From: Candidatus Peregrinibacteria bacterium RIFOXYA2_FULL_41_18
GTDB taxonomy: Bacteria > Patescibacteriota > Gracilibacteria > UBA1369 > UBA12470
Assembly (NCBI GenBank): GCA_001788795.1
Contig: MFXH01000012.1
Location: forward strand, 502-64,501
Direction: 5' to 3'
DNA length: 64,000 bases
A program made the position numbers and the translations under genes. Every line of letters starts with the position of its first letter. Position 1 is the first letter of the stretch. The notes under the pieces are model-generated. The model worked only from the letters and a program-made list of their open reading frames with translations, was not told where the DNA came from and ran no database searches. This document shows, piece by piece, positions 1 through 64,000 of this stretch.

Positions 1-233
1 AGTTGCAGGCTCTTTATGAAATAAATGCGCTGGTTGTCTCGCTTAAAGACCGTGCTATAAGCACGATTACCGATTTTCTTGGTCAGGTTCAGGCCGATGA
101 GACGATTCAGATTCAAGTTCTGAGCAATTTGAAACGCGATGTTCCAATGGACTTCGATATGATGAAGCAGATAAACGATATTGAGGATGTTTATTTTGAT
201 GAAGGAGAGGTGGTGGTGCTGGTTAGTGAATGA
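1..233 (+). CDS. 3' end of an unidentified protein
   Basis: An open frame enters from the left edge and stops with TGA at 231-233, leaving about 76 residues. The tail is acidic (ends EGEVVVLVSE) and looks like a small alpha/beta domain. No motif identifies a family. The first in-frame TTG at base 3 is not necessarily a start, so the gene probably continues upstream. A GAAGTAG-type tandem array begins at the stop codon. Function unknown. Confidence 0.6.
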   Translation, partial: LQALYEINALVVSLKDRAISTITDFLGQVQADETIQIQVLSNLKRDVPMDFDMMKQINDIEDVYFDEGEVVVLVSE

Positions 234-265
234 AGTAGAAGAAGTAGGGGAAGTGACATAGTGGA
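232..265 (+). repeat. gene-end GAAGTAG array, copy 1
   Basis: Units of GAAGTAGAA and GAAGTAGGG are followed by GAAGTGACATAGTG. The array starts inside the stop codon of the preceding gene and reads in the same direction. It belongs to a dispersed family with further copies near 8914, 28591, 31168, 38378, 53658, 54325 and 55352. Confidence 0.8.
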
Positions 266-391
266 GAATGCAGAAAATAAATTGCATGAAATTTATTGTC
301 TCTCACTCCCGTAATCAGAATTGAGGTCGTTCAAAACAAATACCTTTTCTTTAAGTATGTTTTTCATGCTGTCTGCTCATTGCTGACTATT

Positions 392-1453
392 TCACATCCC
401 CATCCCGATCAGTCCGATTATTATTCCGAAAACGCCGATTATTGCGCCGATTGTCCAGAAGCGCATGACTATTTGTGATTCAGGCCAGCCGATTGCTTCG
501 AAATGATGATGAAGAGGGGCTATTCGGAAAACTTTTTTCCCTTTGCGAAGTTTTTTCGAAAGGAGCTGTATAATTACTGAGATTGTTTCTATTACAAAAA
601 TGAAGCCTATAAAGGGGAGTATGGCGACTGTGTTTGTCATCATGGAAATTACCCCCATAGTTGCCCCGAGCGCGAGAGCGCCTGTATCGCCCATATAGAA
701 TTTCGCAGGAGGAATGTTGAACCACAAAAACGCAAGAGTCCCGCCTGTTATGATTCCGCAAAGTGCCGATAGTATGAATAATCCTTTTGCGAAAGAAATC
801 GCTCCCAGCCCCAAGAAAGCGATAATTATAAGCCCTCCGGCAAGACCATCCAGGCCGTCGGTTATATTTACTGAATTTGCCGATGCAAGAATTATGAATA
901 TAAAAAGCGGTATGTACCACCAGCCTATGGGGAAATCTCCGATGCCTGGGATGTGTAGTTCGTTATACCCTAATTTGAAATAAAACCATAAGGATCCTGC
1001 CAGTGCGAAAAGCGTGAGCCAGAACATTTTTGGTTTTACATTTATCCCTTTTGATTTTCCCCATCCGCGAATATTAAAATAATCGTCGATTGCTCCGAGT
1101 AGTGCAACTGTTATCAGCGTGAATATTGGCAAATATGTTTCGTTTCTATTCCATAGCGATCTTTCGATTATGTCAAAATATGCAAGTGCTTGTGAAATTA
1201 TTATTACAAGCAAGACTGTTGCCCAGATCAGGATTCCACCCATCGTCGGAGTTCCGCTTTTTTTGGCATGGAGTTGGTTGAAGATCTCAGCTTTTTTGCC
1301 ATCCGTTGTTGTTTCTCGAATTTGTTTGCCGAGCTTGTATTTAAGTAAAAATTGTATGAAAGGTTTTGCTGAAAAAAGTGCGATTAAAAATGCCAAGCTT
1401 GATGGAATGAAAATTAATAACAAATGGCGGACGGTGTCTGTGAGTGGGAGCAT
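392..1453 (-). CDS. mraY: phospho-N-acetylmuramoyl-pentapeptide-transferase
   Basis: MraY transfers phospho-MurNAc-pentapeptide from UDP to undecaprenyl phosphate, making lipid I, the first membrane step of peptidoglycan synthesis. The 353-residue length is normal for the family and there are about ten hydrophobic segments. Family motifs are visible: GAIDDYFNIRG in the first cytoplasmic loop, NITDGLDGLAGG with the catalytic-region Asp residues, MGDTGALALG, and APLHHHFEAIGWPE near the C-terminus. It is the last gene of a minus-strand wall cluster (LCP ligase, pseudouridine synthase, D,D-carboxypeptidase). The rest of the mur/fts cluster is not next to it. No Shine-Dalgarno precedes the ATG. 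Function is confident. Confidence 0.96.
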   Translation of the reverse strand: MLPLTDTVRHLLLIFIPSSLAFLIALFSAKPFIQFLLKYKLGKQIRETTTDGKKAEIFNQLHAKKSGTPTMGGILIWATVLLVIIISQALAYFDIIERSLWNRNETYLPIFTLITVALLGAIDDYFNIRGWGKSKGINVKPKMFWLTLFALAGSLWFYFKLGYNELHIPGIGDFPIGWWYIPLFIFIILASANSVNITDGLDGLAGGLIIIAFLGLGAISFAKGLFILSALCGIITGGTLAFLWFNIPPAKFYMGDTGALALGATMGVISMMTNTVAILPFIGFIFVIETISVIIQLLSKKLRKGKKVFRIAPLHHHFEAIGWPESQIVMRFWTIGAIIGVFGIIIGLIGMGM

Positions 1454-1549
1454 GGGGGCGATAGTTGTCAGTTAGTAACTGGTAACTTGAAGGGGGGAGA
1501 AGATGTATTTATTTTATATTGAGATTACAGTAAGGCGCAAGGAAGTGTG

Positions 1550-2440
1550 TTACCAGACATACGAATTGTAGATCCAATCAAGTAATAATTTTGTTTCTCC
1601 GAAACGATCTTCTGATCCCAGCATAACTGTAAGTATTTCATGTTGAGCTGCATTTTCTCCGACTGCAATCAGGCATTCGCCCGCACCGCCTGTTTTACCC
1701 GTTTTTAATCCTTTTACGTTCAAATAAGAATCCAGAAGTTCGTTTGTGGATGTAAGGTTGTGCGTAGGATAGCCATCAGTTCCCGTGACAGTTGCTGACG
1801 TGAGGCTTGTGATGTTTCTTATAAAATCGTTTTTCAGCAGGTACATGCTTAGTCTTGCAAGATCTTGAGCTGTAGAATAGCCTTCGTCGTCTATTCCGCT
1901 TGCAGTTGTGAAATGAGTCTCGTCGAGTCCAAGCAGTTTCGCTTTTTGATTCATTTTTTCTACGAAATTCTCTTCGCTTCCGGCGTTGAATTCCGCAAGA
2001 GCTGTTGCCGCGTCATTACCGGATTGTATTAAAAGTCCGTAAAGTAAAGCTTCCACTGTTATAGTTTCTCCTGATCCCAGCCACATTTTTGAACCTTCTT
2101 TCGAAGAAGCGTTTCTGCTTACGGTTACGATATCTCCAAGCTGTTCTTCCTCAAGTATTATGTATGCTGTCATGAGTTTTGTAAGGCTTGCGATCGCTAA
2201 TTTGTCGTGTTCGTTGTTTGTGTAGAGGATTGTGTTTGATGTTATATCTAGCGCATATGCGGCATCTGCATAAATTACAGGCTCTATTTTGTTTTCTTTC
2301 AGAGTCGGAGTTGATTTGATTTCTATAAGATCTCTTAATTCAAATTCCTCTTCTGATCCCAAAGATGGCAGCATGCTCGCTTCAAGCGAATTTGTCTGCA
2401 ATGATCCCAGTAGTAGAAATGATAGAATTGCTCGTAGCAT
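1550..2440 (-). CDS. D-alanyl-D-alanine carboxypeptidase, peptidase S11 (PBP5-like)
   Basis: A serine peptidase that trims the terminal D-Ala from peptidoglycan stem peptides outside the membrane. The 296-residue protein begins with a short hydrophobic signal segment. The three active-site motifs of the penicillin-binding fold appear in order: SLTK (SxxK, nucleophile Ser), SGN in IQSGNDAATAL, and KTG in LKTGKTGGAGE. It is shorter than E. coli PBP5 and seems to lack the C-terminal beta domain and amphipathic anchor. It sits between the RluB-like gene and mraY on the same strand, separated by a short array of GGTATTC-like words. Confidence 0.93.
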   Translation of the reverse strand: MLRAILSFLLLGSLQTNSLEASMLPSLGSEEEFELRDLIEIKSTPTLKENKIEPVIYADAAYALDITSNTILYTNNEHDKLAIASLTKLMTAYIILEEEQLGDIVTVSRNASSKEGSKMWLGSGETITVEALLYGLLIQSGNDAATALAEFNAGSEENFVEKMNQKAKLLGLDETHFTTASGIDDEGYSTAQDLARLSMYLLKNDFIRNITSLTSATVTGTDGYPTHNLTSTNELLDSYLNVKGLKTGKTGGAGECLIAVGENAAQHEILTVMLGSEDRFGETKLLLDWIYNSYVW

Positions 2441-2478
2441 TTTAAGAGGAATACCGGATATTGAATACCGAATACCGA

Positions 2479-3285
2479 TTAAGAGTCGCCTAGAATTTTT
2501 GAAATTTCTGCCGGTGTTAACTCGCGATATTTGCCTTCCTTCAGGCTTTTGAGTTCGACAGGTCCGATGCGTGTTCTAAGAAGTTTTGCAACCGGATGGC
2601 CCAGCATTTCAAAAACTTTTCTTATTTGTCTTTTGCGTCCTTCCGTAAGTGTTAGTTCCACTTTTGTGTGACGCTCGTTTGAATCTAGCACCTTGTATGG
2701 CATTGGATTAAGAGTATAGCCATGAAGTTTCAATGTTCCCGATGTAAGTTTTTTAAGAGTTTCTCTGGACGGTTTCCCCTTAACTACAACTTCGTAAACT
2801 TTTTCGTGAGGAAATTTCGGGTGAGTGATCCTGTTTATTAGAGTTCCGTCCGTTGAGAGAATTATCAAGCCTTGCGATTCGTAGTCGAGCCTTCCCGCAG
2901 GTTTTGTTTTTTGAAATTCTTTTGGCAGCAAATCCATAACGGTCTTTCTGTCGCTGTAATCTTCTACCGTCGAAAGATATTCTTTTGGTTTGTTCAGTGC
3001 GATGTAAAGATGCGTCTTGAGTTTTTTTATTACATTACCTTCAACTTTTATTTCGTCAGTAATAGGGTCGGCTTTTTGGCCGAGTGTAACTTTTTTACCA
3101 TTTACCAAAACTTTTCCTTCGGAGATTAAATTTTCCGCGTGTCTGCGCGAGCAATATCCGAAGTTTGCAATGATTTTCTGAATGCGTTCCTGTGTTGATG
3201 TTGTTGGTTCGACTGGTTTTGCAGTTTTGGCTGCAGTTTTTTTACTGGACCCAGTAATAGAACTTTTTGTCGTAGTTTTCTTCAT
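2479..3285 (-). CDS. RsuA/RluB-family rRNA pseudouridine synthase
   Basis: Converts a uridine of ribosomal RNA to pseudouridine. A basic, low-complexity N-terminus of about 30 residues (Lys/Thr/Ser-rich) is followed by an S4 RNA-binding domain (ERIQKIIANFGYCSRRHAE, ending near residue 80). The catalytic domain contains GRLDYESQGLIILSTDG with the conserved catalytic Asp, then the RKRQIRKVFEMLGH motif. These features fit RluB/RsuA rather than TruB or RluA. The start overlaps the 3' end of the LCP gene by 44 bp, which suggests coupling. No internal Met offers an alternative before the S4 domain. The exact rRNA target cannot be told from sequence. Confidence 0.92.
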   Translation of the reverse strand: MKKTTTKSSITGSSKKTAAKTAKPVEPTTSTQERIQKIIANFGYCSRRHAENLISEGKVLVNGKKVTLGQKADPITDEIKVEGNVIKKLKTHLYIALNKPKEYLSTVEDYSDRKTVMDLLPKEFQKTKPAGRLDYESQGLIILSTDGTLINRITHPKFPHEKVYEVVVKGKPSRETLKKLTSGTLKLHGYTLNPMPYKVLDSNERHTKVELTLTEGRKRQIRKVFEMLGHPVAKLLRTRIGPVELKSLKEGKYRELTPAEISKILGDS

Positions 3286-4705
3286 AAAATTGGGTAAAAT
3301 TCGAGCCTAGCTCGATTAAAATTTCCGCCTCAGATTCCCAGTTCATAGGCGAATAGTCGGTAGGTACGATCGTTTGGGTCGTTACAGTTGGAATTAATTG
3401 TATCAGTGCATTTTTAGTTTCAGAGTCTGTGTTCGGAGTTGTTCCTATGTCGAACATGGATGTTTCCGTTTCTCCGATTCGAGGTGCGTTTCCCCATCTT
3501 ACCACGTTCAGTCCGTATCTTGTCAGATATACCATTGTGTCTGTTGCCATGCCTTCGGTTTTGGAACTGTTAACTACTTGTAGCGGTATATTCTCTTGGT
3601 AGATTTTCGTATGATAAAAAAAGAAGTTTGTGAAAAGCTGTATCTCGGAATAATCTCCTGAGCTTGGGACTAATACGAAGGCTCCGTTGTATTCTTCGCG
3701 CGGAGGAGTGTACAGGAACCCTCCTACCTTACCTGGGTCGTCGTTAATCACTTGAGATAGCATTGAATCTTGGTCGAATTCGTCAGCCATTTCACCGAGT
3801 GATGCCATTTCGGTTAATGAAAGATTTGTTACGAAGTTGCCGGTAATCGCTTCATACAAATTTTTTATTTTGCTCGGACTTGTAAGAACTCCTGTTGAAA
3901 GTGCTTTTTCTTTTATTGCGTTCAATATTGATTGCTGGCGAAGACCTCTGTCGAAATCCGAAGTTGTTTTGCGGCTGCGCGCATATTTGAGAGCCGATTC
4001 TCCGTCTAGATGGTTTTCGCCGGCAGGTAATGAAAACGTTTCATAAAGACCGGTTTCACCAATCGGATATTGATCATCATAGAAGCTTTCTTCCAGATAA
4101 ACATCTATTCCATCCATTGCATCTACGATTTCCGTGAATCCGTCGAAGTCAATGAGGGCGTAATACTGTATTTCTATGCCAAGTATTTCTCCTATTTTGA
4201 TTGACGTGTCTTCCAGCGCCAAGGTTTGAGCTTCAGTCTCGGTGTAGCCTTCGTTTTCGTAAGTTAATTTGGTAAGTTCATAATATCGATTTATGCGGTC
4301 GTTCCCGATTTTTTCGTCCTTAACGAATAAGTCTCTTGGTATTGAAATCATAGGTACCAGCTTGTTCTCTTCGTTAAGAGATGCGACTATTATTGAATCC
4401 GTCAATTCTGCTCCGTCATGCTCTCCACCTCCAATCCCAAGAAGTAAGAAATTCGTATGGCCGTAAGCATCTTCTTTGATAGGGCTGCTAACTACCGATA
4501 GAATAACGTTCTTGAATGATAAGGTTGATATCGTGTCTATGACTTTTGCTCCTACGTTATATGTAATAAAAAGCCCTCCTATTACAATCGCTATTATTAA
4601 AAAGTGAGATTTAGTTTTCTTGAAAATCCATGACGCGGCGTTTTTTGCCGTTTCGCGTCTTTTTATGTACTGATCGGAGCGGATTTTTTTCTTTTCGAAA
4701 TTCAT
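3242..4705 (-). CDS. LytR-CpsA-Psr (LCP) family cell-wall glycopolymer ligase
   Basis: LCP proteins attach undecaprenyl-linked glycopolymers to peptidoglycan or a related acceptor at the outer face of the membrane. The protein (487 aa) has a cytoplasmic basic stretch, one TM helix (about residues 34-52) and an extracellular LCP domain. Hallmarks are NFLLLGIGG, LTDSIIVASLN, ISIPRDLFV with the conserved Arg-Asp, and LDGESALKYARSRKTTSDFDRGLRQQ with phosphate-binding arginines. The C-terminal 150 residues look like an LytR_C-type domain (PLQVVNSSKTEGMA). The upstream region on this strand is highly structured (4706-4812). It leads the wall-gene cluster running towards mraY. Confidence 0.93.
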   Translation of the reverse strand: MNFEKKKIRSDQYIKRRETAKNAASWIFKKTKSHFLIIAIVIGGLFITYNVGAKVIDTISTLSFKNVILSVVSSPIKEDAYGHTNFLLLGIGGGEHDGAELTDSIIVASLNEENKLVPMISIPRDLFVKDEKIGNDRINRYYELTKLTYENEGYTETEAQTLALEDTSIKIGEILGIEIQYYALIDFDGFTEIVDAMDGIDVYLEESFYDDQYPIGETGLYETFSLPAGENHLDGESALKYARSRKTTSDFDRGLRQQSILNAIKEKALSTGVLTSPSKIKNLYEAITGNFVTNLSLTEMASLGEMADEFDQDSMLSQVINDDPGKVGGFLYTPPREEYNGAFVLVPSSGDYSEIQLFTNFFFYHTKIYQENIPLQVVNSSKTEGMATDTMVYLTRYGLNVVRWGNAPRIGETETSMFDIGTTPNTDSETKNALIQLIPTVTTQTIVPTDYSPMNWESEAEILIELGSNFTQFYEENYDKKFYYWVQ

Positions 4706-4812
4706 AATTATTTCGTTCTTTCGCTCCCGTAATTAATATGAGTTTTGCCTCCGCAAAACGGCTTATAACATGGGCCGTTCCGGCCTGAAGGTCGCTCAAG
4801 AGCGAAATAATT
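4706..4812 (-). promoter_or_regulatory. structured leader of the LCP gene, containing REP-like element A
   Basis: A perfect 10-bp inverted repeat (AATTATTTCG at 4706-4715, CGAAATAATT at 4803-4812) encloses three local hairpins: GTTTTGC/GCAAAAC (4742-4759), GGCC/GGCC (4773-4785) and TCGCTC/GAGCGA (4792-4805). The outer stem abuts the LCP start codon. The 4741-4787 core, hairpin + CGGCTTATAACATG + GGCC hairpin, recurs at 48089-48131 and in modified form at 51451-51493. It could be an mRNA leader or an intergenic repeat; the sequence does not decide. Confidence 0.6.
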
Positions 4813-4891
4813 ATTTACGAGTTGCGATTTGTGTTTTTTTTACGGGCGGTATTCTAAGACAGCAAGGAGCAAATAGCAAACAGTAGAGGGG

Positions 4892-4921
4892 AAGGCAGAA
4901 GGCAGAAGGCAGAAGGCAGAC
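4892..4921 (+). repeat. 7-bp tandem array (GGCAGAA)n
   Basis: Four GGCAGAA units in a row, preceded from about 4858 by degenerate words of similar composition (AGACAGCA, AGGAGCAA). It lies in the divergent gap between the LCP gene and comEC. Related arrays are near 6322, 15440, 30628, 40869 and 58349. Confidence 0.8.
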
Positions 4922-4968
4922 TGGATGGATTTAATGTTTTTTTAATATGGGTGTGATAGTTGAAGGTT

Positions 4969-6321
4969 ATGTTTTTACGCAAGATCACATTTTTTCAGGG
5001 TTTTTGTTTCGGTTTTTTCGCCGGAATTTTTTGCGCGAAAGATTTTTTCGGTTCTCCTTGGTTTTTGCCGCTTGCGGTTTGTTTGGTTGTCGCTGCCTTC
5101 AAGTTTAAGAATAAATTTTTGATTTTTATTGCGGGGATTTTTTTCGGTGCATTCAGGTTGTTCGTGAGTTTCCCTGATTTTTCAGACAGCTCTTTTATAG
5201 GATTTTATAATGGTTCCGAAATTTCTTTCGAAGGAGTTGTTGCGCGCGAAGTTGATAGGAGAAGCGATTGTCAAAAACTGTATATTGAAGCGAGCGAGCC
5301 TTTCTACGGAACGATTCTTGTAAATACCGCGAGATATCCTGAGTATGAATATGGTGATGAAGTTTTTATTTCCGGCGAGATTGCCGAGCCTACATCTTTT
5401 TCCGATTTCTCTTATAAAAACTACTTGGCGCGATATTCGGTTTATAGCGTTTCTTATGATCCTTATATTGAGCTTGTTTCGCGCGGGAACGGGAATTGGT
5501 TTTTGGCTGCGATGTTTGCTTTCAAAGGAAAGTTTGAAGATGTTTTGAATGAAATTTTTCCCGAACCTTCTTCAAGCTTGGCGGCAGGATTATTGCTTGG
5601 CAGTAGGCGCGGAATTCCGGAGGATGTGCAGAATGATTTTCGTGATGTCGGTTTGTCGCATATCGTTGCGATTTCAGGATATAATATCACAATCGTTATT
5701 GCGTTTGTTTGTTCGCTTTTGAGCTTCCTGCCCAAGCGGAAACAAATAATGTTTTCGTGTGTTTTTGTCGTGCTCTTTACGTTCTTTGTTGGGGCTTCTG
5801 CGGCTGTTGTTCGTGCCGCGATTATGGGGCTGATTTCTTTGATGGCGATTTTTTTCGGACGGCGAAATTTCGCTTTAAGGTCGATGTTGTTTGCGGCTTT
5901 TTTCATGAATTTATTTAATCCGAAAATTCTCATTTATGACGTCGGTTTTCAATTGTCGTTTGCGGCGACTTTTGGAATTATTTACGTGTCGCCGATTTTG
6001 AAGGAGTTTTTCGAGAAAAGATTATCGCGAATTTACTCGATTATTCCGGAGACTTTTTCCGTGCGTGATAGTTTGTTTCTGACTCTTTCCGCTCAAATTA
6101 CGACTCTTCCGATTATGCTAAACAGCTTCGGGAGAGTTTCACTAGTCGCGCCGATTGTGAATGTGATTGTGGCGCCAATGATTCCGATGGCAATGATGTT
6201 TTCTTTCGGGGCGGCGGTTTTGTACTTGGTGCGATTAAAATTGTTCGCGCTTTTGGTTGGGTATTATGCGTGGTTTTTCATTGAGGCGATTGTGAAGGTG
6301 GCGGGATGGTTTTCTGGGTAA
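4969..6321 (+). CDS. comEC: ComEC/Rec2-type DNA uptake channel, membrane core only
   Basis: ComEC forms the inner-membrane channel for single-stranded DNA during natural transformation. The N-terminal hydrophobic segments and a soluble DUF4131-like domain (about residues 60-150) are followed by the polytopic competence domain beginning at LGLSHIVAISGYNITIVIAF, a highly typical motif, and several more TM helices. The protein stops at about 450 residues, so the C-terminal metallo-beta-lactamase domain of full-length ComEC (about 700-800 aa) is missing. ATG 4969 is used; an in-frame TTG at 4960 is possible. With the pilus genes at 37-42 kb and pilT at 49 kb it suggests a DNA-uptake apparatus. 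Confidence 0.9.
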   Translation: MFLRKITFFQGFCFGFFAGIFCAKDFFGSPWFLPLAVCLVVAAFKFKNKFLIFIAGIFFGAFRLFVSFPDFSDSSFIGFYNGSEISFEGVVAREVDRRSDCQKLYIEASEPFYGTILVNTARYPEYEYGDEVFISGEIAEPTSFSDFSYKNYLARYSVYSVSYDPYIELVSRGNGNWFLAAMFAFKGKFEDVLNEIFPEPSSSLAAGLLLGSRRGIPEDVQNDFRDVGLSHIVAISGYNITIVIAFVCSLLSFLPKRKQIMFSCVFVVLFTFFVGASAAVVRAAIMGLISLMAIFFGRRNFALRSMLFAAFFMNLFNPKILIYDVGFQLSFAATFGIIYVSPILKEFFEKRLSRIYSIIPETFSVRDSLFLTLSAQITTLPIMLNSFGRVSLVAPIVNVIVAPMIPMAMMFSFGAAVLYLVRLKLFALLVGYYAWFFIEAIVKVAGWFSG

Positions 6322-6358
6322 GGAGCAAGACACAAGACACAAGACACAAGACACAGAG
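6322..6358 (+). repeat. 7-bp tandem array (ACACAAG)n after comEC
   Basis: Four near-perfect GACACAA units start one base after the comEC stop codon and read in the same direction. It resembles the GGCAGAA arrays in unit length and gene-end placement but uses a different word. Confidence 0.75.
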
Positions 6359-6385
6359 AATAGAGTGGTTTAGACTGTTTGCTGT

Positions 6386-6922
6386 CTAGATTTCATACAC
6401 CCAAATCGGGCTTAAGTTTTTTTCTGGAACTTTCGGTTCGGAATGAATCAGTTTCAGGTCAGGGATTCGGAAGGCATATGAAATTACGCGAGTACCTTTT
6501 CTGAGTTTTTTGAGTTCGGTTTGAAAACGCTTGAGTGTTTCCGGCATTAAATAGCAGACGATAACATCTGCGTCGGAAATGTTTTGAGAATAGAAGTTTT
6601 TAAATTTAATTTTTGCTTTTGATCGCCAGAAAGGTTGGCAGATTTTTGCATACATATATATAAAAGGGGAAAGTTCGAATCCGATTGCGTTAGCTCCATG
6701 TTCGCGAGATGCAAGATGAACGAGTCTTCCATCGCCGCATCCCAGATCGTAAACCTTTTCTCCTTTTTTTATGTTCGCGAGTTTCAGCATTGTTCTGACT
6801 CTTGCCAGAGGAGTCGGGACAAACGGCGCTCCCCAAATCAATGCGTAAAGGGTGGGGATTATTATAAATACAAAAAGAATTGCTTCGGCGATAAGAAATT
6901 TTGATTGGTCGGAGAGAGGCAT
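6386..6922 (-). CDS. membrane-anchored class I SAM-dependent methyltransferase
   Basis: The first 25 residues form a hydrophobic anchor (FLIAEAILFVFIIIPTLYAL). The rest is a Rossmann-type methyltransferase: motif I VYDLGCGDGRLVHLA binds S-adenosylmethionine, GFELSPF carries the acidic ribose-binding residue, and DADVIVCYLMPETL is the motif IV strand. At 178 aa it is compact. The overall pattern resembles small bacterial membrane methyltransferases of unknown substrate. A short array of AAGTCGT words lies just upstream of its start. The substrate cannot be inferred. Confidence 0.8.
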   Translation of the reverse strand: MPLSDQSKFLIAEAILFVFIIIPTLYALIWGAPFVPTPLARVRTMLKLANIKKGEKVYDLGCGDGRLVHLASREHGANAIGFELSPFIYMYAKICQPFWRSKAKIKFKNFYSQNISDADVIVCYLMPETLKRFQTELKKLRKGTRVISYAFRIPDLKLIHSEPKVPEKNLSPIWVYEI

Positions 6923-7046
6923 AAGTCGTAAGTTGTAAGTCGTAGGTGAATATACAGTATGTCTTATTTTTTACGCCAGTTTTTATTTACAGCGATTTTT
7001 TAAAAGAGTATTCTTTTTTATGTCCTAATATATAACCAAAACAAAA

Positions 7047-7412
7047 ATGTTATTTCGACACATAAAAAAACTTAATTGGGGACACATTGCGTTGGTTGGG
7101 CTTGTTTGCTCAGCTTTGTCATTGCTCGTATTGGCGCTTATGACTGTTGCGCCTCAATATCTCTTTTCTTTTGTCGAACAAAACAGTTTGTATAGTCTCG
7201 GATCGTGGTTGTTTATGGTGATGGTGATGTTGGCGATTACCGCCGAGGTTCTTGTTCTTATGGGACCTGCAGTTTTTTATACAGTTAAAGAAAAAGATAT
7301 TATTTTGGGGATGAAAGTGCTTTTCTCGTCTCTTGTTATGGTTGTTCTATTGACGCTTGTGGTTGTTGCGGTTTTCTATTTTGCGTGGGGGACTCCATTG
7401 GTTATTGAATAG
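7047..7412 (+). CDS. small integral membrane protein, unknown function
   Basis: 121 residues with three clear hydrophobic helices (about 17-40, 48-75 and 88-115). There are few charged residues outside the N-terminus (FRHIKKLNWGH) and none of the helices carries an obvious catalytic motif. The leader ends in an A-rich run (CCAAAACAAAAATG) without Shine-Dalgarno. It is followed by a strong hairpin terminator shared with the convergent gene. No family recognised. Confidence 0.7.
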   Translation: MLFRHIKKLNWGHIALVGLVCSALSLLVLALMTVAPQYLFSFVEQNSLYSLGSWLFMVMVMLAITAEVLVLMGPAVFYTVKEKDIILGMKVLFSSLVMVVLLTLVVVAVFYFAWGTPLVIE

Positions 7413-7434
7413 TTTGTAATTATTGATCAACAAA

Positions 7435-7468
7435 AAAACCCTGCCATTCCGACAGGGTTTTATTTTTT
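7435..7468. terminator. bidirectional intrinsic terminator
   Basis: AAAACCCTG (7435-7443) pairs with CAGGGTTTT (7453-7461) around a 9-base loop. A T-run follows on the plus strand and an A-run precedes it, so it can end both converging transcripts (7047-7412 and 7484-7684). Confidence 0.88.
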
Positions 7469-7483
7469 GCGATTTATCGCCTC

Positions 7484-7684
7484 TTACTTTTTCTTCAAGA
7501 TTGGAAGACCTGTTCTCTTGTTCTCGACTACTTTGTACGCACTTGGCATTTCTTCAACCTCGTGCTTGCCCTTTGGTTTTCGAGCGAAGTAGTAGATTTG
7601 TACTTCTTGGCCACCTCTTAGGGTAACCTTCCTTCCATGAAGGTAGTAAGTTTCCCCACGGCTGTTTTTTACACTGTAAGCCAT
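7484..7684 (-). CDS. conserved small protein of unknown function
   Basis: 66 residues from ATG 7684 (MAYSVKNSRGETYYLHGR), ending in VVENKRTGLPILKKK. From memory, short proteins of this form (KNSxGxTYYLHG ... VTLRGG ... YxVxENxRTGLPxLKK) occur in several bacterial phyla including CPR; no function is known to me. An in-frame start at 7717 would add MQNFTPNPKNT, but the conserved start fits better. It is highly basic and soluble. It ends in the shared terminator with the upstream convergent gene. Confidence 0.78.
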   Translation of the reverse strand: MAYSVKNSRGETYYLHGRKVTLRGGQEVQIYYFARKPKGKHEVEEMPSAYKVVENKRTGLPILKKK

Positions 7685-7794
7685 TGTGTTTTTTGGGTTA
7701 GGAGTAAAATTCTGCATCGAGTATATATTTACAGATTCAAATAAGTAAAGAGTAGGATATACGAGTCGACTTTACAGATTGGAATAGTGTTTTT

Positions 7795-7828
7795 TGCCGA
7801 AATTGGCTTCTGTAAGCATATTTCGGCA
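7795..7828. other. strong isolated hairpin in a gene leader
   Basis: TGCCGAAAT and ATTTCGGCA form a 9-bp perfect stem, with an inner GCTT/AAGC stem and a CTGT loop. No T-run follows directly, so it is not a classic terminator. It lies about 77 bp upstream of the kinase-deaminase gene and could be a leader structure. Confidence 0.6.
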
Positions 7829-7904
7829 TGTTTTCAATAAAAATCCAGTTTGTTTTTGAGTGTATGAGCATATAATGATGTGCGAGAAAAATTTAACAAA
7901 AAAT

Positions 7905-8930
7905 ATGGCTAAAATAATTGGATTAACAGGTTACATGGGGAGTGGAAAAGGGGAGGTCGTTAAATATCTCCACGGCAAAGGTTTTAAATACATTTCGCTT
8001 TCGGATATAGTTAGGAAAGAGGCAACGGATAGAGGGTTTCCACTGACCAGAGAGGTGCTGCAGAATATAGGGAATGAGCTTAGGGCGCAGCATGGCGCCG
8101 GAGTTCTTGGTATGAGGGTACGAGAGGTTGTTGCTGGTGATTTGGAGTCGGATTGGATTATAGACGGCATTAGAAATCCGGCTTGTATTATAGAGTTGCG
8201 AAAATTGCCCGAATTTAAGGTTGTTGGTATTAGTGCCAATGACGAGCTTCTTATTAATAGGCTGCTTGAGCGCGGGCGCGAGGGGGCTGTATTGACTCGT
8301 GAAGAGGTTTTGATGAAGCTTAATAGAGAGAAGGGGGTTGGTGAGCCCGAGGCAGGACAACAGGTTAAGAAATGCTTGGGAATGGTGGATTGTTTTATTC
8401 TTAATGAGGGTACTCTTGAGGATTTGCATAAGAAATTCCAACATTATCTGAATCTGTTGAATCGAACTGATAGACCGACTTTTGACGAGGTTTTTATGGA
8501 AATCTCTTATACATGGGCAAAAAGAGCGACTTGCTTGAGGCGCAGTGTTGGAGCGGTTATTGCGAAAGACGGTCAGCAGCTTACGGCAGGATATAACGGT
8601 GCTCCTCGCGGGGTTCCGCACTGTGCCGATGTTGGCGGATGTTTGAGAGCCAAGCTTGGTATCCCATCAGGTCAACGCGCCGAGATATGTAGAGGAACGC
8701 ACGCAGAACAGAATGCGATCACTCAGGCGGCAAAGTTCGGTATAAATATTGAAGGAGGTACTCTTTATTGCAATACTTTTCCATGTGTTATTTGTGCGAA
8801 AATGATCTTAAATGCCGGTATCAAGGAGGTTGTTTATGATAGTGATTATGATGATCCTTTATCTAAGGAGATATTGGGGCAGCAGAGTTTGTTGAAGATG
8901 AGGAGATACGAGGGGAAGTCGGGGAAGTAG
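7905..8930 (+). CDS. P-loop nucleotide kinase-like domain fused to dCMP deaminase
   Basis: Residues 1-170 from ATG 7905 form a kinase-like P-loop domain: GLTGYMGSGKGEV (Walker A), a dephospho-CoA-kinase/AAA_18-like DIVRKEA region and DWIIDGIRN. Residues 195-340 are a deoxycytidylate deaminase: GAVIAKDGQQLTAGYNGAPRG, the zinc motif THAEQNA with catalytic Glu, and FPCVICAKM giving the two zinc cysteines. dCMP deaminase makes dUMP for thymidylate synthesis. Yeast Dcd1 also carries a P-loop-like N-terminal extension. An in-frame GTG at 7860 is less likely because MAKIIGLTG is the natural domain start. The last residues (EGKSGK) are encoded by a GAAGTAG array. Confidence 0.88.
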   Translation: MAKIIGLTGYMGSGKGEVVKYLHGKGFKYISLSDIVRKEATDRGFPLTREVLQNIGNELRAQHGAGVLGMRVREVVAGDLESDWIIDGIRNPACIIELRKLPEFKVVGISANDELLINRLLERGREGAVLTREEVLMKLNREKGVGEPEAGQQVKKCLGMVDCFILNEGTLEDLHKKFQHYLNLLNRTDRPTFDEVFMEISYTWAKRATCLRRSVGAVIAKDGQQLTAGYNGAPRGVPHCADVGGCLRAKLGIPSGQRAEICRGTHAEQNAITQAAKFGINIEGGTLYCNTFPCVICAKMILNAGIKEVVYDSDYDDPLSKEILGQQSLLKMRRYEGKSGK

Positions 8931-8959
8931 GAGAAGTAGAAGAAGTGACATAGTGAAGA
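8914..8959 (+). repeat. gene-end GAAGTAG array, copy 2
   Basis: Four or five degenerate units and the GAAGTGACATAGTGAA terminus. The array begins inside the dCMP-deaminase fusion gene, supplies its last codons and its TAG stop, and continues into the spacer. The terminal TAGTGAA can pair with TTTCACTA about 15 bp later. Confidence 0.82.
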
Positions 8960-9019
8960 AGGTAGATGGGATTTCACTACAAGTTACCAGTTACAAGTTG
9001 CTATCTATCAGCTTTTTCT

Positions 9020-9047
9020 TTGACTTTTCTCCTTTAATCCTTATATT
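9020..9047 (+). promoter_or_regulatory. promoter of tRNA-Glu
   Basis: TTGACT (9020-9025), 16-bp spacer, TATATT (9042-9047), with the tRNA beginning 22 bases after the -10 box. Confidence 0.7.
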
Positions 9048-9068
9048 TGTTGTGCTCATTTGAAATGT

Positions 9069-9143
9069 GGGGCCATCGTCTAGGGGTTAGGACACCGGGT
9101 TTTCATCCCGACAACAGGAGTTCGATTCTCCTTGGCCCTACCA
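9069..9143 (+). tRNA. tRNA-Glu (anticodon UUC)
   Basis: Acceptor strand GGGGCCA pairs with TGGCCCT; the discriminator A and an encoded CCA follow (9141-9143). The D-arm is TCGTCTAGGGGTTAGGA. The anticodon loop TTTTCAT gives TTC for Glu, and the T-arm is AGGAG-TTCGATT-CTCCT. The outermost anticodon-stem pair is C-A, a small mismatch. It lies tail to tail with the SLH protein gene, five bases away. Confidence 0.93.
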
Positions 9144-9148
9144 ACACA

Positions 9149-10351
9149 TTATCGGTTTGCCAAGTATTGGTATATCGCTACCGCGACTTCTTTTCGCGTG
9201 AGATTTTGAGCAGGATATAGCGTATCTTCCGAGCGATCTGGGAATAGGTCGTATTTAACTGCCGTGCCTGCGTACGGAGCAAACCAGTCTTCCGCGGAGA
9301 CGTCTGTATATGAATAGTCGAGGTTTTCTTCTAGTTCGAAAGTAAGTGTTAGCATTTTTAGAAATTCAGCTGTGTTTACTGTATTCGCCGGTCCGAATGT
9401 TCCGTCCGCATATCCATTAATTATTCCAAGCTTTGCTGCTTTCATAACGAATTTTGTGTACCATTGATTGTCGACTACATCGCTGAATGATCCATTATTC
9501 ATTTCATCTTCTACGGTTTCGTATTTTGCGTATAGAAGGAATTTTGCAGCTTCCGCTCGGTTGACCTCTTTATCTCCTTTGAATTCTCCGTCAGGATATC
9601 CTCCGATTATACCGCGTCTATATAATTCTGCGGCTGATTGCCCTTCTAATGATGTAATGTCTGTATCAGAAAAAGGATTTTCGTATGATTCTAGATTTGT
9701 AATCACCACATCTTCAAAACCTGCCGGTGGTAATAAGACAGATGTTGTTTGCTCGTCGGTATCGTCGTCTTCGTCGCTATCGTCGGAGCTTTCATCTTCC
9801 TCTTCTTCTATGCAAGCGCCGTCGCTGCATCCGTTTTCGCAATCAACTGCTTCTACTTCCGTTATGCCGTCATCGTTACAAATATTTTCGAAAAGGTAGC
9901 AGTGTTCTCCGGAGCAGGAATCTACAGGGTTTTTATATCCTTCCGAGCAGTAGTCTGAGAATTCCGATGCCAAGTCGGTGTCAGGATTCGATACTGTTGT
10001 TCCTTGTTCGTAATAGTCTTCATCATCTGAATCCGTACACATGATTCCGGTTTCACTTATGCACGTTCCATCTTCGCATCCACCTGCGCAATCTGAAGCA
10101 TTAAGACTTGGTACTCCAAATTCGTCGTTGTAAAATTCGTATAAGAAACAGTTTTCTCCTGAGCATTCTTCGACTTCGTTTTTATAACCTTCTGAACAAT
10201 AGCTTGAGGAATCAGATTCGTCGTCAGATTCTTCCGCTTGGTCCTCCTGTTCGACCTCATCATAAGAATCTTCAGTGTCAGATGCGAAAATTTGTTTAAT
10301 TGGTACAGCAATAGCTATTCCTAAAATCAAAACCATTATGACCTTTTTCAT
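9149..10351 (-). CDS. secreted SLH-domain protein with duplicated Cys-rich module
   Basis: Probably anchored non-covalently to the cell wall. A signal peptide (residues 1-23, cut near IFAS) precedes an acidic Asp/Glu/Ser stretch. Two Cys-rich repeats follow (about 52-98 and 134-181), each with CSEGYKN...CSGE.C...DC..GC.DG.CI, which suggests disulfide-bonded mini-domains. A second acidic linker (182-202) leads to three SLH repeats (about 226-400) with typical GIIGGYPDGEF, AEAAKFL and GIINGYADGTFGP motifs. The Cys-rich repeats are not a family I can name. It is the first of two SLH proteins in this window. Confidence 0.9.
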   Translation of the reverse strand: MKKVIMVLILGIAIAVPIKQIFASDTEDSYDEVEQEDQAEESDDESDSSSYCSEGYKNEVEECSGENCFLYEFYNDEFGVPSLNASDCAGGCEDGTCISETGIMCTDSDDEDYYEQGTTVSNPDTDLASEFSDYCSEGYKNPVDSCSGEHCYLFENICNDDGITEVEAVDCENGCSDGACIEEEEDESSDDSDEDDDTDEQTTSVLLPPAGFEDVVITNLESYENPFSDTDITSLEGQSAAELYRRGIIGGYPDGEFKGDKEVNRAEAAKFLLYAKYETVEDEMNNGSFSDVVDNQWYTKFVMKAAKLGIINGYADGTFGPANTVNTAEFLKMLTLTFELEENLDYSYTDVSAEDWFAPYAGTAVKYDLFPDRSEDTLYPAQNLTRKEVAVAIYQYLANR

Positions 10352-10401
10352 ATTAGCTGTTGGGTTAAATATAATATGTATAAGTTGCTTATATCATTAG
10401 A

Positions 10402-10545
10402 TTACTTCTTTCCGCAATTCTTTGAATGAGGGCAGTTTTTGCAACTTTTTTCGCAGTCCAGAGAGTCTTTTATGTATTTCACGATGTATATTGCGGTGAA
10501 AGATATTGCCGATAGAAGAATGATTGTTTCGATTGTTGTTTTCAT
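10402..10545 (-). CDS. FeoB-associated Cys-rich membrane protein
   Basis: A 47-residue protein: an N-terminal TM helix (about residues 5-22) and a cysteine tail, CEKSCKNCPHSKNCGKK. This is the arrangement of the small FeoB-associated Cys-rich family encoded after feoB in many bacteria. It starts five bases after the feoB stop on the same strand, so it is part of the Feo operon. Its role in ferrous iron import is thought to be accessory (metal or redox), but this is not settled. Identification rests on size, topology, Cys spacing and context. Confidence 0.85.
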   Translation of the reverse strand: MKTTIETIILLSAISFTAIYIVKYIKDSLDCEKSCKNCPHSKNCGKK

Positions 10546-10550
10546 ATTGA

Positions 10551-12584
10551 TCAGTTAAATCCTAAGAGTTTTCCTGTTTGGTATATTAAGAAAGCTATTA
10601 TCCATGCTGTTAAAGTCGAATAGAAAACCGAGAAAAACATCCATTTCCATGAATTCGTTTCTTTTTTTATAGTGGCAAGAGTTGCTATGCACGGTATGTA
10701 CAGAAGCGTGAAGACCATGAATGAGTACGCCGAGAGGGGAGTGAAGTTTTGTTGTAAAATTGTCGATAGCGATTGAGTATCTCCTGTTCCCGCTATCCCG
10801 TATAATGTTCCGAAAGTTCCGACTACGACTTCTTTTGCTACAAGTCCAAACAGTAATGCGACCGAAGCCTCCCATGTCCCGAATCCAAGAGGTTTGAAGA
10901 TCGGCGATATCGCCTTCCCCAATATTCCAACTATGCTTTCCTCCGATCCATATTCGACACCTTGCGGAAGGTTTGCCATGAGCCATATTAGGATTGAAAA
11001 TGCCAAAATTATTGTTCCAGCTTTTTTAATGAATATCCACATTTTGCTCAATGCGTGAATTGTTATGCCTGTTACCGCTGGCCATCTGTAAGGTGGTAGT
11101 TCTATTACGAAAGGGGTGGAGAGTTTTTTTGAAAAGATTTTTTTGAAAAAAAGTCCGCTCAAAATTGCGATTACGATTCCAAGTCCATAAAGAGAAAATA
11201 CAATCAGGCCTTCGTTTGCAGAGAAAAAAGCTGCTGTAAACATTGCGTATACAGGCAATCTGGCTCCGCATGACATGAATGGATTTATAAGTATTGCAAT
11301 CAGCCTGTCGCGTTTTGATTCAAGCGTTCTTGTCGCCATGATTCCCGGTACATTGCATCCGAATCCAAGAATCATTGGTATGAAAGCTTTTCCATGCAGT
11401 CCTATTTTGTGCATGAATTTGTCCATTAAATATGCGACTCTCGACATGTAGCCCGAGTCTTCCAGTATGGCTATTATCAGAAATAAAATTCCTATTATCG
11501 GTGTGAATGTAAGCATTCCGCCGACCCCTCCGATTATTCCGTCTATCACCATTGATCTTAGCCATTCCGATGCATTAAGGCTTGCAAGTATGCTTGTTAA
11601 TCTTTCTGAAATCTCTGCTATAAATAATTCTATGAGGTGGCTTAATGGTTTGGAAAGTTTGAATGTTATTTGGAATATAATCCATGCTATTAGCATGAAT
11701 ATTGGCAGACCGAGAAACTTATTTGTGAGTATTTTGTCGGCCTTGTCTGATTTCGTGATTGATTCCTCTTTTTCTTGTCGGATAGTTTCCTTAGCAAGAC
11801 CTTTTATGAAACCGTATCGTGTTTGAGCCAATATGGTGTTTATATCTTTGCCGAATATTTTTTCGAGGTTGGCGATGCTGTTGTCCGATTCTCTTTTGAG
11901 GTCGAAGTAATAAGGTTTTTTGACCATTTCCTGTTCTATTCTCAAATCTTGTTCCAGAAGTTTTATGGCTGTCCATTCCGGACTTGGCGATTCGTGTTTT
12001 TGGATCTTTAGAAAATCTTTTATTTTGATTAACTCGCGGTCTATATCCTCGCCGTATTTAAGTTTTATACCTGTTTTTCTGCTAGACGCGGAGTGATTGA
12101 TTGCCGTGTCGAGCAGATCTTTTATTCCTTTTTTATTTTTTGCGGCGATTCTTACTACCGGTACTCCAAGCAGTGTTGATAGTTTTTTTGTGTCTATTTT
12201 TATTCCCGATTCCTCTGCAAGATCCAGCATGTTGATTGCGATTACGAGAGGTGCGCCCAGTTCGATTAGCTGTATCGTCATGAAAAGATTTCTTTCCAAG
12301 TTTTGGGCGTCGAGGATTTGTATTATTGCGTCAGGGCGTTCTTCAAGTATGAATTGAGATGTTATAGTTTCTTCTTCCGTATAGGCAGTGAGGCTATAAG
12401 AACCCGGAAGGTCTATAATTTTTATTGCATGATTGTTGTGCGTGAAAACCCCCTCTTTTTTTTCGATGGTTTTACCCGGCCAGTTTCCCACGTGTTGTCT
12501 GGCACCCGTAAGAGCGTTGAACAAAGTGGATTTTCCTGTATTGGGGTTCCCGACTATTCCAATTTTAATTGAGTGTTTTTGCAT
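10551..12584 (-). CDS. feoB: ferrous iron transporter B
   Basis: FeoB imports Fe2+ across the cytoplasmic membrane. The 677-aa protein has the complete architecture. The N-terminal GTPase has G1 [13 protein letters not shown]2 region GNWPGKT, G3 DLPGSYSL and G4 NMLD. A helical guanine-dissociation-inhibitor-like linker covers about 170-260, and two Gate domains plus further TM helices fill 280-677. The conserved [13 protein letters not shown] and SCGARLPVY segments carry the cysteines usual in FeoB. It overlaps feoA by 20 bp and is followed by the small Cys-rich gene. No fragmentation is seen. Confidence 0.97.
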
Positions 12585-12792
12585 GAATTTTAGACGCCTC
12601 GCCTCGACCGATTGCTATTTTCGAGTTGAGTACGTGAATTATTATTGGTCCGAAATTATCGTTTTTCATAACTGTTAGTTTTGTTCCCTCGAAAATTCCG
12701 AGGTCGCATAATCTTCTTGAAAAATCCTTGCCGCAATTTATTCCTGTTATTTCCGCTTCGGATCCTTGTTTTAGCTCTGATAGTGTTCTCAT
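12565..12792 (-). CDS. feoA: ferrous iron transport protein A
   Basis: FeoA is a small cytoplasmic SH3-like protein that supports FeoB. The 75 residues begin [18 protein letters not shown] and include [16 protein letters not shown], the usual FeoA core, and [11 protein letters not shown] near the end. It begins directly after the regulator stop codon with no spacer and overlaps feoB by 20 bp, so the three genes are probably translated from one mRNA. Confidence 0.95.
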
Positions 12793-13197
12793 TTATGGCT
12801 TGGGGATTACGTGTCCGCACGGGCAGACTTTTGGATTTTTAAGTATTTTTGCCATTCTCTTTACGACTTTGTCTGACAAAGAATGTTCGAGCCTGTGGGC
12901 TTCCTTGTGCAGATCGCGTTTATTGATTTTCAGTATGTTATGCATGAATGATTCGGCGATTCTGTGCCTGTATGTGATTTTGCGCGCCTCTTTTAATCCC
13001 TTTTTGGTAAGCTTGATGTTTGAGTACGGAGGCATTTCTATATATCCGTCTGTTTTCAGTTTTTTCAACATTTCGGATGCCGCGGGCTTGGAGACATTCA
13101 GCCTGTTGGCGATTTCTATGGACTTAATTGTGCCTTCGCTCGATTCGTTTATGCAGAACATTGCGCGCAGGTAATCCTCTCTGTTTATGCTTTTCAT
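12793..13197 (-). CDS. DtxR/MntR-family metal-dependent repressor
   Basis: An iron- or manganese-sensing transcription regulator at the head of the Feo operon. Residues 1-65 form the winged helix (EDYLRAMF, SIEIANRLNVSKPAASEMLKKL recognition helix, YIEMPPY wing). Residues 66-134 form the dimerisation and metal-binding part, with HRIAESFM, EAHRLEHSLSD and CPCGHVIPKP, providing the expected His/Glu/Cys ligands. It lacks the C-terminal SH3 domain of DtxR, as MntR-type members do. A palindrome lies on its own promoter, so it probably represses itself together with feoA and feoB when metal is plentiful. Confidence 0.93.
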   Translation of the reverse strand: MKSINREDYLRAMFCINESSEGTIKSIEIANRLNVSKPAASEMLKKLKTDGYIEMPPYSNIKLTKKGLKEARKITYRHRIAESFMHNILKINKRDLHKEAHRLEHSLSDKVVKRMAKILKNPKVCPCGHVIPKP

Positions 13198-13204
13198 GTA
13201 CTTA

Positions 13205-13248
13205 AGTTAGGTGCGCTTAACTATATTACGCTTGTCGTTTTAAGTCAA
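13205..13248 (-). promoter_or_regulatory. Feo operon promoter with overlapping DtxR-type operator
   Basis: On the minus strand TTGACT (13243-13248), a 17-bp spacer and TATAGT (13220-13225) form a near-consensus promoter. The inverted repeat AGTTAGG-TGCG-CTTAACT (13205-13222) overlaps the -10 box and the expected start site and ends eight bases from the regulator's ATG. Binding there would block RNA polymerase directly, fitting autorepression by the DtxR-type protein. Confidence 0.75.
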
Positions 13249-13323
13249 TCTTTTCTGTTGCAAATCCTTATCTGTTGGATTATTTTGTCTTTGGTTTTAT
13301 TTTAAAAAATAAAAAAACAAAAC

Positions 13324-14466
13324 ATGCCAAACGTATTTACCAAGACCACTACGGTCGGGTACGGTTCTCGTATCATGAAGTCGATTGTTGGGGTTCTTCT
13401 CGGGATTGCTTTGTTTATAGGTTCGTTTGCGGTTCTTTATTGGAATGAGGGTAGAGCTGATTTGTCGAAAATTGCAGTGACGGCTACCGATATCAGTGTG
13501 GATGCAACTGTTGCTGTTGATGGTTCGCTCGTGTCTGTTTCAGACGTTTTGAGTTCGACTGAGACTCTTGGTGATAATTATTTGGTTGCCGGATCTTATA
13601 TTGCGGTGGGTCGAATTGTTGAAATGTATTCTTGGGATCAAGAGACGGATTCGAGTTCAAATACAAACGTCGGCGGATCTGAAACAACGACGACAACTTA
13701 TAATTACAAGAATATATGGACGGAGTATCCGGCGGATTCAACAAGTTTTGAGTATTCCGCTGATCACTATAATCCTGCTAAGGCGATTGAAAGTGTGGAG
13801 AAAAGAGTTACTTCCGCAACTGTTGGTCAGTATTCCGTAGATATTGCAAATGTTGTTTTGCCTGAATTCAGCGCAGTTACTTTAACAGATCAGAATATTG
13901 TTTTGCCGCAGGTTTCCGATATGACCGCTAAGCTTTCAGGCGGATATATTTATGTTGGCAAAGGTACTCCGGAAGTTCCGCAGGTGGGTGATTTGAGAAT
14001 CAAATATGAGGTTTTGAATACGGGTGGTAATGTCACTGTTTTCGGTAAATTGAGTGGAGGTGCGATTGCTTCTTATATGGACGAAGATGGTAATACGCTT
14101 TTCAGGATTTTTAATGCTACGAGGGAAGATGCGATTGTTATTTTGCACGCCGAATATGTTACTTCTCTTTGGCTTCTCAGAGCTTTGGGATTTGTGATGA
14201 TGTGGTTTGGTTTGATGCTTATTTTTGCGCCTTTATCGACAGTGCTTGATGTGCTTCCTTTCTTGGGAGGTGTAAGCAGATTCATTATTGGTGCGATTAC
14301 GTTTGTGGTTTCTGTGGTTTTCGCAGGAGTTACAATTCTGGTTTCAATGGTTGTGCATAGTGTTATTGCGCTTGTGGTCGTGGCGGTGTTGGCGATCGCG
14401 AGTGTTGTGCTTATTGGCAAGAAGGTTGCAAGCAAGAAGTCGGGTGGGATTATGCAAAAATCATAA
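13324..14466 (+). CDS. TMEM43-family membrane protein
   Basis: A 380-residue membrane protein matching the TMEM43 family pattern: an N-terminal FTKTTTVGYGSRIMKSIVGVLLG segment leading into a TM helix, then LYWNEGRA, a long extracytoplasmic domain (about 45-270), and a C-terminal bundle of four hydrophobic helices. Bacterial members have no established function; the eukaryotic relative is a nuclear-envelope/ER protein. A candidate promoter, TTGCAA-17-TATTTT (13258-13286), precedes it, divergent from the Feo promoter. It is followed 32 bp later by a DUF4349 gene, so the two may form an envelope pair. Confidence 0.82.
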   Translation: MPNVFTKTTTVGYGSRIMKSIVGVLLGIALFIGSFAVLYWNEGRADLSKIAVTATDISVDATVAVDGSLVSVSDVLSSTETLGDNYLVAGSYIAVGRIVEMYSWDQETDSSSNTNVGGSETTTTTYNYKNIWTEYPADSTSFEYSADHYNPAKAIESVEKRVTSATVGQYSVDIANVVLPEFSAVTLTDQNIVLPQVSDMTAKLSGGYIYVGKGTPEVPQVGDLRIKYEVLNTGGNVTVFGKLSGGAIASYMDEDGNTLFRIFNATREDAIVILHAEYVTSLWLLRALGFVMMWFGLMLIFAPLSTVLDVLPFLGGVSRFIIGAITFVVSVVFAGVTILVSMVVHSVIALVVVAVLAIASVVLIGKKVASKKSGGIMQKS

Positions 14467-14498
14467 TGTGGATTTTTTAAAATTTAACAAAAATAAAA

Positions 14499-15455
14499 AT
14501 GAAATGTTGTGAATTCATGAAAACAAAATGGGGCAAAGTTGTGAAAATAGCCGCTTTTGTTTTGTTACTCATTCTTGTTTATGGTGCAGGTTTTAATAAA
14601 GGCGGATATACCACGAGTTACGAGGAGTCTTATTATGGAGTAGTCGGATCGAGCTATGATGATTACTATGATTATAGTGAGGGTGAGAACAAGGTGATGT
14701 CAGAGTCATCTATTTCTTATGATTACTATTATGACGAAATGCCTTCTCCCGGAGAGTCTGCTGTTGATGTCAGCCAGATAGATTTTACGGATGCGATGAT
14801 TATCAAAAACGGCAGTTTGACCATGCGAGTTGATAGTACGAACGAGAGTGTTTCCGCTATTTCGGATTTGGCGAAGAGTCTTGGTGGATATGTTTCTTAT
14901 TCATCCACTTATGAGAATTATGATGGTTCTATGGCAGGCAGTGTTGAGTTCCGCGTTCCTGCCGATAAATTCGATGATGCCATGACGGGTGTTAAGGGAA
15001 TGGCTGATGTTATAGATGCCGAATCGGTTGATGCGCAGGATGTTACTGAAGAGTATATCGATTTGGAGGCAAGGCTTGAAAATAAAAAAGCGCTTGAAGC
15101 GCAGTATCTTGAGGTCCTTAATAGCGCTACGAATGTGACAGATATTTTATCTGTTTACAGTTATCTCGAAAGCGTAAGAAGTGAGATTGATTCGCTTGAA
15201 GGACAGATGCAGTATTATGAAAATCAATCTTCTTATTCGACGATTACGGTTTATTTGAGTGAAAATATTACAATTACCACGCCGGCTAAGGACTGGAGAC
15301 CTGTCGAGGTGTTCAAAGAGGCTGTTTCTGGTTGGATAGTTTTCTTGCAGGAGATTGTCAATTTCGTGATAGTTGTTGTTGTTTATTTGTGGATTGTGCC
15401 AGTTGTTTGGGTGGTTGTGAAGATTGTTAGGAAGATGAGAAAAGGCAGAAGGTAG
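14499..15455 (+). CDS. DUF4349-domain membrane-anchored protein
   Basis: An N-terminal TM anchor (residues 11-27) is followed by a Tyr/Ser/Asp-rich stretch. The DUF4349 domain spans about 95-265, with IIKNGSLTMRVDS, GGYVSYSSTYEN, VEFRVPADKFDDAM and DVTEEYIDLEARLENKKALE, the last entering a coiled coil. A C-terminal TM helix (about 283-305) and a basic tail end the protein. The family is extracytoplasmic with unknown role. The stop codon and the last Arg codons lie inside a GGCAGAA-type array, and a strong terminator follows. The upstream motif TTTAACAAA sits seven bases before the ATG. Confidence 0.87.
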   Translation: MKCCEFMKTKWGKVVKIAAFVLLLILVYGAGFNKGGYTTSYEESYYGVVGSSYDDYYDYSEGENKVMSESSISYDYYYDEMPSPGESAVDVSQIDFTDAMIIKNGSLTMRVDSTNESVSAISDLAKSLGGYVSYSSTYENYDGSMAGSVEFRVPADKFDDAMTGVKGMADVIDAESVDAQDVTEEYIDLEARLENKKALEAQYLEVLNSATNVTDILSVYSYLESVRSEIDSLEGQMQYYENQSSYSTITVYLSENITITTPAKDWRPVEVFKEAVSGWIVFLQEIVNFVIVVVVYLWIVPVVWVVVKIVRKMRKGRR

Positions 15456-15472
15456 AAGGCATAAGGCATAAG
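15440..15472 (+). repeat. 7-bp tandem array overlapping a gene end
   Basis: Units GGCAGAA, GGTAGAA, GGCATAA, GGCATAA. They encode the last residues of the DUF4349 protein (KGRR) and include its TAG stop, then run to the terminator. Confidence 0.8.
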
Positions 15473-15473
15473 T

Positions 15474-15515
15474 AAAAGCCGCTTTGCAGGTGATTCTGCG
15501 AGGCGGCTTTTTTTT
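15474..15515 (+). terminator. intrinsic terminator
   Basis: AAGCCGC (15476-15482) pairs with GCGGCTT (15503-15509), with inner CTTTGCAG/CTGCGAG pairing, followed by eight Ts. The T-run merges with the -35 box of the next promoter. Confidence 0.9.
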
Positions 15516-15541
15516 GACTTGTGGCGTTTCTCTGATATTAT
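15514..15541 (+). promoter_or_regulatory. promoter of the PEP/pyruvate-binding-like gene
   Basis: TTGACT (15514-15519), 16-bp spacer, TATTAT (15536-15541), ending 21 bases before the TTG start. It begins directly at the end of the previous terminator. Confidence 0.7.
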
Positions 15542-15562
15542 TCGCTTCCTTAAAATATTATT

Positions 15563-16672
15563 TTGGACGGTAAACTTCGTGAACATATAGAGGAATATGG
15601 CGGTAAACACGGTGCGCTTGTTTATCTGCGAGAGCAGGTTGACGGGGGGGGTAAATACGTGTTGCCGCTCGAAGTCTTAAAGGATGGAGACGCTTATACC
15701 GGAGAGAATCATAGGGCTGTTAAGGCGGCGTGCAAAGAAGTTGGTTCCGATAGGGTTATTATAAGAACAAGCGAGCCGACAGATTTTCAAGGGATGGTGG
15801 ACGCGATGCCTACGAGGGTTGTTGATGCAGGAGGTTGGTTTTCTCGTGGGCGTATTGCGAAGGTTATTGAGCAAGTCAGACAGAGATGTGCTCATCCAGA
15901 TGTTCTCAGATATGCCGAGGTTGAAGGATTTGGATATGATCCAAAAAGGGTTAGTGTTTCGGTTACGCCTTTTTCAGGATATCCACATGGACTGGTTACG
16001 GAGCATCCGAATCAGGACGGAGTGAGGTTGGTTGATCAATTTACACCATATGGCGATAGTGATACTGCTTTTGATCATAATGCTGCAGATTTTCTTGATG
16101 ACGAGCTTGTTTATAAATATCGATGCGATAGAGGTTTTAAAAGATTTCTACCTGTTCAAAAATGGTTAAGAGAATCCGGCGTTTTGGACTCGAATATTGC
16201 TTATCAGTTTGAGTGTGGTAGTGGAGGTCGAAATCCCATATTGTTTCAAGTGAGGGAATTTGCGAGAAGAGCAAGTGCGAATTTCGAAGTTGACGGCAGG
16301 TCGAATATAAGGATTAGGCGTGTTTTTGGTGTTACGCCGGAGGATGGGGTTTTGGTTGATGTTTCGCATGGGCGAAAGGTGCCGAATGATGCCGGCGATG
16401 ATCAGCTTTTTGCATTGGTTGTTGGTTATAATAGTTCTCTCTTGGAGATGCATCAAGTCGCAGATCCTAGGATTGCAGGTTATTTTGGTGGGGGGAGATC
16501 TAATAGTGCTTTATCTCATCAGACTACAAGGTTTGTACAGGCGGCGTTGCGGCATGAGCATGGCTTTGCGGATGTAAGTCTTGCCAGTAGGGGTTTTGAT
16601 GTGGCAAAAGGGTCTCGAAAAGTCAGAGTGGTTTCTGACGGTTTTACTCAGAAAATTGAGAGAGTGGAATAG
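15563..16672 (+). CDS. unknown protein resembling the PEP/pyruvate-binding ATP-grasp domain
   Basis: 369 residues from a TTG start. The N-terminus (YGGKHGALVYLRE) and VIIRTSEPTDFQGMVDAMPT recall the GGK and VRSS regions of the nucleotide-binding domain of phosphoenolpyruvate synthase and pyruvate phosphate dikinase. GYPHGLVTEHPN and a late FECGSGGRNPILFQVREFARR resemble its closing lobe. The swivelling His and catalytic TIM-barrel domains of those enzymes are absent. It could be a stand-alone ligase or a degenerate relative. It is monocistronic with its own promoter and a preceding terminator. The family call is an inference from short motifs. Confidence 0.5.
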   Translation: MDGKLREHIEEYGGKHGALVYLREQVDGGGKYVLPLEVLKDGDAYTGENHRAVKAACKEVGSDRVIIRTSEPTDFQGMVDAMPTRVVDAGGWFSRGRIAKVIEQVRQRCAHPDVLRYAEVEGFGYDPKRVSVSVTPFSGYPHGLVTEHPNQDGVRLVDQFTPYGDSDTAFDHNAADFLDDELVYKYRCDRGFKRFLPVQKWLRESGVLDSNIAYQFECGSGGRNPILFQVREFARRASANFEVDGRSNIRIRRVFGVTPEDGVLVDVSHGRKVPNDAGDDQLFALVVGYNSSLLEMHQVADPRIAGYFGGGRSNSALSHQTTRFVQAALRHEHGFADVSLASRGFDVAKGSRKVRVVSDGFTQKIERVE

Positions 16673-16732
16673 TTTTGCTTCTTAAGCCGGTTTTCGTTTA
16701 AGATGTTTTTCGTGTAAAACTAAATTTTTTTT

Positions 16733-18028
16733 ATGGCAACTCTCATCTCCTCCCTCTCCTCTCACGTCGGCGCCGAAGTCACAATCCAAGGCTGGATGTA
16801 CAACAAGCGCGGAAGCGGCAAGATATATTTCCTTCAATTAAGAGATGGTAGCGGTTTCGCGCAGGCGGTTGTATCTGCTGATTCCGTTTCCGCGGAAGTT
16901 ATGGCGAAGGCTGAGAAATTACAGATGGAATCTTCTTGCAAGGTGACAGGTACGGTTACCAAGCATCCGAAGTTTGATGATGTTTTTGAGTTGCAGGTTA
17001 CAGATATCGAGATTGTTCAGATCCCACCTGAAGATTATCCGATTGCCAAGAAAGAGCATGGGCCGGATTTCTTGATGGATAACAGGCATTTGTGGCTTAG
17101 ATCAAGCAAGCAGTGGGCGATTCAACGCGTTCGCGACACGATCATTTCTGCAGTTTTCGATTATTTCCATCAGGAGAATTTTATCAAAATCGATACCCCG
17201 ATTCTTACGCCAAACGCGTGTGAGGGGGCGACGACTCTTTTTGAAATAAATTATTTTGATGAGGCGACTCTTTATCTGTCACAGTCGGGGCAGTTATATC
17301 TGGAGGCGGCTGTGATGTCGGTTGGTAGAGCTTTTGATTTCGGACCGGTTTTCAGGGCGGAAAAAAGCAAGACCAAGAGGCATCTTACGGAGTTCTGGAT
17401 GATGGATGCGGAGGCGGCTTATGTTGAGCATGAAGATAACCTCAAAATGCAGGAGAATATGATTGTTTTTATAGTTGAAAGATGTCTTGAGAGATGCGCT
17501 AAAGAATTGAAGATTCTTGAGAGAAATATCGAGCCGTTGAAGAAGATCAAGGCGCCTTTCAAGAGATTAACTTATACCGAGGCGATTAAGTTTCTTAATG
17601 AAAACGGTTCAGATATTAAGTTTGGCGAGGATCTTGGGAATGATGATGAGGTGACGCTGACGCGCGATAGCGAGGTTCCGGTTTTTATCCATAAATGGCC
17701 CAAGTCGATTAAGCCTTTTTATATGAAAGTCGATCCTGAGAATCCTGAGTTGGTTCTTAATGACGACATGATTGGAACGGAAGGATCCGGCGAGTTAATC
17801 GGTGGGTCGCAGAGAGAGGATAGTTATGAGGTTCTTAAGGCTGCTATCGAGAAGGAAGGGTTAAAAGGGCCGGAGTATCAATGGTATCTCGATCTTCGCA
17901 AATATGGCGGCGTGCCTCATAGCGGATTCGGACTTGGACTTGAGAGAATGGTTCGTTTCATCTGCGGAATTGAGCATATAAGGGAGACGATTCCGTTTCC
18001 GAGGATGCTTAGTAGGTTTAGGCCGTAG
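16733..18028 (+). CDS. asnS: asparaginyl-tRNA synthetase
   Basis: Charges tRNA-Asn with asparagine in the cytoplasm. An OB-fold anticodon-binding domain (about 1-110, IQGWMYNKRGSGKIYFLQLRDGSG) is followed by the class IIb catalytic domain. Motif 2 is visible as FGPVFRAEKSKTKRHLTEFWMMDAE and motif 3 as GFGLGLERMVRFICG. PNACEGATTLFEI differs from the AspRS loop and supports AsnRS; an archaeal-type AspRS/AsnRS relative is the alternative. The first 30 codons are rich in C-ending codons (CTC, ATC, TCC, GTC, GGC), unlike the rest of the gene and its neighbours. The 431-aa length is normal. Confidence 0.93.
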   Translation: MATLISSLSSHVGAEVTIQGWMYNKRGSGKIYFLQLRDGSGFAQAVVSADSVSAEVMAKAEKLQMESSCKVTGTVTKHPKFDDVFELQVTDIEIVQIPPEDYPIAKKEHGPDFLMDNRHLWLRSSKQWAIQRVRDTIISAVFDYFHQENFIKIDTPILTPNACEGATTLFEINYFDEATLYLSQSGQLYLEAAVMSVGRAFDFGPVFRAEKSKTKRHLTEFWMMDAEAAYVEHEDNLKMQENMIVFIVERCLERCAKELKILERNIEPLKKIKAPFKRLTYTEAIKFLNENGSDIKFGEDLGNDDEVTLTRDSEVPVFIHKWPKSIKPFYMKVDPENPELVLNDDMIGTEGSGELIGGSQREDSYEVLKAAIEKEGLKGPEYQWYLDLRKYGGVPHSGFGLGLERMVRFICGIEHIRETIPFPRMLSRFRP

Positions 18029-18060
18029 GTAGAGAGCAGATGGCAGGTTGCAAATTGCAA
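18026..18060 (+). repeat. degenerate short tandem array after asnS
   Basis: Words TAGGTAGAGAGCAGATGGCAGGTTGC and TGCAAAT repeat imperfectly from the asnS stop codon onward, in the sense direction, resembling the 7-bp arrays elsewhere. Confidence 0.55.
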
Positions 18061-18085
18061 ATGGGTCGTGATATCATTTTTCACT

Positions 18086-18847
18086 ATGGGTAAAACTGAT
18101 ACAAGTTGTCGTGAGGCTGATCAAGTTGAAGAGGGCGAAACTACTTGTCTCGATGATCGAGGTGTTCTTGATAAGTTGGTCAATGATTATGAGAATGCGT
18201 GGCTTCTTGTTCGTATGATTTGGGATACTTGTCGCGATCCTGTTCGTTTGCGTACTAAATCTTTTAGACGATATATTGCTCATAAAAATGAGCAATTTCC
18301 CCAGTTTCCCATGGTTTTGAGGATTACCGATCCGCGCATTATTGCGTTTGTTGATGAGACCGGCGTTTTAACAGATCGTCTTAACGAAGCGATGTCGAAA
18401 TTTGATGATGAAGGGGTTGAAAGGTGCCTTGATGCACTTCTTGAATTTCAAGAGCAGTGTACCGATTTGTGGACTGAATCTTTTGGTGGTAGATCGCATT
18501 CAAGAATTCAACCTGGTTATCATCGCGATATCCCTCCGCGTGTTTATAACTTTTACAACAGAGGTGTTCTTGAGTGGATGAGTTGCGATTATTCAAATGC
18601 ATTGATGCGTGTTGCTATTCAAGGGAGTCGGGCACTTTCTTTTACTGAATATGTTGTTGAGTATAATCTTCAGTTTCAACGAGATAGTTTCGTATTGCAC
18701 GTTACAGATCCGCGCGTGCAAGCGCTTGTTTTAGAATCCGGTTTGTTGGCTGATAAAATTAATGAAGGCGTTTTGGGTGATAATGCTGAATATGTTATAA
18801 GTGATTTTCAGCATAGGTGTAATGCATTGATGCAGGAATTTGAGTAG
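18086..18847 (+). CDS. unknown soluble protein with an internal duplication
   Basis: 253 residues from ATG 18086. Two homologous halves are visible. Residues about 31-128 contain DYENAWLLVRM, TKSFRRYIAHKNEQF, VLRITDPRIIAFV and GVLTDRLNEAM. Residues about 165-250 contain DYSNALMRVAI, ALSFTEYVVEYNLQF, VLHVTDPRVQALV and GLLADKINEGV. There is no signal peptide, TM helix or known catalytic motif. A candidate -10 box (TATCAT, 18072-18077) lies only eight bases before the ATG, hinting at a nearly leaderless mRNA; a GTG at 18068 is possible but sits on that box. Function unknown. Confidence 0.7.
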   Translation: MGKTDTSCREADQVEEGETTCLDDRGVLDKLVNDYENAWLLVRMIWDTCRDPVRLRTKSFRRYIAHKNEQFPQFPMVLRITDPRIIAFVDETGVLTDRLNEAMSKFDDEGVERCLDALLEFQEQCTDLWTESFGGRSHSRIQPGYHRDIPPRVYNFYNRGVLEWMSCDYSNALMRVAIQGSRALSFTEYVVEYNLQFQRDSFVLHVTDPRVQALVLESGLLADKINEGVLGDNAEYVISDFQHRCNALMQEFE

Positions 18848-18892
18848 TACCGACTTTTCAAGTATGAAGCCATTGCGCCATCCCGCACGTAC

Positions 18893-18921
18893 TTGACGCA
18901 CGTCTTGCTTTGTGTCATAAT
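18893..18921 (+). promoter_or_regulatory. strong promoter
   Basis: TTGACG (18893-18898), 17-bp spacer, CATAAT (18916-18921), 21 bases before the next ATG. The same -10 variant CATAAT is used by the promoter at 28638. Confidence 0.78.
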
Positions 18922-18942
18922 CCCGTGGCCTTTTAAATATAT

Positions 18943-19767
18943 ATGCAAGTAAGAGAATTTATAGATGGTTTATGGGAGGTTTCTACTGGGTTTGAGCCTG
19001 AGCTGGGGAGGTCTGATGTTTTGGAATATAAAAGAAGATTGAGTCGTGCCGAATTAGGCAGGTTTAATCAAGTTGCATCCGCGACCATATGTACAAGTTA
19101 TGTGATTTTTTGTTATTTGCAAAAAGCTCGTACTGCCGAGGAGTATGACGCTTTGCTTGATTCTGGTGTGCGCGGTAGCGGACTGTATGATGATGTTATG
19201 CGAGCTTTTGAGGAAGAGATGGCGATGCCAAGTATGGGTCGTATTTATGAAGAGGTGCGTGCGTCAATTGGTAGATTTTTGGAATCCATCCCTGGAGAGG
19301 AAGATGATGGTGGTGTCGGATCGATCGATTCGGCGGATTCTACTCCAGTCGAACCCGTTGAATCTTTCCCTCTGGCAAGATTGTCAGATGTTACTCCTAT
19401 AGATTTCAATTTGCCGGAAGAAATAGGTCCCGTGCCAATGCCTGATTTCGAAATTAGGCTTAGAAATTTCATGTCTTTTTTGGAACGAGGCGGATACACA
19501 TATCTGAATCGTCTTATCGAAGATTGGCATACTGATTATTATCGTTTCGTTATGTATAGGATTTTTCGCGATACGGATTACAATTCGGTTAAGGGCAAAA
19601 AAAGAGAGCATAATTGCGATCTTACCGATGCATGGCCGAGGCTTCCATCTGCGCCGTGCGTATTATATATGAGGCATATGTGTCTTAAGCGTCAGCAAGA
19701 ATTCCCGAAAAACAGCAGGGATTTTGATATATTTTTGGGGTTTTTGGCTCAATTCAATCCTAAATAG
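18943..19767 (+). CDS. unknown protein
   Basis: 274 residues, no signal peptide or TM helix. The N-terminal helical part (MQVREFIDGLWEVSTGFEPEL) is joined by an acidic Ser/Pro/Asp linker (about 125-165) to a C-terminal helical part with LRNFMSFLERGGYTYLNRLIEDW and several aromatic residues. No motif I recognise. It has its own near-consensus promoter and overlaps the convergent nth gene by 19 bp. Like its neighbours at 15563 and 18086 it is a single-gene plus-strand unit. Confidence 0.65.
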   Translation: MQVREFIDGLWEVSTGFEPELGRSDVLEYKRRLSRAELGRFNQVASATICTSYVIFCYLQKARTAEEYDALLDSGVRGSGLYDDVMRAFEEEMAMPSMGRIYEEVRASIGRFLESIPGEEDDGGVGSIDSADSTPVEPVESFPLARLSDVTPIDFNLPEEIGPVPMPDFEIRLRNFMSFLERGGYTYLNRLIEDWHTDYYRFVMYRIFRDTDYNSVKGKKREHNCDLTDAWPRLPSAPCVLYMRHMCLKRQQEFPKNSRDFDIFLGFLAQFNPK

Positions 19768-20363
19768 TACGTGCAGAGTTTCTTAAGCGCGCATTTTTCG
19801 CATAGCGGTTTTCTTGCCTTGCAAGTTCCTCTTCCGTGAAAAATCATTTGAAGATGTAGGTCGTGCCAATATTTTTGCGCGAAAGTTTTTTTAAGACATT
19901 TCTCGGTTTGTTCCGGTGTTTTCGCATCGCATAGGCCGAGCCGGTTTGCGACTCTGTGGATGTGCGTGTCGACAGGGAAAGCAGGCTTGTTCCAGATTTG
20001 GGAGAGTATTACTTGTGCGGTTTTTTGGCCGACTCCGGCGAGTGATTCGAGTTCCGATTGCGTTTGAGGTATTTTGCTGTGGAATTTTTTTATTAAAATC
20101 TCGCATGTCGCGATTATATTGCGGGATTTTGTATTAAAAAGTCCGCAAGGTTTGATTATTCGGGCAAGGTGTTTTTGGCCAAGGTCGAGCATTTTTTCAG
20201 GTGTGTTTGCTTGCTGAAAAAGTTTGTGCGTTACGAGATTCACTTTTTTGTCCGTGCATTGAGCGGAGAGTATTACTGCTATAAGCGCTTCAAAAGGGGA
20301 GTGCCAAATGAGAGTTGGAACTGGGTTTGGATAAAGGCGGTTTAAGATTTTCACGATCTTCAT
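19749..20363 (-). CDS. nth: endonuclease III
   Basis: A base-excision repair DNA glycosylase/AP lyase for oxidised pyrimidines. The helix-hairpin-helix LAGVGQKTAQVIL carries the catalytic Lys, and VDTHIHRVANRLG carries the catalytic Asp. The [4Fe-4S] ligands appear as C-x6-C-x2-C-x5-C near the C-terminus (CKARKPLCEKCALKKLC). ATG 20363 (MKIVKILNRLYPNP) matches the usual family start; an upstream GTG at 20381 adds six residues. It lies tail to tail with the unknown gene at 18943-19767. nfo, a second base-excision enzyme, is 1.6 kb away. Confidence 0.95.
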   Translation of the reverse strand: MKIVKILNRLYPNPVPTLIWHSPFEALIAVILSAQCTDKKVNLVTHKLFQQANTPEKMLDLGQKHLARIIKPCGLFNTKSRNIIATCEILIKKFHSKIPQTQSELESLAGVGQKTAQVILSQIWNKPAFPVDTHIHRVANRLGLCDAKTPEQTEKCLKKTFAQKYWHDLHLQMIFHGRGTCKARKPLCEKCALKKLCTYYLGLN

Positions 20364-20400
20364 GCCGCTATGATATTCCACCTAATCCAAAGAGCAACTT

Positions 20401-21501
20401 TTATGAAGTTAGCTTGCGTGATTTATTTGCCTCCGTATTTCCTGGTACGAATCTTTTTGTATCAAGAAGCATCTTATAGTCATCATATGATATTTGTTTG
20501 TCCTGTGGTTTTTTCCCTTCAGGTGCTACGCGATTATTCTCCATGATTTTCTGTGCTCGCGATTCTATTGCCGCATATGTTTCTGCGGACATATATCCTT
20601 TTTTGAATCTCGGACCATAGAATTTGCTAACCGTTTCGACGAAATCTTTTGCGGAAGTTGGGTTTAATGCAATATTCCTAACAATCGTATCCATCGACCT
20701 TGCGCCTTCTGTTTGCAGTCTGTTTTCGAGGTCTATGCTTTTTATTGCTGCGCATATTGACGCCCTTTGAGCCGGTGTAAGGTTCGGGTTTGCGAGAAGA
20801 GTTTTATTAGCTTCGCGACCGATTTGTCCTACGTTTGCCGCTCTTTCGAGTCCCTGAGATGTCAACCAATCAACCTCTTCTTTTACTATCTTTTCCAGTA
20901 TGTCTCCTTTTACTAGAGCTGATGATGGGAATGTTCGAGCATATCCTATCGGATTCATGTTGTATGCTTCGGCTTTTTGTTCAGGCGATAGAGCTGCCAA
21001 ATATTCCGGTGCTTTGTTTTCCCATTTTCCTATGTCCATTTCTTTTCCATATTGCATGAGATATCTGTCATCATTTATCGTTTCACCTTTTTCTATTAGT
21101 TGCGAATAATAATCTATTATGCCATCTGATTCTTCTGATGTTCTTGGCGAATATTCTGAGTAGTTCGCGAAATAGCACTGATCTCCGAATCTCAACATAT
21201 CGTACATTGTCGAAGGATCAAGGGTTCCCGGTTGCTTATTTGTTAAATAATTGGTCATCGTATCCGGATCCCATGTTTTTTCTGCGAATTGCGCTACCAT
21301 TTGTGCGTGATCATTGTCGATTGCGGTTTCTTGCGCATATTTTTCTGCGAATTTTTTTCCATCAGATTCGTTTCCGGTTATTACATATCTGGACCATTCA
21401 CGAAACTCTTGAAGATCTTTTGAAGCTTCTTTTACGGCTCCTTTCATTGCTTCCTTGCCTTTATCCACCAGTTCTCCGAGATTTGGCATGTCGAATCCCA
21501 T
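20401..21501 (-). CDS. unknown helical protein, second gene of a pair
   Basis: 366 residues, charged and predicted mostly alpha-helical, with no signal peptide or TM segment. The N-terminus (MPNLGELVDKGKEAMKGAVKEASKDLQEF) looks amphipathic. The middle has SPEQKAEAYNMNPIGYARTFPSS and NPNLTPAQRASICAAIKS. The start codon follows the stop of the upstream gene directly (TAA-ATG), so translation is probably coupled. No recognised domain. Confidence 0.7.
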   Translation of the reverse strand: MGFDMPNLGELVDKGKEAMKGAVKEASKDLQEFREWSRYVITGNESDGKKFAEKYAQETAIDNDHAQMVAQFAEKTWDPDTMTNYLTNKQPGTLDPSTMYDMLRFGDQCYFANYSEYSPRTSEESDGIIDYYSQLIEKGETINDDRYLMQYGKEMDIGKWENKAPEYLAALSPEQKAEAYNMNPIGYARTFPSSALVKGDILEKIVKEEVDWLTSQGLERAANVGQIGREANKTLLANPNLTPAQRASICAAIKSIDLENRLQTEGARSMDTIVRNIALNPTSAKDFVETVSKFYGPRFKKGYMSAETYAAIESRAQKIMENNRVAPEGKKPQDKQISYDDYKMLLDTKRFVPGNTEANKSRKLTS

Positions 21502-21924
21502 TTAAGCGTTTATTAGTTTTTGTATAAAATTCGGATATGCCGTTTCAGGCAAATCGTTCGCAAACTCATCCAGATTTTTTTCGTTAATGTCTGTGGTTTT
21601 TTGCGATAAAACCTCCCATGCTTCCGGATCGTCATCGACGACTGATTCAGTACATTCTTCACCTATTTTCTGAAGAAGTTCGTTTATCATGTTTTCTATT
21701 TCTTTTCCCGTCTTTGCGAATTCCTGATGATTCTTGAAAAATTCATTTAAGTTTTCGCAAAACCGTATCGCACTTACGGCTTGGATTATTTTAGTTTCCA
21801 AATCTGTTTTAATACTTGCCGCTTGCTCTTTCGAAATTGCGTTTTTCTTCAATAATGCATCGAATTCGAGTGCGAGGCTTCGAATTATCTTGTTCTTGTG
21901 ATGAAATTTTATTTTTGTAATCAT
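21502..21924 (-). CDS. unknown small helical protein, first gene of a pair
   Basis: 140 residues, rich in Lys and Glu, predicted helical, with no known motif; the N-terminus is basic (ITKIKFHHKNKIIRSLALEF) and the C-terminal half acidic. It has an excellent promoter, TTGCAA-17-TATAAT (21933-21961), whose predicted start site falls at or within two bases of this ATG, so the mRNA may be leaderless. It is coupled without spacing to the 366-aa gene downstream. Confidence 0.7.
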   Translation of the reverse strand: MITKIKFHHKNKIIRSLALEFDALLKKNAISKEQAASIKTDLETKIIQAVSAIRFCENLNEFFKNHQEFAKTGKEIENMINELLQKIGEECTESVVDDDPEAWEVLSQKTTDINEKNLDEFANDLPETAYPNFIQKLINA

Positions 21925-21932
21925 ATTTATAT

Positions 21933-21961
21933 ATTATAACATATACAGCCACTCCTTGCAA
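21933..21961 (-). promoter_or_regulatory. promoter of the two-gene unit, possibly leaderless
   Basis: On the minus strand TTGCAA (21956-21961), 17-bp spacer, TATAAT (21933-21938). The gene's ATG begins nine bases after the -10 box, about where transcription should start. Confidence 0.72.
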
Positions 21962-21997
21962 CTTTCTAATGTGCTTTTTCCAATGTATTTTCTCAGT

Positions 21998-22906
21998 ATG
22001 AATTTTATCTTTGGGGCACACATGTCGATTGCGAATGGGTTTACCGATGCGCTTAAGAGGTCGCATGAGGAGATGACCGCCAATGCGATGCAGATTTTCA
22101 TGAAATCTCCACGTGGGCGAGCGATTACCAAACTGACTCCGCAAGAAGCGGGGGAGTTTAAGGCGTATGCCAAGAAAATAGATTTCAAATTCGTTGTTGC
22201 GCATTGCTCGTATCTCTTGAATTTCGCGAAACCTGTGGTTGATTTGAGTTTTGCTGACGCAAAACAGCTTATAGGAGAGGCGCCAAGAAGCGCTTCGCTT
22301 TCTTCGCGCTGTTGGGCGCTTGCATCTCTTATCGATGATTTGCGCGGTGTTGAAATGCTCGGAGGGGCTGGTGTCGTTTTGCACGTTGGTAAGTCACTTG
22401 AATTGTCGCAAGCCGATGCGTTTGATTTTTTGATAAAAAATCTCAAAAAGATTCTTGTCGAAACTGAAGATATTGGTGCCAAAATTATTCTTGAAAATAC
22501 AGCCGGGCAGGGGACAGAGATGGGTAGAAGTTTTGAAGAGCTTGCCGAGATATATGATTCGCTAGGACAGTCTAAGAAGATTGGGTTTTGCCTAGATACT
22601 TGTCATTCGTGGGCGTGGGGATATGATTGGTCGAATGCGGATGCTGTTTTGAAGGACTTTGATAGGGTTTTGGGTCTGAAAAATCTAACACTTATTCATT
22701 TCAATGATGCAATGAAAGAGCGCGGTTCTCGAGTCGATCGTCATGCCAATTTGGGGGATGGATGTATTGGTGAAAAATCTCTTTGTGCCATTGCGAAATT
22801 TGCCGCCGAACATTCTATTCCGTTAATTCTTGAAACCCCCGAAAACAAAGGTAAGACGCACATTGATGATTTTAATTTTGTGCGTAGCCATTGTCATTCT
22901 CGATAA
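21998..22906 (+). CDS. nfo: endonuclease IV (deoxyribonuclease IV)
   Basis: A zinc-dependent AP endonuclease of base-excision repair, TIM-barrel fold. From ATG 21998 (MNFIFGAHMSIANGF, the usual family start) the motifs run FVVAHCSYLLN, GAGVVLHVGKS, KIILENTAGQGTEMG with a metal Glu, IGFCLDTCHSWAWGYD, LIHFNDAMKERGSRVDRHANLGDG and IPLILETPE. These supply the His, Glu and Asp ligands of the tri-zinc site. 302 residues is close to the family norm. An in-frame start 14 codons upstream adds a non-family stretch and is less likely. It overlaps the convergent small membrane gene by 35 bp. Confidence 0.94.
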   Translation: MNFIFGAHMSIANGFTDALKRSHEEMTANAMQIFMKSPRGRAITKLTPQEAGEFKAYAKKIDFKFVVAHCSYLLNFAKPVVDLSFADAKQLIGEAPRSASLSSRCWALASLIDDLRGVEMLGGAGVVLHVGKSLELSQADAFDFLIKNLKKILVETEDIGAKIILENTAGQGTEMGRSFEELAEIYDSLGQSKKIGFCLDTCHSWAWGYDWSNADAVLKDFDRVLGLKNLTLIHFNDAMKERGSRVDRHANLGDGCIGEKSLCAIAKFAAEHSIPLILETPENKGKTHIDDFNFVRSHCHSR

Positions 22907-23246
22907 ACGTGAACTCGTCTTCTCCGTCAGGCGTGTTCATATTTGTGACTTCGTCGTTTTCGGTCATGTTCGTTAGCGATTGAGCGTCAAGAAGTTTCGT
23001 GTCGAGCTCTTTCGATTCCGATGTCAGTGATTCATAATTGTTTTGGAGTTCCTGCAAGAGATATCCTTTTGCAGCTTTTTGGCTGGAAATGTATAGATAT
23101 GATAAAACACAAACAATTAGCATTACCGCCAATGTGCTTATTAAAAGATAATATGTTGAACGTATATCTTCCGATAAAAGACGCGGACGACCCTCGTTTA
23201 AAACATTTGAGTTGTTTTTTTTGTGTCCGTAATAGTACTTATTCAT
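22872..23246 (-). CDS. FtsL/DivIC-like single-pass membrane protein
   Basis: 124 residues: a basic cytoplasmic N-terminus (YYYGHKKNNSNVLNEGRPR), one TM helix (about 33-53), then a heptad-like coiled coil (SSQKAAKGYLLQELQNNYESLTSESKELDTKLL) and an acidic tail. This is the topology of FtsL/DivIC septum proteins, which are poorly conserved in sequence. It overlaps the stop of the SLH-RlpA gene by eight bases on the same strand; RlpA proteins act at division septa, which makes a divisome link plausible but unproven. Confidence 0.5.
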   Translation of the reverse strand: MNKYYYGHKKNNSNVLNEGRPRLLSEDIRSTYYLLISTLAVMLIVCVLSYLYISSQKAAKGYLLQELQNNYESLTSESKELDTKLLDAQSLTNMTENDEVTNMNTPDGEDEFTFIENDNGYAQN

Positions 23247-24180
23247 CTGTAGGATAGATTATTTCATATTCAACATTGAAAACTCCCGAACTCATGTATC
23301 CGAGTTGCTGGAATGCCGCTTTCGAAAGATCCAAAACGTATCCATCCGCATAAGGTCCTCGATCGTTTATGGTTACTTCGACCGTATTGTTGTTTGCCAA
23401 ATTTGTTACTCTTACAACTGTGCCGAATGGCAGAGTCAAGTGCGCTGCAGTCATTTTGTTTTGGTCGAAGACTTCACCGTTCGCCGTATGATCTCCCTCA
23501 AAAATATCCGCATAATATGTTGCCTTCCCGAATCCGACTTCGCCGGAGAAGTAATCCGCGTTTTTGTATCTATAGATTACGTAGGCGATTTCTGCACGTG
23601 TCATGTTTTCTCCCGGATGAATGTTGTTGTCTGTATCCGAATATATAAGTGCGTTTTCCGCTGCGAAATTTATATACTGGGCGTACCAAGCTGTTTTATC
23701 CGCATCTGCGAAAAATTCTTCGGATTCCGTAGGGTCTATCCCTATTAGCTCGTTCGCGTTGATGAAGATTTTCAAAAACTCAGCAAGGTTTACCGGATTT
23801 TCAGCCTTGAAAGATCCGTCTTCATATCCGGAAATTATGTTTTTTCCCAATGCCACAGTTATATATGGCGCATACCATTCCGTACCTTCAACATCTGTAA
23901 ATTCGCTAGTTTGCGAATCTGACGTTGTTGTGATTCCGGTGCTCGCAATTATGAGCTTGAGAGCTTCCGCTCGGTTTACCTCTTGGTCTGGCTTAAATGT
24001 ATTGTCGCTATATCCTGTTATTATGCCGGCTTCATATAGGTCGGATATTGCATCGTAATATTTGGTGCCTTCCGAAACATCTGAAAAAGGGAGCGTCTCA
24101 ATACTTGATGCGCTTGCCGTCTGGAATAAAACTGCGAACCCGAAAACAGCGAATAATAATTTTTTATAAATCTTGGCCAT
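23239..24180 (-). CDS. SLH-domain protein fused to an RlpA double-psi beta-barrel
   Basis: A signal peptide (1-24) is followed by three SLH repeats (about 30-205): GIITGYSDNTFKPDQEVNRAEAL, ISGYEDGSFKAENPVNLAEFL and IHPGENMTRAEIAYVIYRY. A C-terminal RlpA-like domain (about 212-313) shows GKATYYAD, HTANGEVFDQNKMTAAH, LPFGTVVRVTNLANN, VTINDRGPYADGYVLDLSKAA. RlpA of Pseudomonas is a lytic transglycosylase acting on naked septal glycan; the motif Asp of the GP(Y/F) loop is present here. SLH anchoring would hold the enzyme at the wall. The FtsL-like gene follows with an eight-base overlap. Confidence 0.9.
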   Translation of the reverse strand: MAKIYKKLLFAVFGFAVLFQTASASSIETLPFSDVSEGTKYYDAISDLYEAGIITGYSDNTFKPDQEVNRAEALKLIIASTGITTTSDSQTSEFTDVEGTEWYAPYITVALGKNIISGYEDGSFKAENPVNLAEFLKIFINANELIGIDPTESEEFFADADKTAWYAQYINFAAENALIYSDTDNNIHPGENMTRAEIAYVIYRYKNADYFSGEVGFGKATYYADIFEGDHTANGEVFDQNKMTAAHLTLPFGTVVRVTNLANNNTVEVTINDRGPYADGYVLDLSKAAFQQLGYMSSGVFNVEYEIIYPTDE

Positions 24181-24188
24181 GGTTAAAA

Positions 24189-24650
24189 TTATTTCAGCTT
24201 AATTGTAACTTGTCGGAACGCTCCGTTTCCAAGACTTTCTGTTGCCAAATCCTCAAATTCAGGTTGCATTAAATGCATGTGCACGATTCTTCTGAAGTAA
24301 GGCGACATAGGCGGTAACGATTGAGTTTTTCCGGTTTGTCTTACCTGTGCAGCTTTTCTGTTGGCAATTTCGATTACGCTTTCTTCTTGGCGTTTTCTGT
24401 AGTCGTCTATATCGAGAATTATCGAGAAGTCTTTCTTGTCTTCAAATTTTTTATAAACTATCAATTTAGCTATTGTTTGAAGAGCTTGCATGTTTTCTCC
24501 ATGCTTGCCTATTAACAAGCTCGAGTCGTCAGATTGTATGTTGACTCGGTAGGTTTTATTGTCTTCGTCTAGCGTTATATCGATGTTCGAGACTTGCAAG
24601 TTCATCGCTTTGAGAAGGTCGATGACGATGTCTTTGATATCATTTTCCAT
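24189..24650 (-). CDS. jag: Jag/KhpB-type RNA-binding protein (KH plus R3H)
   Basis: 153 residues: a KH-type domain with LIGKHGENMQALQTIAKLI followed by an R3H domain with SPYFRRIVHMHLMQ and a conserved terminal pattern GNGAFRQVTIKL. The N-terminal Jag_N domain found in Firmicutes is absent. It lies 37 bp downstream of yidC in the conserved rpmH-rnpA-yidC-jag order. Jag/KhpB binds RNA and in Gram-positives affects cell elongation; its role in CPR is not known. Confidence 0.92.
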   Translation of the reverse strand: MENDIKDIVIDLLKAMNLQVSNIDITLDEDNKTYRVNIQSDDSSLLIGKHGENMQALQTIAKLIVYKKFEDKKDFSIILDIDDYRKRQEESVIEIANRKAAQVRQTGKTQSLPPMSPYFRRIVHMHLMQPEFEDLATESLGNGAFRQVTIKLK

Positions 24651-24687
24651 ATATCTAGAGTTAGTAGTAAGTAGTTTGCAGTAAGGT

Positions 24688-25926
24688 CTATTGCTTCTCT
24701 ATTACGCGAATTGTCGGTTCGGTTTTGTCTTTCCCTTCACGATTCGCGACTATTTGCTGCACTATTCCGTATGTTGTCGATACGCCCCAATATAATCCAA
24801 CGCCTGTCGGGACGGATGCTGTGAAGAATGCGATCATTAGAGGCATCATGTATATCATCATTTTATTTGCTCTTTCCATGTCGCTTGCGAAATCTTGCTT
24901 ATCATCTGTTTTCGCAATCTCTTTTGATTGGTTCTTTTTTGCTTTTCGTGCCATGGATAATTTCATTTGCAGGAATTGCAAGAGGCCTACTCCGACAGGG
25001 AAGAAGTAGAAGTCGATTTTTGTAAGATCGAAATATCCCAAGAAATTTGTATTGATCAGAGCTAGAGAAAAATCTTTTTGGAAGTCATAAAGCAAAATAA
25101 TTTTATCAGGGTTTAGTCCGTCTTTTATGGTATAGAACAGCGCTATTAAAATAGGGAATTGAACAAGCAGAGGTAGGCAGCTTCCGAAAGGATTGACTTT
25201 GTTTTCTTGCCAAACTCTCATGGTTTCCATTGCTATTTTCTCTTGATTGCCTGCATATTTTTGTTTGATCTCTTCCAGTTTAGGCTGTATTTCTTGAAGT
25301 TTTTTCTGAGATTTAATTGCGTGCTGAGATGGTACAAGCAGGATAGTCCTTATAATCAGAGTGAGTATTATAATTGCCAAAGCCAAAGAATGTCCCGGCA
25401 TTACTTCTATAATGAAGATCAGGCCGTTATAAATCGGTTTATAAAAAGCTTCTCTCCATACAGTTGTCAATATTCCGGTTTCGACTATCGAAAATTCGTT
25501 CGAATAATATATTGTTCCGTTAGAGTCAGTGTATCTGATTTGATACCTTCCGGTTTCGCTAAAAAGCGAATATGTCCACTTGGCGTAACTTAATGAGCTT
25601 CTTTCCCCTGCGGCTATTTTTATGTCAGATATTGTAGTGCAGTCTATCTCGTCGTGTTCCGCCGATAGCTGAACCCATTCATTGTTTTTATATTCAAAAA
25701 CATCCAAGTATTCGTAAGGGCAGTCGCTTGTTATCGTTATTTCGGTTTGAGTATTGTTTTGTACGTAAAACTTAACCTCTTTGCCGTATGCATATTCGGT
25801 CTTCCCTGTTGCTATTCCTATATCCCCTTGTGATAGGGTTGTGTTTAAATCCGAATTGCTTCCGCATCCTCTCAGAAGCGTAAACATCATCATTATTATG
25901 CCGAGAAGCAGTAAGTTTTTTTTCAT
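24688..25926 (-). CDS. yidC: YidC/Oxa1 membrane protein insertase with an unusual N-terminal beta domain
   Basis: Inserts and folds membrane proteins. The Oxa1 core occupies about 155-400: YNGLIFIIEVMPGHSLALAI, VPSQHAIKSQKKLQEIQPKLEEIKQKY, NPFGSCLPLLVQFPILIALFYTI, and the last TM pair with PTGVGLYWGVSTTYGIVQQ. The N-terminus has a lipobox-like LLRGCGS, so it may be a lipoprotein. Residues about 30-150 look like a beta-sandwich (TEYAYGKEVKFYVQNNTQTEITITSDC), different in length from the Gram-negative P1 domain. It overlaps rnpA by four bases, so yidD, often between them, is missing. Confidence 0.94.
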   Translation of the reverse strand: MKKNLLLLGIIMMMFTLLRGCGSNSDLNTTLSQGDIGIATGKTEYAYGKEVKFYVQNNTQTEITITSDCPYEYLDVFEYKNNEWVQLSAEHDEIDCTTISDIKIAAGERSSLSYAKWTYSLFSETGRYQIRYTDSNGTIYYSNEFSIVETGILTTVWREAFYKPIYNGLIFIIEVMPGHSLALAIIILTLIIRTILLVPSQHAIKSQKKLQEIQPKLEEIKQKYAGNQEKIAMETMRVWQENKVNPFGSCLPLLVQFPILIALFYTIKDGLNPDKIILLYDFQKDFSLALINTNFLGYFDLTKIDFYFFPVGVGLLQFLQMKLSMARKAKKNQSKEIAKTDDKQDFASDMERANKMMIYMMPLMIAFFTASVPTGVGLYWGVSTTYGIVQQIVANREGKDKTEPTIRVIEKQ

Positions 25927-26249
25927 AATATTTTAATCAGTTCGTTTTCAAGGGTTTTGTATGATGCGGAGATTGCGCGGGATCTTGTCAGAATCACTAT
26001 TTTTTCGGCAGGTTCTATTGAGAATTTATTCAGGTTCAGTCTAATTATTTCATAAATCCTTCTTCGTAGCTTGTTTCTTTCGACAGCTTTTTTCGAAATT
26101 TTCGAGCTTACTACGACTGCAAATTTGGTATGATCGGAATCCGAAGGTGAAATTTTTATTACAAAGTACGATGATCTGATTTCTGTCCCTTTTTCAATGA
26201 TCTCTCTTATATTGTCTTTGCGGCTTAGTTTTATATCTTTTGCCAGCAT
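25923..26249 (-). CDS. rnpA: ribonuclease P protein component
   Basis: The protein cofactor of RNase P, which trims 5' leaders of pre-tRNA. 108 residues with the signature RNKLRRRIYEIIR following KFAVVVSSKISKKAVE. It lies between rpmH (86 bp upstream) and yidC (four-base overlap), the standard order. Its RNA partner rnpB is encoded at 30754-31151. Confidence 0.94.
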   Translation of the reverse strand: MLAKDIKLSRKDNIREIIEKGTEIRSSYFVIKISPSDSDHTKFAVVVSSKISKKAVERNKLRRRIYEIIRLNLNKFSIEPAEKIVILTRSRAISASYKTLENELIKIL

Positions 26250-26334
26250 GTTTAAAAACGATAACTACCCTTTTTTGAAATATTATCAGAAATTACGTCA
26301 GTTGTGCTTAAAAAGGGCTTTGCGGATTTGTGAA

Positions 26335-26478
26335 TTATTTCTTTCTTGTCTTTGGGACGAGATTCTTTCGACCTCTCGATCTTCGTGCTTTTAACACTCT
26401 TCTTCCGCCGGTCGTGCGGCTTTTTCGGAGGAAACCGTGTTTCTTTGCTCGCTTCCTTTTGTTACCTTTCTTTAGCAT
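26335..26478 (-). CDS. rpmH: 50S ribosomal protein L34
   Basis: A 47-residue, very basic protein; the core KRKRAKKHGFLRKSRTTGG and VLKARRSRGRKNL are diagnostic of L34. The N-terminus (MLKKGN) lacks the TYQP motif of most bacteria and resembles shorter-leader variants. It is followed by rnpA, yidC and jag on the same strand. dnaA, often directly upstream, is not here; the 160-bp spacer to the divergent gene at 26639 shows no DnaA-box cluster. Confidence 0.95.
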   Translation of the reverse strand: MLKKGNKRKRAKKHGFLRKSRTTGGRRVLKARRSRGRKNLVPKTRKK

Positions 26479-26638
26479 AAAATTGGTTTAAGGCATATTA
26501 ACTGTGCTTGTGAATTTTATATGCAGTTATCGGCTTATGCAATGTTATTTGTCTCAAGTCTTCTTTTCAGTCCAAAAACTATTTGCGCTTTTTGGCTTCC
26601 CGTAGTATTTTTTACCCCGATCACTTTATTGATTTTTT

Positions 26639-28591
26639 ATGTTAAAGCAACCCGAATTTCAGCATATTTTCATCGGTCGCGAGAAAGTCGGATTTTCTAA
26701 GTGTTATCATGCACAGTGGGATGAAGATTTGGGAGAGGATGCCGCACAACTTGTTTTGAATATTGATATCAGGAGTACCAAAATCCCCGGTTCCGAGGTT
26801 GCCGATGCTATGTTTGATGTTTTTAAGAATAATTTTTTTCAAGATCTTGAGAAAGATCCTTATTCCAGATTTGAAGAGAGTTTGAAGATGATGAACAACG
26901 TAATTGCCGAAAAAGAGTCTGCTTTTGGCGTTAAATTCTTGGCGAATGTAAGTGTAATTGTTGCGGCTATCGCTGGAGGTTCTCTGTATCTGTCGCAGCA
27001 TGGTGACGCCGAGGCGTATTTGGTTAGGAAGAGGCATGTTAATGTTATAAGCGATGGATTGCATGATGCCAATACTGTCAATAAAGAACTTTTTGCAAAT
27101 GTTGCCAGTGGTACGGTAATTCCGGGTGATGTACTCGTTTATAGTACTTCGAGGCTTTACAGGTATATTACGAAGATGGATTTGGCAAAAGTGTTTTCCG
27201 ATTACGAGCTTGGCGATGGGCTTAAGGAGCTTTCGAGTTTGGTTTCAATGGAGCTTGCGGATAGAATCTCCGTTTGCGGGATTGGAATTGTTGGCGGAGG
27301 TCAATCGGATTTCGGATCTGCACTTCCTTTACCCAATGAAAAAGCAGCCAGTCCGTCCCGACCAAGTCTGTTTTCTAAATTAACAGATGTGATAGGAGAT
27401 AATAAGGTTGTTAATTTTTTGAGCGAGAAATTGGCTGATTTGAAACATTTGTTTAATAAAGGTGGTGAGCAGAAAGCTACATCCGAGTGGAGAAGGTTGG
27501 GTCGTGATAAAGTTTTGATATCTCTTATTTTGGTTGTTTTGGTCCTTATAGCCGGTATTTATCTTGTAAGAAATCAAGGTCAAAAACAGAAATATATCGA
27601 AGAGCTTGAGGCTAAGTTGGCTACAGCTTCGGACAATATAAGCCAAGCTGAAACAAAGGGTTCTTATGACAAGGATGCGGCGGCCGAATTACTGGATCAG
27701 GCCGAGGAGATAGCTATGGAGGTTTTGTCATCAGGTTATCTTAGGAGTAGTGCAAGTCAATATTTGAGTGAAATCGAAGAGCAAAGAGGGTATTTGGACA
27801 ATATTATAAAAGTCACTTCTGCGACGATGGTTGCGGATTTATCGAAAAAGAGAACTACTGTTAATGCACTCGGACTTGCTCCTTATCAAGAGAGTATATA
27901 TGCGTATGAATACAATGGGCTTTATGAAATTGAACTTAACGAGGTGAAGGACCCGCTTACCATAGATGATGAAGAGGTTGTAATTGATGGTTCTTATTTT
28001 GAGGATCAAGATACGATTCTCTTCTATACGCAAGATGGAGAGGTTATTGAATATGACGGTATGGTTTTCAGCAAAATGGATAGCGCCGATGGCGGGTTTA
28101 AGGTTGGTGTTCAGGCTGAACCTTATTCTACCAAGTTGTATATTTTGGATCCGACAAATAATCAGATTTGGAAATATTATCGCGAAAGAGAAGGATACGG
28201 ATCTGCGGAGGGATATAACATTGATGCGGACTTGAGCAATGCCGTTGCAATGGCTATAGACGGAGCTGTTTGGGTACTAAATAACGATGGAACGATTACC
28301 AAGCTTCTAAGTGGAACTGTTACGGATTATAATCTCGAGAGAGCTCCTTTGAGTGGTTTCGAGGGTGCTAATAAGATTTATACATCTTTTGAAAGCAGTC
28401 AGTTGTATGTTCTGGATTCGGCTGCAAGCAAAGTGTTGGTATTCAACAAAGATGCCAAGGATGGAGATCTTGTATATTCGACTCAATATGTTTTTGACGG
28501 AGTGGGCGAGATTAAGGATATTTATGTCGCTCAAGATGAAGGCAGGATGTATTTGGCGACGGCGACGGCGGTATGGGTGTATGAGTACTAG
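26639..28591 (+). CDS. PP2C-like domain, TM helix and beta-propeller protein
   Basis: 650 residues. Residues 1-220 resemble a PPM/PP2C-type phosphatase fold (FSKCYHAQWDEDLGEDAAQLV, VSVIVAAIAGGSLYLSQHGDAEAYLVR, GDVLVYSTS), but the usual metal-binding DG and GD motifs are not obvious, so activity is doubtful. A basic linker leads to one TM helix (about 287-305). A coiled coil (EELEAKLATASDNISQAE) and an extracytoplasmic C-terminal domain of repeated beta-strand motifs (AMAIDGAVWVLNNDGTITKLL, KIYTSFESSQLYVLDSAASKV) follow, probably a six- or seven-bladed propeller. A candidate promoter TTGCGC-17-TATTTT is at 26583-26611. A plausible role is transmembrane sensing; unproven. Confidence 0.75.
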   Translation: MLKQPEFQHIFIGREKVGFSKCYHAQWDEDLGEDAAQLVLNIDIRSTKIPGSEVADAMFDVFKNNFFQDLEKDPYSRFEESLKMMNNVIAEKESAFGVKFLANVSVIVAAIAGGSLYLSQHGDAEAYLVRKRHVNVISDGLHDANTVNKELFANVASGTVIPGDVLVYSTSRLYRYITKMDLAKVFSDYELGDGLKELSSLVSMELADRISVCGIGIVGGGQSDFGSALPLPNEKAASPSRPSLFSKLTDVIGDNKVVNFLSEKLADLKHLFNKGGEQKATSEWRRLGRDKVLISLILVVLVLIAGIYLVRNQGQKQKYIEELEAKLATASDNISQAETKGSYDKDAAAELLDQAEEIAMEVLSSGYLRSSASQYLSEIEEQRGYLDNIIKVTSATMVADLSKKRTTVNALGLAPYQESIYAYEYNGLYEIELNEVKDPLTIDDEEVVIDGSYFEDQDTILFYTQDGEVIEYDGMVFSKMDSADGGFKVGVQAEPYSTKLYILDPTNNQIWKYYREREGYGSAEGYNIDADLSNAVAMAIDGAVWVLNNDGTITKLLSGTVTDYNLERAPLSGFEGANKIYTSFESSQLYVLDSAASKVLVFNKDAKDGDLVYSTQYVFDGVGEIKDIYVAQDEGRMYLATATAVWVYEY

Positions 28592-28626
28592 AAGAAGTAG
28601 GGGAAGTTGGAGAAGTGACGTAGTGG
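28591..28626 (+). repeat. gene-end GAAGTAG array, copy 3
   Basis: Begins with the last base of the TAG stop: GAAGAAGTAGGGGAAGTTGG, then GAGAAGTGACGTAGTGG. Sense orientation relative to the PP2C-like gene. The next promoter starts 12 bases later. Confidence 0.82.
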
Positions 28627-28637
28627 TGCGCAAGGGC

Positions 28638-28666
28638 TTGACAAAATACTAGTGGATGTGCATAAT
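28638..28666 (+). promoter_or_regulatory. near-consensus promoter
   Basis: TTGACA (28638-28643), 17-bp spacer, CATAAT (28661-28666), 31 bases before ATG 28698. One of the best matches to the housekeeping consensus in the window. Confidence 0.85.
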
Positions 28667-28697
28667 ATGCATCCTTTGTATTTTAATTTAGTTTTTT

Positions 28698-29159
28698 ATG
28701 GCGAACAGATTGGGTGAAAATCAGGACCAAATTAACAGAGATAGGACAACTGCTCTTAAGGTTGGTGGTGGTTTGATTTTAACTACTGCTTTTTGTGCAG
28801 GTATTGCTAGGTGTGACGCTGATCAACAACGTGATATTAGCGGTGAGACGTGGGCTGCGTCTGAATATGGTGAGGTTTGGGATCAATGTGGTGATGATGT
28901 AGTTGATGATATAGAGCGTGATTGCGATAATACATGCAATATTGTTGCAGAACTTAGACGATGTATGATGCGAAATGGCATTCCTCTAGCCGAGTTGCCT
29001 GTTGTCAAAACAGGAGATGCAAGCTTTGGCGGCGGTGCTCAAGGATGTACTGTAAGAATTGAGCCTTCACGTACAAGAGACTTAGGCGTCACCGGTCTTA
29101 CAAATCCTTGCAATTGGGATAGTTACAATGCCGGTCAGGGGTATTTTGATTCGCTTTAG
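28698..29159 (+). CDS. small secreted or membrane-anchored Cys-containing protein
   Basis: 153 residues. A hydrophobic segment (about 21-38, LKVGGGLILTTAFCAGIA) could be a signal or anchor, after a polar N-terminus. The mature part is acidic and has seven cysteines (WDQCGDD, DCDNTCNI, RRCMMRNG, QGCTVRI, NPCNWD), suggesting disulfides in an exported protein. No family recognised. It has a very strong promoter and ends directly against the convergent sugar-transferase gene with no spacer. Confidence 0.68.
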   Translation: MANRLGENQDQINRDRTTALKVGGGLILTTAFCAGIARCDADQQRDISGETWAASEYGEVWDQCGDDVVDDIERDCDNTCNIVAELRRCMMRNGIPLAELPVVKTGDASFGGGAQGCTVRIEPSRTRDLGVTGLTNPCNWDSYNAGQGYFDSL

Positions 29160-30611
29160 TTAACTCGCTTTTCTTTCCTTAATAATCGCCCAGAAGGTTC
29201 TAAGGATTATTTTCACATCCAATATAAGTGACCAGTTTTCAATATAGTACGAGTCGAGACTGATCTCTTCTTTGAATGATAAGTCGGAGCGGCCGGATAT
29301 TTGAGCAAGGCCTGTGATGCCGGGTTTAATCGTGAAGACGAATCTGTTGTGGTCTTCGTATTTGGCGACCTCTTCCGGAAGGTGGGGGCGAGGGCCGACA
29401 AGGCTCATTTCGCCTTTCAGAACATTCCATAATTGCGGAAGCTCATCTATGTCGGTTCTTCTTATGAAATTTCCTATGCGTGTGATGCGCGGATCGTTTT
29501 CTATCTTAACAAGCGGGCCGTCGCGGGTGTTTTTGCCTGCCAAGTCGGTATATCTTAAATTATGAGTTCCCGGCTTCATTGTTCTGAATTTGTAGAAGTT
29601 GAATAGGTTGCCGTATTTGCCGACTCTTTTTACTCGGCTTCCGTCATCCAGATATTTGAATATGATTGTTGATTTTGGATCATCGAGTTTTATCAATATT
29701 GAAATGATCAGCATTAGTGGACTTGTAACGATAAGTCCCGTTCCTGAGCCGATTATATCGAATATCCTTTTCCAAACCTTGCCCCAGCCTTCGAGAGGGG
29801 TTGGCTTTAAGGTTATTAAAGGAACTCCTGCGATTGTTGCGACATCTATGTTTTTTTGATGGATTTGTACCAAATCAGGGATGAAATGGTATTGGATTTG
29901 GCGGGAACGGCAGAATTCCAATATTTCAGGCGCTTCCTTGTCTCCGAGGTTGTATTGCGTCTGTACGACCTCTTCGATCTTGTATTCGTTTATTACTTTT
30001 TTCAAATCATCTATTGTCCCAAGTATTTTGCAGCAGTTCATGTTCTCCGGATCTTTTTTTCTGCGCAGGCAGCCGATTACTTTATAGTGAGGATTTTTTT
30101 CGAACTGTTCGAGTAGGCCGGCGGTTTTTTCATTTAGGCTTAAAAATAAAACCCTTCTTTGGCCGATTCCGATGCGAGCTAGTAGGTTTTGGACAATTCT
30201 TATCCCGATTCTTCCGAATGAAATAAGAATTATTGTTAAAATTAATCCATATCCCAATACCAAGCGTGAGAAGAAAAATTCTCTTGCCAAGAAGAAGTAG
30301 GCGATTATCGCCATGATCCATGCCGACGATAGGAAAAACACTTTCATTACCTCTTTCGAGATCTTGCTCGTTATCTTGAGAGAATACATATTGTTTATTG
30401 CGAAAATGCCGATTAATACGGCGCTGAATTTACCTATTAGCGTTAAATATTCGGTTAGAAGTGGAAAATTCATCATATCGACCGGCAGCGTCAGATTCGG
30501 GATTAAGGTTGGATAAGTTCTTAACTTGAAAGCTATCAGAAATGCAAAAACTACCATGAAAAAGTCCATTGGGATTTTTAGCAGGCCGAAAATTATTTCC
30601 GATTTTTTCAT
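29160..30611 (-). CDS. polyisoprenyl-phosphate sugar-1-phosphate transferase (WbaP/EpsE-like)
   Basis: Starts glycan assembly by moving a sugar-1-phosphate to undecaprenyl phosphate. From ATG 30611 ([17 protein letters not shown]) there are four to five N-terminal TM helices, a Rossmann-like CoA-binding-type domain (about 145-270) and a C-terminal bacterial sugar transferase domain. The latter has [57 protein letters not shown] and [13 protein letters not shown]. An in-frame extension to 30812 merely translates the repeat array and part of RNase P RNA, so it is rejected. galU and the LCP ligase in this window fit the same surface-glycan pathway. Confidence 0.93.
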
Positions 30612-30627
30612 TGAGAATAGTTTACAA

Positions 30628-30706
30628 GACAGAAGGCATGAGGCACAAGGCAGAAGGCAGAAGGCATGAGGCATGAGGCATGAGGCAGAAGGCAGAAGGC
30701 AGAAGA
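30628..30706. repeat. long 7-bp tandem array (GGCAGAA / GGCATGA / GGCACAA)
   Basis: About eleven 7-base units, mixing GGCAGAA and GGCATGA with one GGCACAA, between the sugar-transferase start and the 3' end of rnpB. It is the longest array here. A run of ATTCG/CGAAT words with inverted symmetry follows at 30713-30745. Confidence 0.88.
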
Positions 30707-30753
30707 TGTATTTCCGGAATTCCGTATTCGAAATTCGGTATTCGAAAAAAAAG

Positions 30754-31151
30754 CAGTGTTCTTCGGTCCATAAGCCGGGTTCTGTATTTAAGCAGTCATC
30801 TATCTGGCCCATTCGTTGCCGAATGGATCTAGCGGTGAGTAGCGTGGATCGTAAGGACTCAATTTATTCCATGCTACCAGTCTCACCTTGCAACAGGAAG
30901 GGTTTACCCACAACCGGCTACTCTTTTGAGGTTTACCCTCTCGAAGTAGATAGTGTTCCCACTAAGTGGGACTTTTCACCTTTCCTCCCTTGCGGGAGTA
31001 GTATTGTCTCTGTGGTACTTTCCCTTGAATGGCCTTGTTAGGTACCATCCCGATTCCCGTTAGGAACTTCCCGTCCTTATGTTGCCCGGACTTTCCTCTC
31101 GTATCTCGATTGCTCGAGATATAAGCGACTGCGAACTATCAAAGAACACTG
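30754..31151 (-). ncRNA. rnpB: RNase P RNA, bacterial type A
   Basis: The catalytic RNA of RNase P. The ends pair as P1 (CAGTGTTCTT with AAGAACACTG). The minus strand shows the conserved GAGGAAAGTCCGGGC near the 5' side, GGTGAGACTGG and the GGGTAAACCC region in the middle, and ACAGAACCCGGCTTA near the 3' side, with the order and about 398-nt length expected of type A. A -10 box (TATACT, 31159-31164) sits seven bases before the 5' end. Confidence 0.95.
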
Positions 31152-31158
31152 CTGAATA

Positions 31159-31164
31159 AGTATA
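31159..31164 (-). promoter_or_regulatory. -10 box of rnpB
   Basis: TATACT on the minus strand, placing the start at about 31152, the 5' end of the P1 stem. No clear -35 box; that region is occupied by a GAAGTAG array. Confidence 0.55.
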
Positions 31165-31167
31165 GCA

Positions 31168-31260
31168 GAAGTAGGGGAAGTAGGGGAAGTGACATGGTGA
31201 AATAGTGAAATATAGTTAATCATTTAACTACGTCACTTCTTTAACTTCTTCTACTTCTCC
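31168..31260. repeat. inverted pair of GAAGTAG arrays
   Basis: A plus-oriented array (31168-31198, ending GAAGTGACATGGTGA) faces a minus-oriented one (31226-31260). The minus copy begins at the stop of the TPR gene. The plus copy is the only one in the window not attached to a gene end; it overlies the rnpB promoter. The two could fold into a long imperfect hairpin. Confidence 0.8.
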
Positions 31261-31261
31261 T

Positions 31262-31861
31262 CTATCTATCCAGTTTCTTGAATTCCCTTTGGAAGAATAA
31301 AGCTGTTTGCAAACAGTCTTTGGCTTTTTTGTTTTCAGGTTCGACGGCGAGCGCGTGTTTGAGAAGTGCGATTGTGCGTTCGAATTTTCTTTCATTCAGA
31401 TAGCAAACTGCGAGATCGCATATTATAAGTACGTCATCTTTTGCCATTGTGAGAGCGCGTTCCAATAAGACCAATCCTTTTGTTCGATTGTCGCCGTGAA
31501 AGACGGACCATCCGAGACATCTTAGAATTTCAGGATGATTCGGTTGGATTGAGTTGGATTCTTCGAGTTCTTCGATGGATTTCTTCCATTCTCCGGTTGC
31601 CGAGTAAGTGAATCCTTTTAAATAGTGAGCGTTTGCGCTTTTTGGATTTAATTTGAGTGCATGATTAAGTGCCTTGAGGGCTTTTTCGAATTCGCGAATG
31701 CTTAAGTAGTTGTCTCCGATTTCTTCATAAGCTTCCGCGCAGTCGAGGTCTTCCAAAAGAACTTTTTCACAAAGCTTAATTGCATCTTGATGTCTGCCTT
31801 CAAGCTTGAGCTTGTCGGCTTCTACCAATGGTTCTATGTTGTATATTTGTTCGTCTGACAT
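31262..31861 (-). CDS. tetratricopeptide repeat protein
   Basis: 199 residues from ATG 31861 (MSDEQIYNIEPLVEAD); an upstream start at 31927 would add a hydrophobic, unlikely stretch. At least five TPR units are visible: AIKLCEKVLLEDLDCAEAYEEIGDNYLSI, ALKALNHALKLNPKSANAHYLKGF, SIEELEESNSIQPNHPEILRCLG, GLVLLERALTMAKDDVLIICDLA and TIALLKHALAVEPENKKAKDCL. Such proteins are protein-interaction scaffolds; the partner is unknown. It shares the strand with galU upstream. Confidence 0.88.
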   Translation of the reverse strand: MSDEQIYNIEPLVEADKLKLEGRHQDAIKLCEKVLLEDLDCAEAYEEIGDNYLSIREFEKALKALNHALKLNPKSANAHYLKGFTYSATGEWKKSIEELEESNSIQPNHPEILRCLGWSVFHGDNRTKGLVLLERALTMAKDDVLIICDLAVCYLNERKFERTIALLKHALAVEPENKKAKDCLQTALFFQREFKKLDR

Positions 31862-31983
31862 CTGTTTCGTTTTTATTTTCGATTCAAGAAATCTAGTAAT
31901 TATAGCAAAAAAACGCAGGAGTTTCAATCCTGATGTGTAGTTTTATTAAGTGAAGCAGAAGACAAAACTACTCGAATGTTGTT

Positions 31984-32853
31984 TTATTTGGTCTTTATGA
32001 ATTTAAGCAGGTCGGTTCTCAGTTCTGGTCGTTTAAGTGCGTAATCTATAGTTGCCTTGATTAATCCGAGTTTGTCTCCAGTATCGTACCTTGTTCCTTC
32101 AATTTCATATCCGTAAATGTCTTGTTCTTTTATGAGTGATCGGAAGCCGTCGATGAGTCGGATTTCTTTATCGGCTGTGCCTGAAGTGGTTTTTTCCAAA
32201 TGTTTGAAGATTTCAGGTGTGCAAATATACTTACCTATAATACCGAGTGTTGAAGGTGATTTGCTCGGTTCGGGTTTTTCCACTAATGATTCTATCTTAT
32301 GAAGTCTTCCTTTGCTTGATGATGGTTTGATAATCCCATAACTGCCGGTTTCGCTTCGTGGTATGTTCTCGAGAGCAATTACTGAAGATTTATGCTTGTT
32401 ATATATATCTATCAGTTGTTTCAGCGCCGGTTTCTCGTTATCTACAATATCGTCGCCGAATAAAACCGCAAAAGGTTCGTTTCCGATAACTTCCTTTGCG
32501 CAAAGGATCGCGTGTCCATCTCCAAGAGGTTTTGGTTGGCGGACATAAATGAATTTCGCGAGTTTCTCGAGCTTCTTAATCTCTTTTAATAGGTTCGTTT
32601 TGCCTTTTTCGACAAGAGTATGTTCGAGTTCGAAAGATGTATCGAAATGGTCTTCGATCGCTCGTTTACCGCGTCCGGTGATAATTATTATTTCCGTGAT
32701 GCCGGAATTTACAGCCTCTTCCACTATATATTGTATGACAGGCTTATCTACTATAGGAAGCATCTCTTTTGGTTGAGCTTTTGTTGCAGGAAGGAATCTT
32801 GTTCCGAATCCTGCGGCCGGAAGGACGGCTTTGCGGATGGTAGGATGAATCAT
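31984..32853 (-). CDS. galU: UTP-glucose-1-phosphate uridylyltransferase
   Basis: Makes UDP-glucose, a donor for surface glycans. 289 residues with the nucleotidyltransferase signature KAVLPAAGFGTRFLPATKAQPKEMLPIVDKP, then EEAVNSGITEIIIITGRGKRAIEDHFD, FAVLFGDDIVD with the metal Asp, and GSYGIIKP and VEKPEPSKSPS. This matches bacterial GalU rather than RmlA. The sugar transferase at 29160 and LCP ligase at 3242 are likely pathway partners. Confidence 0.95.
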   Translation of the reverse strand: MIHPTIRKAVLPAAGFGTRFLPATKAQPKEMLPIVDKPVIQYIVEEAVNSGITEIIIITGRGKRAIEDHFDTSFELEHTLVEKGKTNLLKEIKKLEKLAKFIYVRQPKPLGDGHAILCAKEVIGNEPFAVLFGDDIVDNEKPALKQLIDIYNKHKSSVIALENIPRSETGSYGIIKPSSSKGRLHKIESLVEKPEPSKSPSTLGIIGKYICTPEIFKHLEKTTSGTADKEIRLIDGFRSLIKEQDIYGYEIEGTRYDTGDKLGLIKATIDYALKRPELRTDLLKFIKTK

Positions 32854-32878
32854 GAATTACGAATTACGAATTACGAGA
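32854..32878. repeat. short tandem array (GAATTAC)n
   Basis: Three units of GAATTAC between the galU start and the hsp20 stop. A related array, GAATTACGAATAACGAATGAC, is at 55323-55345. Confidence 0.7.
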
Positions 32879-32887
32879 GTAGGCGAT

Positions 32888-33235
32888 TTATGACCTCTTA
32901 ATCTTTACTACTTTTGTTTTTACCTTTTCTATTCTGGGGATCCTGATAACTAGTACGTTGTTATTGAATGCTGCTTCGGTTTTTGAGGTGTCGGCATCTT
33001 CTGGCAATACGATTGAACGGGAAAAAGTTCCCCAGAAACATTCTTGTATGAAACAGTCTTCTTTTTTAAGAGCTGTGCCATTTGTGCGTTCGCCTTTTAT
33101 TGTTATTACGTCGTCGGTAATCGTGATTGCAACATCTTCCGGTTTTACGCCCGCTATCGGAGCGACTATCGCGATCTCGTCTTTTCCTTGGAAGACATCG
33201 ACTGACAGTTGGCCATCTTTTGTTTGAGTTGCCAT
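32888..33235 (-). CDS. Hsp20/alpha-crystallin family small heat-shock protein
   Basis: An ATP-independent chaperone that holds unfolded proteins. 115 residues with the alpha-crystallin fold: LSVDVFQGKDEIAIVAPIAGVKPEDVAITITDDVITIKGER, FIQECFWGTFSRSIVLPEDAD and the C-terminal IxI motif IRIPRI. The N-terminal arm is very short (about 10 residues). It starts eight bases after the ftsH stop on the same strand, an apparent protein-quality-control pair. Confidence 0.93.
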   Translation of the reverse strand: MATQTKDGQLSVDVFQGKDEIAIVAPIAGVKPEDVAITITDDVITIKGERTNGTALKKEDCFIQECFWGTFSRSIVLPEDADTSKTEAAFNNNVLVIRIPRIEKVKTKVVKIKRS

Positions 33236-33243
33236 TGTGTGGT

Positions 33244-35091
33244 CTAGTTAGAAGATTTGGTTTTTGTTTTTTTCCCTTCAAGCAATTCTATGAATTCTTC
33301 GCGGGTAAGAGTTTCTTTTTGTAAAAGCTCTTTCACGATTCTATCCATTTCTTTTCGGTACTTCTTCACTATTTCCGCAGCTTTATCAAGAGCGCGTCCT
33401 ACTATTTGTTCCACAGCTTGATCGATTTTCGAAGCTATTTCCTCCGAGTAGTTCCTGACATGTCCGAAATCTTTTCCCAAGAAAATCTCTTCATTTCCTT
33501 CTCCGAAAATTACAGGTCCCATATCGCTCATGCCGTATTTTGTGACCATTTTTCTAGCCATTTTTGTTGCTCTTTCGAGGTCGTTTGATGGGCCTGTGGA
33601 GACTTCGCCGAAAACCATTTTTTCGGTTGCGTATCCGCCCAGTAGGGAAGCGAGCTCGTGTTCGAATTTGGTTTTTGAATACAAGTGCTTATCTTCTTCC
33701 GGCATGAACCATGTTACGCCCAATGCCATGCCGCGAGATATTATGGATATTTTGTGAACTGGGTCACATTCCGGAAGCATATGTCCGACTATTGCGTGAC
33801 CGGTTTCGTGATAAGCGATCATCTCTTTCTCTTTTTTGTTCAGTACGCGTGATTTTCTTTCAGGTCCCATTAGGACTTTTTCGATCGATGTTTCAAGGTC
33901 CGGTTGAGTGATTTCTTTTTGATTGTTTTTCGCCGCCAAGATTGCAGCTTCGTTTGCTAAGTTCTCGAGGTCTGCTCCGGAGAAACCCGGTGTTTGGCGT
34001 GATATTTTATTAAGGTCGATGTCTTGCGCGAGCGGTTTTTTTGCGGTGTGTATTTTTAAAATCGCTTCGCGATCTTCGATGTCAGGTATGTCTATAACTA
34101 CGCGCCTGTCGAATCTTCCCGGTCTTAATAACGCAGGGTCGAGTACGTCCGGTCTGTTTGTTGCCGCCATGACTATTATGTTTGTGTCTTGTTCGAATCC
34201 GTCCATTTCCGTGAGGATTTGGTTTAGGGTTTGTTCGCGTTCGTCATGTCCGCCTCCCATTCCTGCTCCTCTGTGTCTTCCGACTGCGTCTATTTCATCT
34301 ATGAAAATTATGCATGGGGCGTTGCGTTTAGCTTTTTTGAAAAGATCGCGAACGCGTGATGCGCCGACACCTACGAACATTTCTACGAATTCGGAACCTG
34401 AGATGTTGAAGAATGGAACGCCAGCTTCTCCCGCAACTGCGCGAGCGAGAAGAGTTTTTCCTGTTCCCGGTGCGCCGACAAGGATTACGCCTCTTGGGAT
34501 TTTGGCACCCATTTGAGTATATTTGCTTGGGTTTTTCAAGAAATCTACAATCTCAATCAATTCTTCCTTTGCTTCTTTCGCTCCAGCTACGTCCTTGAAT
34601 GTTGTCTTTTTCTTTTTTTCCGGGTCGCTTATGCGTGCTTGGGATTTGCCGAAAGACATCGCTTGATTGTTTGCGCTTGCCGCTTGTCGCATCATGAACA
34701 TCAGGAATCCTACTATTAATATGAATGGTATTATCGATACGAGTATTTCCATCCAGAAATTATTTCCAGTCGTATCAACGATTTCCACCTTTATAGATTC
34801 GGTTTTTTCCGCAGGTATTTCCGCCATTAATTCAGTGAGCGTTTCGGAAGGCTCTTTGACCGTATAGAATTCCGCACCTCCCGTTGCTATGTAGTAAATC
34901 CTGTTGTCTTCGACTCTTATTTCTTCAACTATTCCCGAATTGATGTCTCCTATGAATGAGTCCAAGCTTACTTTCTCCGGAGCTTGCGGATTCGGATTTA
35001 TGAATATGTAAATCAATGTCGCTATAAATGCGAAAAGAATTATATATCCCAGAGTTGATGAATGTTTCTGTGAAGGTTGGGGGAGTTTCAT
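33244..35091 (-). CDS. ftsH: ATP-dependent zinc metalloprotease FtsH
   Basis: A membrane-bound AAA+ protease that degrades misfolded and regulatory proteins. TM1 (about 13-31), a periplasmic domain and TM2 (about 113-133) precede the AAA module: Walker [20 protein letters not shown], Walker [37 protein letters not shown]. The M41 protease zinc site [11 protein letters not shown] follows, with a distal Asp in the GPSNDLERA motif. The C-terminal tail is short and basic. 615 residues is standard. hsp20 follows at once. Confidence 0.97.
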
Positions 35092-35146
35092 GAAGATGGT
35101 ATGAAGATTAAAGCTTAAAGATTAGACTTGTTTACTTTACCATAAT

Positions 35147-36316
35147 TTAACACTTGCTGAAATTAACTTTGAGAATTTTTTTTGTTGACGCGCTTACTTT
35201 GTATTCTTCGGAAATCGTCAGCGTGCCGACTGCCAAGATCTCGCGATTGTTTAATGTGATTACAGGAATTTTATTACGCAACGCGGCTGCAATTTTTTTG
35301 TTAGTGAAAACATCTTGGAGTTTTTGCGATTTGCCTTCTAGTCCGAGTGGTTTGATTGAATCTCCCGGTTGGAATGTTCTTATTTTTAAGTTTGAGATTT
35401 TTTTAATCTTGTCGAAGTCGAGAAAAACAATGTTAGATGTTTTTAGCGTTTTCGGATGTTTCTTGAGTATGTGAAAAATTATTTTGAAGTTGTGTGATTT
35501 TTTTTGCGTGAAAAATTTCCCATAAGCTATTTCCAGTCCGAGTTTGCGCGTGCCTGTTTTGTTTTTCTTGATGAAAGATTGCAGTTCCTTAATGTTCTTT
35601 TGTGAAAACTCTCTGTTGATTTGCAATAGTAAGTTTGCTTGGATGCAAGGATGAAGAGCGGAGAATTTTTTTGTGAAAAATTCTCCATGCCATTTTGGAG
35701 TTTGCGATTCGATGAAGGACTGTGCTTCTTGCAGATTCTCTATTGTAGATGCGAAAGATTTTTCGAAATTCGGATTTATTTTTTTGAGTTCGGGGATTAC
35801 GTTCAGGCGGATTCTGTTGCGTGAATATTTCGTATCTTTATTTGATGAGTCTTTGCGGTAAGGGATTTTGTATTTTTTCAAATAAGATAAAATTTCTTCT
35901 TTTGTTGTGTTTAGAAGCGGTCGCTCGATTTTGTCCGATTTGATTCCGGTGAGGCCTTTCAATCCTGTGCCTCTTGTTAAATTAAGTATTACCGTTTCGA
36001 TTGAATCGTTCAGGTGGTGAGCTGTGATTATTTTTGAAGCGTTATGTTTTTTTCTTATTCGTTCAAGAAATTCATAACGCGCGATGCGCGCCGTTTCTTC
36101 GTTCTTGGGAGGGGCGATTTTTTCAGTTTCGATTTGGAGGCCGTATTTTTTTGCAATGCGTTTACAAAAAAGTTCATCCTGATCGCTTTCCGCTCCGCGA
36201 AGTCCGTGGTTTAAATGAGCCAGGATTGGTTTTTCGCGTTTTGCCAAAAGCATGTGCAGCAAATACATAGAGTCGGGACCGCCTGAGAAGGCTAGGATTG
36301 ATTTGACTTTCTTCAT
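35147..36316 (-). CDS. tilS: tRNA(Ile)-lysidine synthase
   Basis: Modifies C34 of tRNA-Ile(CAU) to lysidine so that AUA is read as Ile. The N-terminal PP-loop ATPase has AFSGGPDSMYLLHML, LAHLNHGLRGAESDQDE, ARYEFLERIRKKH and TAHHLNDSIETVILNLTRGTGL. The C-terminal domain includes RTFQPGDSIKPLGLEGKSQKLQDVFTNKKI, typical of TilS_C. 389 residues is a usual length. It is transcribed towards ftsH. Confidence 0.95.
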   Translation of the reverse strand: MKKVKSILAFSGGPDSMYLLHMLLAKREKPILAHLNHGLRGAESDQDELFCKRIAKKYGLQIETEKIAPPKNEETARIARYEFLERIRKKHNASKIITAHHLNDSIETVILNLTRGTGLKGLTGIKSDKIERPLLNTTKEEILSYLKKYKIPYRKDSSNKDTKYSRNRIRLNVIPELKKINPNFEKSFASTIENLQEAQSFIESQTPKWHGEFFTKKFSALHPCIQANLLLQINREFSQKNIKELQSFIKKNKTGTRKLGLEIAYGKFFTQKKSHNFKIIFHILKKHPKTLKTSNIVFLDFDKIKKISNLKIRTFQPGDSIKPLGLEGKSQKLQDVFTNKKIAAALRNKIPVITLNNREILAVGTLTISEEYKVSASTKKILKVNFSKC

Positions 36317-36359
36317 GATGGTGATTTAATTAATCCCTTCACAATTTAATACATTCTAT

Positions 36360-36857
36360 ATGGGTATGTCTACACCGCCATTGTCTGCCGAGTCTTCTGA
36401 GAAAATGAGTTTTGATAGTGCGCTTGAAGCTTTGGGTGGCAAGAAAGTTCTGATTGTTGGGGATGGGTTTGATTCAGTGAGAGGCGTACAAGATCAATTG
36501 CAATCTGTATGTGGGTATGAGGGGGGTGGTCCGTTTTTTCAGCCGTTGTCATTTGCCGATCGTGCAGTGGTTCAGGAGGCTTTTTTAGGTGATGTTAGCG
36601 GTGTTGTTGTAGTTGATTTGGCCGAATCTGCTGAGGTTGGTGATCGAGAAAATGTGGTAACTTTCTTGCGAGAGATGAAGGGGCAAAGACCTGAACGTCC
36701 ATTCGTTTATTTAAGAGTTTCTTTTGTTCAAGTTGATCCGTCTGAACAAGGTATTTTTGATAAAGAGTATGATTTCGGTAGTATGCTTTGTTCTGTTAAT
36801 CCTGATTCTAGTTTTCAAGAGTTGTTGATTGGTATTGCCGAAGGTTGCAGATCGTAA
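36360..36857 (+). CDS. unknown protein, possibly receiver-like alpha/beta fold
   Basis: 165 residues. KKVLIVGDGFDSVRGVQDQLQ, VSGVVVVDLAESAEV and FVYLRVSF suggest three parallel strands of a Rossmann or CheY-like fold, with an acidic pocket at the first strand and an Asp after the second as in receiver domains; the conserved Lys and Thr/Ser are not clear. No partner kinase is nearby. It is a single-gene plus-strand unit, tail to tail with the RNHCP gene one base away. Confidence 0.6.
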   Translation: MGMSTPPLSAESSEKMSFDSALEALGGKKVLIVGDGFDSVRGVQDQLQSVCGYEGGGPFFQPLSFADRAVVQEAFLGDVSGVVVVDLAESAEVGDRENVVTFLREMKGQRPERPFVYLRVSFVQVDPSEQGIFDKEYDFGSMLCSVNPDSSFQELLIGIAEGCRS

Positions 36858-36858
36858 T

Positions 36859-37164
36859 TTATAAGCTGTTTCTGAAGTTTATTTTCACAATCTCTTCTTG
36901 ATTGTCATCTTCCGCTACCATATTAAGACGAATTTTGCCGCAAGTCCCGCATCGATGGATTATTTGATAGCCTTTTTTACCTTTGTATTCAAGCCCGATT
37001 GGTTCCATAAGTCCGTGGCATTTCGATGCTCTATCGCCCGGGTCGGTATCGTCTACATGTAGGGAGAAAAGGCAGTTTGTGCAGTGGTTTCGGCACGTTT
37101 TTTTCTGAGGCGGTACTTGAGCGCCGCATTTTTTGCATGTGAATGGTTCGTTTATATGGAACAT
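36859..37164 (-). CDS. RNHCP-domain zinc-binding protein
   Basis: 101 residues. Treble-clef-like cysteines and the family signature are visible: FTCKKCGAQV, CRNHCTNCLFSLHVDD, PGDRASKCHGLMEPIGLEYKGKKGYQIIHRCGTCGKIRLNM. The RNHCP domain is found in short bacterial proteins, sometimes near translation genes; no function is established. Here it is monocistronic. Confidence 0.88.
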   Translation of the reverse strand: MFHINEPFTCKKCGAQVPPQKKTCRNHCTNCLFSLHVDDTDPGDRASKCHGLMEPIGLEYKGKKGYQIIHRCGTCGKIRLNMVAEDDNQEEIVKINFRNSL

Positions 37165-37235
37165 TTTTGCTTGCGGATTAGGGAGTGACTTGGTACTATT
37201 TTAGCAAAGAAGTCAATAATTTAAAAAATCAGATT

Positions 37236-37820
37236 ATGAATCCAAAAGATCTCATGTATTCCCAGAGGAGGTTTTCGTTTTTACACCTCGTCTCTTTTTT
37301 AGTCTTTTTGTGCATGGTTGTATATGGAGGATATGTGTTTATGTCTAAGTCCGGTTTGGATGCGGATATCGCAGATACGGATAGTCAAATTGCAGATCTT
37401 GAAGAGCAAATATCTTCTCTCGAAGCGCAGAGCCTTGATGAGGTTACGATTGCTCAAAAAGTTATAAACAGTGTTGAAGGATCGGAGATCGTCTGGTCTG
37501 ACGTTGTTTCCGGCCTTTTGGCCGTGACGCCGTTGGATATTTATTACGTGTCTTATGCCGGTAACGAAGATGGTTCCGTTACTATCAACGGACTTGGTGA
37601 TACTTATATTTCAATTTCAGGTTTGATAGACGCTATTTCCGAAGAGAACAGCTTTGCTGACGTGTTTGTTCCTTCGACTGCTCTTTCCGCTTCTGAAACC
37701 GGAGAGATGGCCACTTTTAGTTTGAATTTTTCTTATGCAGATGATTCTGTCTCTGTAGAGGAAGACAATGTGGAAGTTGATGTTCCCGTTGGTGATGATG
37801 GAACTGTTGCGGCTCAATAA
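37236..37820 (+). CDS. PilN-like type IV pilus inner-membrane protein
   Basis: 194 residues from ATG 37236. A short cytoplasmic part (MNPKDLMYSQRRFSFLHL), one TM helix (about 19-37), a coiled coil (DIADTDSQIADLEEQISSLEAQ) and a periplasmic ferredoxin-like domain (SGLLAVTPLDIYYVSYAGNEDGSVTINGLGDTYISI). This is PilN topology. It is the first gene of a seven-gene pilus operon; the PilM partner is not adjacent. Confidence 0.78.
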   Translation: MNPKDLMYSQRRFSFLHLVSFLVFLCMVVYGGYVFMSKSGLDADIADTDSQIADLEEQISSLEAQSLDEVTIAQKVINSVEGSEIVWSDVVSGLLAVTPLDIYYVSYAGNEDGSVTINGLGDTYISISGLIDAISEENSFADVFVPSTALSASETGEMATFSLNFSYADDSVSVEEDNVEVDVPVGDDGTVAAQ

Positions 37821-37850
37821 TTTTAATAAAAATTTTAACAAATAACTCTT

Positions 37851-38378
37851 ATGAGAAAGACTTCCACGTTCATGAATCTTCTATCGGTTATATTACTTCT
37901 GATTGTTATAGTTGCCGCGGTTTTTTATATCAATCCAATGAAGCAGGATGTCTCTGCTCTTGCAATTCAGCTTGAGTCTAAGGAGGCGCAAGTTTCTGAG
38001 TTGATGGCTAGAGTTGTCGAACTTGAAACTCTTAGAGATGAAATAGGCAAGTCCGGAGCTACTGAAGGCAAGCTTCTATTACAAGTTCCATCTGGCATGG
38101 ATCAGAGCGGAATCATTGCTGATCTGAATGATTTGGCGGCTGAAGCAGGTGTTGCTCTTAACGGTATGAGTTTCAGCGCGGTTGAAGGTGAGGAGAGTGG
38201 AGTTCTGGGGATTTCTGCCAGTTTTGATGGGGACTATGAGGACTTGATTACTTTCTTGCAAGCTGTCGAAGACAATACTAGAAAAATTAGAGTAAAAGCT
38301 ATAAGCGTTCAATTGTCCGAGGAAGATGCTGTAGCGCATGCAAGTTTCAGCTTGTTGATGGAGGCGTATTATCAATAG
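37851..38378 (+). CDS. PilO-like type IV pilus protein
   Basis: 175 residues: TM helix (about 8-27), coiled coil (ALAIQLESKEAQVSELMARVVELETL) and a periplasmic domain (GIIADLNDLAAEAGVALNGMSF, FDGDYEDLITFLQAVEDNTRKIRV) with the usual PilO pattern. It follows the PilN-like gene by 30 bp. The motif TTTAACAAA lies eight bases before the ATG. A GAAGTAG array begins at its stop codon. Confidence 0.8.
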   Translation: MRKTSTFMNLLSVILLLIVIVAAVFYINPMKQDVSALAIQLESKEAQVSELMARVVELETLRDEIGKSGATEGKLLLQVPSGMDQSGIIADLNDLAAEAGVALNGMSFSAVEGEESGVLGISASFDGDYEDLITFLQAVEDNTRKIRVKAISVQLSEEDAVAHASFSLLMEAYYQ

Positions 38379-38420
38379 AAGAAGTAGGGGAAGTTGAAGA
38401 AGTAGTAGAAGTGACATAGT
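38378..38420 (+). repeat. gene-end GAAGTAG array, copy in the pilus operon
   Basis: Starts at the last base of the pilO-like stop codon: GAAGAAGTAGGGGAAGTTGA, then AGAAGTAGTAGAAGTGACATAGT. It separates pilO from pilC inside one apparent operon. Confidence 0.82.
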
Positions 38421-38446
38421 AAAATATAATCTATAATCTATCTCCC

Positions 38447-39637
38447 ATGGATCTTAAGGATAAAAGTATCGACGATCTTTTGCGCCAATTGAATCAGAAA
38501 GAGGGGAAGTCAAAAGACGAGAAGGTTGTTTATGGTGTTTATGATTCGAATAAGCAGTCTGCGTGGGTTAAGGCGAACGATTTTCTTGTTGATCGAAGCA
38601 GGATAAGTCTCAGAGAGAAATCTTATTTTTTCCACCTTACGGCTGTTATGCTTGATGCAGGTGTGCCTATATTGAAGACATTGCAGGTTCTTAAAAATAA
38701 GGTTGAAAGTCCTCATTTCAAAAGAGTTGTTAATACTCTTGCTTATGATGTTGAGCATGGTAAGAAGTTGTCCGATGCAATGTCGAAATTCCCATCTGTT
38801 TTTGACGATGCCGAAGTTGGTGTTGTGAAAAGCGGCGAATCTATCGGAAATATGAGTCAATTGTTGTTCAAGTTATCAAAGCAGTTGGAGAGTAGCTATC
38901 GGTTGTATTTGAAGGTTAAAGGAGCGATGATTTATCCTATTACCGTTTTTATAGCTTTGATTTTTGCTATGTGGATAGTTTTGACATTTATCATTCCTAA
39001 GATACAAGATTTCTTTACCGAGAGCGGAGTTGAATTGCCATGGTTGACGCTTGCGGTTTTGCGCTTGAGTAATTTTGTTTCCACTTACTGGTGGTTGATG
39101 GCGATTGTGGTGTTATTCTTGTTTGCGGCTTGGAGTTTCTATGTGAATACTAAGTTCGGACGAGTCAGGTGGGATAGGTTCAAATTAAATATGCCCATAT
39201 TTGGTGAATTGATCAGAAAGTCTATATTGTCCAGATTGCTCAGGCTGTTATCCGTTTTGGTTAATGCAGGTTTGCCTATAAATAAAACTCTTGAGATTTT
39301 GGCTGGTGCGAGTGGTAATGCGCTTTATGCGATGAAGCTTAGAGATGTTCAAGATGAGGTTGAAAATGGAGAGAAAGTTTCGGAGAGCATGGCGACTGCG
39401 CCATTTTTGTTCCCAGAGACCGTTACGCAAATGTTGCAAATAGGTGAGCAGTCTGCCGGTCTTGGCAAATCTTCTGACAAAGTTGCCGATCATTATGAAA
39501 CCGAAGTTGAGCATGCGGTTAAAAATATGACTACGATTTTGGAACCTGTTGTGATCGTTATTGTCGGCTTAGCGGTTGCGGTTGTGGCACTTGCGATACT
39601 TGGACCGATCTTCTCTCTCAGCGATATCGTTGCATAA
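38447..39637 (+). CDS. pilC: PilC/GspF-family pilus platform protein
   Basis: The polytopic platform at the base of type IV pili. 396 residues with two T2SSF domains, the first beginning FFHLTAVMLDAGVPILKTLQVL and the second ILSRLLRLLSVLVNAGLPINKTLEIL. Each is followed by TM helices; the segment FPETVTQMLQIGEQSAGLGKSSDKVADHYE and the final hydrophobic EPVVIVIVGLAVAVVALAILGPIFSL are typical. The assembly ATPase PilB is not in the window; PilT is at 48827-49870. Confidence 0.94.
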   Translation: MDLKDKSIDDLLRQLNQKEGKSKDEKVVYGVYDSNKQSAWVKANDFLVDRSRISLREKSYFFHLTAVMLDAGVPILKTLQVLKNKVESPHFKRVVNTLAYDVEHGKKLSDAMSKFPSVFDDAEVGVVKSGESIGNMSQLLFKLSKQLESSYRLYLKVKGAMIYPITVFIALIFAMWIVLTFIIPKIQDFFTESGVELPWLTLAVLRLSNFVSTYWWLMAIVVLFLFAAWSFYVNTKFGRVRWDRFKLNMPIFGELIRKSILSRLLRLLSVLVNAGLPINKTLEILAGASGNALYAMKLRDVQDEVENGEKVSESMATAPFLFPETVTQMLQIGEQSAGLGKSSDKVADHYETEVEHAVKNMTTILEPVVIVIVGLAVAVVALAILGPIFSLSDIVA

Positions 39638-39660
39638 TTTTCTCTTTCTGAATTTGAAAT

Positions 39661-40245
39661 ATGAAATATGATTTTTTAAAAAATGCGGCAGCGGACAAGC
39701 GCGGTTTCACATTGATTGAACTGCTTGTTGTTATAACAATACTTGGAGTGCTGGGTTATGTGGTTATGGCCGATTACATCAGCGAAGTTAAGAAGAGTAA
39801 GGTTCGTGTTTCCGGTGAATCTGTCTATGCGGAACTGCAGGACTTGAGAAGCAGGGTCGCAGATGGCAGTTATTTCAATGATGGGGCTGAAGATATTTTT
39901 TATTGCTGGAGTATGGTTGTTACGGAAACAGATATAGAGGTTTTTTATATGGATTATTCTGCGGAGAGCGGGTGTGATTATGACGGTATGACTGTTTATA
40001 GCGGCGGAGGTGGTATATTGTTGCCCGATGGGGTTGCTGTATCTGTTGGTGGTGTCGAAGGTGATAATTTTCTTGTTGTGTTTGAGCCACCTTACGGAGA
40101 TATGATTATTTTGAAACAAACCGATATAGGTGTGCGCGAGGAATTGGATACGCTTGAGATTTCTTTGAGTGGTGAGAATGTTGATTCGAATAAGTTTGTA
40201 AGACTCAATTCTTTAACCGGAAGTATAAGTCTTGAAAATGAATAA
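39661..40245 (+). CDS. type IV pilin-like prepilin 1
   Basis: 194 residues with the class III signal KRGFTLIELLVVITILGVLGYVVM, cleaved after Gly with Glu at +5. The leader is about 15 residues. The globular part is acidic with two possible disulfide cysteines (FYCWSM, ESGCDYD). It resembles GspH/minor pseudopilins more than a major pilin. Confidence 0.88.
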   Translation: MKYDFLKNAAADKRGFTLIELLVVITILGVLGYVVMADYISEVKKSKVRVSGESVYAELQDLRSRVADGSYFNDGAEDIFYCWSMVVTETDIEVFYMDYSAESGCDYDGMTVYSGGGGILLPDGVAVSVGGVEGDNFLVVFEPPYGDMIILKQTDIGVREELDTLEISLSGENVDSNKFVRLNSLTGSISLENE

Positions 40246-40861
40246 AAATGCTGTAAAAAAAGGTTTTACGTTAATAGAGATTCTTATTGCGGTCTCTGTT
40301 TTGGCGGTTACGTTGACGGCTATGGCGTCGCTTGTGGTTGTGACTATTCGCGTTAATGCGGCGAATATGAACTCGCTTCAAGCTTATTATTTGGCGCAGC
40401 AGGGGGTCGAGGGCATGAGAAATCTGAGAGATTCAAATTGGATGCAAAATTATTCTTGGAATAACGGGTTTGAATGTGATGAGCTTGAAATGGTGAAGTA
40501 TTATACGATTGATGAAGATGATTCGGTTAATGCCCTTCGAATTGATTTTGATATGGATGCGCTTCCGGATTACGTGGCTGATGCTTTTGGTTCAAGTCCT
40601 GATTTTCCATGGGATCTGGCAGTTACGCTTACCGATTCCCCTTCGAATATTTTGTATAAGGTTTCTGACGAGGGTGGATACGTTAAATTTATGCATGACA
40701 GCAATGGCGAAGAGACTGTTTTCAGCAGGTATATTGAAGTGTCTTATGATGATTGCGATATTGAGTCGGCCGAGATTAGTGCGGTTGTGAGTTGGAATGA
40801 GAGAGGAAGCGAGAAGTCTTTGGTTCTGAGTACTTTCTTAACAAATTGGAACGATGAATAA
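40238..40861 (+). CDS. type IV pilin-like prepilin 2
   Basis: 207 residues from ATG 40238, which overlaps the previous stop in the sequence ATGAATAA. Prepilin signal NAVKKGFTLIEILIAVSVLAVTLTAMASLVVV. A LQAYYLAQQGVEGMRNLRDSNW segment after the first helix is common in minor pilins of the PilV/GspI type. Processed by a prepilin peptidase not found in this window. Confidence 0.88.
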   Translation: MNKNAVKKGFTLIEILIAVSVLAVTLTAMASLVVVTIRVNAANMNSLQAYYLAQQGVEGMRNLRDSNWMQNYSWNNGFECDELEMVKYYTIDEDDSVNALRIDFDMDALPDYVADAFGSSPDFPWDLAVTLTDSPSNILYKVSDEGGYVKFMHDSNGEETVFSRYIEVSYDDCDIESAEISAVVSWNERGSEKSLVLSTFLTNWNDE

Positions 40862-41501
40862 GGAAATAGGCAAAAGGCAAAAGGCAGAAGGCATGAGTAA
40901 GGCGGCTTTTACGTTGCTGGAGATGATTGTTGCGGTCACAATATTTACGATTTTTGTTTCTATGTTGGTTGGTACTTATTTGTATATTGCGAGAGCGCAG
41001 CGAGATTTGGCGGAAGATCGCAAGTTTTATTCCGGTGCGCGTGACGTGATTGAAGAAATTTCGAAGGAAATTAAGCTTAATAAAATTTATTATCCTTGTT
41101 ATGAGGATTTAGTTTCCGGAGTTTCGGAATGTGGTGTTTTTGATCTTGCGCTAGGGTTGCCTACAGATGTACTTGCGCTTGTTAATAGAGCGGAAGACTC
41201 ATTGATTGTTTATTCTTTTTCAGATGAAGGGGTTTTTGTAAGAGAGTATTCTATTGATATTAATACGGGTGATTTTACGCCGTCGTATGGTTATGAAGAC
41301 GGGGCGCTTCGGATTTCCGCAGAAGGTGTTAATTTTACCAACTTGAATTTCAGAATTTTCCCTTATTCCGATCCTGATGCCAATTATGATTCTGCAGATT
41401 ATCAGTTTATGCCATATGTCACCATTTATTTGACTGTAGTCGGTGGGCTTGGTGGGGATTATTCTCTCGAAACTTCAGTATCAACAAGAATTTATGAATA
41501 A
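40854..41501 (+). CDS. type IV pilin-like prepilin 3
   Basis: 215 residues if started at ATG 40854, which overlaps the preceding stop as ATGAATAA exactly as in its neighbours. A second ATG at 40893 (MSKAAFTLLEMIVAVTIF) gives a 202-residue form with a standard short leader. The signal is A-FTLLEMIVAVTIFTIFVSMLV, with Ala instead of Gly at the -1 position and Glu at +5. The codons between the two ATGs are made of GGCAAAA/GGCAGAA repeats. PilW/GspJ-like in length and layout. Confidence 0.85.
   Translation: MNKEIGKRQKAEGMSKAAFTLLEMIVAVTIFTIFVSMLVGTYLYIARAQRDLAEDRKFYSGARDVIEEISKEIKLNKIYYPCYEDLVSGVSECGVFDLALGLPTDVLALVNRAEDSLIVYSFSDEGVFVREYSIDINTGDFTPSYGYEDGALRISAEGVNFTNLNFRIFPYSDPDANYDSADYQFMPYVTIYLTVVGGLGGDYSLETSVSTRIYE
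40869..40897 (+). repeat. 7-bp array inside a prepilin leader
   Basis: GGCAAAA GGCAAAA GGCAGAA GGCATGA. It falls between two candidate start codons of prepilin 3. The AGAAGG words could act as a ribosome-binding site for the inner ATG at 40893. Confidence 0.8.
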
Positions 41502-42390
41502 GAAAATAAACAGGCAGAAGGGTGGAAATGCGTTGCTGATTGCCATATTGATAATGGCTGTGCTTTTGGTTTTCGGATTGGGGATTAACAGGTTGATTGT
41601 GAAGGAGTTGCGCGTGGAAGCTGCTCTTATAGATGGTGGACAGGCTTATTATTCCGCCGAAGGGGCGTCCGAGTTGGCAATGTATGATATAGAGACGAAT
41701 TTGGCCGGATATGAAGTGTCTGATGAGTCAGGTGATGTTGTTAGCGAGGCTTCTTACAAATACGATATTGTGGCGAGAGGTGAAAATTGGCCATGTGATA
41801 TGTACGGTGGGCAGGTCGTTGAAAATGATGTCGGTGATTTATGGAGAGTTCTTGCGCCGGAGGAGTCTGTGATGGTTCCTTTGTTTGTTGATATGGATGG
41901 TATTAAGGAGTTTAAGATTGAATATTATACCGATACTCCCGGTATGTATGAGAATTTGAGGTGGAAAATTATGGGAATCAGTAGTGAAGGATACAGTCTT
42001 GGTTTGACGGAGGCGATTTCTAATTATGAAGAGGATCTTTCTTCTGGGTCTTTTGATGAGGAATCAGGTCATGGGTTTTATTATGAAGACCTCGGTGGAA
42101 GCTGGGGTGGTAGGATGTACGCTATGAATGAGTCGGAAAGTGTCAAAAACTTCATCGATTCGCATGATTACAATTATTTGATTCTTACGAATATCTATTC
42201 CGGTGAAGATGGGCTGGATGAAAATCTTTATGTGCGACTAAGCGAAGCGGATCGCGAGTTTGTTTGTGAATATACCAAGGTTGAGGCTGATGGATTGATG
42301 GGCGATTATATTCAGCAGATCGATGCTTATATCAAGCAGGGAGAACCGTTGCCGGTGTTTGATTTCGTTCTGTGGGAGAAGGATTTATAA
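41494..42390 (+). CDS. PilX-like pilus assembly protein
   Basis: 298 residues from ATG 41494, again overlapping the previous stop as ATGAATAA. The N-terminus MNKKINRQKGGNALLIAILIMAVLLVFGLGINRL has the G-N-A-L-L form of PilX/GspK-like proteins, with a hydrophobic helix and then VEAALIDGGQAYYSAEGASELAMYDIETN, typical of that group. Last gene of the pilus operon; a large structured element follows. Confidence 0.75.
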   Translation: MNKKINRQKGGNALLIAILIMAVLLVFGLGINRLIVKELRVEAALIDGGQAYYSAEGASELAMYDIETNLAGYEVSDESGDVVSEASYKYDIVARGENWPCDMYGGQVVENDVGDLWRVLAPEESVMVPLFVDMDGIKEFKIEYYTDTPGMYENLRWKIMGISSEGYSLGLTEAISNYEEDLSSGSFDEESGHGFYYEDLGGSWGGRMYAMNESESVKNFIDSHDYNYLILTNIYSGEDGLDENLYVRLSEADREFVCEYTKVEADGLMGDYIQQIDAYIKQGEPLPVFDFVLWEKDL

Positions 42391-42391
42391 C

Positions 42392-42486
42392 TTCTTGCAT
42401 ATGGCTTCGTTTCCTGTTTCTTCACCTGTCTTAGCTACCGCTAAGACAACTTTCAGAAACGGGAGCACTGCAGATATATGCAAGAA
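42392..42486. other. nested inverted-repeat element after the pilus operon
   Basis: TTCTTGCATAT (42392-42402) and ATATGCAAGAA (42476-42486) form an 11-bp perfect outer stem. GTTTCT/AGAAAC and an inner GTCTTAGC-TACC-GCTAAGAC hairpin (42428-42447) are nested inside. There is no T-run. A diverged direct repeat of GCATATGGCTTCGTTTCC occurs at 42513-42530. It could be a terminator-like barrier or a mobile intergenic repeat. Confidence 0.65.
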
Positions 42487-42546
42487 ATTATAAATCCCTT
42501 TAAGTTATTAGTGCATGTGGCTTCGCTTTCCGTTTCCTTCGAGCGC

Positions 42547-42575
42547 TTGCGCGGAGACGGTTTTCGTGTTATAAT
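42547..42575 (+). promoter_or_regulatory. promoter of the 434-aa unknown gene
   Basis: TTGCGC (42547-42552), 17-bp spacer, TATAAT (42570-42575), 28 bases before ATG 42604. Confidence 0.65.
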
Positions 42576-42603
42576 TCTACGTTGTATTCGTAATTTAAAT
42601 TGT

Positions 42604-43908
42604 ATGAATGGTTCTCCTGACAAACAATTAGATGTAAAAGAGTTTCTTCCTTCAAGTTTAGAGGATGGCTCTCGCGCAGTGGTTGATCCTAATGATCAAT
42701 ATTATGCAACGCGTCGAGAAGCGATTTTTGATCGATCTAGTCGAGGTTTTGTGCCTAATTTGGTCGATTCTCAACTTAAAGATGTTCTTCAAGCTGACCC
42801 TAGTCCTTGCATAGGTGATAAATCTCGTTTTATTAATATTGCGAATGTTGGTGGTAGTGGTTCCAGCTATGGTGACGAAAGTGCTCCTAATTGCCTCCTT
42901 GCTGTTTCTGGAGACGCTTTTGCGTTCTGTAACGGTGTCGGTCATTCTAGAAGCAGGAGTCATGTATCTGATGTTTCTAGTTCTGATTTTGAATCTGGGA
43001 CTGCGTCTATGTCGAGATTTTCATTGAAACCTGTTGAAAGTGCTGGCGAGAAGGTTTTGGAAGTTTCTTTTAGTGAAAATTTCCGTTCTGCAAGTGAAAG
43101 CGGGTTTAAAGCGCTTGATGTTTCGGAGGATAATATTGGTGATGCCAAAGATGCAGCTAAGGATTTCTTATTTGGTCGTGTAGCCAGAGGTCCTGCGGAT
43201 TTGTTGCGAGATGTTGGTTCTGAGCATTTGGCTCGCGCCGATATCCTTGATAATTTACAGCCTGAATTTAAGAATCAGGAAACGGATTATAGGATTTTGG
43301 CCGCTGCAAGAGCTCTTCTCGAGATTGCCAAGCATGATGGTTATCAGAAGGTTGTTTTTGATGCCAAGGATGATTTAAGGTTGTTTATGGTTTTAAAATC
43401 GGTTGGTGAAGATATCGATGTGAGATGTAGTGATCGTGTTCGTGCAATTGTTTCCGAACTGGAGAAAAAAAGAAAGGATTCGTCGCTTTCTAGCAGACTT
43501 ACAGAAAGATTGATAAAGAGTTCAGCTGTTTTTCTCGATTTAACTTCTGAGTTGAATAAAGAAGCTGACGGTTTTACTGATGAACTTTTGAGTCGCAGTT
43601 TCGCGGCTCCTGTTGCTACAGTTGCGAAGGAGATGGGTTCAAAAGTTTCTTCTGCTGTTGAAGTCGGGTTGTATGGGTTTAAGAAGGATGCTTTGGATTT
43701 AATGATTAGTGCAGGGGATAAAGGGGTTTCCGTTGGTGATCTTATGAGACTGTTTAATAACTCTAGTGAATCTAGGACGTTGCCTAATGCTATCTCTAGT
43801 ATGTTTCCTACTATGCTTGGTGATTTAGTAAGTAGAGGACTTGCTGAACAAGTCGTTGGAAAAAGCACTCGTTATTTCGCAAAACAGTTTGTTCCTAAAG
43901 CCTTATAG
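42604..43908 (+). CDS. unknown protein
   Basis: 434 residues from ATG 42604; an in-frame start at 42478 lies upstream of the promoter and inside repeat sequence, so it is rejected. The N-terminal third is polar with Gly/Ser-rich stretches. The middle (SEHLARADILDNLQPEFKNQETDYRILAAARALLEIAKHDG) is helical. The last 70 residues (ISAGDKGVSVGDLMRLFNNSSESRTLPNAISSM...LVSRGLAEQVVGKSTRYF) resemble a winged-helix domain by pattern only. No TM or signal. Function unknown. Confidence 0.65.
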   Translation: MNGSPDKQLDVKEFLPSSLEDGSRAVVDPNDQYYATRREAIFDRSSRGFVPNLVDSQLKDVLQADPSPCIGDKSRFINIANVGGSGSSYGDESAPNCLLAVSGDAFAFCNGVGHSRSRSHVSDVSSSDFESGTASMSRFSLKPVESAGEKVLEVSFSENFRSASESGFKALDVSEDNIGDAKDAAKDFLFGRVARGPADLLRDVGSEHLARADILDNLQPEFKNQETDYRILAAARALLEIAKHDGYQKVVFDAKDDLRLFMVLKSVGEDIDVRCSDRVRAIVSELEKKRKDSSLSSRLTERLIKSSAVFLDLTSELNKEADGFTDELLSRSFAAPVATVAKEMGSKVSSAVEVGLYGFKKDALDLMISAGDKGVSVGDLMRLFNNSSESRTLPNAISSMFPTMLGDLVSRGLAEQVVGKSTRYFAKQFVPKAL

Positions 43909-43973
43909 ATTTTACTCATTTTGCTTTATCTCTCCTGTTTATGGTATTTTTCAGGCATCTTTAATTTTTACTG

Positions 43974-45476
43974 ATGCCTAAAAAGAAATCCAAGTTCTAC
44001 GTTACTACCGCAATCGCTTATGTTAATGCGGCTCCGCATATCGGTTTTGCTATGGAAATTATTCAGGCAGACTGTCTTGCCAGATATCATAGGGCTCGGG
44101 GTGAAGATGTGTGGTTTCTTACAGGTACGGATGAGCATGGCACCAAAATTCAGCAGACTGCCAAGAAGTTCGAAATGACGCCTCAAGAGTTGGCTGATAA
44201 AAATGCGCCTTTGTTTGAGAAATTGGCTAAGGATTTGAATTTATCGAATGATGACTTCATACGTACGAGTAGTGCTCGCCATAAGAAGGGTGCTGCCGAG
44301 ATATGGAAGAAATTGGTTGAGGTTGGTGATATTTATAAAGCTGAATATAAAGGGCATTATTGTGTTGGATGTGAGGCTTTTGTTACCGAGAAGGATCTTG
44401 TGAATGGCAAGTGTCCTGAGCATGACAAGGAGCCGGAGTTGGTGATTGAGGAGAATTATTTTTTTAAGTTGTCCAAGTATTCGGCTCAGATTGCTGAGTT
44501 GATAAGGTCTGACGAGTTGAGAGTTTGGCCGGAGGCTCGCAAGAATGAAATTTTGGCGGTTTGTGAGGATGGACTTACAGATGTGAGTTTCTCGCGTCCT
44601 GTTAAGACGCTTGAGTGGGGAATACCGGTTCCCGAAGATGAAAATCAAATTATGTATGTCTGGTGCGACGCGCTTTCCAATTATGTTACCGCGCTGGAAG
44701 GTGGTGAGAAATTTAAGAAATATTGGCCCGCCGATGCGCATGTGATAGGGAAGGGGATTTTGCGATTTCATGCCGGTGTTTGGATAGGTATGTTGCTTTC
44801 CGCGAAGCTCCCAATCCCCAAGTCGATTTGCGTGCATGGATATATCACTTCCGAGGGGCAGAAGATGAGTAAGAGTCTTGGGAATACGGTTGATCCTTTT
44901 GGAATTATTGAGGAGTGGGGATGTGATCCGGTTCGTTATTATTTACTGAAGGAAATTCCGACTATGGATGATGGGGATTTCAGCAGGGATAGGTTTAAGG
45001 CGGTTTATGATAGCGATTTGGCGAACAATTTTGGGAATTTATTTTCACGGGTCTTGGCGATGACTGCCAAGTATTTTGAGGGGGTTGTGCCGGCTTCTTA
45101 TGAGGATAAGAATGTTTCCGAGGCGGTAGGTCAGGCGTGGGATAAATATGATGAGTATTTTGAGTGTTTTGATTTGAAAAAAGCTTGCGAGGAGGTTTAT
45201 AAATTAGCCGCTCTTGCTAATCAATATGTTGATGAAAACAAGCCTTGGGAATTGGCTAAAAACGACAAGGAAAAACTAGCGAAAGTTATATATGTTTTGC
45301 TTGAGTTGCTTCGACATATCGCGATGATGCTTTGGCCGTTCATACCTGAAACTGCCGACAAGATGCTTGTATCATTAGGTCATGCCGGTGTTTATCGTGC
45401 CTATGAGTGGGGTATGCTGAAAGAAGGCGGAAAAGTTGGTAGTGCCGGACCATTATTCCCTAGGAAACAAGTCTAG
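43974..45476 (+). CDS. metG: methionyl-tRNA synthetase
   Basis: Class I synthetase charging initiator and elongator tRNA-Met. 500 residues. HIGF replaces the HIGH motif (AAPHIGFAMEIIQADCLARY). The zinc knuckle is CVGCEAF...KCPEHD, and the second motif is KMSKS (SEGQKMSKSLGNTVDP). The C-terminal anticodon-binding domain (YEWGMLKEGG end) is present, but there is no C-terminal tRNA-binding EMAP-like domain. It overlaps the convergent VirB2-like cluster by 17 bp. Confidence 0.95.
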   Translation: MPKKKSKFYVTTAIAYVNAAPHIGFAMEIIQADCLARYHRARGEDVWFLTGTDEHGTKIQQTAKKFEMTPQELADKNAPLFEKLAKDLNLSNDDFIRTSSARHKKGAAEIWKKLVEVGDIYKAEYKGHYCVGCEAFVTEKDLVNGKCPEHDKEPELVIEENYFFKLSKYSAQIAELIRSDELRVWPEARKNEILAVCEDGLTDVSFSRPVKTLEWGIPVPEDENQIMYVWCDALSNYVTALEGGEKFKKYWPADAHVIGKGILRFHAGVWIGMLLSAKLPIPKSICVHGYITSEGQKMSKSLGNTVDPFGIIEEWGCDPVRYYLLKEIPTMDDGDFSRDRFKAVYDSDLANNFGNLFSRVLAMTAKYFEGVVPASYEDKNVSEAVGQAWDKYDEYFECFDLKKACEEVYKLAALANQYVDENKPWELAKNDKEKLAKVIYVLLELLRHIAMMLWPFIPETADKMLVSLGHAGVYRAYEWGMLKEGGKVGSAGPLFPRKQV

Positions 45477-45912
45477 AGACTACTAATGCAGTTTCTTCCG
45501 CAAGTTCGGATTCGTCTATTGTGAAAAGTGTTTTGATAACGAATCTTACCAATATGTAAGATATTAATATTGCGCCAAGGCCTATTATTGACCATGTTAT
45601 ACCTTTTTTCGCTTTGTCGATTTTGTCTTGCTGGCCCATCGATGTCGCGTAGCTAAGTCCGTTCGAAACCAAGAAATAAACTGCGACTACACCTACTATT
45701 GCCAGAAGACCGCTGACAAGGTCCGCGAGAATGTAGGTGATAGATGTGGTGTTGTATTTTTGTTCATCGGTATAGCCGTCTTGTTGCGCCGACCATGATT
45801 CGGCGATGTTTGACGGTTTGTATTCATCAGGGATGCCGTATGCGGCAAGCGCCGACTGAGCAATCGTCATTGTTGTTGTAAGAGTGATTATGGCTAGTAG
45901 TATTTTTTTCAT
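45460..45912 (-). CDS. VirB2/TrbC-like small membrane protein 1
   Basis: 150 residues: signal peptide (cut near ALAAYG), polar segment, then two TM helices (about 62-85 and 104-128) joined by a short basic loop (GQQDKIDKAKKGI). This two-helix form with signal peptide is that of VirB2/TrbC conjugation pilins. Last gene of a four-gene cluster of the same type. No VirB4 or other conjugation ATPase is nearby, so a conjugation role is only one option. Confidence 0.72.
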   Translation of the reverse strand: MKKILLAIITLTTTMTIAQSALAAYGIPDEYKPSNIAESWSAQQDGYTDEQKYNTTSITYILADLVSGLLAIVGVVAVYFLVSNGLSYATSMGQQDKIDKAKKGITWSIIGLGAILISYILVRFVIKTLFTIDESELAEETALVVSRLVS

Positions 45913-45914
45913 AT

Positions 45915-46709
45915 TTATATGCTTAATTGAGACAATCCATAGACAAGGGCATAAGCTATTCCTATTATTATTACTCCGATGGCGCCATATAGAAGCATGT
46001 TTTGGCCTTTTTTTATTGCTTCTTCATTACCTCTTGCGATTACCAGTAATATGCCGGCGTAAACTATTGTTGCCAATACCGCCAAGCTGACAGCGAAAAG
46101 TATAAGTTTCACAACTTTCGGGATAGTATCTTCTATCAAATCTCCCGAAGGAAGTGATGATCCTTGTGAGTTTGGTGATTCTTCTATCAGTGCCGTTTGA
46201 GATGGCAGAAGGCAGTCGAGTTTTTGATCGGCTGTTAGTGTTTCAGGTTTACTACAATCTATTTCTTCCGCATATGCGACAGGGATTGAAAATAAGCTTG
46301 CCGTCTCTTCATCTTCCGATATCGGCAGCGAGCTGATGATTGAAACGATTGCATAAGAGAATATTGCGATGATAAATCCAGTTATTGCATAAATTGCAGT
46401 TTTTTTTGCCGTGCCAAGCTTCTCGTCATTGCCATATGCGGTTAGGAATTGAATTCCGGATATCAGAAGAGAAATAAATGATGCCACGCCTACGATTCCG
46501 ATGAATCCCGAAATGAATGACGGCAAAGCTTTTTCTCGGAAATATCCTTGGATTTCATCTTGTGTGGATGTTTCGTCCGGACCGGGGAGCAGTTCGGATT
46601 TTGGAATTGACGGCATAGTTGTAGACTCCGCTGTTGCCAGATCTACGGTTGCCGTTATTTGAGAGCCGGCTATTATGAATAATGTAAGTGCTATGATGAT
46701 TTTTTTCAT
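45915..46709 (-). CDS. VirB2/TrbC-like membrane protein 2, duplicated
   Basis: 264 residues: a signal peptide, then two copies of the TM-loop-TM module. Copy 1 (about 60-130) has FIGIVGVASFISLLISGIQFLTAYGNDEKLGTAKKTAIYAI. Copy 2 (about 192-260) has VVKLILFAVSLAVLATIVYAGILLVIARGNEEAIKKGQNMLLYGAI. The shared pattern is a Gly/Asn-Asp/Glu-E turn and a Lys-rich loop between helices. The copies are joined by a polar linker with PSQTALIEESPNSQGSSL. A tandem fusion of two VirB2-like units is unusual. It starts two bases before the 150-aa gene. Confidence 0.72.
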   Translation of the reverse strand: MKKIIIALTLFIIAGSQITATVDLATAESTTMPSIPKSELLPGPDETSTQDEIQGYFREKALPSFISGFIGIVGVASFISLLISGIQFLTAYGNDEKLGTAKKTAIYAITGFIIAIFSYAIVSIISSLPISEDEETASLFSIPVAYAEEIDCSKPETLTADQKLDCLLPSQTALIEESPNSQGSSLPSGDLIEDTIPKVVKLILFAVSLAVLATIVYAGILLVIARGNEEAIKKGQNMLLYGAIGVIIIGIAYALVYGLSQLSI

Positions 46710-46712
46710 ATT

Positions 46713-47333
46713 TTATTTCGTGAAGAATGTCGGATTGATTGTGTAGAGGATTAGCGCTGAAAGGAATAATATCGCAAGTCCTGCTAGAGATTGAGTTATT
46801 CGTGTTTTTGCGCTTGATATTTGGTCAGATCCTCCCGATGCTGCAATTTGGATACCGCTTATTACGATGATTAAAACTGCTATTATTCCAACGATGCTTG
46901 CCGCCCAAATGTAAAGTTGCAGGACGTAGAATTTGAGTAGATTTACTCCCGAGGTCGATACGAGAATTTGGATGGGAATGCAGCTTCCTGAGTCGTTTGT
47001 CATTTCTTCACATACTTCATAGTCAATGTCATATACGTTTGCGGTTTCAGTGCATGTTTCATCTTTACTTGAAACGCAGCAGGTGCCTTTGTATGCAGAA
47101 ATTATTACCGAATCCGCTGTATTCCCTCCTCCTGGGAGAGATTCTGTTAATTCTACGACCCTCGCCGTATTAATATCGAATCCAGAATGTTCTTGAATAA
47201 ATCCGTTATATGAATATTCGGTTCCTGCTATGTCGCATGTTTTAATTTCTTCCGCACGTGTTATTGGCGATGAAATAAACATCGTTATAAGTGCGGTTGC
47301 AAATATCAATATTTTTTTATTCACCTGAAACAT
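46713..47333 (-). CDS. VirB2/TrbC-like membrane protein 3 with Cys-rich ectodomain
   Basis: 206 residues from ATG 47333 (a start at 47351 would add six). Signal peptide, then an extracytoplasmic domain (about 28-125) with six cysteines (KTCDIAG, GTCCVSSKDETCTET, YEVCEEM, GSCIPIQ), then two TM helices with the loop SGIQIAASGGSDQISSAKTRITQSLAG. The C-terminal part matches the other cluster members. Overlaps the first gene by 17 bases, suggesting coupled translation. Confidence 0.72.
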   Translation of the reverse strand: MFQVNKKILIFATALITMFISSPITRAEEIKTCDIAGTEYSYNGFIQEHSGFDINTARVVELTESLPGGGNTADSVIISAYKGTCCVSSKDETCTETANVYDIDYEVCEEMTNDSGSCIPIQILVSTSGVNLLKFYVLQLYIWAASIVGIIAVLIIVISGIQIAASGGSDQISSAKTRITQSLAGLAILFLSALILYTINPTFFTK

Positions 47334-47817
47334 AAAGAAGTGATTGTACAAAAGTTACCAGAACATATGAACTGAATGCTAGCACAAGTCCGATTATTGC
47401 TTGTGTAAGTATGGTTTTCCCCTTCTGAACCCTGTTGTCGTCTCCTTCAGAACTCATCATTAGAACTCCGCCGATTATTATTAATACCATGCAGGCTGTA
47501 CCTATTACCATCAGAAGTGTGTTTATGATCATCATGATGAAATTTATGACAGGAGAGCCATTATTTGCTGTATCGTCGAGATATCCTTGTCCTTGCGCGG
47601 ATGAGGTGTCTCCGTCTTCCGCAGGTACTGTTAAATATGTTTTAACGCTGAAATCGTCGAGTGAATCGGTATTGGTTGTGGGTGCCGAGCCATTGCCGCT
47701 TGTTGATCCGCCACTATCTGATCCTTCAGATGTGGTGCCGTTTGCGTATGTGATTTGCGCAAATGAAATTAGGAGTGTTGCAATGATAGTTGTTCCTATG
47801 ATCAGTTTTTTGAGCAT
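47317..47817 (-). CDS. VirB2/TrbC-like membrane protein 4, first gene of the cluster
   Basis: 166 residues: signal peptide (cut near TYANG), Ser/Gly/Thr-rich region, then two TM helices (about 93-118 and 134-160) around the loop MMSSEGDDNRVQKGKTILTQ. Same design as the three downstream genes. All four are packed at intervals of -17 to +3 bp. tRNA-Ala is divergent upstream. Confidence 0.74.
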   Translation of the reverse strand: MLKKLIIGTTIIATLLISFAQITYANGTTSEGSDSGGSTSGNGSAPTTNTDSLDDFSVKTYLTVPAEDGDTSSAQGQGYLDDTANNGSPVINFIMMIINTLLMVIGTACMVLIIIGGVLMMSSEGDDNRVQKGKTILTQAIIGLVLAFSSYVLVTFVQSLLYVSGE

Positions 47818-47884
47818 ATTTTTGCTTTTTATATCTATTGATTATACCATTTTTCGTGTCGAAAGTCTATCTCGAAGGTTATGA

Positions 47885-47912
47885 TTGTTTATGGGGTTGG
47901 GTATGGTAAAAT
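47885..47912 (+). promoter_or_regulatory. promoter of tRNA-Ala
   Basis: TTGTTT (47885-47890), 16-bp spacer, extended -10 TGGTAAAAT with hexamer 47907-47912, 11 bases before the tRNA. Confidence 0.55.
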
Positions 47913-47922
47913 TTCGTTGCTT

Positions 47923-47999
47923 GGGGTTGTAGCTCAGTTGGCTAGAGCGCTTCCATGGCATGGAAGAGGTCGAGGGTTCGAGCCCCTTCAACTCCACCA
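47923..47999 (+). tRNA. tRNA-Ala (anticodon GGC)
   Basis: Acceptor GGGGTTG pairs with CAACTCC, then A and encoded CCA (47997-47999). D-arm GTAGCTCAGTTGGCTAGAGC. Anticodon stem CTTCC/GGAAG with loop ATGGCAT gives GGC. T-arm GAGGGTTCGAGCCCCTT. Full cloverleaf, 77 nt. Confidence 0.95.
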
Positions 48000-48062
48000 G
48001 CGTAAAAGATTTATAACCTCTCACTAGTCCTCACTTCCTGTTTTTCTCGAGCATGCATGATA

Positions 48063-48135
48063 TTCTCCGGAGAATATAAGGAGAAGGAGATTGCATACGC
48101 AATCGAGCTAATAATATGGGCCGTTCCGGCCTGGC
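48063..48135. repeat. REP-like structured intergenic element B
   Basis: A fully palindromic ATATTCTCCGGAGAATAT (about 48060-48077) precedes hairpin GATTGC-ATAC-GCAATC (48089-48104), a linker GAGCTAATAATATG, and hairpin GGCC-GTTCC-GGCC (48119-48131). The last two hairpins and the linker correspond to element A at 4741-4787, with the first stem changed on both sides. Confidence 0.7.
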
Positions 48136-48172
48136 GTTGCAGATATATCCAAAATATTTTCAAAATGCTTAG

Positions 48173-48814
48173 TTATTGTCGGCTGAAGTCTTTTATATGA
48201 CTTGCCCCTACGAATAAGACGCATTTTGTCGGATGTCCGATTTTTTCAGATGTTGTACGTTGAATTTCTTCGGTTTTTCTTATCATGTGTTTGCTTCTGC
48301 TTTTTGTTTCTTCATCGAAAGCTTGAGCAATTCCGAGATATTCGGATTTTTCCAGTATTGCCTGATATGTATGTGTTATAGGTTTGTCTACGAAATGACA
48401 TGGTACTCCGTATCGTGCGCATAATTCTTGAATGTAGAGGAATTCGTTGCCTTCCGGATCATATAGACTACTTGTTCCATTGTTGTGACTGGCTCTGCGT
48501 GCTTGTCCACTGTTTAGCGCTAAGCGTATTTGTGTACGTATAAAAGAGTCGAAAACCCCTGTTATAAGGGTGTCTCCTTCAAGCCTTGGTTCCGAGAAAG
48601 GTCTTGTTCGGAAATGTTCTTTGTATCCTCCCGTAAGTTTTCTTGCTTCGTTGTCTCTGATCGAGTCCCATTCGATACATACGATGTCGGCATTTTTTAT
48701 ATGACTTTCGAGTCTCACTTTCTCTTCCGGATTCAAAAAATGGCGTATGCCGACTATCAAAATATCTCCGTGTTGTACTTCGAGATTCTGTGATTCTACT
48801 TTATTCGTTTCCAC
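48173..48814 (-). CDS. TraB/TIKI-superfamily-like protein
   Basis: 213 residues, soluble. HGDILIVGIRHFLNPEE near the N-terminus, ADIVCIEWDS about 25 residues later, and CVLFVGASHIKDF at the end recall the conserved G-x-x-H, Glu and G-x-x-H positions of the TraB/PrgY/TIKI and ChaN/EreA group of probable metallohydrolases. The middle is helical and charged. It follows pilT by 12 bp on the same strand. The assignment rests on three short motifs; no substrate can be proposed. The GTG start (GTGGAAACG) is the only one that fits. Confidence 0.5.
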   Translation of the reverse strand: METNKVESQNLEVQHGDILIVGIRHFLNPEEKVRLESHIKNADIVCIEWDSIRDNEARKLTGGYKEHFRTRPFSEPRLEGDTLITGVFDSFIRTQIRLALNSGQARRASHNNGTSSLYDPEGNEFLYIQELCARYGVPCHFVDKPITHTYQAILEKSEYLGIAQAFDEETKSRSKHMIRKTEEIQRTTSEKIGHPTKCVLFVGASHIKDFSRQ

Positions 48815-48826
48815 TGTTGTGTTTTT

Positions 48827-49870
48827 TTATTCTTCCAACTCCATTGGCAGGAATCTCATTGCCTCTTCTTTTGTGATTTTATTTGCAGCGGCGAGTTCGA
48901 GAAGTGCGCGTTTCATCGTTTGCATACCTTGTTTGCGGCTTGTTTCAATCACGTTGTTAAGTTGATGTGTTTGACCTTTTCGTATCAAATTGGCTACTGC
49001 AGGGTTGTTGAGCATGATTTCAAGAGCCGGTAGGCGCGATTTGCCGTCAGATGACTTAACAAGACGTTGCCAGATGATTGCTTGCATGCTTTCTGCAAGC
49101 TGTGTCCTAATCTGTTCTTGCTGATCGTGCGGAAAAATATCGATAATTCTGTTTACCGTTTTTGCAGCTCCGCTTGTATGAAGCGTTCCCATTACCAAAT
49201 GACCCGTTTCTGCTGCCGTTATTGCGAGTGAAATAGTTTCCAAATCTCTCAATTCGCCGACCATTATTACATCAGGGTTTTCTCTTAATGATGACTTAAG
49301 AGCGGATGTGAAGCTCTTACAATGTGTTTTTACCTCTCTTTGGTCGATTACCGATTTGTTGTTGGTGTAAACATACTCGATAGGGTCTTCAATCGTGAGG
49401 ATGTGTTTTGAATATTTCTCGTTGATTTCGTTAAGTAGAGACGCAAGGGTTGTTGATTTACCCGAGCCGGATGGGCCTGTTATAAGGATTAATCCGTGCG
49501 GTAAATCGGTTAATGTTTTGAGCTGTTCCGGTAGGCCGAGTTCTTCTAGTTTCGGGATTTTTGATGAAATTACGCGGAAGCTGGAGCCCATGCCGTTCTT
49601 TTGCCTGAATATATTAACCCTGAAGTGTGAAACTTCAGCAATTTCAAAAGAGAAATCCAAATCGTTTCCCTCGTCGAATATCGCTCTTTGTGCAGGTGAA
49701 AGTATTTCAAGAATGTATTCCTCCGCCATTTGAGGCGTTACAACAGGATGCTCTTTTACTGCAACAAGATCTCCGTTTATTCTTAGCGTAGGTTTGGCGC
49801 CTGCCGTCAGAAATAGATCCGAGGCCATGTACTTAACTGCTGTTCTGAGGAGTTTTTCGATTTTTAGCAT
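48827..49870 (-). CDS. pilT: type IV pilus retraction ATPase
   Basis: A hexameric ATPase that depolymerises pili, powering twitching and DNA pulling. 347 residues from ATG 49870 (MLKIEKLLRTAVKYMASDLFLTAG, the normal family start). Walker A GPSGSGKSTTLASLL, Asp box, Walker B IMVGELRDLETISLAITAAETGHLVMGTLHT, and the AIIWQRLV retraction-family segment are present. It is 7 kb away from the pilus operon, downstream of trpB. Confidence 0.95.
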   Translation of the reverse strand: MLKIEKLLRTAVKYMASDLFLTAGAKPTLRINGDLVAVKEHPVVTPQMAEEYILEILSPAQRAIFDEGNDLDFSFEIAEVSHFRVNIFRQKNGMGSSFRVISSKIPKLEELGLPEQLKTLTDLPHGLILITGPSGSGKSTTLASLLNEINEKYSKHILTIEDPIEYVYTNNKSVIDQREVKTHCKSFTSALKSSLRENPDVIMVGELRDLETISLAITAAETGHLVMGTLHTSGAAKTVNRIIDIFPHDQQEQIRTQLAESMQAIIWQRLVKSSDGKSRLPALEIMLNNPAVANLIRKGQTHQLNNVIETSRKQGMQTMKRALLELAAANKITKEEAMRFLPMELEE

Positions 49871-49956
49871 GTTGGGGTTTCTAAAAGTTCTTATAATTGT
49901 AGCACAAAACAAGGGTAATGTCGAATCCTATGGTTGTAAATTCTGATTGTTTTTAC

Positions 49957-51162
49957 TCAAATCGGAAACCTCTCTGCAATATAATCGATATCCTTATCTC
50001 CTCGTCCAGATAGATTCACAATGATTATTTCCGATTCTTTTAGGGCTGGAGCGAGTTTGATTGCGTGAGCAATTGCATGAGAGCTTTCGAGTGCTGGAAT
50101 GATTCCTTCTATTCGAGATAGGCGTTTGAACGCATCTATGGCTTCTACATCGTTAATAGTTTCATATTGCACTCTTCCAAGTTCTTTCAGATCCGGATGG
50201 ATTGGGCCGACTCCCGGATAATCCAAGCCCGAGGCTATTGAATGAACCGATAATGGCTCTCCTTTATCGTTCTGTAACAGATATGTGAACATTCCGTGCA
50301 GGGTTCCCGGTTTTCCGAGAGTCATTGTGGCTGCGTGTTCTCCGGGTTTGAAGCTTTTGCCTGCTGGTTCGACTCCTATCATTTTTACTTCCGGATCGTT
50401 TAGGAATTCGTTAAATAATCCGATTGCGTTTGAGCCGCCTCCGACACAAGCTATCAAATAATCCGGCAATCTTCCTTCATGTTCCATGATCTGTTTTTTT
50501 GCTTCTCTTCCGACTACAGATTGGAAATCTCTTACCATCATAGGGTAGGGGTGTGGTCCGACTACTGATCCGATGCCGAAGAATGTCGTTTTGTAATCTT
50601 GCATATATGCTCCAAAAGCGCTGTCTACAGCGTCTTTCAAGCATCTTCCGCCTGATTCTACCGAAACGACTTTTGCGCCTAGCAGCTTCATTCTAATTAC
50701 ATTCGGGTGTTGCTTGGCGATGTCGATTGCGCCCATGTGGATTTCGCATTCGAGTCCCATTAATGCTGCGGCTGTTGCAAGTGCCACTCCATGTTGGCCG
50801 GCTCCCGTTTCGGCGAGAAGTTTTTTCTTGCCCATGCGTTTTGCGAGGAGGGCTTCGCCGAGAGTGTGATTTATTTTGTGAGCGCCTGTGTGATTCAGGT
50901 CTTCGCGTTTCAGATATACTTTTGCGCCTCCCAAGATTTTTGTCAGATTTTTTGCGAAATAAAGAGGGGAGGGGCGGCCTACGAAATTTTTTAATAAATC
51001 CTCATATTCTTTTTGGAACGAAGGGTCGTTTTTTGCATCTTCGTAAGCCTTCAAGACTTCATCCATTGCAGGTTTCAATTGAGGTGGGATGAATTGTCCG
51101 CCGTATTGTCCGAAGAATCCGTTATTATCGGGATAATTTGTGTGAAAATTTTGCTTAGTCAT
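49957..51162 (-). CDS. trpB: tryptophan synthase beta chain (orphan)
   Basis: PLP enzyme that joins indole and serine to make tryptophan. 401 residues, TrpB1-type length, with [24 protein letters not shown] (PLP lysine in HK), [24 protein letters not shown], the phosphate loop [26 protein letters not shown] and [10 protein letters not shown]. No trpA or other trp gene is adjacent, so it probably uses free indole, or a distant partner. A leader peptide with tandem Trp codons and alternative hairpins lie about 100-210 bp upstream, indicating control by Trp supply. Confidence 0.96.
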
Positions 51163-51257
51163 GTTAGTTGTTTTTAATAAAATAGTTTGGTAAAGGTTGC
51201 GATTTTTTGTGTCGCCAATATTCCGCGGATCTGTTTTTGAAAATAAATTTTTTCATA

Positions 51258-51335
51258 AAAAAATAGCCCTTTTAACGGGCGTTGATAGTTCTGAACATTT
51301 TTACACGAAATCAACTACCCGTTTAGAGGGGTAGT
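51258..51335 (-). promoter_or_regulatory. probable Trp attenuator (alternative hairpins and U-run)
   Basis: On the minus strand ACTACCC (51335-51329) pairs with GGGTAGT (51320-51314). AACGGGTAGTTGAT (51323-51310) can instead pair with ATCAACGCCCGTT (51286-51274), and GCCC (51280-51277) with GGGC (51269-51266) followed by UAUUUUUUU. The three pairings exclude one another as 1:2, 2:3 and 3:4 structures of an attenuator. The terminator stem is only 4 bp of G-C, so it is weak as drawn. It lies about 100 bp before trpB. Confidence 0.7.
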
Positions 51336-51371
51336 CCACCAGATTGCGATTTGTAAGTTTCGTGTTTTCAC
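51315..51371 (-). CDS. trpL: trp leader peptide
   Basis: An 18-codon frame from GTG 51371, MKTRNLQIAIWWTTPLNG then TAG. Trp codons 11 and 12 (51341-51336) lie directly before the first hairpin strand, and the stop codon is inside its second strand, the arrangement that couples ribosome stalling to RNA folding in trpL. A CACGAAA/TTTCGTG stem (51364-51358 with 51310-51304) can enclose the region. It is not similar in sequence to enteric trpL apart from the WW. The start falls where the upstream promoter should begin transcription. Confidence 0.7.
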   Translation of the reverse strand: MKTRNLQIAIWWTTPLNG

Positions 51372-51377
51372 GGGCTT

Positions 51378-51406
51378 ATATTAGCATAACAGTCACAGAA
51401 AGCGAA
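51378..51406 (-). promoter_or_regulatory. promoter of the trp leader
   Basis: On the minus strand TTCGCT (51406-51401), 17-bp spacer, extended -10 TGCTAATAT with hexamer at 51383-51378. Start expected near 51371, the leader's GTG. It overlaps one arm of a 15-bp inverted repeat. Confidence 0.55.
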
Positions 51407-51425
51407 GCGATTCTGTGACTGTTAT
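51386..51425. repeat. 15-bp perfect inverted repeat
   Basis: ATAACAGTCACAGAA (51386-51400) and TTCTGTGACTGTTAT (51411-51425) flank a 10-base AGCGAAGCGA loop. No T-run follows on either strand. It lies between dus and the trp leader and covers the spacer of the leader promoter, so it could be an operator or a dus 3' hairpin. Confidence 0.8.
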
Positions 51426-51495
51426 TATAAGTCGTTTTGCGTTAAGGAGATTGCCCTTGGCAAATCGCTTATAGGATTTGCCCCTGTCGGGGCTG
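51425..51495. repeat. REP-like structured intergenic element C
   Basis: TTATAAGTCGTTTTGC (51425-51440) is an imperfect inverted match to GGCAAATCGCTTATA (51459-51473), with an inner TTGCC/GGCAA stem. A GCCCC-TGTC-GGGGC hairpin (51480-51493) abuts the dus stop codon. The hairpin + CGCTTATA + GC-hairpin order matches elements A and B. Confidence 0.65.
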
Positions 51496-52473
51496 TTAGC
51501 AAAACTCAGTATCGATTTCTCGAAATATTTTTTCAATATCCTTCATGGATTCCACTTGCACGAGCCTGCTTCTGAATTCTCCGGCGTGCTGAAATCCTTT
51601 TATATAAACAGATAAGTGTTTGCGCATTTCGAGTAGTCCTCTTCGGTCTTTCGATTCGATTGCGAGGCGCGAATGTTCGAGTATAAGAGGGATTTTTTCT
51701 TTCAAAGATTGCGGAGGAGTGTATTTCTTATTTCTTAAAGCTGATGAGATTTCCGCCATTATCCAAGGGTTGCCGAAAGTTGCTCGTCCTACCATGATTC
51801 CGTCGAGATCTTTGAGTCGTTCTTTTGCTATTTCCGCAGAAGTAATATCTCCGTTTCCGATTACCGGAATGCGAAGATGTTTTTTTGCCAAATAAATCGG
51901 CTCCCAAGTCGCTTGGCCGGAGAATCCTTGCGCTGTTGTTCGTCCGTGAATCGTTAGGGCTTTTATACCTGTTTGTTCAAGTCTTTTGATGAAATCCAAA
52001 AAATGACGCTCGTCATAGTTTTTGAAACCTATGCGCATTTTTACAGATACGGGAAGCTTGGTCGATTCCACGCAGGTTCTTGCAATTTCTTCTGCGAGTT
52101 CGGGCTTCGTTAAGAGTGCCGAACCGTGCATTGAGCCGATGACTTTTCGTGCAGGACACCCCATGTTTATATCTATTCCGTCCGCTCCCATTTTCTCCAC
52201 CGATTCGATAGCTTCGCGGAAGAATGCTGGGCGTTTTCCGAACAGCTGTACTATAAACGGTTTTTCAGATTCGGTATGGTCGAGAAATTCTAGTGTTTTT
52301 TCGCCTTTGTATTTTATGCCGTCTGCGCTTATCAATTCCGTTATGCATATTGTTTCTGGTGCCAATTTTTTAACGATTTGGCGGAAAGCCGAATCTGTAT
52401 AGCCTGCCATCGGTGCCAGAAGGAGCATCGGTTTTTTTGCTTTGTCCCAAGAGAAGATTTTTTTGCGAGGCAT
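51496..52473 (-). CDS. dus: tRNA-dihydrouridine synthase
   Basis: FMN enzyme that reduces uridines in tRNA D-loops. 325 residues: LLLAPMAGYTDSAFR at the FMN site, VQLFGKRPAFF, DGIDINMGCPARKVIGSMHGSALL with the catalytic Cys, VSVKMRIGF, IHGRTTAQGFSG and VIGNGDITSAE, DGIMVGRATFGNPW. Closest in layout to DusB-type enzymes. The subfamily, and so the target position, is not certain. Confidence 0.94.
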   Translation of the reverse strand: MPRKKIFSWDKAKKPMLLLAPMAGYTDSAFRQIVKKLAPETICITELISADGIKYKGEKTLEFLDHTESEKPFIVQLFGKRPAFFREAIESVEKMGADGIDINMGCPARKVIGSMHGSALLTKPELAEEIARTCVESTKLPVSVKMRIGFKNYDERHFLDFIKRLEQTGIKALTIHGRTTAQGFSGQATWEPIYLAKKHLRIPVIGNGDITSAEIAKERLKDLDGIMVGRATFGNPWIMAEISSALRNKKYTPPQSLKEKIPLILEHSRLAIESKDRRGLLEMRKHLSVYIKGFQHAGEFRSRLVQVESMKDIEKIFREIDTEFC

Positions 52474-52528
52474 GGTGAAAAAGCTTACAGTTAACAGGTA
52501 ACAGTTTACAGTTTATGAGAATTTTCTG

Positions 52529-53620
52529 CTACTTTTTTACTTTAACCTTGGTTGTTGTTTCTTCTGTTGCAGGTTCATCGACAATCGGTGCGGTTTCCGT
52601 TTGAACAGTTATCATGACAAAATTTTCCGCCGTAGAGTCTCTGTAATCCGGATGTATTTGTGGATCTGATCCTGTTGTCCATATGGTATTTCCTTCTAAT
52701 TTGTCTTCAAAAAGTGCTGCCAAGATATATTCCTGATTATCTCCAAGGTCTGTATCATAAACCGCATAAGAATATGCAAAAACTTGTCCTGCTTCATCTA
52801 CTTGTCCATCTAGTGGATCATAGCTTGATACAAAGCTTGCGAATTCGATTGCATCCGGATATTTGCCGTTTACGTCGTAATAATTCTTGACGATATCCTC
52901 CATATCCGTTAAATCGGAAAATCTTTGTTCGTTTCTTAGTGAAGCTTCTGTTACTTCTACGGTTGGTTCTTCTGTGTCGGTTATTTCATCTTCTTGAGTG
53001 TTGTTGTCATCTGTTGTCGTGACAACGGTATCTTCTTTCGGTAAATCAATTTTGGCTACATCGCTTTGTCCGAAAAATTTCAAATAAGCATATGCGCCTC
53101 CCCCGAGTAACGATATTGTAACAACGATTATTATAAGGTTTATGATAATCCCATGAGATGTTTCTTTTTTTATCGTTGTGTTTTTTTTCTCTTCGGTTTT
53201 TGTTGGTGAGGATTTGTTGAGTGCGCTATAAAGCGGATTTTCAGGTGCTGTTATGTCGAAAGAAGACTTTTCTTCTGCCACCGGTTTTGTTTCGGGTTTT
53301 GGTAATACGATTGGAGTTGGGATTGTTGCAGGCGTAGATGCAGTAGTAGCTGGTGTCGCAGGGGTTGGCGTTGTTATTACCGGTGTTGCGACAGGTGTTG
53401 GTACTGCTGGTGTAGGTGTCGGAGCTGGGACTGTTGCCATAGCCGGTTTTTGCAATGTCTCCATAATAGATTTAACTTCTGTGTTTGCAGGATCTATTTC
53501 CAAAATTTCTTTGCATCCTTGCATAGCATCTTCGTTTTTTCCTTCTTTTTGCCATTGCTTGATTTGATCAATGGCCTTTTGAAGTTCCGATTTTGTATCT
53601 TGTGGATTTATTGAGTCCAT
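52529..53620 (-). CDS. membrane protein: TPR-like N-terminus, Pro/Ala/Thr linker, TM, ectodomain
   Basis: 363 residues. Residues 1-55 resemble one TPR unit (QWQKEGKNEDAMQGCKEILEIDPANTEVK). A long PTP/ATP-rich linker (about 58-130) follows. One TM helix (about 163-185) leads to an acidic Thr/Asp stretch and an ectodomain (about 220-345) with RFSDLTDMEDIVKNYYDVNGKYPDAIEF and TTGSDPQIHP, which recalls the variable domain of type II secretion pseudopilins. The protein spans the membrane with the TPR part inside. Function unknown. Confidence 0.75.
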   Translation of the reverse strand: MDSINPQDTKSELQKAIDQIKQWQKEGKNEDAMQGCKEILEIDPANTEVKSIMETLQKPAMATVPAPTPTPAVPTPVATPVITTPTPATPATTASTPATIPTPIVLPKPETKPVAEEKSSFDITAPENPLYSALNKSSPTKTEEKKNTTIKKETSHGIIINLIIIVVTISLLGGGAYAYLKFFGQSDVAKIDLPKEDTVVTTTDDNNTQEDEITDTEEPTVEVTEASLRNEQRFSDLTDMEDIVKNYYDVNGKYPDAIEFASFVSSYDPLDGQVDEAGQVFAYSYAVYDTDLGDNQEYILAALFEDKLEGNTIWTTGSDPQIHPDYRDSTAENFVMITVQTETAPIVDEPATEETTTKVKVKK

Positions 53621-53657
53621 GAGGTGTGAGGGTAGATTGTAGAGGGTAGATGGGAAC

Positions 53658-53700
53658 TGTTTTACTATGTCACTTTTTTTACTTCTCCTACTTCTTCCTT
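53658..53700 (-). repeat. gene-end GAAGTAG array, minus copy
   Basis: On the minus strand the array begins right after the TAA of the 53699-54247 gene: GGAAGAAGTAGGAGAAGTAA, then AAAAAGTGACATAGTAAA. Confidence 0.82.
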
Positions 53701-54247
53701 ATTCTTCCATTCCTTTCGGCAAAACGTTTTCGATTGCACCCCATTCGCTTTCGCCATGCTCAGGGATGATTAGAGTGATTTCATCGCCGATTTCGGCTTT
53801 GAAATATGTAACTGAGGCGAATATGACACTATATGCGCGTCCTTCAGCTATTACCTTATATTGTCCTTCTTCATAAGTAAGAAGTCCTTTTACCCTTTTT
53901 CTTTCTACAGGTCCGATTTGTTTATAAACAAAAGAGCCATCTTCTTTGATTGTGAGCTTCAATACGTCTCCCGGAATAAGTTTTGATTTGCTCGCGTAGT
54001 TTGCTGGAACCGGATAAGTTTTTTGGTCCGGACCGATCATTGTTTGGCCATCAAAAACTCCTTCGATGATTTTCATTTCACCATCTTCTTCCATGCTCAA
54101 TTCTTCAGCCGCCTCTTTTAGTTTTTTGTTTTTTTCTCCCGGAGCACCTGCCATGTCCGCTAGGATTTTTTTCGCGGAACGAATATTGCTTTCGGCCGTA
54201 TCCAGCATTTCTTTAGCCAAAGCAATTTTGGAAGCTTGTGATGCCAT
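53699..54247 (-). CDS. conserved protein of unknown function
   Basis: 182 residues. An N-terminal helical hairpin (KIALAKEMLDTAESNIRSAKKILADMAG) is followed by a conserved beta-rich part: KIIEGVFDGQTMIGPDQKTYPVPANYASKSKLIPGDVLKLTI, then VKGLLTYEEGQYKVIAEGRAYSVIFASVTYFKAEIGDEITLIIPE. From memory, proteins with this GxFDGQxMIGPDxKxYPVPANYASKSKL pattern are common in CPR genomes, without known role. No TM or signal, so probably cytoplasmic. Confidence 0.8.
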   Translation of the reverse strand: MASQASKIALAKEMLDTAESNIRSAKKILADMAGAPGEKNKKLKEAAEELSMEEDGEMKIIEGVFDGQTMIGPDQKTYPVPANYASKSKLIPGDVLKLTIKEDGSFVYKQIGPVERKRVKGLLTYEEGQYKVIAEGRAYSVIFASVTYFKAEIGDEITLIIPEHGESEWGAIENVLPKGMEE

Positions 54248-54324
54248 ATGTTTTTGTTTTTATTTTTGTAATCTATAAATTATAGCAAAAAAACATTAGA
54301 AATTCAAGAGAGAAAATCACTTCC

Positions 54325-54369
54325 TCAACTATGTCACTTCCCCTACTTCCCCAACTTCTCCTACTTCTC
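54325..54369 (-). repeat. gene-end GAAGTAG array, minus copy
   Basis: On the minus strand GAGAAGTAGGAGAAGTTGGG, then GAAGTAGGGGAAGTGACATAGTTGA. The first unit contains the last codons and TAG stop of the FtsQ-like gene. Confidence 0.84.
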
Positions 54370-55281
54370 CATATATATGACCTTATCTCCGTTCTGTCCG
54401 GATATCCTTAGGTCTATATAGTAAAGGGGCGTTTCGTATATGTTGAGTTTCGGTAAAGCCTGTTTAAGCTTATCCAGCTGTTCGTCTACTGTTAGTTGCG
54501 TATCCAACCATACATCGAAGTATTTCTCTGTCCTTAAATGCACTTCTCGTTCAATTTTATAATATGTAGTGTCTAAGACTTGCATTCCGAATTTGTTTTG
54601 AAAATCGTCAATAGCCTCCAGTATGAATATCAAATTTTCAGATTTTATTGCGGTCCGTCCTTTCATTATTACTTCTGTTGTTTCCATGTATATGTAGGGG
54701 AGAGAGGGGTCTTCTTCGTTTTCCGCAATTATGATTCCACTTTCATTGATTATGAATTTCTTTGAAATATCATCTTTTTCAACTATCAGATTTGCCGAAA
54801 GAGAATATGATTCGAGCTTCAAGACTAACGTGTCTGGTAATGATTTCTTGATATTTATCGTCTTATATTCCGGATAGATCGTTTCCAGATAAGATTCTTC
54901 TTCTGTGTCGTTAAACAGGAAGAGGTTTGTGTTTTCAAAATTCTTGAGATATTCAACCAGAGAATTTTCATCTTCGACTATAGTCGAGTCGTCTCCTTCG
55001 ACTTTCAGCTCGATCTTTGTTATTGCGAATGTATCGGATATGAAGAAAAAATACGTTATGAAATAAATTAAAATTCCCAATGCAATTATGATGGTTGGGC
55101 GTAAGATCTTTTTGAAGTTTTTTTCTCCTCCGCGCGTTTTGAAGATTTTCTTCTCCGGATTACTTAAGAAGTTTTTTGGTTGCTTGATTGCTTTTCTCCT
55201 GTTTGTTACTGCAATACTAGGGCGATATCTGCCTATTGGCGTTAAGGTATGCCCCAGTTTTTTTTTCTTAAAAAAAAACAT
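54361..55281 (-). CDS. FtsQ/DivIB-like cell-division protein
   Basis: 306 residues: a basic cytoplasmic N-terminus (about 1-58), one TM helix (about 61-82), then a POTRA-like domain (ITKIELKVEGDDSTIVEDENSLVEYLKNFENTNLFLF ... YPEYKTINIKKSLPDTLVLKLESYSL). The C-terminal beta domain has VHLRTEKYFDVWLD and YIDLRISGQNGDKVIY, as in FtsQ (the last resembles the vDLRy segment). FtsQ links early and late septum proteins. No ftsA or ftsZ is adjacent. Confidence 0.82.
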   Translation of the reverse strand: MFFFKKKKLGHTLTPIGRYRPSIAVTNRRKAIKQPKNFLSNPEKKIFKTRGGEKNFKKILRPTIIIALGILIYFITYFFFISDTFAITKIELKVEGDDSTIVEDENSLVEYLKNFENTNLFLFNDTEEESYLETIYPEYKTINIKKSLPDTLVLKLESYSLSANLIVEKDDISKKFIINESGIIIAENEEDPSLPYIYMETTEVIMKGRTAIKSENLIFILEAIDDFQNKFGMQVLDTTYYKIEREVHLRTEKYFDVWLDTQLTVDEQLDKLKQALPKLNIYETPLYYIDLRISGQNGDKVIYMEK

Positions 55282-55351
55282 TTTTTGTTTCTGTTTGGCG
55301 ATCGGGCGCTATTTTAACACATGAATTACGAATAACGAATGACGAATAACT

Positions 55352-55386
55352 ACGTCACTTCTTTTACTTCTCCCACTTCTTTCTTA
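55352..55386 (-). repeat. gene-end GAAGTAG array, minus copy
   Basis: On the minus strand GAAGTAAGAAAGAAGTGGGA, then GAAGTAAAAGAAGTGACGTAGTTA. It starts in the last codon and TAA stop of the 53-aa gene. Confidence 0.8.
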
Positions 55387-55545
55387 CTTCTGGTGCGCCT
55401 CTTTAGCTTGTTTGATAGCTGATTGTCTTGCTTCGCTTCTTACCTTTGCCTTTGCCTTGTTTGCTCTTTTCCTTAACTTGCTCTTAGGGCGTGATTGATT
55501 CATCGTTGTTAAGCCATGGGTATGGCTGTGCATTGCGTTTGTCAT
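55384..55545 (-). CDS. 53-residue very basic protein
   Basis: Starts MTNAMHSHTHGLTTMNQSRP and continues with SKLRKRANKAKAKVRSEARQSAIKQAKEAHQK, a Lys/Arg-rich helix. Composition and size suggest an RNA- or DNA-binding protein, perhaps ribosome-associated, but no ribosomal family is recognised. It lies between the A-type Fe-S gene and the ftsQ-like gene on the same strand. Coding status rests on an open frame with a strong basic bias and a gene-end array exactly at its stop. Confidence 0.65.
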   Translation of the reverse strand: MTNAMHSHTHGLTTMNQSRPKSKLRKRANKAKAKVRSEARQSAIKQAKEAHQK

Positions 55546-55588
55546 TGTAGTAGGGGGATTAGTTATATTGGGTCACTAGGCTATGAAC

Positions 55589-55933
55589 TTAGCTGCAGCC
55601 TCCTCCGCCGCAACCTCCGCAACAACCTCCGCATCCTCCTGATTGAATGTTCGGGTTGTCTATCTTGAAGCCTTCGTAGTCATCTATATAGTCTATTTTG
55701 CAGTCGTTTACCAGAGGAATTGAATCTTTTGGTACGAAAATTTCAAGCCCTCCGGATTTGGTTGATTCTTCGTCTTTCTCTTTTTTCTCAGCAAAATCCA
55801 TAAAATATTGGAGTCCTGCGCATCCTCCCGGATATGCATCGAATTTGAGTCCGAATCCTGTTTTCTTGTCGTCTTTCTGCATTTTCTTGAGCTCTGCAGC
55901 AGCTTTTTTCGTAAGTGTTATTTTGAATTTCAT
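55589..55933 (-). CDS. A-type iron-sulfur carrier (HesB/IscA/ErpA family) with Gly-Cys tail
   Basis: Carries Fe-S clusters to target proteins. 114 residues: KITLTKKAAAELKKMQKDDKKTGFGLKFDAYPGGCAGLQYFMDFAE, and VPKDSIPLVNDCKIDYIDDYEGFKIDNPN. The usual three cysteines (GGCAG and a C-terminal CGC) are here one GGCAG Cys followed by an extended tail SGGCGGCCGGCGGGGCS with six cysteines, more than the family's CGCG. The extra cysteines may bind metal. No isc or suf genes are in the window. Confidence 0.88.
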   Translation of the reverse strand: MKFKITLTKKAAAELKKMQKDDKKTGFGLKFDAYPGGCAGLQYFMDFAEKKEKDEESTKSGGLEIFVPKDSIPLVNDCKIDYIDDYEGFKIDNPNIQSGGCGGCCGGCGGGGCS

Positions 55934-55970
55934 GGTGGGGGGTAGTTAATAACTGGTAACTGAGAGTTGA

Positions 55971-56426
55971 TTAAAAAGTTCCTTCTAAAACATGTATTTC
56001 GTTTGGTGTTTCAGCTGTTTCGGAATCGGATTCTTCCGTTATTACGATAGTTGAAAAATCTTCGTAGTCCGCTCCCGTATTCGATTCGGTATATTGCAAG
56101 TCATATGTTCCGCTTTCGGATTTAGATACTTGTCCGATATCTGTTATTTTGAATGGTGTTAGTCTTATAATCCATGCTTCGTAATGGTTGTCTTCTTTCG
56201 GTTCGGTTAGCGAAGCTGATAATGTAAGTGAAAATATATCGTTCTCGTACGTTCTTGTTGCCGAGCCTAATACTTCTCCCGTTGATGGTACTTGCAAAAA
56301 TGTTGTTTTTTCGAAGCTTGCGCTGAACTCTTTCATGGAGTTTGTTGACAACAGAGGGGCTATCGATGTTCCTGCGAATACAATAAGTATTATGAATGGA
56401 ATAGCTGTTTTGAGAGTTTTGCTCAT
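55971..56426 (-). CDS. exported protein resembling the RskA extracellular domain
   Basis: 151 residues: an N-terminal TM or signal segment (about 6-25), then a beta-rich domain with NHYEAWIIRLTPFKITDIGQVSKSESGTYDLQY and a closing HVLEGTF. This pattern of YEAWLI..., GxL and V-L-x-G-x-F resembles the extracytoplasmic part of anti-sigma-K factors. The cytoplasmic anti-sigma domain is absent, so it is a free-standing domain of unknown role. Confidence 0.6.
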   Translation of the reverse strand: MSKTLKTAIPFIILIVFAGTSIAPLLSTNSMKEFSASFEKTTFLQVPSTGEVLGSATRTYENDIFSLTLSASLTEPKEDNHYEAWIIRLTPFKITDIGQVSKSESGTYDLQYTESNTGADYEDFSTIVITEESDSETAETPNEIHVLEGTF

Positions 56427-56533
56427 ATATGTTTGATTTAACGGTGCATGATTGCGCGAGTAGCTTACTTTTTTTTATTTGTTTTGTAAAATTTCATTTA
56501 TTGGAGTAATATTTTTTTACTAAAATTGAATTT

Positions 56534-58351
56534 ATGTTTAAGATTTTTTCCGGAAAAAAGAAGTTTGTTTTCATTGGATTGGCGGGTTTGTTTATCGGTT
56601 GGTATTTTTTTACATCCAATGGAAATGGCAAGGCTCAATATGAGTTTGCCGAAGTTTCTTATCAGGATATAGTTCAGCAGGTTTCTGTTACCGGTACTGT
56701 TGAGGCCGATCCTAAGATCAACTTGAAGTTTCAGACATCCGGCAAGATAAGTTCCATACCGGCTGAGGTTGGTGATTTTGTGTCAAAAGGTGATGCGCTT
56801 GCAGTTTTGGAAGCAACTTCTTTAGCGATCTCTGTCGCTCAAGCTGATGCCAATTTGGCGTTGGCGCAGGCAAATTACGATAAGGCGATTGCCGGCAGTA
56901 CCGATGAAGCGATTGCTGTTGCCCAGGCTGCTTTTGATAAAGCGCAAGCGGATTATGACCAGTCCGTAAGTAATTTGGATAGTGTTTCTGTCTTGGCTGA
57001 TGCGAGTGTTGCGGCGGCGCAGTTGGTTTATGATGCCGCGTTGACGGATTACGAAAATGCCACAGCTACTTATGGAGAGGATTTGATTCACTCTTATGAG
57101 GATGCCTACGATGTGGTTGGAGATGTTTTCAATCAGATTGATGATACGATGAGGAAAATAGACAATATTCTCGGGGTTGATAATGAGACTGCGAATGATG
57201 ATTTTGAGCTTGCGTTCACCACTTCAGATAAGACTTCTTATAATGTTGCCAAAGGTGATTATGAGAGCGTTATGTATGATTATCAGGGCTTGTTTGATGA
57301 ATTTGGAGGTTTGAGTTCGGATGATCACGAAGCAATGGACGCCATGCTTGATGAAATATTGGATCTTTTGTCTTCTGTTGAAGAGCTTGCTGATGATACG
57401 GATTCTATTTTGGTCGAGTCGCAGATTATAGGTGGATATACGGAAGACGTGAAAGATGCAAAGCGTGAAATTATGTCTGTGGAAATAAGTGCGTTGGCAT
57501 CTGTTTCTTCCAGTCTTTCCACTTCAAAGCAGGCTATAGAGTCCGCTTATACTACCGAAGATAACAGTTTGAAATCCGCTCAGGATGCACTCGATTCCGC
57601 AGAGCAGGCTCTTGATACCGCAAGCGTTCAGGCGGAGGCCGATAAAAATTCAGCTGAGATTTCAGTATCTGTGTATGAAGCTCTTTTGGCTCAAGCCGAG
57701 GCGAGTCTTGATCAGGTTGAAGCCGGTCCTAGAGATGTGGATTTGGAGGCGCTCCAAGCTTCCATAGATAGCGCGCAGGCGGCTCTCGATTTGGCTAATT
57801 ATAATCTTTCTTTGACTACGCTTACGGCTCCTGTTTCAGGTGTTGTTACCGATATAAAATTTGATATAGGTGAGAACGTTACTGCGGTTGATGATTTTTT
57901 GGTTATGGTTTCCAGCGATTACGAAATAAATGCGAATGTTTCTGAAACTGACATTACCAAGATTGCAGTTGGAGATTTGGTGAGTATGACTCTTGATGCT
58001 TTTTCTTACGATAAAGTTTTTGATGCCGTTATAGCTCAAATAGATCCGGCAGAAACGGTTGTTGAGGGTGTTATCTATTATCAAATTACGGCCGTATTTA
58101 CGGCTGAAGATACCGAGATCAAACCCGGTATGACTGCAAATATGGATATTACTACCGCTTCTGTGGACGGTGCATTGGCTGTACCCATAAGATCTGTTAA
58201 ATATGACGGATCGAGAGTCTATGTCCTTCAAGTCAATGGAGCCGGTGAGACTTATGAAACCGATATAACTATCGGTGTAAAAGGCGATCAATATGTTGAA
58301 GTGTTGAGTGGGCTTGAAGAGGGGGATAAGGTGGTGACGTATGTTAGGTAG
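56534..58351 (+). CDS. HlyD/MacA-type membrane fusion protein
   Basis: Periplasmic-adaptor-like subunit of an efflux or secretion pump. 605 residues: N-terminal TM (about 13-28), first half of the lipoyl/barrel-sandwich domain (VQQVSVTGTVEADPKINLKFQTSGKISSIPAEVGDFVSKGDALAVLE), a very long coiled-coil insert (about 95-420, rich in Ala/Asp/Ser), the second lipoyl half (LTAPVSGVVTDIKFDIGENV), a beta-barrel and a C-terminal domain. The coiled coil is longer than in typical MacA. No MacB-like ABC gene follows; ndk is next, after a 200-bp structured spacer. Confidence 0.9.
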   Translation: MFKIFSGKKKFVFIGLAGLFIGWYFFTSNGNGKAQYEFAEVSYQDIVQQVSVTGTVEADPKINLKFQTSGKISSIPAEVGDFVSKGDALAVLEATSLAISVAQADANLALAQANYDKAIAGSTDEAIAVAQAAFDKAQADYDQSVSNLDSVSVLADASVAAAQLVYDAALTDYENATATYGEDLIHSYEDAYDVVGDVFNQIDDTMRKIDNILGVDNETANDDFELAFTTSDKTSYNVAKGDYESVMYDYQGLFDEFGGLSSDDHEAMDAMLDEILDLLSSVEELADDTDSILVESQIIGGYTEDVKDAKREIMSVEISALASVSSSLSTSKQAIESAYTTEDNSLKSAQDALDSAEQALDTASVQAEADKNSAEISVSVYEALLAQAEASLDQVEAGPRDVDLEALQASIDSAQAALDLANYNLSLTTLTAPVSGVVTDIKFDIGENVTAVDDFLVMVSSDYEINANVSETDITKIAVGDLVSMTLDAFSYDKVFDAVIAQIDPAETVVEGVIYYQITAVFTAEDTEIKPGMTANMDITTASVDGALAVPIRSVKYDGSRVYVLQVNGAGETYETDITIGVKGDQYVEVLSGLEEGDKVVTYVR

Positions 58352-58385
58352 ACAGCAGACAGCAAGGAGCAGACAGCAGAGAAGA
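58349..58385 (+). repeat. short tandem array (AGACAGC)n at a gene end
   Basis: TAGACAGCAGACAGCAAGGAGCAGACAGCAGA: units of 6-8 bases beginning at the stop codon of the membrane fusion protein gene, in sense. Confidence 0.75.
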
Positions 58386-58439
58386 AAATCCTTATTGCAA
58401 CGAGAACTCTTGTGAATTTCGCGGTCTCCTATTAGAATT

Positions 58440-58520
58440 TCTCCGCCAGTGCGAAGTGATTCCGCGGAGCGGAAGAGCGGAGCACCTTACTATTATAAGC
58501 CGTTTTGCGGCTGCAAAACA
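58440..58520. repeat. REP-like structured intergenic element D
   Basis: CTCCGC/GCGGAG words pair at 58441-58480. TTATAAGCCGTTTTGCGG (58493-58510) with GCAAAAC forms hairpin GTTTTGC-GGCT-GCAAAAC (58502-58519). This is the reverse complement of element A's first half with 25 of 27 positions identical. Confidence 0.7.
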
Positions 58521-58551
58521 CAATTTATCTAATCTTTAACAAACAGTTAAT

Positions 58552-59016
58552 ATGGAAAGAACATTAGTGTTGATCAAGCCGGATGCGATCCAAAGAGGGC
58601 TTGTGGGGGAGATAGTTAGCCGTTTTGAAAAGAAGGGTTTGAAACTTGTCGGCATGAAGATGATGAGTCTTGATGAGGCTATTTTGAAGGAGCATTATGC
58701 GCATTTGGCGGATAAGCCGTTTTTCAAGAGTTTGAGTGGGTTTATGATGAGCAGTCCTGCGATTGCCATGTGTTGGGAAGGTCTTGAGTGTGTAAATGCC
58801 GTAAGATTGTTATGCGGTATTACCAAGGCTAGAAGCGCTGAAGCCGGTTCTATAAGAGGCGATTTGGCGATGAGTGTCAGTTGCAATGTCGTTCATGCGT
58901 CAGATTCAGTCGAAAATGCTGCAAAAGAAATAAAGAGATTCTTCAAGACTGAAGACCTTTTCGATTATGCTAAGAGCGAATATGAATTCGTTTATGGGGA
59001 AGACGAGAGAGCGTAA
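58552..59016 (+). CDS. ndk: nucleoside-diphosphate kinase
   Basis: Moves the gamma phosphate of ATP to other nucleoside diphosphates. 154 residues: MERTLVLIKPDAIQRGLVGEIVSRFEKKGLKLVGMK, HYAHLADKPFF, and CNVVHASDSVENAAKEIKRFF with the phosphorylated His (NVVHASDS). The usual Arg before GxTxP is replaced in the stretch RLLCGITKARSAEAGSIRGD, which lacks the common NP pair but keeps the framework. TTTAACAAA lies eight bases before the ATG. Confidence 0.95.
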   Translation: MERTLVLIKPDAIQRGLVGEIVSRFEKKGLKLVGMKMMSLDEAILKEHYAHLADKPFFKSLSGFMMSSPAIAMCWEGLECVNAVRLLCGITKARSAEAGSIRGDLAMSVSCNVVHASDSVENAAKEIKRFFKTEDLFDYAKSEYEFVYGEDERA

Positions 59017-59023
59017 GGGTGCG

Positions 59024-60070
59024 TTACAAGGTTTTGTGTATGTACCTGAGCAGTTTTTCGGTTTCCTCCCATCCTATGCATGCATCGGTTATGGATAATC
59101 CATATTTCAGATCCGATATATTTTCAGGGATGTCTTGTCGGCCTTCTTTCAAATTGCTTTCAATCATTATCCCAAAAATAGATTTATTGCCCATCTGTTT
59201 TTGTGCAAGTATATCCATTATCACTATTTTTTGTTTTTTCGGATCTTTTCCTGAATTTTCATGACTGCAGTCGATCATTATTTTTGGCGTGAACCCTTTT
59301 GCTTTTAATTTATTCTCGCATTCCTCGATATCTTCCATATGATAATTCGGTCGTCCCGCTCCTCCTCTCAAGACTATATGAGCGTCCGGATTTCCACTGG
59401 TTTCTATTATGGCGCAATTCCCGTCATCATCTATTCCCAAGAAGCTGTGAGAGCTTTTTGCCGACATCATTGCGTTTACCGCGACATCCAAATTCCCGTC
59501 GCTATTGTTCTTGAATCCAACTGGGGTGGACAATCCGCTGGTCATCTGTCTGTGTGTTTGAGATTCGGTTGTGCGTGCTCCTATTGCTACCCATGAAACA
59601 AGTTCGGCAATGTATGCCGCAGTTATCGGATCAAGCAATTCTGTTGTTGCAGGGATGCCGAGTTCTGCGATGTCGATAAGAATTTCCCTTGCCAGCTTGG
59701 TTCCTTCCGACATATTGTAGCTTTCATCGAGATACGGATCGCTTATTAGCCCTTTCCAGCCTGTTGTTGTCCTAGGTTTCTCGAAATAAACTCTCATCAT
59801 TATGAACAGTTTATCGCCAAGTTTTTTTTGTATTTTCTTGAGTTTTTGCGCGTATTCGATTGCGCTTTTTCGGTCGTGGATCGAGCAAGGTCCGGTAATC
59901 ACAACGAATCTATTGTCTTTACCTTTCAAAATGTTGCAGAAATCCGTGCGTCCTTTTGCAATCGTTTCGGTTGCTTTTGTCGAAGCTGGTATTAATTCGC
60001 GTATTTCACGAGGAGAAATAAGCTTGGTGAATTTTTTTATTCTGATGTTGTCTATTCTTCGTGTTGGCAT
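59024..60070 (-). CDS. 3-deoxy-7-phosphoheptulonate (DAHP) synthase, class I
   Basis: First step of the shikimate pathway, joining PEP and erythrose 4-phosphate. 348 residues from ATG 60070 (MPTRRIDNIRIKKF, the usual AroG/F/H start); an upstream GTG at 60124 lies inside the preceding small gene. Motifs: FVVITGPCSIHDRKSAIEYA, MMRVYFEKPRTTTGWKGLISDP, TELLDPITAAYIAELVSWVAIGARTTESQTHRQM, IVLRGGAGRPNY, IMIDCSHENSGKDP. No other shikimate gene is nearby; with the orphan trpB it is one of two aromatic-amino-acid genes in the window. Confidence 0.95.
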   Translation of the reverse strand: MPTRRIDNIRIKKFTKLISPREIRELIPASTKATETIAKGRTDFCNILKGKDNRFVVITGPCSIHDRKSAIEYAQKLKKIQKKLGDKLFIMMRVYFEKPRTTTGWKGLISDPYLDESYNMSEGTKLAREILIDIAELGIPATTELLDPITAAYIAELVSWVAIGARTTESQTHRQMTSGLSTPVGFKNNSDGNLDVAVNAMMSAKSSHSFLGIDDDGNCAIIETSGNPDAHIVLRGGAGRPNYHMEDIEECENKLKAKGFTPKIMIDCSHENSGKDPKKQKIVIMDILAQKQMGNKSIFGIMIESNLKEGRQDIPENISDLKYGLSITDACIGWEETEKLLRYIHKTL

Positions 60071-60086
60071 ATGGTGTTTTGTTGGG

Positions 60087-60263
60087 TTATTTTTTATAGA
60101 ATTCTGTGTATTTGCATTTTGCACATGTTACCGATTGGAAATGAGGACCTTTTTGAAAAGACCAAGCGCTTCCCGATACAACCTGAATTTCATCTGTTTC
60201 GCAATCTTTTGATTTGCATTTTGAGCAGATGAATTTTGCCGAGACGGATGGTGTTTTTTTCAT
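60087..60263 (-). CDS. small zinc-ribbon protein
   Basis: 58 residues from ATG 60263: KFICSKCKSKDCETDEIQVVSGSAW and VTCAKCKYTEFYKK. Two CxxC pairs (plus one further Cys) form a zinc ribbon like the DUF2082 nucleic-acid-binding family. It ends 17 bp upstream of the DAHP synthase start on the same strand and follows the 149-aa membrane gene by 13 bp. Confidence 0.8.
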   Translation of the reverse strand: MKKTPSVSAKFICSKCKSKDCETDEIQVVSGSAWSFQKGPHFQSVTCAKCKYTEFYKK

Positions 60264-60276
60264 GATTGGCTTTTAT

Positions 60277-60726
60277 TTATTTCAGTAAAACTTCTTGCAG
60301 ATACATTGAGTGAGGGAATACAAAAACGTGGATAATGATCCATGCGATTGATAGCACTCTCGCAGGCCATACTAGGAACGGCCATTTTTTTGCAATCATA
60401 TATCCCAATACTAACATTAACGGATCTGCGATTAATCTATTCGGCCAAAACTCTACTCCTTGGAACCAATATTCAACTCGTGTTCCCGCAAGTCCTGTTT
60501 CAAGATAGTGTTCTAATGTTTCCCAGAGATATGCGAAAAAAAGTACTCCTGTTAAGTTGAACCACCAAGAGTGATGTTTGTGATCTTTTGTGTTTAATAT
60601 CCTGCTTAATACTTTGTGATTTTTTGTTTTGACTGCCGATCCGACAGATAGTCCGCTTAATAAGTGTTCTATTGTCCAGACATCCAGTATTGCATGAGTT
60701 TTTAGACCGAAAATGATATCTAGCAT
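60277..60726 (-). CDS. polytopic membrane protein, unknown function
   Basis: 149 residues with about four hydrophobic helices. Conserved-looking polar residues lie in or near the membrane: DVWTIEHLLSGLSVG, DHKHHSWWFNLTGVLFFAYLWETLEHYLE and QGVEFWPNRLIADPLMLVLGY. His-Glu pairs (IEH, LEH, KHHSWW) could bind metal. I do not recognise the family. Part of a minus-strand run of small genes 60087-62188. Confidence 0.68.
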   Translation of the reverse strand: MLDIIFGLKTHAILDVWTIEHLLSGLSVGSAVKTKNHKVLSRILNTKDHKHHSWWFNLTGVLFFAYLWETLEHYLETGLAGTRVEYWFQGVEFWPNRLIADPLMLVLGYMIAKKWPFLVWPARVLSIAWIIIHVFVFPHSMYLQEVLLK

Positions 60727-60749
60727 TTTGTCTGTTTTAGCGTGTAAGT

Positions 60750-61154
60750 CTAAATTTTGACTTTTGTATCTGTTTTTTCATTGTATTTGAAAGTCGCTTG
60801 TATTCCTCGTGCGCTTGCGTAAACGATTACGATTGCCAGTATTATATTGCTTCCTCCATTTCCTCCGGAAGCATTATTCATTACTGTAACGATAACCGAT
60901 CCTAATGACATCAGTAAGAGTATTATTGCGGCAACTCTGCTGTAGAATTTTCTTAGTACAAAGGCCAGAATACCGAAAATAATGCCGTCTATAATTGCGG
61001 CCGTGCCCATTATTACGATTCCTGCCACGATTTCTATTCCTGCGAGGATGAAAAATGCATTTGAACAGTCTTTTATAATTTTTACCGCCTCTTCTTTTGA
61101 TTCGATTTTTCCTGCGATTTGCTTGAATGAAAATTTTTGCTTTGGGTCTGTCAT
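60750..61154 (-). CDS. small membrane protein, unknown function
   Basis: 134 residues: a cytoplasmic charged start (KQKFSFKQIAGKIESKEEAVKIIKDCSN), then four hydrophobic helices (about 34-56, 57-68, 72-92 and 100-117) separated by short loops, one with Asn/Gly/Gly. No catalytic motif. It lies 12 bp after the 123-aa gene on the same strand. Confidence 0.65.
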   Translation of the reverse strand: MTDPKQKFSFKQIAGKIESKEEAVKIIKDCSNAFFILAGIEIVAGIVIMGTAAIIDGIIFGILAFVLRKFYSRVAAIILLLMSLGSVIVTVMNNASGGNGGSNIILAIVIVYASARGIQATFKYNEKTDTKVKI

Positions 61155-61166
61155 ATTTTTTTATGA

Positions 61167-61514
61167 TTAAGATGTTAAGTTCCAGACATATGTATAAAGC
61201 TGGTCCACTTCGTCAATCGGTGGTCCGTATGATTCTATAGTTTTATGTATGTCGTTATTTATGAGAATTAAGTTTACAGTGAAATCTGCTGTTGGAGGGA
61301 AATTGCTGAAGTCTTTTTGACTGTTTTGTATTTTATACATTAGGGCGAGTATTTGTTTCAAGTTGTCTTCTGAAAGATCAACTTTCTCTTCTGTTTTTGG
61401 ATCTATTTTGTAGTTTATGGTCTTGTTATCAAGATCGACAATTATTTGTCTGTTTGAAGATGTGAATCCGCCGCTGTTGAAGACGATGCCGTTTTTTGGG
61501 AGAGACTGGTTCAT
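61167..61514 (-). CDS. small unknown protein
   Basis: 115 residues from ATG 61514 (MNQSLPKNGIVFNSGGFT), overlapping the stop of the upstream 225-aa gene by four bases (ATGA), which suggests coupling. Soluble, beta-rich N-terminal half (QIIVDLDNKTINYKIDP), helical middle (SEDNLKQILALMYKI). No family recognised. Confidence 0.62.
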   Translation of the reverse strand: MNQSLPKNGIVFNSGGFTSSNRQIIVDLDNKTINYKIDPKTEEKVDLSEDNLKQILALMYKIQNSQKDFSNFPPTADFTVNLILINNDIHKTIESYGPPIDEVDQLYTYVWNLTS

Positions 61515-62188
61515 TTTTTCTTTTTTGTGAAATCGCATTTATCCTTTTCGCAAGCCTCGATATCAGAGAAGTTTCTCAAGTCTTTCCATTTTTCTCTGAA
61601 TGTTTTTGCATCCAGATAATCCACGAACTTGTTGTATTGAGAGTGGGTGTTGTTTATGTGATGCGCGTATTTGATAGGGCACCAGAATCTTTCCGTTCTG
61701 CCGGCGATTTCCGTTGCGTATCTAAGCAGGTTGTTGAAGTAGCTGCAATAGATGCAGTTGAGCTTCTCGAACCAGTTTAAGTAGGGGAGGAGTCGGCGGT
61801 CGTAAACGAAATAGTCGCTAGGTTTTACTCGAGGGATTCCGTAGATTCTGAAGCAGATTTGATGATAGATTTCGAGTCCGATATGGAAAATTATTCCCGG
61901 TATGATCATGCCGTAAATGAATGGCGCGCTCAGGAGGTATTTTATTTTTATCGGGAAAAAAGATTTGATCCAGCTTAAGCGCCATTTTTTTAACTGTTTG
62001 CGTTTTGCTTTTAGTTCGGCGAATACGTTTGTTTTGAAATCCACCGAGCTGATTGCGCGGTCGAATGCCGACATCAAGTCGTCGCCGAGCTGTTCGAGTT
62101 TTTTTATGCCGACTTCTTTGTTTGTACGGAGGCTTTTTTGGGCTTGTTCAAGCCGTTTACTAAGATCGTTTTTGATGCGGTTTATCAT
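61511..62188 (-). CDS. conserved protein with membrane segment, unknown function
   Basis: 225 residues from ATG 62188. The N-terminus is basic and helical. A hydrophobic stretch (about 90-115, YLLSAPFIYGMIIPGIIFHIGLEIYHQI) and an interesting cysteine-containing region LNCIYCSYFNNLLRYATEIAGRTERFWCPIKYAHH follow, with CxxC and a further WCP. From memory, similar LNC.YCSY..G...Y..EIA.RTE..WCPIKHA proteins occur widely in bacteria without known function. Possibly metal- or heme-related, not proven. Confidence 0.72.
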   Translation of the reverse strand: MINRIKNDLSKRLEQAQKSLRTNKEVGIKKLEQLGDDLMSAFDRAISSVDFKTNVFAELKAKRKQLKKWRLSWIKSFFPIKIKYLLSAPFIYGMIIPGIIFHIGLEIYHQICFRIYGIPRVKPSDYFVYDRRLLPYLNWFEKLNCIYCSYFNNLLRYATEIAGRTERFWCPIKYAHHINNTHSQYNKFVDYLDAKTFREKWKDLRNFSDIEACEKDKCDFTKKKK

Positions 62189-62269
62189 TTTTGTTTTTAT
62201 AATGGAGTGGCTATTGTTCAAATTATAGCAGAAATTTCCATGAAAGCTGCTAAGTGTTGGTACTGTTTT

Positions 62270-63655
62270 TTATTTTCGGGGTTTTGTATAAATCAATGGA
62301 TTGTTTAAATGCGGACCTAGATTGGCTTTGCCTCTGAATAATAAATTCCTAGTTTTTATGATGCTTTTGTTGCATTTCATTGCGACCAGTGTTCCTAGCC
62401 CTGTTTGAGGCAGTCGGATTCCTTCGGCGAATATTATTCCTTCTTTGCTCGACGGACTATAGGCTGTATTGGCTAATGCTTTAACTATATCGTGGATGGC
62501 TGTTCCTGCTGCAAGACGAATGGTTGAAGTGATGTAAGAGATGTCTTTCAGATCTTCTCCATGTAAACGTGCGGCAACGGTTTGTCCTACCGAAGATCCT
62601 CCTCGACGCATATTAATTTCCATTAGTATTAACTTGCCCCCGTTTGGTTGGATGCAAAAATCAGGAACGGCATTTCCGCAATATCCCGCTTCGTGTAATT
62701 TTTGACCTAAAAACATACTGGCATCTCTTAGTTTTGCCATTGTGTTGGCGTCGTAATCGCAAGGATATTTGAACCCGACCAATGCGCCGTATTCATATAT
62801 CTGTTCTTGTATGCTTTTGACGGCTACTTCTCCATTTGGCGAAACTTCTATATAACTGCTTGGCGTTCCGACATGTTCTCTATACTCTTCAATGCAAAAC
62901 GTATCTTCTTCTGCGATTCGACAGGTATTTTGAAGGAATGCGTCAAATTCATCTTGAGAATGCAAAACGTTTTCCAATTCCTCTCTTGTGCAAATTCTGT
63001 TTCCTTGATTAAAAGTAGCAATGTCTTTTTTTATGATAACCTTTTGGGATCTGCATTCCGCTAAGAATCCACGAATTCTCTCTCTATTGTCATGTCCTAT
63101 TTGTAAGTGATTGATTCCTTTTGGAATTTCCAGAATTTCACTTATCTCCTCGTCTTCGTCTATCCATCTCTGAACGGTTTCTCTGTATTGGCTTTTTCGC
63201 ATTAGGTATGATGCAATCTCTGGGTTATACATCAAAGGGATTCCCAGTCGACTTGCGAGATCTCTGTATTCTCCAATCATGTGAGGTTTATGTACAACTT
63301 CGGAATGTCCAAATGTCCTTATGAATTTCGCGCTTGTTCTTGCTAATGCCGCTTGGATTTTTCCAAATGATTCTTCGGACTCTAGAAGTCTTCCTACCAT
63401 TGTTGGGTTATCGCTATTCACTACGACAATCTCGGTGGATGGACTATACAATCCGTTTTTTTCCAAATACTCTAAATATTTTGAATCGATTTGTCGATCG
63501 ACTGCCACTATTCCTTCTCGAACGCCTTCAATACCGCTTCCTAATTGCATTGTGCGATGTCCAAGTTCGGCATGTTCACGTTGGAATCCACCTACCATGT
63601 AGTTTGAAATATATAAGACGGGACTGTGTGAATCGTAGCTCGGAGAGAGTTGCAT
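62270..63655 (-). CDS. ATP-grasp-superfamily ligase-like protein
   Basis: 461 residues. The C-terminal half has the ATP-grasp metal-binding pattern (FCIQPNGGKLILMEINMRRGGSSVGQTVAARLHGE, with Glu, Asn and Arg on the same strand), and IIKKDIATFNQGNRIC carries a likely nucleotide Lys; FCIEEYREHVGTPSSYIEVSPNGEVAVKSIQEQIYEYGALVGF fits the second lobe. The N-terminal 150 residues form a preATP-grasp-like domain (LYISNYMVGGFQREHAELGHRT). PGM1-type peptide ligases have a similar pattern. No biosynthetic partner genes adjoin, so the substrate is unknown. Confidence 0.68.
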   Translation of the reverse strand: MQLSPSYDSHSPVLYISNYMVGGFQREHAELGHRTMQLGSGIEGVREGIVAVDRQIDSKYLEYLEKNGLYSPSTEIVVVNSDNPTMVGRLLESEESFGKIQAALARTSAKFIRTFGHSEVVHKPHMIGEYRDLASRLGIPLMYNPEIASYLMRKSQYRETVQRWIDEDEEISEILEIPKGINHLQIGHDNRERIRGFLAECRSQKVIIKKDIATFNQGNRICTREELENVLHSQDEFDAFLQNTCRIAEEDTFCIEEYREHVGTPSSYIEVSPNGEVAVKSIQEQIYEYGALVGFKYPCDYDANTMAKLRDASMFLGQKLHEAGYCGNAVPDFCIQPNGGKLILMEINMRRGGSSVGQTVAARLHGEDLKDISYITSTIRLAAGTAIHDIVKALANTAYSPSSKEGIIFAEGIRLPQTGLGTLVAMKCNKSIIKTRNLLFRGKANLGPHLNNPLIYTKPRK

Positions 63656-63748
63656 TTGGTTGTGTGAAATTCAAGAAGTGAATGGTATCATTTCTTATGA
63701 AGTAGTTCAAGTGGTGCGCCAAGTGCTGGACGATGCTACCTCCGCTTA

Positions 63749-63776
63749 TTGACAGAATCTGGAATTTTTATAAGAT
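63749..63776 (+). promoter_or_regulatory. promoter of phnA
   Basis: TTGACA (63749-63754), 16-bp spacer, TAAGAT (63771-63776), 28 bases before ATG 63805. Confidence 0.75.
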
Positions 63777-63804
63777 AAATTCATTAAAATTAAAAAATCC
63801 CAAT

Positions 63805-64000
63805 ATGAGTAATGAAAACAAGTGTCCGAAATGCAATTCCGAAAATACGTATCAAGACGTTGCTCTGTGGGTTTGTCTTGAGTGTGCTCACGAATGGAAT
63901 CCGTCCGCGTTGGCAAAAGAGGTTGAGGAGAAATCACAAGCGAAGGGGGTTATTGATTCAAATGGCAATGTCCTTCAAGATGGCGATTGTGTAATGGTGA
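63805..64000 (+). CDS. phnA: PhnA/YjdM-family zinc-ribbon protein (5' part, truncated by the window)
   Basis: The 65 codons present start MSNENKCPKCNSENTYQDVA, then WVCLECAHEWNP and GVIDSNGNVLQDGDCVMV. The two CxxC pairs make a zinc ribbon, and the following N-G-N-V-L-Q-D-G-D is characteristic of the family. Despite the name it is not needed for phosphonate use; its role is unclear. The gene runs past the right edge. Confidence 0.9.
   Translation, partial: MSNENKCPKCNSENTYQDVALWVCLECAHEWNPSALAKEVEEKSQAKGVIDSNGNVLQDGDCVMV

What the first reader, a model, noticed from the sequence alone, without database searches (positions are those of the whole stretch)
51258..51406. A trp-leader attenuator controlling an orphan trpB
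Reading the minus strand upstream of trpB shows a GTG-started 18-codon frame with two adjacent Trp codons, followed directly by overlapping hairpins. One pairing (ACTACCC with GGGTAGT) includes the leader's stop codon. A longer alternative (AACGGGTAGTTGAT with ATCAACGCCCGTT) would sequester the strand of a U-tailed terminator hairpin. This is the classic logic of ribosome-mediated attenuation, known from trp operons of Proteobacteria, here before a single trpB in a CPR-like genome. The leader seems to begin at the transcription start itself. I am not aware of a described case in this group.
Basis: partly seen in the sequence, partly recalled or inferred. Interest (0 to 1): 0.85.

Follow-up and report, generated by a model that had tools for sequence, protein, structure and literature searches.

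The report
Tryptophan-sensing attenuator before CPR trpB
An ultra-small (CPR/Patescibacteria) bacterium appears to switch its only tryptophan-making gene on and off with a classic ribosome-read "leader peptide" attenuator; the same device is conserved before this gene in some twenty related genomes, and the genome carries a second, cysteine-sensing one.

Summary
Minus strand 51371-51315 encodes VKTRNLQIAIWWTTPLNG*, with 1:2, 2:3 and 3:4 pairings and a U-tailed terminator before an orphan trpB (no trpA or trpC). In a folding simulation, terminator probability is 0.07 with the ribosome stalled on WW and 1.00 at the stop codon. The same trpB clade in other CPR lineages (Falkowbacteria, Magasanikbacteria, Komeilibacteria, Nomurabacteria, Paceibacterota) carries the leader: 24 loci folded, mean 0.16 versus 0.97, dinucleotide shuffles 0.89. 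Arm sequences differ between loci, but each arm 2 fits its own arm 3 (0/20,000 permutations reach the observed mean). A -10 box lies exactly 6 nt before the leader start in 14 of 16 loci, with no Shine-Dalgarno, so the leader is probably leaderless. Two further points emerged. A second conserved micro-ORF lies between attenuator and trpB. A poly-Cys attenuator precedes a serine-kinase-like/cysteine-synthase pair in the same genome and recurs in CPR relatives. I found no published CPR attenuator in the open-access library searched. Nothing has been tested experimentally.

The parts
51378..51383 (-). -10 box TAATAT (extended, TGC before it), 6 nt before the leader start
   Evidence: same 6-nt spacing in 14 of 16 loci, mean match to TATAAT 4.7/6 at gap 6 versus 3.0 or less elsewhere
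51315..51371 (-). trpL leader ORF, GTG start, VKTRNLQIAIWWTTPLNG*, probably leaderless
51336..51341 (-). tandem Trp codons TGGTGG (sensor)
51329..51335 (-). arm 1 (ACTACCC), pairs with arm 2
51310..51323 (-). arm 2 (AACGGGTAGTTGAT), includes the leader stop; pairs with arm 1 or arm 3
51274..51286 (-). arm 3 (ATCAACGCCCGTT), antiterminator 3' side, overlaps the terminator 5' stem
51257..51280 (-). intrinsic terminator GCCC-N7-GGGC plus U-run
51164..51256 (-). second micro-ORF (ORF2), [30 protein letters not shown], stop 1 nt before trpB ATG; conserved peptide in 14 CPR loci
49957..51162 (-). orphan trpB (tryptophan synthase beta, 401 aa)
   Evidence: TIGR00263 579 bits, cut-off 392; active-site motifs [27 protein letters not shown] readable in the translation
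51386..51425 (.). 15-bp perfect inverted repeat just upstream of and abutting the promoter; role unknown (dusB end hairpin or operator); not TrpR-like
   Evidence: unique in the genome

Best explanation
A ribosome-mediated transcription attenuator. RNA polymerase starts at or next to the GTG, and a ribosome loads on the leaderless mRNA and translates the 18-codon leader. With enough charged tRNA-Trp the ribosome reaches the stop codon and covers arm 2; arm 3 then pairs with arm 4 and transcription ends at the U-run. When Trp is short the ribosome stalls on the WW codons, arm 2 is free to pair with arm 3, the terminator cannot form, and trpB is transcribed so that indole plus serine can be turned into Trp. 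Shown here: the ORF, the pairings, their conservation and compensating changes, the position-dependent switch by folding, the promoter spacing, and that trpB is orphan. Inferred: translation, termination, the response to Trp, and indole salvage as the physiological role.
For: Sequence. WW leader in CPR relatives. P(terminator) stalled versus at stop: 0.07 versus 1.00 in the window, 0.16 versus 0.97 on average over 24 loci. Dinucleotide shuffles of the spacer give 0.89; combined Fisher p 7e-21, loci not independent. The flip occurs between 18 and 20 nt after the first base of W1, at 15, 25 and 37 C. Own arm 2:arm 3 duplexes average -16.1 versus -9.3 kcal/mol for cross pairs, 0 of 20,000 permutations. 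Fixed promoter spacing without Shine-Dalgarno. Natural control L054: WW has become WL and its switch is degraded (0.40), while its sister L037 keeps WW and switches fully. A matching Cys attenuator in the same genome.
Against: The window's terminator is short (4 bp, -6.3 kcal/mol). No RNA-seq, ribosome profiling or reporter data. In the no-ribosome state the fold disfavours the terminator for many loci, including the window (0.10), so efficient leader translation is required. In L033 the predicted switch is nearly absent (0.94 at stop versus 0.92 stalled), and in L122 weak (0.78 stalled). Folding is thermodynamic, not kinetic, and the ribosome footprint is assumed.
Confidence: 0.9

Rival explanations
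1. The attenuator is ancestral and works in relatives, but is decayed or weak in this genome: the 4-bp terminator leaks and trpB is more or less constitutive.
For: Weakest terminator of 24 loci; GTG rather than ATG start; one relative, L054, shows such decay.
Against: All three pairings, WW and the exact promoter spacing are kept; the folding switch is among the sharpest (0.07 to 1.00).
Confidence: 0.1
2. The RNA is another kind of cis-regulator (T-box, ligand riboswitch, protein-bound leader) and the WW codons are incidental.
For: Nothing positive; many Trp genes elsewhere use T-boxes or TRAP (general knowledge).
Against: No Rfam match in the window or in 14 relatives beyond tRNA, RNase P and one SAM riboswitch far from trpB. 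WW and its distance to arm 2 are what is conserved, not primary sequence.
Confidence: 0.02
3. Two-layer control: after read-through, the conserved ORF2 peptide (W near codon 14, ending in or near W-R) is a second sensor or a translational coupler for trpB. This would add to the attenuator, not replace it.
For: Peptide-level conservation: codon position differences 0.36/0.34/0.49 in the core versus about 0.67 after it, 0.16/0.15/0.41 in one subgroup. The FKxHCTExW motif occurs in 2 of 380 CPR genomes, exactly those in that sample already shown to carry this ORF2 next to trpB. The window's ORF2 stop lies 1 nt before trpB; in L033 ORF2 runs in frame into trpB. ORF2 was not found in trpR-linked loci.
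Against: No common RNA structure after ORF2 was seen by eye; the gap from ORF2 to trpB varies from 1 to 220 nt; no functional data.
Confidence: 0.35
4. Chance: a WW mini-ORF next to an ordinary dusB or intergenic terminator.
For: Short ORFs with WW do occur (25 outside large ORFs in the genome).
Against: Conservation, arm covariation and shuffles; unique combination in the genome.
Confidence: 0.01

Closest known systems
E. coli trpL attenuator (trp operon, WW leader plus TrpR operator)
   Same: Tandem Trp codons, 1:2/2:3/3:4 logic, U-tailed terminator. A CPR relative (L040) even has an E. coli-like TrpR operator (ACTAG-N4-CTAGT) across its promoter and a trpR-like gene upstream.
   Different: Controls one orphan trpB, not a biosynthetic operon; leader probably leaderless; no trp-linked TrpR in the window genome; sequence not matched by the Rfam library.
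Leaderless trpL of Sinorhizobium meliloti trpLE(G) (PMC7298713) and the trp attenuators of Corynebacterium and Streptomyces (PMC1262725)
   Same: Attenuator with Trp-codon leader; in S. meliloti the mRNA starts with the leader's ATG, which matches the -10 spacing found here.
   Different: Different phylum and gene; here a second conserved micro-ORF follows the terminator.
Chlamydia trachomatis trpRBA intergenic region (PMC6504234, PMC7755916)
   Same: Reduced-genome bacterium making Trp by salvage. CPR relatives L003, L005, L038, L048, L064 and L075 have trpR-leader-trpB order.
   Different: The chlamydial TrpL is doubtful (59 aa, no tandem Trp codons; C. trachomatis is stated not to possess TrpL attenuation, PMC7755916). 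Most of the CPR leaders have tandem Trp codons and conserved switches. Window: no trpR beside trpB, no trpA.
Cysteine-codon leader peptides of Mycobacterium and Propionibacterium cys operons (PMC1262725)
   Same: Leader with a run of Cys codons before cysteine genes, as in the second attenuator found here.
   Different: PMC1262725 reports no conserved terminator hairpins for the mycobacterial ones; the CPR cases have U-tailed hairpins.

Membership tests
Ribosome-mediated trp transcription attenuator | Short leader ORF with tandem Trp codons just upstream of a Trp gene | tested here: met
Ribosome-mediated trp transcription attenuator | Intrinsic terminator between leader and structural gene | tested here: met
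   weak (4 bp) in the window
Ribosome-mediated trp transcription attenuator | Antiterminator that excludes the terminator and is favoured when the ribosome stalls at Trp | tested here: met
   (folding only)
Ribosome-mediated trp transcription attenuator | Leader is translated and read-through responds to charged tRNA-Trp | not testable with these tools
   needs RNA-seq, ribosome profiling or a reporter
Rfam Trp_leader family (gamma-proteobacterial type) | Match to the Rfam covariance model | tested here: not met
   no match at gathering threshold, nor in the permissive search of the window leader
Leaderless mRNA leader | Transcription start at or within a few nt of the start codon, no Shine-Dalgarno | tested here: inconclusive
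   -10 exactly 6 nt before the start codon in 14 of 16 loci, no SD-like 4-mer; start site not mapped
TrpR-repressed trp promoter | Trp-linked TrpR and operator | tested here: not met
   the genome's only TrpR-family protein is a YerC/YecD type at the end of the his operon; trpR-like genes linked in several relatives
T-box or riboswitch | Match to a known family | tested here: not met
Orphan trpB (salvage) | No trpA/trpC in the genome | tested here: met
   genome 99% complete

The most novel reading that the evidence does not exclude
Ribosome-mediated attenuation is a general amino-acid control strategy of CPR bacteria (Trp and Cys at least), and in the trpB case a second, peptide-conserved micro-ORF placed after the terminator forms a new second sensing or coupling layer not described for any trp system I know of.
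Probability: 0.35. Interest if true: 0.82.

Novelty: new variant of a known kind. Interest (0 to 1): 0.66.

Why it matters
CPR bacteria are treated as gene-poor auxotrophs, and I found no report of amino-acid-responsive attenuation in them. A conserved attenuator on an orphan trpB says that these cells measure their own Trp charging and decide when to salvage indole. It implies transcription-translation coupling and leaderless initiation in the group. It could also serve as a native amino-acid-responsive expression switch for organisms where, according to PMC11665869, inducible systems still need development. The trpB phylogeny suggests the sensor travels with the gene between CPR lineages, and a TrpB clade of Actinomycetota sits among the CPR ones.

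Tried and rejected
Rfam search of the window and of 14 relatives: no family at the leader. TrpA hit in the own genome: rejected, it lies in a HisA/HisF-like frame of the his operon. Chorismate-binding hit: a PabB-PabC-like frame next to PabA, not TrpE. TrpR control of the window promoter: rejected, the only TrpR-family protein is YerC-like in the his operon. MAFFT alignment for pair counting was too poor across variable spacers; replaced by arm-swapping permutations. A W-x-x-W mini-ORF in L133 (MIRLWTRWI) lies at the end of a small ORF before a long, pnp-like ORF and was rejected. My first upstream scan had minus-strand loci unoriented; corrected.

Full report
WHAT IS THERE. On the minus strand an extended -10 box (TGC-TAATAT, 51383-51378) is followed after 6 nt by GTG (51371) and the frame VKTRNLQIAIWWTTPLNG* (stop 51317-51315). 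The Trp-Trp codons are at 51341-51336. Arm 1 ACTACCC and arm 2 GGGTAGT form a hairpin that includes the stop codon. Arm 2 extended (51323-51310) pairs with arm 3 (51286-51274) in 13 bp with one bulge (-17.3 kcal/mol). Arm 3 overlaps the 5' stem of a short terminator (51280-51266, 4 bp, -6.3 kcal/mol) with a U-run (51265-51257). trpB starts at 51162 and scores 579 bits against TIGR00263.

NOT CHANCE. In the whole genome (fetched) only 25 mini-ORFs with TGGTGG lie outside long ORFs, and by inspection of that list only this one is followed by a GC hairpin plus U-run. A scan of CPR relatives found the WW leader directly before trpB of the same protein clade (about 58-79% identity) in L001, L005, L032, L033, L034, L035, L037, L038, L039, L040, L042, L043, L044, L046, L048, L064, L075, L119, L120, L122 and L123. 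Degenerate forms are in L003, L004, L054, L115 and L116. CPR trpB genes of the other type (50-56% identity) lack it, with one chance-like exception.

THE SWITCH. For 24 loci I computed the probability of the terminator stem when the RNA is exposed from just past a ribosome on the second Trp codon, and when the ribosome sits at the stop. Window: 0.07 versus 1.00. Mean: 0.16 versus 0.97. With the spacer dinucleotide-shuffled, the stalled value is 0.89 on average; individual loci have 0 to 13 of 200 shuffles as low, except L054 (39 of 200), whose second Trp codon is lost. The window flips between 18 and 20 nt after the first base of W1 at 15, 25 and 37 C, and the 24-locus mean rises at the same place. 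Arm sequences differ between loci (CGGG/CCCG, GTGGGT/ACCCAC, GGCGGT/ACCGCC, GATAATG/CATTATC), yet arm 2 fits its own arm 3: mean -16.1 versus -9.3 kcal/mol for swapped partners, 0 of 20,000 permutations reach the observed mean. Loci are related, so these p-values are not independent tests.

START OF THE RNA. In 14 of 16 loci without an adjacent overlapping trpR stop, a hexamer matching TATAAT in at least 4 positions lies exactly 6 nt before the leader start codon, commonly with TTGACA-like -35 boxes 16-18 nt upstream, and none has a Shine-Dalgarno-like tetramer. This supports leaderless transcripts and supports GTG as the window's true start. In L003, L005, L064 and L075 the leader ATG instead overlaps the stop of an upstream trpR-like gene, so there the leader is probably read by translational coupling.

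CONTEXT. The window genome (99% complete, 1.24 Mb) has no IGPS. The TrpA hit is a HisA/HisF-like frame inside a complete his operon, and the chorismate-binding hit a PabB-PabC-like frame. So TrpB can only condense indole with serine, which I infer is salvage. Its only TrpR-family protein is YerC-like at the end of the his operon. In relatives, trpS follows trpB (L038, L120; a trpS-like frame two genes on in L048) or precedes trpR-leader-trpB (L040), which strengthens the Trp theme. The TrpB tree puts the window with Parcubacteria, Falkowbacteria and Paceibacterota sequences and not with the TrpB of its own family members (L021, L029), and it holds an Actinomycetota group inside the CPR part. 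I infer horizontal spread of gene and leader together. Two Leucobacter loci in that group have WWT leaders.

SECOND MICRO-ORF. Between terminator and trpB the window carries [30 protein letters not shown] (51256-51164). Homologous peptides (consensus M-x(2-6)-F-x-F-K-x-H/R-C/A-T-E-x-W-R) occur in 14 CPR loci. Differences concentrate at third codon positions (0.36/0.34/0.49; 0.16/0.15/0.41 in the CTE subgroup), while the next 30 nt are unconstrained (about 0.67). The motif of that subgroup was found in 2 of 380 CPR genomes, the two in that sample already shown to carry this ORF2 beside trpB. ORF2 was not seen in trpR-linked loci. Its role is unknown; coupling to trpB or a second sensor are the options I would test.

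SECOND ATTENUATOR IN THE SAME GENOME. A scan for codon-run leaders found MKTTNQIALACCCPCNHCRAY* with a -14.6 kcal/mol terminator upstream of a SerK/SbnI/ParB-like protein and a cysteine synthase. Stalled at Cys versus at stop gives 0.20 versus 0.98. Poly-Cys leaders with terminators precede cysteine synthase in several other CPR relatives (L198, L199, L202, L203, L212, L213), though the folded switch is clear in some (L202, L212, L213) and partial in others. This makes attenuation in CPR a pattern and not a single case.

COMPARISON. It works like, and by every testable feature is, a ribosome-mediated trp attenuator. It is new in host group and target, and in the added ORF2. Literature searches of the open-access library for CPR or Patescibacteria with attenuation, leader peptide or riboswitch terms found no prior report; subscription papers were not searched. 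The closest described systems are E. coli trpL, the leaderless S. meliloti trpL (PMC7298713), actinobacterial trp and cys leaders (PMC1262725) and the disputed chlamydial trpRBA leader (PMC6504234, PMC7755916).

LIMITS. No transcript or translation data; the ribosome footprint is assumed; folding is thermodynamic; the window's terminator is short; L033 and L122 switch poorly in the model.

Noticed in passing
51256-51164 (minus): Second conserved micro-ORF (ORF2) between terminator and trpB; peptide-level conservation in 14 CPR loci, function unknown.
   Followed up: partly
L186:5823 (minus; G000:C18, about 45423): Poly-Cys leader MKTTNQIALACCCPCNHCRAY* plus strong terminator before SerK/ParB-like and cysteine synthase genes; similar Cys leaders in L198, L199, L202, L203, L212, L213.
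   Followed up: partly
L163:5639-10734 and upstream (G000:C8): Complete his operon ending in a YerC/YecD TrpR-family gene, a possible histidine regulator in CPR.
   Followed up: partly
L040, about 300 nt upstream of trpB: E. coli-like TrpR operator ACTAGcataCTAGT overlapping the promoter of trpL-trpB, gene order trpS-trpR-trpL-trpB.
   Followed up: partly
L114, just upstream of trpB: Divergent TrpR-like gene and a palindrome (CATGCTAtcacaaTAGCATG) before trpB, no attenuator: possibly TrpR-only control.
   Followed up: no
51386-51425: Perfect 15-bp inverted repeat abutting the trpL promoter, unique in the genome; dusB end hairpin or operator.
   Followed up: partly
L041, L045, L052, L053, L058, L059, L061, L062, L083, L086, L093: Actinomycetota trpB genes nest inside the CPR TrpB clade, suggesting gene transfer; Leucobacter L083 and L086 carry WWT leaders.
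   Followed up: partly
L037:6772-6883: SAM riboswitch upstream of a metK-like gene in a CPR-type contig.
   Followed up: no
L123 just upstream of trpB: Leader ending ...FTWWA* whose WW codons lie inside the terminator stem itself, a possible minimal attenuator where the stalled ribosome blocks the hairpin directly.
   Followed up: no
L033 upstream of trpB: ORF2 is fused in frame to trpB.
   Followed up: no
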